A stretch of DNA of 33,850 nucleotides from Gammaproteobacteria bacterium. Its GTDB lineage: Bacteria > Pseudomonadota > Gammaproteobacteria > JAJDYQ01. Both the position numbers and the translations under genes were made by a program. The stretch covers positions 1 to 33,850 of the forward strand of contig JAPYNQ010000024.1 of the NCBI GenBank assembly GCA_028289815.1, given 5' to 3'. Below the pieces are notes generated by a model, which made no database searches, was not told where the DNA came from, and worked only from the letters and a program-made list of their open reading frames with translations. Shown one piece after another: positions 1 through 33,850 of the stretch. Position 1 is the first letter of the stretch, and each line of letters opens with the position of its first letter.

Positions 1-89
1 CCACTTATGACAGCAAGCTACTTGTGCTGTCCAGCAGGCGATCTCATCGAGAGAGATGGCGGACTATATTGGCTAATGAACGTTTATAG
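1..89. other. Unassigned window edge; possible 3' end of a convergent plus-strand gene
   Basis: No gene can be assigned here. On the plus strand, frame 3 is open from the window edge to a TAG at 87-89 and frame 1 is open to a TAG at 92-94. Either could be the last ~30 codons of a gene entering from the left and converging on the MFS permease, but neither reads as a family I recognise. Two open frames over so short a stretch can occur by chance. Confidence 0.15.
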
Positions 90-1259
90 TTAGTCATATG
101 CAGGTTTTATGTCTTTCATTAAAGCTATGGAAATCACTACAGCAACGGCAGTGCTAGAAGAGGCAATCAAATATGTGGCCGTAGCTCCCATGGCTTCCCA
201 GCCATAACCGCTGATCAGGCTGCCGAGTGCTCCGCCCGCTCCAAAACCCAGACTATTATACAGCGCCTGTCCTCTACCTTGCAGCTTGCCGGTGAAATAA
301 TGATAGACATAATAAATGGCAACAGCATGATAAAGTCCGAACGTTGCAGCATGCATGGTCTGCGATATTGCCATTATCCACCAGCTATCGGCAAAGTATG
401 CTGTCAAAATCCAGCGAACAGACGCAATGATCAGACTGGTAATGACTAGTTTTTTGGCGCCATAGCGATTCAACAGTTTCGCCATTATGAGAAATATAAT
501 GATTTCAGCCAATACTCCAAGTGCCCAATATTGCCCAATTACTGTTTTACTGTAGCCATAATGTTCAAGATGTATAGAAAAAAATGCGTAATAGGCACCG
601 TGTGAGAACTGCATCAGGAAACAGACTAGGAATAGCGCAATCACTTCAGGTCGCCTGATTATTTGAGCAATTTTTTCAGCCGAATCGCCTTTACCGATAG
701 CATAATACCGATCTTCAGGGGTCAACATTGCAGAGAGCCATATAGCAAAAAAAACAAAAGTCAGTACTGGCAAGATGATTCGCCCTTGATATTGATCGAC
801 CAACGCTCCAGCCAGTATTACTGCGATGATGAACCCGATTGATCCCCATGATCGGATCAAACCATATCGACGATGGCTTTTACCAAGGTGATTCATTGTT
901 ACTACATCATATTGAGGTATGACAGCATTCCAAAAAAAGCTGTAGAGCACCATGACACCGGCCATGAACCAGTAAGACTCAACATAATATACCAGTAAAA
1001 AGCTGGCGGCGGCCATGAATGAACCGATCTGAATGACGCGAACACGACGTCCGGAGTAGTCTGCGATCAATCCCCAGATATAGGGTGCCACCAGCTTGGT
1101 ACCTACCAGAACTGCAAGCAGCTCACCAATTTCTCGTGCACTAAAATCAAGCGACAGGAGATACAGGCCCCAGAATGGAATCAACACTCCAAGGGCAGCA
1201 AAGTAAAAAAAATAAAAGACCGAAAGCCGTCCATAGACAGCCCCTGATGTTGTGCTCAT
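90..1259 (-). CDS. MFS permease, HcaT / LacY-like (MFS_1_like) family
   Basis: Predicted inner-membrane major facilitator of 389 residues, probably twelve membrane helices, moving a small organic solute, likely with protons. The substrate cannot be read from sequence. The loop between helices 2 and 3 carries the MFS signature (LIADYSGRR, about residues 62-70), and the matching loop in the second half reads LLNRYGAKK. Overall it resembles the phenylpropionate-permease (HcaT) branch, which is often annotated near core genes without a known substrate. I chose the ATG at 1259 rather than the upstream in-frame start at 1310: it gives a normal MFS N-terminus ([20 protein letters not shown]) and overlaps the aroC stop in an ATGA, implying translational coupling. 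Codons before 1259 lie inside aroC. It is the last gene of the prmB-aroC run. Confidence 0.85.
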
Positions 1260-2359
1260 TCTTCGGCAAATGCCGGTATATGAGGCGCTGATGAGTGAAC
1301 ATCCGCACATTGCGCCCTATGGCGCATCGCATGGTCGATCAACACCAATGCCAGCATGGCTTCGACAACAGGAACCGCGCGAATACCAACACAAGGGTCA
1401 TGGCGTCCTTTGGTTATAAGCTCAATATCTTCGCCAACCATATTTACGCTCCTGCCAGGCGTGGTAATACTTGATGTCGGCTTGAATGCCGTGCTCACCA
1501 GAATATCCTGACCGGAGGTGATACCGCCGAGCGTGCCGCCGGCGTTATTACCAGTAAAACCCTTCGTTGTGATTTCATCACGATGCTCGGTACCACGCTG
1601 AGCAACCGACTTGAAACCGGCACCGATTTCCACTCCCTTGGAAGCATTGATACTCATCATGGCAAAAGCGATGTCGGCATCAAGGCGATCATATACCGGT
1701 TCACCCCAGCCCACAGGAATACTGCTGGCAACCACTTCTACCCGTGCACCAACCGAATCCCGGGATTTGCGTATGACATCCAGATAATTTTCGAGTATCG
1801 GAATCATCTCCATATCCGGAAAAAAGAAGGGGTTCGTCTCTACAGCGTCCCAGTCAAAATTTTCGAAGCGATGCACTCCAATCTCGGAAACATAGCCCCT
1901 GATCTCAATACCATATGTCTCATTAAGCCATTTTTTGGCAATTACACCGGCTGCGACACGCATTACGGTTTCACGTGCGGAGGACCGACCACCGCCTCGA
2001 TAGTCACGAATACCGTATTTATGCTCATAGGTATAATCAGCATGTCCGGGACGAAATTTGTCCATAATTGCAGAGTAATCAGAGGGACGCTGATTGGTAT
2101 TTTCTATCAGTAGTCCAATCGGTGTGCCGGTAGTCTTTCCTGCAAATACACCGGACAGGACCCGGACTACATCAGATTCTTTACGTTGTGAGGTATGACG
2201 AGATCTAGCAGTTTTACGACGACTGATATCTGCTACAAAATCCTGCTCGGTCAGCAATATCCCCGGTGGACAGCCATCAATCACACAGCCAACTGCTGGC
2301 CCATGACTTTCTCCGAAGGTAGTGACCGTAAAAAGTCTGCCTATGGTGTTACCTGCCAT
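1256..2359 (-). CDS. aroC: Chorismate synthase
   Basis: Catalyses the last shikimate-pathway step, 5-enolpyruvylshikimate-3-phosphate to chorismate, using reduced FMN in the cytoplasm. At 367 residues it matches the family (E. coli 361). All three signatures are visible: FGESHG near residues 15-20; [20 protein letters not shown] followed by GGRSSARET from about residue 102; and [18 protein letters not shown] near the C-terminus. The His of GESHG and the His of RPGHAD are the known catalytic histidines. The ATG at 2359 is supported by a GGAGA ribosome-binding site 6 nt upstream. prmB-aroC order is conserved in many Gammaproteobacteria, here with a small extra gene between. The stop overlaps the start of the downstream MFS permease. 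Confidence 0.98.
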
Positions 2360-2374
2360 AAAATCTCCATGCCA

Positions 2375-2402
2375 TTGACAGCGACATCTAACAGCCTGTC
2401 AA
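2375..2402 (-). promoter_or_regulatory. Inverted repeat upstream of aroC, overlapping a TTGACA-like box
   Basis: A perfect 7-bp inverted repeat (TTGACAG, 14-nt spacer, CTGTCAA) lies 15-43 nt upstream of the aroC start in the 73-bp gap after the small acidic gene. On the minus strand the left arm contains a perfect -35 hexamer, but no good -10 follows at 16-18 nt, so promoter activity is doubtful. It could be an operator or a leader hairpin. This is seen in sequence only; function is inferred. Confidence 0.35.
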
Positions 2403-2432
2403 AATCCATATTCCCATTTTGGGCAAAAAATA

Positions 2433-2753
2433 TCAATCTTCATCCTCATCGACATCCAGACCCTGCATATGCGTTGCATTTATCATCATAAACAGATGCT
2501 TGAAGGGGAGAAGACGCTCATCAGTATTCTTGACCAGTTCCATGAATTGCAAAGGTTCGTCACCAAATACATAGCTACCATCAGCCATTGACTGCCGTAA
2601 TTCCCTAACCTGCTGTTCCAGATTAAACACAAAATTTAATGCAGGCCCCATGCTGTCCATGTCGTATTCAGCTGACATACGAATATCAATCAGCTCATCC
2701 AGCGCCTCGTCAACAAGGCGAACATATTGCTCTACTGTTTTAGCTCTTTCCAT
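2433..2753 (-). CDS. Conserved-looking small acidic hypothetical protein
   Basis: A 106-residue soluble protein I do not recognise. It has no signal peptide, membrane segment or cysteine. It reads as mostly helical (residues 5-60, with leucines and charged residues spaced as in amphipathic helices or a short coiled coil) and ends in a strongly acidic tail (DVDEDED). The middle contains FGDEPLQFMELVKNTDERLLPFKHLFMM. It starts 19 bp after the prmB stop and is followed by aroC, all on the same strand, so it is probably co-transcribed with prmB. Coding is likely because the frame fills the gap between two certain genes without overlap. No function can be assigned. The upstream sequence shows only a weak ribosome-binding site. 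Confidence 0.75.
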   Translation of the reverse strand: MERAKTVEQYVRLVDEALDELIDIRMSAEYDMDSMGPALNFVFNLEQQVRELRQSMADGSYVFGDEPLQFMELVKNTDERLLPFKHLFMMINATHMQGLDVDEDED

Positions 2754-2772
2754 ATACTATTGCGCTGTAATA

Positions 2773-3702
2773 CTACTCTGGCAGATCTTCTTTGTGCAGG
2801 AGAAATACACCTTCCCCTCCACATTCAAATTCCAACCAGATAAACGGCAGACGCGCATGTCGTCGATGCACTGCCTGCTCTATCTCTCCTACTTCAACAA
2901 TCAGGGTTCCATTATCATTCAGATGCCCGGCTGATTGCTGCAATAACATATCTACAACGGCCATACCTCCATCACCGGCCTGCAATGCAATTTTCGGTTC
3001 ATATCGGTATTCTATCGGCAAACTCGCCATACTGTCGGCTGACACATAAGGCGGGTTACTGATGATCAGGTCATAGCGTTTATCATCCAGGCTTTCAAAC
3101 AGATTGGAGTGAATTGCCATCACTCTGTCACCCACTCTATGCAGATCAATATTTTGTCGAGCTAGATCCAAGGCTTCTCGGGAAATATCAACAATATCAA
3201 CTGCAGCGTGAGGAAGATACACCGAAGCAGCAATACCGATACAACCACTACCGGTACACATATCCAGTATCTTCAGTTCCCGACGGACATCTATCCATGG
3301 AGCAAACCTCCGTTTTATCAGTTCAGCAAAAGGCGAGCGCGGCACTAAGGCACGTTCATCTATACGAAATCCAAGTCCTGCAAACCAAGCTTCACCCGTT
3401 AGATAAGGCAGCGGCATACGTTTGCTGATACGCCGAACAGTGAGGTCAATAACAAGCCGGAGGTCGGCTTGGGATACCGGGTTGTCCCAGATATTGTCCG
3501 TGTCTGCAAAATCAAGTTTCAGAGCACTAAAGACCAAAGCGTAGGCCTCGTCCCGGGGGTTGTCTGTACCATGACCATAATGCAATTCATGCAACTCAAG
3601 GAATGACCCCAGCCTCTCTACAAGCTCGGCGACCGCCACAACACCAGCGAGTTGCCCATATACGTCACGAGTCAGTATCTGGCTGTCTTCCGGCTGCTTC
3701 AA
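2773..3702 (-). CDS. prmB: Ribosomal protein uL3 N5-glutamine methyltransferase PrmB
   Basis: SAM-dependent methyltransferase that modifies a glutamine of ribosomal protein L3 during 50S assembly. At 309 residues it matches E. coli PrmB (310). The N-terminal domain keeps the PrmB-specific YGHGTDNPRDEA stretch (42-53) and VPRSPFAELI (120-129). The SAM site DMCTGSGC is at 147-154, and the catalytic NPPY that binds the target glutamine is at 216-219. The YGHGTDNP and VPRSP features separate it from PrmC/HemK. The start is a TTG at 3702, only 4 bp after the nuoN stop and with no clear ribosome-binding site. The frame is also open further upstream inside nuoN, so the exact start is uncertain and translation is probably coupled to nuoN. 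prmB-aroC proximity is typical; direct attachment to nuo is the local feature. Confidence 0.93.
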   Translation of the reverse strand: MKQPEDSQILTRDVYGQLAGVVAVAELVERLGSFLELHELHYGHGTDNPRDEAYALVFSALKLDFADTDNIWDNPVSQADLRLVIDLTVRRISKRMPLPYLTGEAWFAGLGFRIDERALVPRSPFAELIKRRFAPWIDVRRELKILDMCTGSGCIGIAASVYLPHAAVDIVDISREALDLARQNIDLHRVGDRVMAIHSNLFESLDDKRYDLIISNPPYVSADSMASLPIEYRYEPKIALQAGDGGMAVVDMLLQQSAGHLNDNGTLIVEVGEIEQAVHRRHARLPFIWLEFECGGEGVFLLHKEDLPE

Positions 3703-3706
3703 TTCA

Positions 3707-5137
3707 TCAGGAAATTGCGGTCAAGCAAAGTGAAATTAGCGTACCAGGAAACAAGCCCAGTAACAACGCCAACAGCGCATTTGAACTCAAAACGGCATGC
3801 ACACCACTACCGACAATAATTTTATTCCGGTCCTCTGCTCCATCAAAATACATCACTTTAATGACTCTCAGATAATAGAAGGCACCCACAACAGACAGCA
3901 ACACAGCAACGATTGCCAACCAGTACATGCCTTGGCCAATCACTGCTTTAAGTACCAATAATTTGGCGTAGAAGCCCACCATTGGCGGTACACCTGCCAT
4001 CGAAAACATAACCAATAACATCAGAAAAGCATACCAAGAATTACGGTAATTCAACCCTTTATAATCGTCAATATTGTCTGCCTCAAATCCCTCACGGCTA
4101 AGCAGAATAACAATACCAAAAGCAGCTGCACCAGTAATAGCATAAGTCACGGTATAGAACATAGCAGCGGAATAACCCTCCGGATTAGCTGCGATGAAGC
4201 CCAGTAAAATAAAACCGACGTGAGAAATAGTTGAATATGCCAGCATACGTTTAATATTAGTCTGTGCAATGGCAACAATATTTCCAATCAGCAACGACAG
4301 CACACTGAGAATAATCAGAATATCTCGCCAAGAATCCTGCATAATGCCCATACCTTCTATAAGTAAGCGCATGGAAAAACCAAAGACAGCCAGCTTGGCC
4401 GATGTACTGATAAATGCGGTTACTACAGATGAAGATCCATGATAGATATCAGGGACCCACATATGAAAAGGCACAGCTCCCAGCTTAAATGCAAGTGCGA
4501 CAATTATAAATACCATACCGAGTAAAATCGGTGCGCTAAATGACTGTTGAGCCGCAAGATATTCTGACACTCCCGCCAGATCCAATGTGCCGGAAACCCC
4601 GTAGACAAGAGACATGCCATAGAGGAGTACACCAGATGCAAAACCACCAAGTACAAAATACTTCATCGCAGCCTCCGATGAGAGGACATTATTGCGATTA
4701 AAAGCAACCATAGAATATAAGGAAAGAGACATCAACTCAAGACCAAGGTATACCGTCAACATACTGTGCGCAGAAATCAGGATCATCATACCTAATACCG
4801 CAAACAGGCCCAGTATGTAGAATTCACTCTTGAACAGATCTCTTGCCTTCAGGTATTGCCTTGAATAAACAAAGATTGCAGCTGTAACCAGATAAATAAC
4901 AAACTTAAGAACATCAGCCATAGTATCAACAACAAATGTCCCATTAAAGCCTAAGGCACGACCATCAAAATGATTTACCCAAGTCAAAATTATGGCACCA
5001 AAAAGTGTAGTCAGCGCCAGCAGATAGAAAATTTCACGCCGATCAGAATGTAGAAAGGCATCTATAACCAGAATGACACTAGCCATGGTTAGCACAAATA
5101 TCTCAGGGACGATTAATGCAAAGTCCGACATATTCAT
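3707..5137 (-). CDS. nuoN: NADH-quinone oxidoreductase subunit N
   Basis: Antiporter-like proton-pumping subunit of the complex I membrane arm, 476 residues and about 14 transmembrane helices, matching the family length. The conserved glutamate in helix 5 (LGLELMSLSLYSMVAF) and the lysine in helix 7 (AFKLGAVPFHMWVPDIYHG) are both present, as is the SAKLAVFGF helix-8 lysine region. The C-terminal part contains GVPPMVGFYAKLLVLKA, also typical. It is the last nuo gene, 10 bp after nuoM. A second in-frame ATG two codons later (5131) is an alternative start. prmB follows after 4 bp, so the polycistronic unit appears to run on beyond nuo. Confidence 0.97.
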   Translation of the reverse strand: MNMSDFALIVPEIFVLTMASVILVIDAFLHSDRREIFYLLALTTLFGAIILTWVNHFDGRALGFNGTFVVDTMADVLKFVIYLVTAAIFVYSRQYLKARDLFKSEFYILGLFAVLGMMILISAHSMLTVYLGLELMSLSLYSMVAFNRNNVLSSEAAMKYFVLGGFASGVLLYGMSLVYGVSGTLDLAGVSEYLAAQQSFSAPILLGMVFIIVALAFKLGAVPFHMWVPDIYHGSSSVVTAFISTSAKLAVFGFSMRLLIEGMGIMQDSWRDILIILSVLSLLIGNIVAIAQTNIKRMLAYSTISHVGFILLGFIAANPEGYSAAMFYTVTYAITGAAAFGIVILLSREGFEADNIDDYKGLNYRNSWYAFLMLLVMFSMAGVPPMVGFYAKLLVLKAVIGQGMYWLAIVAVLLSVVGAFYYLRVIKVMYFDGAEDRNKIIVGSGVHAVLSSNALLALLLGLFPGTLISLCLTAIS

Positions 5138-5147
5138 TTATCCATCT

Positions 5148-6671
5148 CTATAACTTAGAAATAAAAATATGCTGCAACAGATTATCAATGGTCGGATGCA
5201 TAACTTCGATCAGAGGATCGGGCCAGATACCGAATAACAGGACCACAGCAGCCAATAGACCAAGTGCAGTGAATTCATGTATACCAAGATCTTTCATTTC
5301 CGCAACTTCGCTATTACGAATCTCACCAAATATCACACGCTTGACAAGCCACAAACTATAGGCTGCACCCAAGATCAGCGTTGTTGAGGCCAAAAGAGCA
5401 ATCCAGAAGTTGGATTTCATACTGGCCAGGATGACCATAAATTCCCCAACAAAACCCGATGTTCCAGGAAGCCCTGAATTTGCCATAGCAAAAAGCACCA
5501 TAAAACTGGAAAATACAGGCATGGATACTACAACACCACCATAATCTTTGATCTGGCGACTATGCAAACGGTCATACATGACACCAATACAGAGAAACAG
5601 AGCTGCAGAAATAAAACCATGTGAAATCATTTGAATCATGCCTCCCTCTATGGCCATCGCAGATCCCGATAATTCACCGGACAGAGTTGTATGAATTCCA
5701 AAGGGCAAGAAAAAGCCCAGCGTGACAAATCCCATGTGTGCGATGGATGAGTAGGCAATCAGCTTCTTCATATCTTCTTGGACAATGGCGACAAAACCAA
5801 TATAGACAACGGCAGTCAGAGACATGACAATAATCAGCCAGTCAAATCGCATACTGGCATCAGGCGCAATTGGCAGGCTGAAACGCAAAAAACCGTAACC
5901 GCCGATTTTCAACATAATTGCAGCTAAGATTACCGAACCACCGGTAGGTGCCTCCACATGAGCATCCGGCAACCAAGTATGCACCGGCCACATAGGAACC
6001 TTGACGGCAAATGCCAACAGAAAAGCAAAGAAGATTAATGACTGTTCCACCAGATTAAGCCTCAGCATATGGAAATCCAGTATGGCAAAACTGTCAGTAT
6101 CAGATTGATAGCGCATATAGATTAAGGCAATCAACATAAGTACCGAACCCAGAAAAGTGTACAGAAAAAACTTGATAGTAGCGTAAATACGATTAGGTCC
6201 GCCCCAGACACCGATAATCAGAAACATCGGGATCAGCATGGCTTCCCAGAACACAAAAAACAATATGGAATCAAGTGCACTAAATACACCAATCATCAGC
6301 CCTTCCATAATCAGAAATGCTGCCATATATTGGGAGCAGCGTATCTGAATAGCTTTCCAGCCTGCGATAATAATCAACGGAGTAATAAATGCCGTCAGTA
6401 CAATCAATAGTATAGAAATACCATCAATACCAAGATGATAGTAAATATTAAAGGCTTCAATCCATGACAGGCGCTCTACAAACTGCATATCAGCAGTCAA
6501 TTTATTAAAATCTGTGTACAGCGGAATTGTCAGAAAAAAAGTTGCCAAAGAAAATACAAAAGCAGTCCGCTTGACGCCTGTAGAATCATGGTCACTCAGG
6601 GTCAACGTAAATAAACCACCGATAATCGGTAACCAAATAATAAGGCTTAATAGAGGCAAACTACCTAACAT
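5148..6671 (-). CDS. nuoM: NADH-quinone oxidoreductase subunit M
   Basis: Central antiporter-like subunit of the membrane arm, 507 residues and about 14 transmembrane helices. The key helix-5 glutamate is in FWEAMLIPMFLIIGVWGG. The helix-7 lysine and following motif (KVPMWPVHTWLPDAHVEAP) and the helix-8 lysine (MLKIGGYGFLRF) are intact, so all residues expected for proton translocation are visible. The C-terminal half has GLPGTSGFVGEFMV, diagnostic for NuoM. The gene starts 4 bp after nuoL and ends 10 bp before nuoN, within one operon. Nothing is truncated or unusual. Confidence 0.97.
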   Translation of the reverse strand: MLGSLPLLSLIIWLPIIGGLFTLTLSDHDSTGVKRTAFVFSLATFFLTIPLYTDFNKLTADMQFVERLSWIEAFNIYYHLGIDGISILLIVLTAFITPLIIIAGWKAIQIRCSQYMAAFLIMEGLMIGVFSALDSILFFVFWEAMLIPMFLIIGVWGGPNRIYATIKFFLYTFLGSVLMLIALIYMRYQSDTDSFAILDFHMLRLNLVEQSLIFFAFLLAFAVKVPMWPVHTWLPDAHVEAPTGGSVILAAIMLKIGGYGFLRFSLPIAPDASMRFDWLIIVMSLTAVVYIGFVAIVQEDMKKLIAYSSIAHMGFVTLGFFLPFGIHTTLSGELSGSAMAIEGGMIQMISHGFISAALFLCIGVMYDRLHSRQIKDYGGVVVSMPVFSSFMVLFAMANSGLPGTSGFVGEFMVILASMKSNFWIALLASTTLILGAAYSLWLVKRVIFGEIRNSEVAEMKDLGIHEFTALGLLAAVVLLFGIWPDPLIEVMHPTIDNLLQHIFISKL

Positions 6672-6675
6672 GGGA

Positions 6676-8637
6676 TCATATATTTACAGCTATAACAAAC
6701 ATCGATATCAGAGCTATCATCCCCGCGATCATGGCAAAGGCATAATGGTATAAATAACCGGTTTGCAGATGGCGCAAGACATTGGATAGCCAGCCCATGG
6801 CTCTAGCTGATCCATTGACAATAAAACCATCAATAACTACATTATCACCAAGTTTCCATAAAACTTTACCAATTGCACGACCGGCAACCGAAAAGACGTT
6901 AATATAGAGATGATCTATATAGTATTTGTTATCCATAAATTTATAAATAAGATTAAATCGATGCTGCATATCGACTGCAAATTGTGGTTTGATTACATAA
7001 ATCCAATAGGCGACACCGACACCGGCAAAGGCAAGATAGGTAACCGGTCCCGAAAAAGCGTGCATGACAAATCCCTGAATACCTTCAAATGTTGATCCCA
7101 GTTCATTTAAAACATTGTGGCTGTCCGCCACATGGATCGAGCGGCTAAAAAATTCACCAAAAACAATAGGCTCAAATATAAAGCCGCTAAAGATTGATGG
7201 AATAGCCAATAATACCAAAGGCATAGTTACCACCCATGAAGTTTCTGTCAAATACTCGCGTGTATGCTCATCCATACGATCTCTCGTATGAAAAACCATA
7301 AAATACATACGGAAGCTGTAAAGTGCTGTTACAAAAACACCCGCCAACAGTGCCATATAAGCAGTATTAGCGGCGCTCAAATCAGAATATTGTACTGCAC
7401 CAATAATGGAATCTTTGGAGAAGAAACCGGAGAATAGTGGAAAGCCGATCAATGCCAGACAACCGATTAACGATGTCCAATGCGTAATTGGCATATATTT
7501 CTTCAGGCCGCCCATCTTGCGCATATCCTGTTCATGGTGCATGGCAATAATCACGGAACCTGCTGCAAGAAATAAAAGCGCCTTAAAAAATGCATGAGTC
7601 ATCAAATGAAAAATGGCGGCTCCATAAGCCGATGCTCCCAATGCAACCGTCATATATCCAAGCTGTGAAAGAGTTGAGTATGCCACTACCCGTTTAATAT
7701 CATACTGAATCAGTCCCAAGAGGCCCATAAATAAAGCTGTGATTGAACCGATCATAAGAATAAAATTGAGTGCAGTTTCTGATAACTCATATAATGGTGA
7801 CATTCGCGCCACCATAAAGATACCGGCTGTAACCATAGTCGCCGCATGTATCAATGCTGAGATCGGTGTCGGACCTTCCATCGAATCCGGCAACCAGACA
7901 TGTAAAGGAAACTGTGCTGATTTTCCCATAGCACCAATAAACAGCAGAATACAGATCATGGTGATTACGTTCCATTCGCTACCGGCAAAAATATTGATGG
8001 TCTGCAATGATAGATTTTCTGCCTTCGCAAATACTTCGGCATAATCCAAGCTATTGGCATATGCAAAAATAACAGCAATACCTAACAAGAAACCAAAATC
8101 ACCAACACGATTAATCAAAAAAGCCTTCAGATTTGCCAAAATCGCAGTTTCACGTTGATGCCAGAATCCGATCAACAAATAAGAAGCCAAGCCAACTGCT
8201 TCCCAGCCAAAAAACAGTTGTAGAAAGTTATTGGACATTACTAACATCAGCATAGAAAATGTGAACAATGCGATATAGCTAAAAAAGCGCTGATAACCCG
8301 GGTCATCGCGCATATAACCAATGGTGTATATATGAACCATTAGAGAAACAAAAGTCACGATACCAATCATCAGAGCTGTTAATTCGTCGATAAGAAAACC
8401 TATTTCAAATCGAATACCGTCACTTATCATCCAGATATAAATAGCTTCGTTATAAACAGATGCGTGATCAAAAATAATATGCTTGATAACGATAGTAGAT
8501 AAAACAAACGAACCGAGAACACTCAGTATCGTGATCCAGTGAGCACCAGATCTACCAATATATCTGCCAAAGAGTCCGGCTGCAATCGCACCAAATAGCG
8601 GTAATAAGGGAATAGCCAGATAAATTTTTTCCACCAT
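6676..8637 (-). CDS. nuoL: NADH-quinone oxidoreductase subunit L
   Basis: The distal antiporter-like subunit, 653 residues, carrying the long C-terminal lateral helix that clamps the membrane arm. The helix-5 glutamate is in FGWEAVGLASYLLIGFWH. The helix-7 lysine is in GAMGKSAQFPLHVWLPDSMEGPTP, followed by SALIHAATMVTAGIFMVARM, all diagnostic for NuoL. The C-terminal region (about 540-650) contains further hydrophobic segments and the KFMDNKYYIDHLY stretch typical of NuoL. Its ATG overlaps the nuoK stop by one base (TAATG), implying coupled translation. nuoM follows after 4 bp. Confidence 0.97.
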   Translation of the reverse strand: MVEKIYLAIPLLPLFGAIAAGLFGRYIGRSGAHWITILSVLGSFVLSTIVIKHIIFDHASVYNEAIYIWMISDGIRFEIGFLIDELTALMIGIVTFVSLMVHIYTIGYMRDDPGYQRFFSYIALFTFSMLMLVMSNNFLQLFFGWEAVGLASYLLIGFWHQRETAILANLKAFLINRVGDFGFLLGIAVIFAYANSLDYAEVFAKAENLSLQTINIFAGSEWNVITMICILLFIGAMGKSAQFPLHVWLPDSMEGPTPISALIHAATMVTAGIFMVARMSPLYELSETALNFILMIGSITALFMGLLGLIQYDIKRVVAYSTLSQLGYMTVALGASAYGAAIFHLMTHAFFKALLFLAAGSVIIAMHHEQDMRKMGGLKKYMPITHWTSLIGCLALIGFPLFSGFFSKDSIIGAVQYSDLSAANTAYMALLAGVFVTALYSFRMYFMVFHTRDRMDEHTREYLTETSWVVTMPLVLLAIPSIFSGFIFEPIVFGEFFSRSIHVADSHNVLNELGSTFEGIQGFVMHAFSGPVTYLAFAGVGVAYWIYVIKPQFAVDMQHRFNLIYKFMDNKYYIDHLYINVFSVAGRAIGKVLWKLGDNVVIDGFIVNGSARAMGWLSNVLRHLQTGYLYHYAFAMIAGMIALISMFVIAVNI

Positions 8638-8942
8638 TATCCTCTCATGGTATCTATCTGCTCAACATTGATCGTGCGTTTGTTGCGAAAAAGCACAACA
8701 AGAATAGCTAGGCCGATAGCTGCCTCTGCTGCTGCCACGGTCAGAATAAAAAACACAAAAATCTGTCCTGTAATATCGCCGAGAAAGTGCGAGAAAGCTA
8801 TGAAGTTCATATTCGCCGAAAGCAGCAGTAATTCCAGTGACATCAATAAAACGATAATATTCTTACGATTCAGAAAAATACCGGCAATGCTTAGACAAAA
8901 CAAGATAGCACCAAGTATCAAATAATCAGATAAGGCAACCAT
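8637..8942 (-). CDS. nuoK: NADH-quinone oxidoreductase subunit K
   Basis: Small three-helix subunit of the complex I proton path, 101 residues (E. coli 100). The two buried glutamates known to be essential are at E37 ([13 protein letters not shown]) and E73 ([13 protein letters not shown]), matching E36 and E72 of E. coli. The start overlaps the nuoJ stop as TGATG, and the stop overlaps the nuoL start, so J, K and L are translationally chained. All features are normal for the family. Confidence 0.98.
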
Positions 8943-9574
8943 CAGACATCATCTCCTTGATCTTTTTTATCTACCGATACCACAGCATCCATCTTTATCA
9001 ATTTAAGACGTTCATCCGCCTTGACTTTTACCTGTTTATCTGGCATCTGTTTCCTGGATTCCGGTCGACGCCGCATGGTTAATGAAATGGCCGCAATGAT
9101 CGCAACTAATAAAATTACCGCTGCTATTTCAAACGGGTAAACATAAACAGTATATATTAGATATCCGAGTTCAGCTGTATTGCTGTAATCAGCCGGACGC
9201 GGCACCGGAAGTGGATACTGATCCAATCCAAAAAACTCCGAACCGACTACTATTCTTATCTGCAGCAACAATACAAGCCCAATAAGAAAACCAACAGGAA
9301 CATAACTTACAAAGCCTTCGCGTGTCTCTGAAACGTTTATATCGAGCATCATAACAACGAACAGAAACAACACCATAACTGCACCGACATAAACCAAAAC
9401 CAGGATAATTGCCAAAAATTCAGCTTCAAGTAACATCCACAGACCAGCGCTGGCAAAAAACGTCAACACCAAATGTAATACCGCATGAACCGGATTGCGA
9501 AGTGTAATAACACAAACTGCACCGTAAACAACAAGCGCAGCAAAAAACATAAATAAACCGTACTGAAAGGTCAT
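8942..9574 (-). CDS. nuoJ: NADH-quinone oxidoreductase subunit J
   Basis: Five-helix membrane subunit at the joint between the quinone site and the proton channels, 210 residues. The third helix shows the conserved glycine-containing segment [17 protein letters not shown], the pi-bulge helix implicated in coupling. An N-terminal [14 protein letters not shown] motif is also characteristic. After the last helix comes a charged tail of about 40 residues (rich in K, R and D, ending KKDQGDDV), longer than in some relatives and probably cytoplasmic. It starts 21 bp after the nuoI stop and overlaps nuoK by one base. Confidence 0.96.
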
Positions 9575-9595
9575 CTTGGTTCTCGAAACGGAACT

Positions 9596-10084
9596 CTATC
9601 GATAAGCTGCATCTGCAGCGCGGTCTTTGGCAATCTGTTCTTCGAGTTTGTCGCCTATGGCCAGAAGCTTTGCCTTGGTCATGATATTTTCACCACGCTC
9701 CTCAAAGCAATATTCAAAATGGCGAGTCTCAACAATTGAATCGACCGGACAGGCTTCTTCACAAAATCCACAAAAAATACATTTAAAGAGATCAATGTCA
9801 TAGCGAGTGGTACGACGAGTACCATCATCTCGCTCTTCCGAATCAATGGTAATTGCCAATGCCGGACAAACTGCCTCGCATAATTTACACGCGATACAAC
9901 GCTCCTCACCATTTGGATAACGGCGTAAGGCATGTAATCCACGAAAACGATGTGATTGCGGTGTCTTTTCTTCCGGATACTGGACTGTAATTTTACGCCT
10001 AAAAAAATGATGCTGAGTTACCATCAAGCCTTTCAGCAATTCCAAGAGGAAAAAGCTTTTAAAGAAATGTTTTATTGCCTGCAT
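9596..10084 (-). CDS. nuoI: NADH-quinone oxidoreductase subunit I (two 4Fe-4S clusters)
   Basis: Peripheral-arm ferredoxin-like subunit of 162 residues that passes electrons through clusters N6a and N6b towards NuoB. Two complete CxxCxxCxxxCP motifs are visible: C63/C66/C69/C73 ([12 protein letters not shown]) and C102/C105/C108/C112 ([12 protein letters not shown]). The N-terminal amphipathic stretch (residues 1-30) is typical for membrane docking. I set the start at the ATG at 10084, not an in-frame start 60 bp upstream at 10144: 10084 has a perfect AAGGAG ribosome-binding site 9 nt upstream and gives the normal family N-terminus, while the longer version would overlap nuoH. It lies 13 bp after nuoH. 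Confidence 0.97.
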
Positions 10085-10097
10085 ATTGTTCTGCTCC

Positions 10098-11216
10098 TTA
10101 AACAAACCATGGTTCAATCTCCAATAGAATACCCGCGCACTCAACAGTCAACCAGATGATGGTCACTGGAATAAATACCTTCCATCCAAGACGCATAATC
10201 TGGTCATAACGATAGCGGGGGAATGTTGCTCTGAACCATAAAAACAGATAGATGAAGAATACCATCTTTAAAAATAACCAGTGAATTCCAGAATCCAGCA
10301 ACGCTCCCAAGACTGGTACAGACAGTATTTCAGTATTCAGCAGGCCATCAAATGGAGATAGCCAACCACCCGTAAACATAATAGCAGTCAGCGTTGCTAT
10401 CATGATGATATTGGCATATTCGGCGAGGAAAAATAATGCGAATGCCATGCCGGAATATTCAACATGAAAGCCCGCGACAATTTCTGATTCACCTTCCGCC
10501 ACATCGAACGGGGCACGGTTAGTCTCGGCAATACCCGATATAAAATAAACCAGAAAAAGTGGAAACAACGGAATGTAAAACCAGCCGGATGTAATGATAT
10601 TAAAACCAAATAGATTCAAAGGTACTTGTTGCGCGAGTATAATTTCTCTTAAATTAAGGCTGCCGGCCACCATGAGAACACCCACCAAGGCAAAACCCAT
10701 TGCAATTTCATAGGCTACAATCTGTGCAGCAGAACGCATCGAACCCAGAAACGCATAGCGGGAATTTGAAGCCCAGCCAGCTATGATCACACCATATACT
10801 CCGAGGGATGTCATTGCCAGGACATACAGCAGACCCGCATTTACATCAGCCAAAACCATAACGTCACTGAACGGAATCACTGCCCAAGCAGCCAGTGCCG
10901 GCACAATAGCCAGAATTGGCGCCAATAGGAATAGATAAAGATTGGCGTTGGTTGGGATAATAATTTCCTTGAACGCCAGCTTCATGCCATCAGCTATCGG
11001 TTGGCCCAAGCCCCAGAGACTAAAGCCAAAGAAGCCAACCCGATTGGGACCTTTGCGTATTTGCATGAAGCCAATAATTTTTCGCTCGGCATAGGTCACA
11101 TAGGCCACACCCAGCATCAAGGGAATCATAATCAATAGAATTTTCATCAGAGTCGCAACCGTCAAGGCCGCAGGATCAGGCAGAAAACCAAGATGATCAA
11201 AAAGCAGATCATTCAT
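10098..11216 (-). CDS. nuoH: NADH-quinone oxidoreductase subunit H
   Basis: Eight-helix membrane subunit of 372 residues that forms much of the quinone chamber and connects it to the proton channels. The hallmark motif [24 protein letters not shown] is intact, including the acidic cluster of the E-channel. [11 protein letters not shown] near residue 55 and [11 protein letters not shown] just before it are also diagnostic. The ATG at 11216 overlaps the end of nuoG by 8 bp. The C-terminus ([18 protein letters not shown]) extends slightly past the last helix. It is part of the continuous nuo transcript, with nuoI following after 13 bp. Confidence 0.97.
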
Positions 11217-13578
11217 CTGATTGCGCAGCCTTCACCTGAACTCGCTGATTGAATCCACCCAGCTCCGGTATCAATGGTAACCAGACGGCATCATCCGCCA
11301 GACCTTCTTCAATACTCAATGGCAATGAAGCAAACCGCTCTCCCTGTAACACCAAGACCTGAGGCGCATCAAATATACCCAGTTTATTCGCCGTTACCGC
11401 GTTGACACGGACTACCCGCCTCGCCTTACCATCTGCGGTTTGTTGCAGTGAATCCGCACGACGTACCAAGCTGTCTGTAGCGTAAATACAAACCTCCCCG
11501 GTTCTGCTTAATCCATCAGGCCGCATGATCGGCTGTAGCTTACCTGTTACTTCGCCAAGAGTAATATCACTTCGACCGGGTTGCAGTACATCGGCCAATA
11601 TTTCAGTGACGGTCTCGTAGTCATAGCCATCAATGCCCAGTTGTTGGCCCATAATCCGGTAAACCTTCCAAGCAGGGGAAGACTCAGCATGGCTTTGCAC
11701 CGCTGCACTGAATGATTGCGCCAGTCCTTCCATATTCACATACGTGCCACCCGTCTCCGTATAAGGGGCAATAGGCAATATGACATCGGCATAATCTTTG
11801 ATGTGCCCACTGACATATGGAGACAAAACCACAGTAAAATCGCTGGCTTTGACTGCCATAAGCGCTTTCTGCGGATCGGCACAGTCGTGTTCGGGTTCCA
11901 CATTATGGATTATCAGCGCTGAAACAGGATTGTCGAGCATTTCGCTAAAATTTTTACCCACGGCAGTAACTGCGGTACCACCAACACCACGATGAGGTAT
12001 TACGCCGGCCTGCCATGCACCAACACCGTTGGCCGCAGCCGGCAATTCAACAACGCTACTGCTGGTTGCAGAGGCAATTGACCTGACCAGTTCGGACAAA
12101 ATAACGGCATCTATATGCTGCGCCGCAATCTGACCAGCGACAATGATGCTGTTGCCAGTATTCTTTAGTGAATCAGCTATGGCTTCGTGGGTACCACTCG
12201 GTGCCGCACCAGAGATGATATCCTGAACAGATGTAGCACTGGCACCTGCCGCAGCCGCTACAGCCGCCAGATCCATCACCATCCTTGCCGGGTGGATAAT
12301 CAGCTTTTCAAGCTGCTCAAATCGCAAATCGAAATCTCTTGGATTGAGGCTGCTAATCTGCGCACCAGCCAATGCCGCCTTACGAATACGATGGCCGATA
12401 ATGGGCTGCTCTTTGCGAATATTGGCGCCGATAATCAGTATGGCTTCCTGTTTTTCAATATCGGCTATCGGCAAACCGATTGATGGTATTATCGGTTCAC
12501 ACCCCTGCCTTCTGAAATCAGATTGCATCAGACGATGATCAATGTTGTTACTGCCCAGATGACGAACGATTCCCTGTAAGAGGTACATTTCCTCTAAAGT
12601 TGCCTGCGGGGACACCCAGGCACCCAATGCATCACCTCCCCGACTATCAACAACAGTTTTCATGCCACTGATAGCGACATTCAGAGCGACCTGCCAGTCA
12701 ACCGCCTGCCATCCACCATCTTTCTTAATCATTGGGGCAGCAATACGATCTGCATGGGTAACACCCTCATAGCTGAAACGATCACGATCAGAAATCCAGA
12801 CCTCGTTAATCGCCTCATTATCACGTGGTACCACACGTTGAACTTTGTCTCTGATTGTATGCACATAAAGATTGGAACCCACGGCATCATGTGGTGCGAC
12901 GGATTCGGTTTGTCTGACCTCCCAAGCACGGGCGCCAAAGCGTGATGGCTTGGCAGTCAGTGCGCCTACCGGACAAAGATCTATCACGTTTCCGGACATT
13001 TCATGGTCAACGGTCTTTTCTATGTAGGTACCAATCAGGGAATGCATGCCGCGCCCGGTCATGCCAAGCTCACGTAGTCCGGCGATTTCTTCCCCAAAGC
13101 GGACACAGCGAGTACAGTGAATACAGCGTGTCAGTTCGGTGCTAATTAACGAGCCAATATCCTTGTCCTTGACTACGCGCTTACGCTCAACAAAAGAGGA
13201 AGAATCACGCCCATAGCCCATAGCAATATCCTGTAGCTCACATTCGCCACCTTGGTCGCAGATAGGACAGTCCAATGGATGATTAATAAGCAGCAACTCC
13301 ATAACATTTTTCTGAGCATTCCTAGCATATTCCGAAGTTGTATTGACTATCATGCCATCAACAACCGGTGTTGCGCAGGCAGGTAATGGCTTTGGTGATT
13401 TTGCAACCTCGACCAAGCACATACGGCAATTGGCTGCTACACTTAACTTACTGTGATAACAGAAACGCGGGATATAAATCCCGGCATCGTCAGCCACCTC
13501 CATGAGCATCTGCCCCGGGCTGGCTTCCAGAGGAATACCATCAACAGTAATGGTGATTCTATCGCCCACAACACTCAT
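11209..13578 (-). CDS. nuoG: NADH-quinone oxidoreductase subunit G, short type without cluster N7
   Basis: Large Fe-S subunit of the NADH dehydrogenase module, 789 residues. Ligands for three clusters are visible: 2Fe-2S N1b at C40/C51/C54/C68; 4Fe-4S N5 at H100/C104/C107/C113; and 4Fe-4S N4 at C152/C155/C158 plus C202. The next region, where E. coli NuoG carries the extra N7 cluster (CxxC...C), instead reads [16 protein letters not shown] with no cysteines, as in mitochondrial 75-kDa subunits. The length (E. coli about 908) agrees. The remainder is a degenerate molybdopterin-oxidoreductase-like domain. It starts 5 bp after nuoF and its stop overlaps nuoH. Confidence 0.97.
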
Positions 13579-13583
13579 CTAAA

Positions 13584-14864
13584 TCATTGGCTGACCATTG
13601 GGCAACCATGCTCAACATAATACTCAAACTCATGTCTGAAATGTTTCAACATACCTTGCACCGGCCATGCGGTTGCTTCACCAAAAGCACAGATGGTATG
13701 ACCTTCAATCATGCCTGCAGCGCGCTCCAGAGTATCAATGTCTCCCATAGTCCCCTTACCTTCCACAATACGGCTGACAATCCTGTACAGCCAAGCCCCG
13801 CCTTCACGGCATGGCGTACACTGACCACAGGATTCTACATAGTAGAAGCGCGATAGGCGCTGTAGCACCTTCACCATATCGGTCGTCTCATCCATAACGA
13901 TAACAGCACCGGAACCCAGCCCAGAACCCGCCTGCTCAAGTGAATCATAGTCCATAGTGCAATCCATAATAAGATCACCGGGAATAATCGGCATGGAAGA
14001 ACCACCGGGAATAACGCCCTTGAGTTTGTTGCCATTCAAGATACCTCCGGCCATTTCCAGTAACTCGGCAAATGGAGTGCCCATCCTGATCTCAAAGTTA
14101 CCCGGACTATTTACATGCCCCGACACGGAAAAAATCTTCACGCCACCACTGCCCGGCTTGCCCTGATATAAAAACCATTGACCCCCATTACGCATAATGG
14201 TCGGCACAGATGCCAAGGTTTCCGTATTGTTAATCGTAGTCGGGCAACCATAAAGCCCATAGTTCGCTGGAAATGGCGGCTTAAAGCGCGGCTGACCTTT
14301 CTTACCTTCGAGTGACTCGAGCAGGGCTGTCTCCTCACCACAAATATACGCCCCAGCGCCCAGATGCCCATGAATCTGCACATCGACACCGGAATCCAAA
14401 ATATTCTCACCGAGATAACCGGCCTCACGCGCATCCATAAGTGCGCTTTCAAAACGATGAAATGGCTCGTGGTGGAATTCACCGCGCATATAGTTGTAAC
14501 CTACAGTCGCCCCCATTGCATAGCACGCAATTGCCATGCCTTCCACCAAAGCATGCGGGTTGTAACGCAGGATATCACGGTCATGACAGGTCCCCGGCTC
14601 AGACTCGTCTGAATTGCATACGACATATTTTTGCCCGGGAGCATTACGAGGCAGAAAGCTCCACTTCAAGCCGGTAGAAAACCCAGCACCACCACGGCCA
14701 CGAAGCACCGAAGCCTTTACCTCTTCAATTATGTCAGCCGGTGATGTTCCCTCTCTGAGAATTTTCTCCCAAGCCTGATAGCCGCCGACTTTTCTATAAC
14801 TTTTCAGCGTCCATGGCTCTTCCATTCCCAACGTTGCAAAACAAACCTGTGGATGTTCACTCAT
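13584..14864 (-). CDS. nuoF: NADH-quinone oxidoreductase subunit F (FMN and NADH binding)
   Basis: Entry point of electrons into complex I: it binds NADH and FMN and carries 4Fe-4S cluster N3. It is 426 residues, within the family range. The glycine-rich nucleotide motif GRGGAGF is at 56-62, followed by STGLKWSF. The N3 ligands are C346/C349/C352 ([11 protein letters not shown]) and C392 (HTICAFGEA). [22 protein letters not shown] in the middle is the other family signature. The ATG at 14864 is 3 bp from the nuoE stop. It works with NuoE and NuoG as the NADH dehydrogenase module in the cytoplasm. Confidence 0.98.
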
Positions 14865-14867
14865 TTA

Positions 14868-15359
14868 CTATGAAAGCCGGTCCAGTAATTCATTGACTTT
14901 TTCAGCAGTCAGGTTTTCATGGTAATGACCGTTAATAGTCATTGCCGGACCACCTGTGCAGGCTGCAATACATTCTTCCTCCATTTTCAAGGTAATACGA
15001 CCATCGGATGTAGTCTCACCACGTTTACAACCAAGTTTTTTTTCGGTATAAGCAATCAGTTCATCAGCACCCCGTAACATACAGGAGATATTGGCACAAA
15101 AAGCCACCATATGGCACCCGACCGGTTCAGTCTCCAGCATAGAATAGAATGAAGCCACCTCATAAACTGTAATTCTGGGCATCTCAAGGTAATCAGCTAC
15201 CGCATCCATTACTTCTGTACGCAACCAACCGCCCTCTTCTTGCTGTGCTATGCTCAGCGCATAGATAACGGCAGATTGCTTACGCCCCGGCGGATATTTC
15301 ATAGCCCAGCGATCAATCCTGGCCTTAAGAGGATCGCTAAGCTGATATATTTCGCTCAC
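14868..15359 (-). CDS. nuoE: NADH-quinone oxidoreductase subunit E (2Fe-2S)
   Basis: Thioredoxin-fold subunit of 163 residues carrying 2Fe-2S cluster N1a next to the FMN of NuoF. The four ligands are C88 and C93 (FCANISC) and C130 and C134 ([10 protein letters not shown]). The N-terminal half is a helical bundle containing the typical [23 protein letters not shown] region, from about residue 22. The start codon is GTG at 15359, overlapping the nuoD stop as GTGA, so translation is likely coupled. nuoF follows after 3 bp. Confidence 0.97.
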
Positions 15360-16609
15360 CGGTCCACCTCACCAAAAACTATATCCTGAGTACCGATAAC
15401 CGCTACCACATCAGACAACATATGACCACGCACCATTTCGTCAAAACCGGAGAGGTGTACAAAACCCGGTGCACGCACTTTTAAGCGGTATGGCTTGTTT
15501 GCACCATCGGAAATAATGTAGGTGCCGAACTCGCCTTTAGGATGCTCTACAGCACAGTAGGCCTCACCTTCAGGCACAATATAGCCTTCGGTAAACAACT
15601 TAAAATGATGAATCAAACCTTCCATGTCATCCTTCATATCCTGGCGTGAAGGTGGCGTAACCTTATGGTCATCGGCAATGACAATTCCCGGATTACTACG
15701 CAACCAGTCAACGCACTGCCTGATAATTTTATTGGATTCGCGCATTTCATGAACCCGGACCAGATAGCGATCATAAGAATCACCATTTGTACCAACAGGA
15801 ATATCAAAATCCATCCGGTCATAGACTTCATAGGGTTGTTTTTTTCGTAGATCCCAAGCCAAGCCGGAACCTCGCAGCATGGGACCGGTAAAACCCAAAG
15901 CTATGGCTCGTTCAGAGGTAACAATACCGATGTCCACAAGACGTTGTTTCCAGATACGATTATCCGTGAGCAAAGTTTCGTATTCATCAATACGATCAGG
16001 AAAGCTCGCGCAAAAATCATCAATAAAATCCAGCAGGGAACCCTGACGATTCTCGTTCATATGATCGACCTCTTTCTGCGAATGCCAGCGTGATTTCTTG
16101 TACTGAGGCATATGATCAGGCAAATCACGGTACACCCCACCAGGACGATAATAGGTTGCATGCAAACGCGCACCGGATACTGCCTCATAAGCATCCATCA
16201 AATCTTCACGTTCACGAAAACAGTAAAGAAACATGGTCATGGCACCCACATCAAGGCCATGAGCACCCAACCACAACAAATGATTAAGAATACGAGTAAT
16301 CTCATCAAACATAACCCGGATATACTGTGCGCGTTCAGGCACCCGGATACCAAGCAGCTTTTCAATTGTCATGACATACGCATGTTCGTTACACATCATT
16401 GATACGTAATCCAGACGATCCATATAACCGATACTCTGATTAAAGGGCTTGGATTCGGCCAACTTTTCAGTCGCACGATGCAGTAACCCGATGTGCGGGT
16501 CGGCGCGAGTAATGGTTTCGCCATCCATTTCAAGAACCAAGCGCAACACGCCATGCGCCGCTGGATGTTGTGGCCCGAAGTTCATCGTAAAATTTTTGAT
16601 CTCAGGCAT
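15356..16609 (-). CDS. nuoD: NADH-quinone oxidoreductase subunit D
   Basis: 49-kDa type subunit of 417 residues, related to the large subunit of NiFe hydrogenases, forming the quinone-binding site with NuoB. Residues 12-20 ([10 protein letters not shown] region) hold the loop with the quinone-binding histidine, and the C-terminus ends in [17 protein letters not shown], the conserved family ending. I chose the ATG at 16609 rather than an in-frame start at 16777: the longer version adds 56 residues lying wholly within nuoC, and [16 protein letters not shown] is the normal N-terminus. The start overlaps the end of nuoC by 8 bp. C and D are separate genes here, unlike the NuoCD fusion of E. coli. 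Confidence 0.97.
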
Positions 16610-17303
16610 TAACCGCCCCCTTGCGACCATGTTCCCTTCTGACAACCCTGGGAACAAGAACCCTGGGCTCAATACTGACCGGCTCATAAACCACACGGCC
16701 TTTTTCAGCGTCATAACGCATCTCAACATTGCCACTGAGAGGAAAATCCTTGCGGAAAGGATGACCAATAAAGCCATAATCGGTCAGAATGCGGCGCAAG
16801 TCCGGATGCCCCTCAAAAACGATCCCGAACAAATCAAAGGCCTCGCGCTCGAACCAGTTGGCTGACGGCCACACATTGACAACACTTTTAATGACAGGCA
16901 GATCGTCTTCAGGACACCAGGCCTTTACTCTCATACGCTGGTTATTCGTAATAGACAGCAGATTGTACGCAACCGCATAGCGGGCCGGATGTTTGAGATC
17001 AGCCTTGATCTGCTTTATGCCTCGACCACGTCCATGGGTTCCTGAGTTAAAACCGCGAGAGAAACCCGTAGCTGTTGCAGAGCTGGTTTGCCACTCATCA
17101 AGACCATAGTGCGAATAGTCAACGCCACAGGCATCAATCAGCTGATCAAATGAAAAATCATCACGCAATAGGGTACACACATCTACTACATCAACCGCCT
17201 TAATTTCTATGGCGAGTTCATCTAATGCAATTGTTGATGCAATAATTCTATCGGGCAATCTTGATTCAAGTGCATCTTTAAGCTGTACAAGCATCTGTCT
17301 CAT
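16602..17303 (-). CDS. nuoC: NADH-quinone oxidoreductase subunit C with an inserted basic loop
   Basis: 30-kDa type connecting subunit, 233 residues. Family signatures are [11 protein letters not shown] (about 108-118) and the C-terminal [29 protein letters not shown] run, followed by [12 protein letters not shown]. Between VDYSHYG (61-67) and RYAVAY lies a Gly/Arg/Lys-rich insert of about 35 residues ([20 protein letters not shown] and onward). Similar inserts are known in some other gammaproteobacterial NuoC proteins and absent in others. The start is placed at the ATG at 17303, 10 bp after nuoB; the ATG at 17294 is an alternative. An upstream extension to 17441 would run inside nuoB and is not credible. 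It overlaps nuoD by 8 bp. Confidence 0.95.
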
Positions 17304-17313
17304 ACCACCAGGT

Positions 17314-17790
17314 TCAACGCGCAATCGTGTCGGTTCGCCTGATTTTTTCCTGCAGCTGAACAATACCGTATAACAGGGCTTCAGCAGTCGGCGGACAGCC
17401 CGGCACGTAGATATCAACAGGAACAATACGATCACAACCACGTACTACGGAGTAAGAATAATGATAATAACCTCCGCCATTAGCACATGACCCCATGGAA
17501 ATAACCCAACGAGGCTCAGCCATCTGATCGTACACCTTGCGCAATGCCGGGGCCATTTTATTACATAACGTGCCCGCCACAATCATGACATCCGACTGAC
17601 GTGGGCTGGGGCGAAACACAATACCAAAGCGATCCAGATCATAGCGCGAGGCACCGGCATGCATCATTTCCACCGCACAGCAGGCAAGACCAAAGGTCAT
17701 TGGCCACAAAGAACCGGTTCGCGCCCAGTTAATCAGTTTATCAGCTGATGTGGTTACAAAACCCTCTTGTAAAATACCTTCAATACTCAT
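17314..17790 (-). CDS. nuoB: NADH-quinone oxidoreductase subunit B (cluster N2)
   Basis: Subunit of 158 residues that holds 4Fe-4S cluster N2, the last redox centre before quinone. The ligands are visible as the tandem C37-C38 ([11 protein letters not shown]), C102 ([15 protein letters not shown]) and C132 ([10 protein letters not shown]). The whole protein is at normal family length and shows the quinone-pocket segment RYDLDRFG. It starts 9 bp after nuoA and ends 10 bp before nuoC. It assembles with NuoC, D and I in the connecting module. Confidence 0.98.
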
Positions 17791-17799
17791 GGACTGATT

Positions 17800-18165
17800 C
17801 TAATCCCATTCAAGGGCACCTTTCTTCCATTCGTAGATAAAGCCCACGACCAGAATCAAAAGAAATATACCCATCGCAATCATGGCAAATAATTGTTGTG
17901 CCCCTAAATCTTCAAGCACCACCGCCCAAGGAAATAAAAAGGCAATTTCCAGATCGAAAATAATAAAGAGGATCGCCACAAGATAATAACGAACATCGAA
18001 TCTCATCCGGGTATCCTCGAATGCCTCAAAACCACATTCGAAGGGGGAATTTTTCTGATCGTTCGGACGCCGAGGCCCAAGTATGAAGCCAGCAGCCATT
18101 GAACCGACACCGAACAGCAGCGCCATCACCAGAAATAACAAAATCGGCAAATAATTTTCCAGCAT
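17800..18165 (-). CDS. nuoA: NADH-quinone oxidoreductase subunit A
   Basis: Three-helix membrane subunit at the quinone chamber, 121 residues, first gene of the nuo operon. The loop between helices 1 and 2 contains the conserved [39 protein letters not shown] region, with the glutamates and aspartate typical of the family. The ATG at 18165 is preceded by GGGTGATAC, a weak to moderate ribosome-binding site. Upstream is a 215-bp leader with hairpins and then the foreign islet, so the promoter for the whole respiratory operon must lie in that leader or beyond the islet. Confidence 0.97.
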
Positions 18166-18244
18166 GTATCACCCATATATGTCGTTATGATAACCAATCG
18201 GCTGCCAACATCGCCTGAGAAAGGCAGACAATAGGTGATGCCGG

Positions 18245-18272
18245 TCTGGCTGTCAATCTGACCAAAGCCAGA
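18245..18272 (-). promoter_or_regulatory. Hairpin in the nuoA leader
   Basis: A 7-bp inverted repeat (TCTGGCT / AGCCAGA) encloses a further 3-bp pairing (GTC AATCT GAC), 80-107 nt upstream of the nuoA start. The right arm overlaps a segment (AAAGCCA) that could instead pair with TGGCTTT at 18297-18303, so two alternative folds are possible. Whether it regulates nuo is inferred only. No T-run follows it on the minus strand. Confidence 0.35.
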
Positions 18273-18280
18273 TAGGCACT

Positions 18281-18306
18281 AAAAACCAAGCAGAATTGGC
18301 TTTTTT
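18281..18306 (-). terminator. Terminator-like hairpin at the border of the nuo leader and the islet
   Basis: On the minus strand an AAAGCCAA arm pairs with TTGGTTTT around a 6-nt loop (one G-U pair), ending in a run of five T's. The plus strand has the same arms with one mismatch and a run of six T's. It could end transcription coming from the tRNA side before nuo, or transcription entering the islet. The AT-rich stretch just upstream on the minus strand (18300-18340, with a TATAAA at about 18305) could instead hold the nuo promoter. Confidence 0.4.
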
Positions 18307-18380
18307 ATACAAAAAATATTAAATTTTTTAAGTGAACCCGAGCAGGAACCAATACCCATCCATACTACAAGGCTGATACC

Positions 18381-20491
18381 ATGAGAGCCACCGAAGCCAA
18401 GTTTCTGGACTTCCTCCAAAAGTCGCCACAATTTGTCATCCCGATCTACCAGCGTACATACTCATGGACCAAGCGTGAATGCCGCCAACTTTGGGATGAC
18501 ATCATCCGCACCGGCAGCGACCTTGACATATCAGCTCACTTTGTCGGTTCCATCGTTTACATTGAGGAGAGCCTATACCAAGTTTCCAGCCAATCACCGC
18601 TACTCGTGATTGATGGTCAGCAGAGATTAACTACGATCACGTTGATTCTTGAAGCTCTAGCACGCCAATTGAGGGACAATGAGCCCGTTCCTGGCTTTTC
18701 AGCCAAGAAACTTCGCAGTTATTACTTGCTGAATCCGCTGGAAGATGGAGAACGCAGATTCAAGTTATTGCTCACACAGACCGACAAGACAAGCCTGTTG
18801 GCCTTGACTCAACAGAAGTCACTACCTGCCGAACCATCCATGCGCATTACCGAGAATTTCAATTTCTTCCAAAAGCAAGTGAAGAATCTTGATACCAACT
18901 TCTCCGCGCTGTGCAACGGTCTTGCAAAGCTAGTCTTGGTCGACGTCGCACTCAGTCGAGACCAGGACAATCCTCAGACCATCTTTGAGAGCATGAACTC
19001 GACCGGACGTGCACTGAGTCAAGCCGACCTGATCCGCAATTTCATCCTGATGAGGCTGGATCCCACTCATCAGGCTTGACTATACGAAGATCATTGGCGG
19101 CCAATGGAAACGAGTTTTGGTCAGATAAGGATACGACTTACATTTCGATAGTTTTATGCGGCACTATCTCACCTTCAAGACCGGGGAGATACCAAAGGTT
19201 GGAGCGGTATACGAAGTATTTAAGTCTCATGCTCGAACGCTCAATATAGATGATGCTGGCGTGGATGCACTAGTTGCCAATATTCATATCTTTGCGGGTT
19301 ATTACTGCGCAATGGCACTGGACAAAGAAAAAGACAGGAAACTCGCTGAGGCTTTCCGTAATCTGAGAGAGTTGACAGTTGACGCCGCTTACCCGTTCTT
19401 GCTTGAGCTTTACGACGATTTTTCCAACGGAAGACTTGAAAGTACCGACTTCGAAACTATCGTCCGGTTAATTGAGGCGTACGTATTCCGCCGTGCAGTG
19501 TGTGCAATTCCTACAAACTCTCTGATCAAGACCTTTGCCACTTTCGGGCGTACGCTCCGAAAAGACAGGTACCTTGAGAGCGTCCAAGCTCATCTGCTGA
19601 TGCTCCCGTCCTATCGCCGGTTTCCGAGTGACGAAGAGTTCAAGCGCGAGATTGTCATGTGTGATCTCTACAACTTTGCCCGCAGAAGCTATTGGCTGCG
19701 TCGACTCGAAAACCACAGTCGCAAGGAACGTGTTCCGGTGGACGAGTACACCATTGAGCACATTCTTCCGCAAAACGAGAACCTTTCCACAAAGTGGCGT
19801 GAAGAACTCGGTCCCGAGTGGCAACGCATTCAAGAAAACTGGCTACACACGCTCGGCAATCTCACGTTAACTGGTTACAACTCGGAATACAGCGACCGTC
19901 CCTCCCTAGAAAAGCGTGACATGGAAGGAGGGTTCAGGAAAAGCCCTCTGAACGTTAACAAGGACCTTGGTAACCTTAGCAAGTGGGATGAATTGGCAAT
20001 TACGAAACGCGCTGCACGCCTTGCCAAGGAAGCAGCCGACGTTTGGGCTGCACCTTCACTGGCAGCCGAAGCGCTTGAGTAAGTACCATCCTCGTAGAGA
20101 AGAAGTGAAGCAGCGTTACACGATAGATGACCATCTCCATCTTGAATATGGTTCGCCGACTCGTAGCCTGTTCGAGAGCATCCGAAAGGACATACTGGCC
20201 CTTGATCCGTGTGTTTCGGAAGAATTTCTAAAGCACCATGTCGCCTACAGGGCGGAGAAAAGCTTTGTCGATATTGTTCCCCAGAAAAATCTCCTCCGCC
20301 TTTTTCTCAATCTGCCGTTTCATGAGCTTAGTGAACCGAGAGGTCTGGCCGAAAATGTCACCGGCTTGGGTCATTGGGGAAACGACGATGTACGCTTAGG
20401 CTTCAGCAAGTCGGAAGATCTGCCATATCCTATGGGATTGATACGACAAGCGTTTGAAAAACAAATGGAAAATGGAGAAGTGGAAATGTGA
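18381..20491 (+). pseudogene. Broken DUF262-DUF1524-DUF5655 (GmrSD-like) restriction gene
   Basis: The remains of a protein of about 700 residues. Order: DUF262 nuclease/NTP-binding domain with IPIYQRTYSW (residues 20-29) and DGQQR (78-82); DUF1524 His-Me-like nuclease with TIEHILPQNE and LGNLTLTGYN (about 19750-19880); and a C-terminal DUF5655 domain (about 20110-20480, LFESIRKDILALDP, FVDIVPQ, ending PYPMGLIRQAFEKQM). Relatives such as GmrSD and BrxU cut modified-cytosine phage DNA. Four lesions break it: a TGA at 19077-19079 where a CGA (Arg) is expected (in-frame continuation LYEDHWRPM), a frame change near 19100-19125, another near 19135-19142, and a one-base shift near 20082 after AAEALE. 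Between lesions the sequence is clean, suggesting fairly recent loss. It is on the opposite strand to all neighbours and is probably acquired. AAGG 11 nt before the ATG is a weak ribosome-binding site. Confidence 0.88.
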
Positions 20492-20768
20492 TAGAGATCA
20501 AAACCTGTAAGCGCTTTAACTCCACCATCCATCCGGGAGCAGTTCGTAAATTTCCGTGAAGACTCGTCGCTTACCGACTTGGAGTCGTTTAACGAAAAAC
20601 GTGTCGATTGACCTACTAAATACAGAGGCACTTGACCACACAAAAGACCAAGATTACAAACTTCCGCCCGATATACTACCAACCACAACCAAAAGTGCCA
20701 TTTGTATTCTAGCTCAGCACCTATGAGACTAAATCAAGTGGCCTGCATGAGTTACTGATAATAACTCA
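20492..20768. other. Unassigned stretch between the two pseudogenes
   Basis: About 280 bp with no credible open frame. Fragments on both strands read as protein-like but match nothing I know. A hairpin with 8-bp arms and a 7-nt loop (ATGAGTTA / TAACTCAT) lies at 20747-20769, directly after the end of the transposase remnant, and might mark that element's end. It is probably eroded accessory DNA. Confidence 0.3.
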
Positions 20769-21600
20769 TTAGGCATCCGAACCAACTCCATCATGGGTCC
20801 GATAGTGGCTATACCGATGTCGGTATTGCGCCATTTTCCTATTAATTGCTTTTACTGTCAGCGCCTCCCGATAGAACAGATAAAACTCCTATCGGCTGGC
20901 ACATCGGCGTACTCCATACAGCCTTAAGTTTTGGGCTTTTGAGAGGTAACACATACAATAGGATATTAAGGTTCTGGCAGACGGTTTCAGGCTCACCTCT
21001 GAATTCACTGCTATCATCAACCCGGATTGAAAGCAGGTCAAACGGCAAATATTTGATGAGGCAGGTAAAAATCCTTGGCATTGCGGCAGACAGCATGGCT
21101 GCATATACGGCCCGGTGGTCATGCCCATGACGAAGCAGATGGCCTCGAAACCCCTTGAGAGTGATACCTTTAAGAAAGGACACACTCATGTGTGTCTATC
21201 TGCGCTAACGCTCCGGGGCACCTAATCTTTGCCTTGTACTTCCAGCGCTTAGCATGTGCTTTCCTGAACCAGGTCCGAGCCGTATAAAGTGAAGCAGGGC
21301 GAATAAGCCCGAGCAGCTTCCTGACAATATATCCAAACCGTGCTGATGCTCAAGACAAGGTATGGTCACGGTTCAGTACCCTACACAGCTTGTGCTTACC
21401 CAACAAGAATGACACCAGCATAGGGTCAATATCTGACGCTCGTGCTTATCGGGCCTACTGCGATCAGCATACGCGCTGGAGACGGCTTGAACGCTTTTCC
21501 AGCTACCGACATACTCTGACGTCGGTAAAACCACCACCAACGACACTACATCTCACTCAAACAGCCAATATCTTTAGGCAATGAATGACTATATCGCTGG
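20769..21600 (-). pseudogene. Heavily decayed IS481-like DDE transposase (integrase core)
   Basis: No frame is open for long, but stitched minus-strand frames give a full transposase in the right order. From the N-terminus: DIVIHCLKILAV and SWKSVQAV (HTH region, 21480-21600); DRSRPDKHE; LGKHKLCRVLNRDHTL; ARTWFRKAHAKRWKYKAK; PGALAQIDT (first catalytic D, near 21200); CRNAKDF; LSIRVDDSSEFR (second D, usual form IQVDGGSEF, near 21010); NILLYVLPLKSPKL, then after a frame change GCMEYADVP (usual form GCVERANRT, third catalytic residue, E, near 20910); and LTVKAINRKMAQYRHRYSHYRTHDGVG, ending at a TAA at 20769-20771. Several stops and frame changes separate the pieces. I could not find terminal inverted repeats or a target duplication, so the element borders are unknown. 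Confidence 0.78.
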
Positions 21601-21755
21601 TTCTATCACTTACTGGCCAACTCTTGTATGGTTCCACCCTCGGGACTCTGAACCGCATCTGATAATCTCCTGTATCTTGAATAAACACACATGGAATGCC
21701 CGATTTTTTTATCCATCAGTCCGAATCAGTTTACTGCCGAAATTCCTATCAGTAA
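21601..21755. other. Unassigned stretch between the transposase remnant and tRNA-Leu
   Basis: About 155 bp with no gene. It probably holds the outer end of the IS remnant and the region just past the tRNA 3' end. No hairpin with a T-run is visible on the minus strand, so the end of the tRNA transcript is not evident. Confidence 0.3.
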
Positions 21756-21840
21756 TGGTGCCGATGGCCGGACTCGAACCGGCACGGCTTGCGCCACTAC
21801 CCCCTCAAGATAGCGTGTCTACCAATTCCACCACATCGGC
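21756..21840 (-). tRNA. tRNA-Leu (anticodon GAG)
   Basis: An 85-nt tRNA with CCA encoded. The acceptor stem is GCCGATG / CATCGGC, the D-loop region is TGGTGGAATTGGTAGACAC, and the anticodon stem CTATC / GGTAG encloses the loop TTGAGGG with anticodon GAG (reads CUC/CUU). A long class II variable arm (TGGCGCAAGCCG) follows, then the T-loop GGTTCGAGTCC. Features and sequence match bacterial tRNA-Leu. Its 5' end is 15 bp from the secG stop, the same secG-tRNA-Leu(GAG) order as in E. coli (leuU). Confidence 0.96.
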
Positions 21841-21855
21841 AGCTGAATGCTTACT

Positions 21856-22335
21856 TTAATTACTCAGCGGTATCGGATTATCCGCAGCAGGGCGGCCCGG
21901 GTCGTTTTCTCCTACAGTCGGAATATCAGGCACCGTAAGCTGGGAGGCACCTTCTTCAAGCGGTATAGCATCTACGCCTGGCGGCTTAAATTCTACTTCT
22001 GAAATTGAGTCCGCTGCGGGTGACGATGACTGCTGAGGCTGCCTTGCCGGCTGAATACCCTCAACCACGCTGGTACGCACTGTGCTTCTGTTCGCCTCAC
22101 TCACGCGTTCTTTTGCGAGCACGGACAAACCCAAAGTCACAACAAAAAAACCGACAGCGGTCCATGTGGTAATTTTTTGCAACAATGACACACTACCGGC
22201 TGCGCCAAATACTGTACCGGCAGAACCACTACCAAACGCGGCACCTGCATCAGCTCCTTTACCGTGCTGCAACAAGACAAGGGCAATCAAGGCTATTGCA
22301 AGAAGCACATCAACAATTACCAGCGCAGTGTACAT
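21856..22335 (-). CDS. secG: Protein translocase subunit SecG
   Basis: Small inner-membrane partner of SecYE that assists SecA-driven protein export. Two transmembrane segments are visible (about 3-22 and 57-74), joined by the glycine/alanine-rich cytoplasmic loop GKGADAGAAFGSGSAGTVFG, which is the SecG signature. At 159 residues it is longer than E. coli SecG (110). The extra length is a hydrophilic C-terminal tail from about residue 85, rich in Pro, Ser, Gln and acidic residues, as seen in several other Gammaproteobacteria. It sits 3' of tpiA and 5' of tRNA-Leu(GAG), a common arrangement. A 137-bp gap before it may hold a promoter, though none is convincing. Confidence 0.94.
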   Translation of the reverse strand: MYTALVIVDVLLAIALIALVLLQHGKGADAGAAFGSGSAGTVFGAAGSVSLLQKITTWTAVGFFVVTLGLSVLAKERVSEANRSTVRTSVVEGIQPARQPQQSSSPAADSISEVEFKPPGVDAIPLEEGASQLTVPDIPTVGENDPGRPAADNPIPLSN

Positions 22336-22472
22336 AGAAAACCCATATTAAATTAAAGCAATCTCAATAAATACATCCCGGATTTATCACGGCACGAAAA
22401 ACGATATTGGTTTTGGTACTGCATTTCTAGCATCACAGGAAATTCCAAATTTGATCCGGAGCTTTCCCGATT

Positions 22473-23225
22473 TTAATTTGCTGCCATACAGATTCCAAGA
22501 AAATCCTCAGCCTTAAGCGATGCTCCACCAATCAGACCACCATCAATATCGTTCATACGAATCAGATCTCCGGCGTTATCAGGCTTCATACTACCACCAT
22601 ACAGTATGCGAACCTGTGTGGCGACATCTGGATTCAAATGAGCCAACCTGGAGCGGATCATAGCATGTACCTCCTGCGCCTGTTCGGGTGTCGCCACCCT
22701 GCCTGTACCAATCGCCCATACAGGTTCATAGGCGATGACACAATCACCAATAGCGTTAATACCCGCATCACCGATAATTGCGTCTAACTGGCGAGCTACG
22801 ACTTCATTTGTCATACCTCTTTCATGATCCTCCAAAAGCTCACCTACGCACAGAATTGGTACAAACCCATATGCTTGGGCCACCTTGAAGCGCGCCGCAA
22901 CATCTCCATCAGATTCCCCGTACATAGTGCGGCGTTCAGAATGACCTACGATAACGTACCTGCAATTAAAGTCTTTCAGCATTGATCCGGAAATTTCGCC
23001 GGTATAAGCGCCCGCATCGTTATCGTTAACATTTTGCGCACCCCAAGCTAAAACAGTCCCTTTGAGTTTTTCAGAAACCTGCTGCAAATAAACATAAGGT
23101 ACGCATACCACGACTTCGGCTTTTGTTACCGCTCCAAGCCCAGCCAGGATCCCATCCAGCAATTCATTGATACTGTCATGGGAACCATTCATTTTCCAGT
23201 TGCCCACTGTTAAAGGCCGCCGCAT
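22473..23225 (-). CDS. tpiA: Triose-phosphate isomerase
   Basis: Interconverts dihydroxyacetone phosphate and glyceraldehyde 3-phosphate in glycolysis and gluconeogenesis. It is a 250-residue TIM barrel. Catalytic residues are all visible: N9 and K11 (GNWKMNG), H95 (VGHSERR) and E167 (AYEPVWAIGTG); the phosphate-binding YGGS is near the C-terminus. I chose the ATG at 23225 because it gives the standard N-terminus MRRPLTVGNWKMNG and has AGGGA upstream. An in-frame start at 23306 would add 27 residues unlike the family. The gene lies between glmM and secG, as in many Gammaproteobacteria. Confidence 0.97.
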   Translation of the reverse strand: MRRPLTVGNWKMNGSHDSINELLDGILAGLGAVTKAEVVVCVPYVYLQQVSEKLKGTVLAWGAQNVNDNDAGAYTGEISGSMLKDFNCRYVIVGHSERRTMYGESDGDVAARFKVAQAYGFVPILCVGELLEDHERGMTNEVVARQLDAIIGDAGINAIGDCVIAYEPVWAIGTGRVATPEQAQEVHAMIRSRLAHLNPDVATQVRILYGGSMKPDNAGDLIRMNDIDGGLIGGASLKAEDFLGICMAAN

Positions 23226-23364
23226 GAACCAAGTCCCTGAATATTCGTGAAAAAGGCGCATATGGTAGCGGTAACCGGCAATAAAAGCAAACTCACCTGC
23301 GAACAAGAAACTCCGATTAGGTTCAGAGTTTCAATAAATCAATCGGATAGTCAACAGTCTGAAA

Positions 23365-24702
23365 CTACAAAGAAGCCACAACCTGATCAGTGAGTTTTTG
23401 AGCAACGACCTGCATCAGTTCAAGGTTATCACCCTCAACCATAACCCGGATGAGTGGTTCCGTACCTGATGGGCGTAACAATACTCTTGCATTCCCATCC
23501 AGTGCTTTTTTTGCCTGCTTTACGTACCCCCCGAAGGCGGATAAATCCTCGGGTTTCATGATTTTCTGCACTTCAATATTCATCATCACTTGGGGATAAA
23601 CCGTCATGTCACGGACCAGCTCGGACAATGCAAGGTTTTCTTCAACCATGACTTTCAACACCTGAAGAGCAGCAATAATTCCATCGCCTGTTGTTGTTTT
23701 ATCTAGGCAAATCACATGACCTGATGGCTCACCACCAAGTATTCCATTATCCTGACGCAGCCGATGCATGACGAAACGATCACCAACACCTTCACGAATA
23801 AAATCCAGACCAAGGGAGTTGATCGCTTTTTCCAAGCCAAGGTTACTCATCAACGTACCAACAACCGGACCAGACATAGAACCGGACCTAACCCGGTCAC
23901 GCGCAATGATGTAGATGATCTGGTCACCATTCAGAACACTGCCGTCATTGTCGATCATCATGACACGATCAGCATCTCCATCAAGCGCAATACCAAGGTC
24001 AGCCGACCGGACAACAACCTCTTTTTGTAATGCTTCCAAGTTGGTAGCCCCGCAATTCAGGTTTATATTCAGTCCATCAGGATCAGCTCCCATGGTCAGT
24101 ACCTCTGCTCCAAGTTCATTGAATATCTTTGGCGCAATCTGGTGTGCAGCACCATTAGCACAATCAATAACCATCTTGAGCCCCTTCAAGCTCAATTCGG
24201 TCGGTACGGACGACTTGCAGAATGCGATATAACGGGTGTCCGCGTCATCAAGCCAATGCGCTTCACCCAGATTTTCAGACTCTTCTGTCAGCATAGGCTG
24301 ACCAAGCATGGCCTCTATCGCCAGTTCAGTCTGGTCGGATAGCTTATGCCCATAAGCATCAAAAAACTTAATGCCATTGTCACAATAATGGTTATGAGAG
24401 GCACTAATCACAATGCCCGCACAAGCATGTAAAGTGCGTACCAGATAAGCCACCGCAGATGTAGGCACTGAACCACTCAGCAAAACGTCAACACCAGCTG
24501 CAGAAAAACCCGCTTTAAGTGCAGATTCAAGCATATAACCCGATACTCTCGTATCCCTACCAATCACCACTTGTGAACAGTCTTGCGATGACATTACCCT
24601 GCCTGCTGCCCAACCCAGATTCATAACAAACTGCGGATTAATCAAATGATCACCAACGCGACCACGAATGCCATCCGTCCCAAAATATTGCTTGCTGCTC
24701 AT
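23365..24702 (-). CDS. glmM: Phosphoglucosamine mutase
   Basis: Converts glucosamine-6-phosphate to glucosamine-1-phosphate for peptidoglycan and LPS precursors. It is 445 residues, matching E. coli GlmM (445). The phosphorylated active serine is S102 in the SASHN motif. The metal-binding loop DGDADRV, the sugar-binding GEPSGHVI and the phosphate-binding RPSGTEPLIRVMVEG are all intact, and the GIRGRVG start is diagnostic for GlmM rather than other phosphohexomutases. It starts 6 bp after the folP stop; folP-glmM is a conserved pair. Confidence 0.98.
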   Translation of the reverse strand: MSSKQYFGTDGIRGRVGDHLINPQFVMNLGWAAGRVMSSQDCSQVVIGRDTRVSGYMLESALKAGFSAAGVDVLLSGSVPTSAVAYLVRTLHACAGIVISASHNHYCDNGIKFFDAYGHKLSDQTELAIEAMLGQPMLTEESENLGEAHWLDDADTRYIAFCKSSVPTELSLKGLKMVIDCANGAAHQIAPKIFNELGAEVLTMGADPDGLNINLNCGATNLEALQKEVVVRSADLGIALDGDADRVMMIDNDGSVLNGDQIIYIIARDRVRSGSMSGPVVGTLMSNLGLEKAINSLGLDFIREGVGDRFVMHRLRQDNGILGGEPSGHVICLDKTTTGDGIIAALQVLKVMVEENLALSELVRDMTVYPQVMMNIEVQKIMKPEDLSAFGGYVKQAKKALDGNARVLLRPSGTEPLIRVMVEGDNLELMQVVAQKLTDQVVASL

Positions 24703-24708
24703 CTATGC

Positions 24709-25542
24709 TTATCCCGCCCCCCAATTCTCCAGCTCATCTGCATGGTGCATCGCATCTACAACCTTCAATGCCTCTACGGTGGCTTTTACATCATGTACGC
24801 GAAAAATATTTGCACCTTTCATTGCAGCAATAACCACAGCAGAAAGACTGCCCGGCAACCTTTCTTCAACTGGCAGGTCCAGTAAATTGCCTATCATGGA
24901 TTTACGTGATATACCAACCAGTACAGGCACTTCATGTATGGAAAAATCTTCCAGCCCCCGGAGCAGCTGATAGTTATGCTGGAGTGTTTTACCAAAACCA
25001 AAACCAGGATCTATAAAGACATTATCGCGTGATACTCCAGCTTCTACCGCCCGCTCAATATGCTTAGTAAAGAAAATATTAAGCTCACTAATTACACCAT
25101 CCGGATAATCAGGAAACTGCTGCATGGTACGTGGCAAACCTTGCATATGTACCAGGCAAACCGGCACATTGAGGTCAGCACAGGCTTGTAGGGCCCCATC
25201 TTCTCGAAGTGCCCTGACATCATTGATCATCTCCGCCCCTGCGCTGACTGCCATACGCATGACTTCAGCCTTTGAAGTATCAATAGAAACCGGAACATTA
25301 ATTTCACCGGTCAGTACCTCTATTACAGGCAATACACGATCAACTTCTTGTTGAACAGATATAGCCTGTGCACCAGGACGGGTGGATTCGCCACCCACAT
25401 CAACAATGGACGCACCCTGCTCGACCATATCCAGTGCCCGTTCGACGGCCCTGTCAGGGTGAATAAAGCAGCCACCATCAGAGAAAGAGTCCGGCGTGAC
25501 ATTCACAATACCCATAGCACAGGGCTGTGATAAATCAAACAT
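24709..25542 (-). CDS. folP: Dihydropteroate synthase
   Basis: Joins p-aminobenzoate to 6-hydroxymethyl-7,8-dihydropterin diphosphate in folate synthesis; this family is the sulfonamide target. It is 277 residues (E. coli 282). Signatures: NVTPDSFSDGG (14-24), DVGGESTRPGA soon after residue 45, SIDTSKAEV, a central NDVRAL and DPGFGFGKT, and a C-terminal RVHDV. No obvious resistance insertion is seen in the loop after NVTPDSFSDGG. It precedes glmM by 6 bp. A terminator-like hairpin lies upstream, between it and ftsH, so folP-glmM may have its own promoter or depend on readthrough. Confidence 0.97.
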   Translation of the reverse strand: MFDLSQPCAMGIVNVTPDSFSDGGCFIHPDRAVERALDMVEQGASIVDVGGESTRPGAQAISVQQEVDRVLPVIEVLTGEINVPVSIDTSKAEVMRMAVSAGAEMINDVRALREDGALQACADLNVPVCLVHMQGLPRTMQQFPDYPDGVISELNIFFTKHIERAVEAGVSRDNVFIDPGFGFGKTLQHNYQLLRGLEDFSIHEVPVLVGISRKSMIGNLLDLPVEERLPGSLSAVVIAAMKGANIFRVHDVKATVEALKVVDAMHHADELENWGAG

Positions 25543-25556
25543 TATTATCCAAGGGC

Positions 25557-25585
25557 TGAAAAGGCACTGCCAGATTCAGTGCCTT
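25557..25585 (-). terminator. Rho-independent terminator candidate after ftsH
   Basis: Perfect 9-bp arms (AAGGCACTG / CAGTGCCTT) around a 7-nt loop, with TTTT spanning the end of the 3' arm and just after it on the minus strand, 24 nt past the ftsH stop and 15 nt before the folP start. It would end or attenuate ftsH transcription ahead of folP-glmM. The T-run is short, so it may be partial. Confidence 0.62.
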
Positions 25586-25608
25586 CCGCAATATGACTTA
25601 ACAACCTG

Positions 25609-27549
25609 TCAATGCTGCTCAGCAGGCCCGCCAATCGGCTTGCTGGAATCTTTGGGTTTTATACCGGATTCCACTTGTGGATCATCACCGCTGCCGGACT
25701 CAGGAGGCTGCGCATTATCAACCCAGTCTTTCGGAGGCCCAGGCCGCTTACCCTCCATAATTTCATCAATCTGCCCGGCGTCAATAGTCTCATATTTAAG
25801 CAATGCCTCAGCCATGAGATGCAGCTTGTCTTCATTTTCTCGAAGGATTGTTTCTGCCATCGCATAGGTTTCGTCAATAATACGGCGGATCTCGTTATCA
25901 ATATGGTGCGCCGTGTCATCCGACATGTTTTTATGCTGTGTTACCGAGCGGCCCAAGAAAACCTCGCCATCATCCTCGCCATAGGCCAGCGGCCCCATTT
26001 TCTCAGACAGACCCCACTTTGTCACCATGTTACGTGCAATATCGGTCGCACGTTCGATATCATTGGAAGCTCCTGTGGTAACGGCATTCTTGCCAAAAAT
26101 AATCTCTTCGGCGATTCGTCCGCCAAAAAGACTGCATATGGATGACAGCAGGCGTTGCTTAGAATGACTGTAGCGGTCCTCTTCCGGCAAAAACATGGTA
26201 ACACCAAGGGCACGACCGCGTGGAATAATAGTCACTTTATACACGGGGTCATGCTCAGGGACCTTACGCCCAACAATGGCATGTCCAGCCTCATGGTAAG
26301 CCGTCAGCTTCTTTTCATCTTCAGACATCACCATGGAACGGCGTTCAGCACCCATCATGATTTTATCTTTGGCCTTCTCAAAATCTTCCATGTCAACATG
26401 CTTTTTGTTGGCCTTGGCCGCAAACAGGGCCGCCTCATTGACCAAGTTAGCCAAGTCAGCGCCTGAAAAGCCCGGTGTACCACGAGCAATCAGCTCCAAG
26501 GGCGTCTTCTCTTGCAAATTTACCTTGCGGGCATGAACTTTGAGAATTTGCTCGCGACCACGTACATCGGGAAGAGGTACAACCACTTGGCGATCAAAAC
26601 GACCGGGACGCAGCAATGCCGGATCAAGCACATCCGGACGGTTAGTCGCCGCAATAACAATCACGCCTTCACCGCCTTCAAAGCCATCCATTTCTACCAG
26701 CAGCTGATTAAGCGTCTGCTCTCGTTCATCATGCCCACCACCGAGGCCGGCACCACGATGGCGCCCAACAGCATCAATCTCATCAATAAAAACAATGCAG
26801 GGGGAGTGCTTTTTAGCCTGATCAAACATGTCACGAACACGCGACGCGCCGACACCGACAAACATTTCCACAAAATCCGACCCGGAGATACTGAAGAAAG
26901 GCACTTTGGCTTCACCGGCAATAGCCTTGGCAAGCAAAGTCTTCCCGGTACCAGGAGACCCTACCATTAAAACACCACGGGGTATGGTACCGCCCAATTT
27001 CTGGAACTTGGAGGGATCACGCAAGAACTCAACCAACTCAAAAACTTCTTCCTTGGCCTCCTCAACGCCGGCAACATCATTAAATGTAATTTTAACCTGA
27101 TCATCACCAAACATCTTATGTTTAGATTTGCCAAACGACAAAGCACCACGCCCGCCGGCACCGCCTTGCATCTGGCGCATAAAGAACAAATAGAGACCGA
27201 TAATCAATAGCAGCGGAAACCAGTGGATCAAGAGAGTTATCAGCAATGGCTGTTGCTCCGGCGGTTCACCTCTAATCTGAACATCGTTGTCAAACAAAGT
27301 CGTAATAAGCGGCGTATTATCGGTTTCTGGGCTGTATGTCTTGAATATCTGCCCGCCCGATGTCGTACCGGTAATTGTCCGGCCCTGAATGGAAACATCA
27401 CTGACCTGACCCCGCTTCACCTGGGTTACAAAATCAGAGTATGTCAATTCATTATTTCCGGCCGTATTCTGGCTAAAACTATTGAAAACCGAAATCAGGA
27501 TAATCGCAATGATGACCCAAAGTATGATGTTTTTTACCGTATCACTCAT
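25609..27549 (-). CDS. ftsH: ATP-dependent zinc metalloprotease FtsH
   Basis: Membrane-anchored AAA+ protease that degrades misfolded membrane proteins and short-lived regulators. It is 646 residues (E. coli 644). Two transmembrane segments (about 7-24 and 103-125) flank a periplasmic domain. The Walker A motif is GSPGTGKT at 197-204, with serine where E. coli has proline. Walker B is IVFIDEID (251-258), followed by the second region of homology ([19 protein letters not shown]). The zinc site HEAGH has H418, E419 and H422. The C-terminal tail is proline-rich. A GGAAGG ribosome-binding site precedes the ATG. rlmE upstream is the classic partner, but here a 232-bp gap with strong inverted repeats separates them. 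Confidence 0.98.
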
Positions 27550-27565
27550 AAAAGCACCTTCCGCG

Positions 27566-27577
27566 CTTAAATTTAAG
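27566..27577. promoter_or_regulatory. Perfect palindrome in the ftsH leader
   Basis: CTTAAATTTAAG is a 12-bp perfect palindrome 17-28 nt upstream of the ftsH start, just 5' of the ribosome-binding site. AT-rich palindromes of this size can be protein-binding sites, but this one may be chance in AT-rich spacer DNA. Confidence 0.25.
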
Positions 27578-27617
27578 AAAGCTCTGAAGCAGGCCTATTC
27601 CAAGCTGACCAGAGCAC

Positions 27618-27646
27618 GGAAAACAAAAATGCGCTTTTTGTTTTCC
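27618..27646. repeat. 12-bp perfect inverted repeat between rlmE and ftsH
   Basis: GGAAAACAAAAA and TTTTTGTTTTCC flank a 5-nt loop, giving a perfect 12-bp hairpin about 70 nt upstream of the ftsH start. The arms are A/T-rich, with the T's inside the stem rather than after it, so it is not a standard terminator. It could still terminate rlmE, shape the ftsH leader or bind a regulator. Confidence 0.6.
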
Positions 27647-27781
27647 TCTCCGAAATAAGTGGTGGGACTCTATTGACTCAACCACTGACTTTGGCAACAC
27701 ATCCTTGGTACTACAGGAAACTCTTGACCATTCAGAGCTTACTTACAAACAATCCAACTTACCACTATATCGTTGTCTTAA

Positions 27782-28411
27782 TTACCTTATACCCTTGCCG
27801 ATCAAAAAAAGTTCACGGCTTTGCGAACGTGATGCCCTAGGCTTACGGCAGCAGACTGACCTGAATTGTTTCCTCAAACTCGCCATAAGCCCATCAAACC
27901 CTTCACCCTGCAACGCTTTGGCCAGAAAAACGCCTTCCACATGTAAAATCTCCAGCGCCAATTCCAGCGCCAGTTCGACCAGATATATGGACTTTGGCTG
28001 ATCCACCGCCTTCATACCACTCATATTAGGGATCATATCACTAATTACAAGATCGCACCTCTCGCCCCCTAGGACGTCCTTTAATCGCCGACAGACTATC
28101 TGTTCCGTAAAATCACCTTGGATAAATTCAACGCCAGGCAAGCTGTCAATTGGCAACACATCCAATGCGACTACTCGACCTCTGCCATTGAGCTTTCGAG
28201 TAACATATTGAGACCAGCCGCCTGGAGCAGCTCCAAGATCGACGACCCGCATGCCGGGCTTAATCAGTTTGTCTTTTTCGTCAATTTCTTTGAGCTTATA
28301 AATCGCACGCGAGCGCCAACCTTCTGTATTGGCTCTTTTGACATATGGATCTTCAAAATGTCTGCGCATCCAGGCAGATCTACGAACTTTACCGTGTCTT
28401 CGTTGTGCCAT
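27782..28411 (-). CDS. rlmE: 23S rRNA 2'-O-methyltransferase RlmE (FtsJ/RrmJ)
   Basis: Methylates the 2'-OH of U2552 of 23S rRNA at a late step of 50S assembly, using SAM. It is 209 residues (E. coli 209). The SAM-binding motif DLGAAPGGWSQYV is at 58-70, and the catalytic tetrad K39-D125-K165-E200 aligns with K38-D124-K164-E199 of E. coli. The motif around D125 reads SDMIPNMSG where SDMAPNMSG is usual. The basic N-terminus (QRRHGKVRRSAWMRRHF) is typical for RNA binding. In many relatives yhbY lies next to rlmE; here a divergent nucleotide-sugar dehydrogenase takes that place. The ribosome-binding site is weak. Confidence 0.97.
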   Translation of the reverse strand: MAQRRHGKVRRSAWMRRHFEDPYVKRANTEGWRSRAIYKLKEIDEKDKLIKPGMRVVDLGAAPGGWSQYVTRKLNGRGRVVALDVLPIDSLPGVEFIQGDFTEQIVCRRLKDVLGGERCDLVISDMIPNMSGMKAVDQPKSIYLVELALELALEILHVEGVFLAKALQGEGFDGLMASLRKQFRSVCCRKPRASRSQSRELFLIGKGIR

Positions 28412-28656
28412 ATCTTGCTCTGGGGAATTTACTAGGAAAGATCAAAAAATTTTAGCGAGCAGATCCGAAACACAGAACCGATGCAATCGCAGTTTATAGT
28501 TAGTGCAGAAGAATTCCGAGCGTTTATCTCATAGGCACTGAACCCGGACGGATCACTCTACCAAATGGGTTAATATAGCGGCTATGCCTCTGTTTGAAGC
28601 CTATTGCTTTTTTATGTTACGATGCCTTTTTTCTCAAATCAGCTAGTTATGCCGCT

Positions 28657-30027
28657 ATGCCGCGCAAGAAGATTCTCCAGCCCTCCCTTTCTTTCCGTAA
28701 AAGCGACTCGGTAATTGGTATCGTAGGTATGGGGTACGTGGGCTTGACCCTTTCGGTTGCCTTAGCAGATCGAGGCTTCACTATTTGGGGAATCGAAAAT
28801 CATCTGGAAACACTCTCTAAGCTGCAATGTGGCGAGCCTCATTTCCATGAGAAAGGTTTTGCATCCCGTCTTCGTCAAGCTCTGGCCAAAGGCTCTCTAC
28901 GCTTCGTAGAATCCCTCTCCGAGATTGGAAACTCATTATCGGTTTACATCATTACAGTAGGTACCCCTTTGTCTGCTTCAGGTGCATCTCGCATAGATAT
29001 GATTAAGAAGATTGCAGGCGAGACCTGTCATCACATGTCAGATGATGGGCTTGTGATTCTGCGTTCAACGGTGCGTTTAGGAACAACTCGCGAGGTTGTT
29101 TTACCACTTCTCAGGAGAAGCGGCAAATCTTTTATGCTGGCATATTGTCCGGAGCGGACGATAGAGGGTAATGCAATTGAAGAACTATCTCATCTGCCTC
29201 AGATCATTGGTGCTATTGATGAAGCTTCGCTGTGGCGCGCATCTTCAATATTTCAACATATGACCGCGACGACCATACATGTTTCCTCCTTGGAGGCAGC
29301 AGAGATAATTAAGCTGCTGGACAATAGCTTTCGTGATGTGAGCTTTGCGATTGGTAATGAAATCGCCCTCCTTTGTGAGGCCGCGGGTTTAGATGGACAG
29401 GAAGTGGTCAATGCCGCGAATAAAGGCTATGACCGCACCAATATTCCTTTTCCCGGCTTTGTCGGTGGACCCTGTTTGCACAAGGATCCGCACATTTTAA
29501 TCGAGTCAATGCAGCGCTATGACTATGCTCCGCATCTAATTTCCTATGGTCGACAGATCAATAAATCACTCCCGAATTATGTTTGCCAAAAAATCAGGAG
29601 CCGAATTGAACTTGGTTCTGGCACAGGCCACAAGATAACGGTGATGGGGCTGGCGTTTAAAGGACATCCCGAGACCAGTGATTTACGTGCATCCCCTTCG
29701 CTGGATTTAGTAGCAATTTTGAACAAGATTTATCCTGATGCCCATTTGTGTGGTCATGATTTTGTGATTAATGATCAGGCGATACGTAAAACCGGCTTGG
29801 AAGCGGTCTCGGTAGAGGAAGGTTTTGAGGAAGCATCGCTGGTAATTATTGCAACCAACAATAAACGCTATCAATGGCTGGATATAGACTTACTTACGAA
29901 ACGAATGGTTACGCCAAGGATGATTTTTGATGTTTGGTCGGTTCTGCCCGTATCCGTCAGACATGACGCACAAAATTATACAGTTTTATCTATAGGCAAT
30001 TCAGCTGCCAAAGAAAAGCTGGCCTGA
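28657..30027 (+). CDS. Nucleotide-sugar 6-dehydrogenase (UDP-sugar dehydrogenase, WecC/TviB-like)
   Basis: NAD-dependent enzyme that oxidises C6 of a UDP-linked sugar to a carboxylate in two steps, 456 residues. The NAD motif GIVGMGYVGL is at 21-30. The CPERTIEGNAIEEL region (about 164-177) points to the UDP-N-acetylmannosamine/UDP-N-acetylglucosamine branch. Catalytic residues K219 and N223 (EIIKLLDNSFRDV) and the nucleophile C273 (FVGGPCLHKDPH) are present, and the C-terminal domain opens with KITVMGLAFKGHPETSDLRASPS. The exact sugar is not certain. I start at the ATG at 28657, the only in-frame ATG before the NAD domain; an upstream TTG at 28594 would add 21 atypical residues. A possible promoter (TTGAAG, 18 nt, TACGAT) lies at 28594-28623. 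It is co-transcribed with the following epimerase (TGATG overlap). Confidence 0.9.
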   Translation: MPRKKILQPSLSFRKSDSVIGIVGMGYVGLTLSVALADRGFTIWGIENHLETLSKLQCGEPHFHEKGFASRLRQALAKGSLRFVESLSEIGNSLSVYIITVGTPLSASGASRIDMIKKIAGETCHHMSDDGLVILRSTVRLGTTREVVLPLLRRSGKSFMLAYCPERTIEGNAIEELSHLPQIIGAIDEASLWRASSIFQHMTATTIHVSSLEAAEIIKLLDNSFRDVSFAIGNEIALLCEAAGLDGQEVVNAANKGYDRTNIPFPGFVGGPCLHKDPHILIESMQRYDYAPHLISYGRQINKSLPNYVCQKIRSRIELGSGTGHKITVMGLAFKGHPETSDLRASPSLDLVAILNKIYPDAHLCGHDFVINDQAIRKTGLEAVSVEEGFEEASLVIIATNNKRYQWLDIDLLTKRMVTPRMIFDVWSVLPVSVRHDAQNYTVLSIGNSAAKEKLA

Positions 30028-31064
30028 TGTCTCCGGGACTTGCTTTGGTAACAGGCGGCTCAGGCTTCTTGGGCAGCGCTTTGGTGAAAAAGATGATCGC
30101 CGAAGGATGGGGTGTGCGCGTGTTGGATGACTATTCGCGAGGACGCCCCCGGCGCTTGGTCGATATTGCCGACGACATAGAATTGATTGAAGGCGATGTG
30201 CGCAACTATGAAACTGTCTATCGGGCGACCAAGGATGTTGATGTCATGGTACATTTGGCCTATGTCAACGGCACTGAGCTTTTTTATCAAAAACCACAGA
30301 TGGTTTTGGAAGTTGGCGTTAAGGGAGCATTAAACACCCTGGAAGCTGCTGTCTCCCGGGGAATCAAACACTACTGGACGATGAGCTCTTCAGAAGTATA
30401 TCAACGCGCATCAGCAGTCCCGACTCCCGAGGAAGTTTGCTTGGTGGTACCAGATGTGATGAATCCTCGCTATAGCTATGGTGGCGGCAAGATTATCACC
30501 GAGTTACTGGCGATCAATTATGGGCGTGCGTTTTTCGATAGTGTTGTGATCGTGCGGCCCCATAATGTGTATGGAGCAGACATGGGTTTTGAACATGTAA
30601 TCCCTCAGTTACTGATGCGTGCGACACTTTTGGATGAGTCAGCTGAACAGTCGCAACCACTATCCTTTGCGATACGCGGTGATGGTTCGCAGACACGTTC
30701 TTTTGTGTTTATTGATGATTTTATTGAAGGATGCTACCTTGCATTTATGAAAGGGACGGATTACTCGATATATCATGTGGGAACGACCGATGTGGTTTCA
30801 GTAAAAGAACTGGCCTTAAAGATCATGTCTCTTTTTGGTCGCCGAGGAGTTGTAATGCCATCGAAAACACCCTCCGGCGAGACAGATAGACGCTGTCCTG
30901 CCATTGACAAAGCCATGGCTTTAGGCTACAGCCCTCAGGTCTCGTTATCGGAAGGCTTGCACAAGACGAAGCAGTGGTATATGGAAAATCGCGCACTATG
31001 GCCAACACTGGATGAGAGTTTTATCCATAGCGCAACCCATGGATTAAAAGCTAAGCTGGCTTAG
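30027..31064 (+). CDS. NAD-dependent nucleotide-sugar epimerase/dehydratase (extended SDR)
   Basis: Extended short-chain dehydrogenase of 345 residues, acting on a nucleotide sugar. The Rossmann motif TGGSGFLG is at 9-16. The serine of MSSSEVY (119-125) and the Y151-K155 pair (YSYGGGK) make up the catalytic triad. RPHNVYGADMG and RSFVFIDDFIEG are typical of the UDP-glucose 4-epimerase-like branch. With the dehydrogenase just upstream it could epimerise a uronic acid (for example C4 inversion) for a surface polysaccharide, but the reaction is inferred. Its ATG overlaps the previous stop by one base. Both proteins of this pair end in K-x-K-L-A. The C-terminal coding sequence contains GCTAAG-CTGG-CTTAGC, a small hairpin over the stop codon. 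Confidence 0.88.
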   Translation: MSPGLALVTGGSGFLGSALVKKMIAEGWGVRVLDDYSRGRPRRLVDIADDIELIEGDVRNYETVYRATKDVDVMVHLAYVNGTELFYQKPQMVLEVGVKGALNTLEAAVSRGIKHYWTMSSSEVYQRASAVPTPEEVCLVVPDVMNPRYSYGGGKIITELLAINYGRAFFDSVVIVRPHNVYGADMGFEHVIPQLLMRATLLDESAEQSQPLSFAIRGDGSQTRSFVFIDDFIEGCYLAFMKGTDYSIYHVGTTDVVSVKELALKIMSLFGRRGVVMPSKTPSGETDRRCPAIDKAMALGYSPQVSLSEGLHKTKQWYMENRALWPTLDESFIHSATHGLKAKLA

Positions 31065-31085
31065 CCACGCCTATGCACCGACAGG

Positions 31086-31102
31086 AAGCCGGCTGGGCTT
31101 TT
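31086..31102 (+). terminator. Weak terminator candidate after the sugar-nucleotide pair
   Basis: Five-base-pair arms (AAGCC / GGCTT) around a 5-nt loop, with two further T's after the stem, 22 nt past the epimerase stop. It lies in the gap between two convergent genes, where a terminator is expected. The stem is short, so this is tentative. The rest of the gap to 31275 shows no gene; a short open frame across it has no coding features. Confidence 0.33.
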
Positions 31103-31275
31103 GCCGATTTTGTTATGTTCATCGCAGCATGTATCACAAAACTGATACGTACCAGTAATTTTATATTATTGTATTTTCGTTTACTTGTCCCTACACCTGT
31201 TTATTGGCCTCCCTGTAACGAGTCAGAATATATTCAGCCGGTTTTTTTGCATCCATCCGGAGACAAATCTGCTCG

Positions 31276-33285
31276 TCAATCAGAAATGTCTGCCTTTGTG
31301 TCATTTAAACGATAGCAGCGTGCTCTATGCCCATCATGGACAGTAGTCCACGCGGGATAGCTTTTGCGACATTCCGGCATAGCATACTGGCATCTGGGAT
31401 GAAAATGACAACCTTGGGGTGGATCGGCCGGAGATGGCATGTCACCTTTAAGATATAATGCTTCATGATCGGTTTTATCAATATGTGGCACCGACGATAG
31501 CAGTGCTCGGGTATATGGGTGCTGCGGATGACTAAGCACATCATTGGCGGCTCCCTGTTCAACAATCCGGCCCAGATACATCACGGCAATTTCATCAGCC
31601 AAATAGGCCACAACTGAAATATTATGTGTAACAAAAAGATAACCAATACTAAGTTCAGCTTGCAGCTGTTTCAATAAATTCAAAATCTGCGCCTGAACGG
31701 AAACATCAAGCGCACTGGTCGGCTCATCACAGACAATCAGTCTGGGTCCAACCGCCAAGGCACGAGCAATCGCAATACGTTGTCGCTGCCCACCGGAGAA
31801 TTCATGTGGATAACGGTCTCGCATATCGGTATTCAACCCAACATATCGCAGTAATTCGTTTACCCTGCTATCACGTTCATCTCCGCTCATTTCCTGAGGC
31901 AATCCTTCAGCTACAATATCCGATACCAGCATACGGGGATTCATAGATGAAAAGGGATCTTGGAAAACAATCTGCATATCACGACGTTTTTCACGCAGGC
32001 TGCGCCAGTCCAGCAAAGTTAGCTCTACACCTTCAAGCATAACTGAACCCAAGGTCGGCTTAATCAGCTGCAGAATACCTTTACCGATGGTAGTCTTGCC
32101 ACAGCCTGATTCGCCAACCAGTGCCAATGTCCTGCTAGGCTGAATTTCCAAGTCAATACCATCAACGGCCTTGACATGACCCATGGTGCGTTTAAAGATG
32201 CCTTTCTGAATGGGGAAATAAATCTTGAGATTTCTAACATTCAATAATGGCGATTGCTGACGTATCGGCCCGCTGATAGTCACTGACGAGGCATGACCCA
32301 TCGGTTTATTCAGAACATCCTGATATCGAAGACAACGGATTCCACAGGCATCTTGCAGCTGCCGCCACTCAGGGAAGGTGTTCAGGCAATCATCATTAGC
32401 ATAGTCGCAACGTGGCGCAAAACGACAACCGGTAAACTTCTGCCTCAAACTAGGCACAGTTCCCTGAATCACAGATAAGGCTTTGCCGCGCTTCTCTAGG
32501 GAAGGTAATGACTCAAATAGCTTGCGGCTATAGGGGTGCAGAGGCCGCTCAAAAAACGTCTGCCGGCTAGCCTGCTCAACCACCTGCCCGGCATACATCA
32601 CGACTATATGGTCAGCCATATTGGCGACTACGCCCAGATCATGGGTAATCAACAGGATACTCATATTTCGCTGATGTTGCAGCAACTTCAACAATTCCAG
32701 TATCTGTGCCTGTATGGTAACGTCCAATGCGGTCGTCGGTTCATCTGCAATCAGCAGTTCCGGTTTGCAGGCCAGCGCGATAGCAATCATGATCCGCTGC
32801 CTCATACCGCCGGATAACTGGTGCGGATACTCGCTGATACAGCGCTGCGGGTCGGGGATACCGACCTGCCCAAGCAAATCAATAGTACGCTGCCTTTGCG
32901 TCTCACCCTTCAAGCCCAAGTGCAGTGCAAGTGATTCACCAATCTGGGCTCCAATAGTCAACACCGGGTTCAGAGAGGTTGCTGGTTCCTGGAAGATCAT
33001 GGCAATGCTGGAACCGCGTATATCGCGCATTTTAATTTCAGGCTTGGCGAGCAACTCCTCCCCCTTAAAACTAATTGTACCGGAAACAACCCTGCCAGCA
33101 GGTTGCGGTAATAGCCGCATCAGAGACAGAGCAGTAACCGATTTGCCGCATCCGGATTCACCCAGCACAGCCAAGGTCTCACCACGCCTGATATCAAAAC
33201 TTACACCATCAACTGCACGAACAGGATCATCCCCGGAACCAAACCAGGTCTTGAGATCACGAACACTCAGAATGGTCTCGCTCAT
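31276..33285 (-). CDS. Fused two-domain ABC transporter ATPase (DppD-DppF / YejF / GsiA type)
   Basis: Energy subunit of a peptide/nickel-class importer, 669 residues, with two full ATPase domains in one chain. Domain 1: Walker A GESGCGKS at 42-49, signature LSGGMRQR, Walker B LLIADEP. Domain 2: Walker A GESGCGKT, signature FSGGQRQR, Walker B LIVCDEP. Each is followed by an oligopeptide-type C-terminal extension with a cysteine cluster: CRFAPRCDYANDDC...C near 290-320 and CHFHPRCQYAMPEC...C near the end. Similar clusters bind 4Fe-4S in some OppD proteins. It is longer than E. coli YejF (529) because both extensions are kept. The ATG overlaps the permease stop (ATGA), so they are co-translated. 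Substrate is unknown. Confidence 0.93.
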   Translation of the reverse strand: MSETILSVRDLKTWFGSGDDPVRAVDGVSFDIRRGETLAVLGESGCGKSVTALSLMRLLPQPAGRVVSGTISFKGEELLAKPEIKMRDIRGSSIAMIFQEPATSLNPVLTIGAQIGESLALHLGLKGETQRQRTIDLLGQVGIPDPQRCISEYPHQLSGGMRQRIMIAIALACKPELLIADEPTTALDVTIQAQILELLKLLQHQRNMSILLITHDLGVVANMADHIVVMYAGQVVEQASRQTFFERPLHPYSRKLFESLPSLEKRGKALSVIQGTVPSLRQKFTGCRFAPRCDYANDDCLNTFPEWRQLQDACGIRCLRYQDVLNKPMGHASSVTISGPIRQQSPLLNVRNLKIYFPIQKGIFKRTMGHVKAVDGIDLEIQPSRTLALVGESGCGKTTIGKGILQLIKPTLGSVMLEGVELTLLDWRSLREKRRDMQIVFQDPFSSMNPRMLVSDIVAEGLPQEMSGDERDSRVNELLRYVGLNTDMRDRYPHEFSGGQRQRIAIARALAVGPRLIVCDEPTSALDVSVQAQILNLLKQLQAELSIGYLFVTHNISVVAYLADEIAVMYLGRIVEQGAANDVLSHPQHPYTRALLSSVPHIDKTDHEALYLKGDMPSPADPPQGCHFHPRCQYAMPECRKSYPAWTTVHDGHRARCYRLNDTKADISD

Positions 33286-33850
33286 GCGTGCTTTTCTCTA
33301 AGCCCGGGATCGAAAGCATCTCTAACCGAGTCCGCAAATAGATTGGCACTGAGAACCAGCAGGAACATAAAAATGAATGCTGCAAGAAAAGACCACCAGA
33401 CAATCGGTTCTCGTGCCAGTTCAAGACGAGAGATGTTAATCATATTGCCCCAGCTATACATTGTAGGATCAACACCGATATTCAGGTAAGACAAAACAGC
33501 CTCAGCCAGCACCAACCCACTGAAGTCCATCACAACAGCAATCAGGATAATGTGCATCACGTTCGGCAGAATATGGCGTCTGATAATTTGCAGGCGCCCT
33601 ATTCCTAAGGCTTCTGCTGCCTGTACATATTCCAGCTCACTGAGTTTCAGGGTCTCTGCACGTAATAGGCGACACAATCCTGTCCAGCTGGTAATACCCA
33701 ATATCATGCACAAGAACAGCAAGCGAAAATCTGCCCGTTCTACACCAGTACTAAATAAATCAGGGTGAGTTTCCATATAAACCAGCATCATCAAAACTGC
33801 AGCCGCAATTAATAAAACACTAGGTATGGAATTTAACGTGGTATAAATAT
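33282..33850 (-). CDS. ABC transporter permease, DppC/YejE type (5' end outside window)
   Basis: The C-terminal 188 residues of a binding-protein-dependent permease; the frame stays open to the window edge, so the real start lies beyond 33850. The EAA loop that contacts the ATPase is visible as EYVQAAEALGIGRLQIIRRHILPNVMHIILI, preceded by GITSWTGLCRLLRAETL and followed by two to three transmembrane helices. The entry segment SIPSVLLIAAAVLMMLVYMETHP is a membrane helix typical of DppC/YejE. It overlaps the ATPase start by 4 bp. By family habit a second permease and a periplasmic binding protein should lie just outside the window on this side. Confidence 0.92.
   Translation of the reverse strand, partial: IYTTLNSIPSVLLIAAAVLMMLVYMETHPDLFSTGVERADFRLLFLCMILGITSWTGLCRLLRAETLKLSELEYVQAAEALGIGRLQIIRRHILPNVMHIILIAVVMDFSGLVLAEAVLSYLNIGVDPTMYSWGNMINISRLELAREPIVWWSFLAAFIFMFLLVLSANLFADSVRDAFDPGLREKHA

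Follow-up and report, generated by a model that had tools for sequence, protein, structure and literature searches.

Downstream of tRNA-Leu(GAG) in a gammaproteobacterial genome, about 3.6 kb of DNA separate this gene from nuoA, the first gene of the nuo operon. The locus raises the question whether this DNA is a foreign insert that subsequently decayed and, if so, how it entered and whether the place is a habitual site of integration. The window, that is, the whole stretch of 33,850 nucleotides that was analysed, forms contig C17 in a 2.18-Mb genome assembled into 89 contigs. From the comparisons described below, it is very likely that the islet originated by a lineage-specific insertion of a horizontally acquired GmrSD-type gene that then decayed.

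The islet and its borders

The flanks of the islet and its unassigned parts are the following (L035 and L036 are the corresponding loci of two congeners).

17800-18165, minus strand: nuoA, the left flank (Pfam Oxidored_q4, 1e-39)
18228-18256, minus strand: nuo promoter TTGACA-17-TATTGT, conserved in L035 and L036, where the native left flank ends
18259-18380, no strand: AT-rich islet leader, GC 0.37, beginning where homology to L035 ends (18258)
21190-21754, no strand: about 560 bp of DNA without a match in Pfam, both congeners or plasmids
21756-21840, minus strand: tRNA-Leu(GAG), intact, with the islet on its 3' side
21856-22335, minus strand: secG, the right flank (Pfam SecG, 4e-18)

In the alignment with L035, homology stops at 18258 and restarts at 21755, and the islet proper comprises at most 18259-21754. 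The initial annotation placed the islet at 18166-21755; the islet is there, but 18166-18258 is the native nuo leader with its conserved promoter and lies outside. The right edge is the 3' end of tRNA-Leu(GAG) and the left edge is located 2 bp beyond the -35 box of the nuo promoter; because both edges fall just outside these elements, the promoter and the tRNA are undamaged. The distance from the promoter to the nuoA start is 91, 92 and 95 nt in the window, L035 and L036, respectively, and across the three species the promoter consists of TTGACA, a spacer of 17 or 18, and TATTGT, TATAGT or TATTCT. The left edge can be placed only to within about 120 bp, given that the 45-bp spacer of L035 is unrecognisable in the window, and part of the 18259-18380 leader could be diverged native spacer.

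The leader contains a hairpin at approximately 18277-18310 (fold z = -2.66; 2 of 200 shuffles fold equally well) that is absent from the list of a dedicated scan. There are A and T runs on both sides of it. This hairpin may be a terminator, possibly a two-way one between the islet and the nuo promoter.

A broken GmrSD-type gene

The plus strand of the islet encodes a GmrSD-like type IV restriction gene, full-length but broken by one stop and two frameshifts, in agreement with the plus-strand restriction-type pseudogene of the initial annotation.

18381-19079, plus strand: part 1, GmrSD_N (DUF262), with the DGQQR motif kept, ending at an in-frame TGA
19080-20079, plus strand: part 2, past the TGA, with a frameshift near 19125-19131, followed by GmrSD_C (DUF1524) with HNH-type motifs
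20093-20488, plus strand: part 3, DUF5655, after a second frameshift near 20080-20092

The three domains reside in three reading frames: GmrSD_N in the ORF at 18381-19076 (PF03235, 1.3e-37), with VIDGQQRLTT in the translation; GmrSD_C in the ORF at 19156-20079 (PF07510, 4.7e-23), with IEHILPQ and LGNLTLTGYN; and DUF5655 in the ORF at 20087-20488 (Pfam, 3.5e-10). The DUF1524 motifs of GmrSD, as defined in PMC4619093, are (E/D)H(I/L/V)xPQ and L(G/A)NLxLLxxxN; compared with the latter consensus, LGNLTLTGYN has T instead of L at one place. Three intact proteins, 696-709 aa long and encoded by a Sulfitobacter plasmid, a Planktothrix plasmid and an Anaerosphaera phage, served as references. The window copy aligns with them from residue 1 up to residue 692-706, according to the reference used, and the identity of individual segments is 45-68%. 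Relative to them, the lesions are the TGA at 19077-19079 (codon 233), a first frameshift near codons 249-256 and a second one near codon 567. The window has neither an intact GmrSD ORF nor intact S and D frames, and the gene is classified as a pseudogene of the GmrSD family.

Two repeat remnants

The segment between the pseudogene and the unmatched DNA includes two remnants.

20505-20690, plus strand: probably what is left of a DDE/rve transposase C-terminus, its extent judged by eye, with the strongest piece at 20571-20610
20702-21136, minus strand: second repeat remnant, heavily decayed, transposase-like by eye, with own-genome matches

The piece at 20571-20610 is 85% identical over 40 bp to a copy elsewhere in the same genome (L004), and the match of the L004 ORF to Pfam rve_3 (E=0.00043), which falls short of the cut-off, is on L004 and not on the window itself. 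The second remnant shows 65% identity to L002 and 80% over 54 bp to L003, both in the same genome, and has no Pfam match. Thus, the single IS remnant originally described is apparently two repeats on opposite strands; they are repeats of this genome, as these matches demonstrate, and putatively transposase ends, with the weak rve_3 match of L004 as the only profile evidence. When fuller copies of each were sought in 56 genomes, the matches were mostly further decayed pieces from the same genome, and one match outside it that was inspected (L153) has no transposase ORF; the 1.27 kb of remnant and unmatched islet DNA have no plasmid match. The genome harbors several decayed copies of both repeat families (L002, L003, L004, L150, L151, L155), which suggests a past IS burst followed by decay.

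Evidence for insertion and foreign origin

The comparison set consists of the two known congeners, both draft genomes, one 87% complete. Their tRNA-nuoA gaps are 140 bp (L035) and 244 bp (L036), with the order tpi-secG-tRNA-Leu-nuoA kept in both, so that approximately 3.5 kb of the window's spacing is missing from each, and islet DNA was not found anywhere in either genome (G001, G002). An empty site in close relatives, one of the marks of a tRNA-integrated island, is accordingly seen in two of two congeners.

The gene itself is distributed patchily. The closest plasmid and phage homologs show 54-67% identity over the GmrSD_C part, and homologs are found on plasmids of Alphaproteobacteria and Cyanobacteria, in a phage, and in an E. 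coli record in which symE and hsd genes are neighbors. Among 368 other genomes of the class, 4 encode homologs at E<=1e-80 (56-65% identity, open frames of 708-735 aa). Neither congener has a GmrSD gene at this threshold; weak GmrSD_C-type matches occur in the window's own genome (C11) and in congener G001 (C10). Judging by these sequence matches, the patchy distribution is a horizontal pattern. GmrSD enzymes have been reported from mobile or defence regions (PMC4619093). The gene (GC 0.49) differs little in base composition from its flanks (0.456 and 0.477) and is not marked as foreign by composition alone; it appears foreign because its spread is patchy and the site is empty in the congeners. 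The E. coli homolog (L140:4227-6298, between yjiR and symE/hsd) is frameshifted near codon 622 and lacks annotation.

The check proposed in the initial annotation, a comparison of this interval among relatives, thus found it empty in both congeners, and the claims of an accessory islet between tRNA-Leu(GAG) and nuo, and of foreign DNA that arrived and decayed, hold. The suggestion that sister strains may carry other cargo finds no support in the two congeners, which are species-level relatives and empty; other cargo was seen only in distant genomes.

The tRNA-Leu(GAG)-nuoA gap in other genomes

We surveyed 100 loci, and in 88 of them nuoA is preceded by tRNA-Leu(GAG) on its own strand; the other 12, with no tRNA-Leu(GAG) in reach, were excluded. 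The surveyed loci include related species pairs and are to that extent non-independent. The interval is at most 524 bp in 82 of the 88 readable loci and exceeds 1 kb in six.

L041, 5668 bp: GGDEF/EAL-type and other genes
L050, 1143 bp: ABM-domain protein
L062, 3636 bp: fba-fbp-tpi
L069, 1964 bp: displaced nuoB
L086, 9250 bp: integrative element
L090, 3157 bp: GGDEF/EAL-type and other genes

These contents have profile support for L086 and two L050 ORFs, the other names being assigned by eye from translations. In L062 (6773-9818), from a genome labelled Piscirickettsiaceae/Methylophagaceae, an fba-fbp-tpi set occupies the gap, with a second tpi copy. In L069 (8681-10354), nuoB precedes nuoA, with no copy found behind it; either the nuo locus is rearranged or the assembly is faulty. 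Given these two cases, not all long intervals are foreign insertions.

An integrase with att-like repeats is present in only one of the six, L086 (JAGVMP010000004.1, from another proteobacterium), where an integrative element of 9.2 kb (L086:751-10000) occupies the tRNA-Leu(GAG)-nuoA site. It encodes a tyrosine integrase right after the tRNA, an SMEK/ABC-3C protein with a DUF2326 partner, AlpA, and Thoeris ThsB and ThsA, and its 16-bp repeat of the tRNA 3' end, TTCGAGTCTCTCCGTC, occurs at 728 and 9835, the second copy about 150 bp before nuoA.

The site, then, occasionally acquires DNA, in one case through an evident tRNA-integrating element. The "integration hotspot" of the initial annotation stands as far as occasional uptake is concerned (6 of 88 long, one integrase element) and falters on the fact that the gap is usually empty (82 of 88 short); with a window insert that lacks both an integrase and an above-chance att repeat, it is only partly supported. 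We would advance no more than tentatively the broader idea that the space from tRNA-Leu(GAG) to the nuo promoter serves, throughout Gammaproteobacteria (in the GTDB sense), as a neutral site at which defence genes and other cargo land repeatedly. Under this scenario, the gap would stay usable because it is bounded by the tRNA end and the promoter, both undamaged; the relevant cargo comprises GmrSD in the window, Thoeris and ABC-3C in L086, and other genes in L041, L050, L062 and L090. Literature searches on the tRNA-Leu(GAG)-nuoA integration site and on DUF5655 found no paper on either.

How the gene may have arrived and what became of it

Specifically, we propose that a type IV, modification-dependent restriction gene of the single-chain GmrSD type, ending in a DUF5655 domain, came into the short tRNA-Leu(GAG)-nuo promoter gap once the window's species had split from its two known congeners. 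The gap appears to tolerate an insert because the tRNA and the promoter, as seen here, stay whole. Since then, the gene has been inactivated by the stop and the two frameshifts seen in the assembly; decayed repeats, putatively IS fragments with transposase ends, lie beside it. Entry could have been by IS-linked or illegitimate recombination, or through a tRNA-targeting element that lost its integrase and att repeat.

The last of these routes is a narrower form of the horizontal-insertion explanation rather than its opposite: the islet would be the remnant of an element with a tyrosine integrase and tRNA-Leu(GAG) as attB, from which the integrase and the distal att were lost. The position of the right islet edge at the tRNA 3' end and the integrase, AlpA and tRNA-end repeat of L086 at the same place are consistent with such an origin, whereas Pfam detects no integrase among the islet ORFs, and a search for the direct repeat of the tRNA 3' end that should mark the distal islet border yielded a best match of only chance level. 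The best att-like match (21643-21655) was reached by 103/300 and 135/300 shuffles and is located close to the tRNA instead of at the opposite end of the islet, which leaves this route possible but doubtful. A decayed att repeat at 21629-21658 (18/30 matches), proposed by eye, was rejected because shuffles do as well. The L086 integrase has no match at E<=1e-90 in the window's genome or in 274 genomes of the class, results that carry little weight.

That the gene is not dead, either functioning as separate subunits, as in split GmrS/GmrD, or broken only through draft-assembly errors, is unlikely. The breaks coincide with domain borders or lie close to them, the key motifs are preserved, and both split and fused forms exist in the GmrSD family according to PMC4619093. 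However, approximately 15 codons past the TGA, outside both split ORFs, still match the intact relatives in the original frame, and a stable split would lose them; therefore, either the gene was inactivated recently compared with the divergence or assembly errors account for the lesions. Three lesions are packed in 2.1 kb, whereas the neighboring nuoA, nuoB, secG and tpi are open.

An old, vertically inherited resident lost in both congeners is highly improbable: despite the flank-like GC and the heavy decay of the remnants, the GmrSD query matched 0 of the 100 surveyed loci, so that the same remnants in distant relatives, which the initial annotation named as the sign of old inheritance, were not found, the readable gaps are mostly short, and the gene is rare in the class.

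Under the preferred reading, insertion followed by decay, the islet is an ordinary genome scar of a well-understood kind, with well-known biology: a further case in which a single lineage gained and then lost a phage-defence gene next to a tRNA, with both neighbors intact. In Gammaproteobacteria, the tRNA-Leu(GAG)-nuoA gap merits inspection for defence islands.

Comparison with known systems

GmrSD type IV enzymes cleave modified (glucosylated or hydroxymethylated) DNA, and, by analogy with this family, the product of the ancestral gene probably once cut modified phage DNA. Eco94GmrSD is an example of a single-chain enzyme of this type. Like the single-chain members of the family, the window gene has GmrSD_N and GmrSD_C with their motifs (here VIDGQQRLTT, and IEHILPQ and LGNLTLTGYN, respectively) and the fused order S-D; unlike them, the window copy carries the extra C-terminal DUF5655 and is a pseudogene. 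The L086 island and the window islet both sit 3' of tRNA-Leu(GAG), before nuoA, with defence cargo, but the islet lacks the integrase, AlpA and a supported att repeat. Further counterparts are the fused DUF262-DUF1524-DUF5655 proteins of about 700 aa from the Sulfitobacter plasmid (WP_260001466.1), the Planktothrix plasmid (WP_235752391.1) and the Anaerosphaera phage (XPP58303.1), with which the window copy is collinear over the full length; these three are single open frames, whereas the window copy is interrupted by a stop and two frameshifts.
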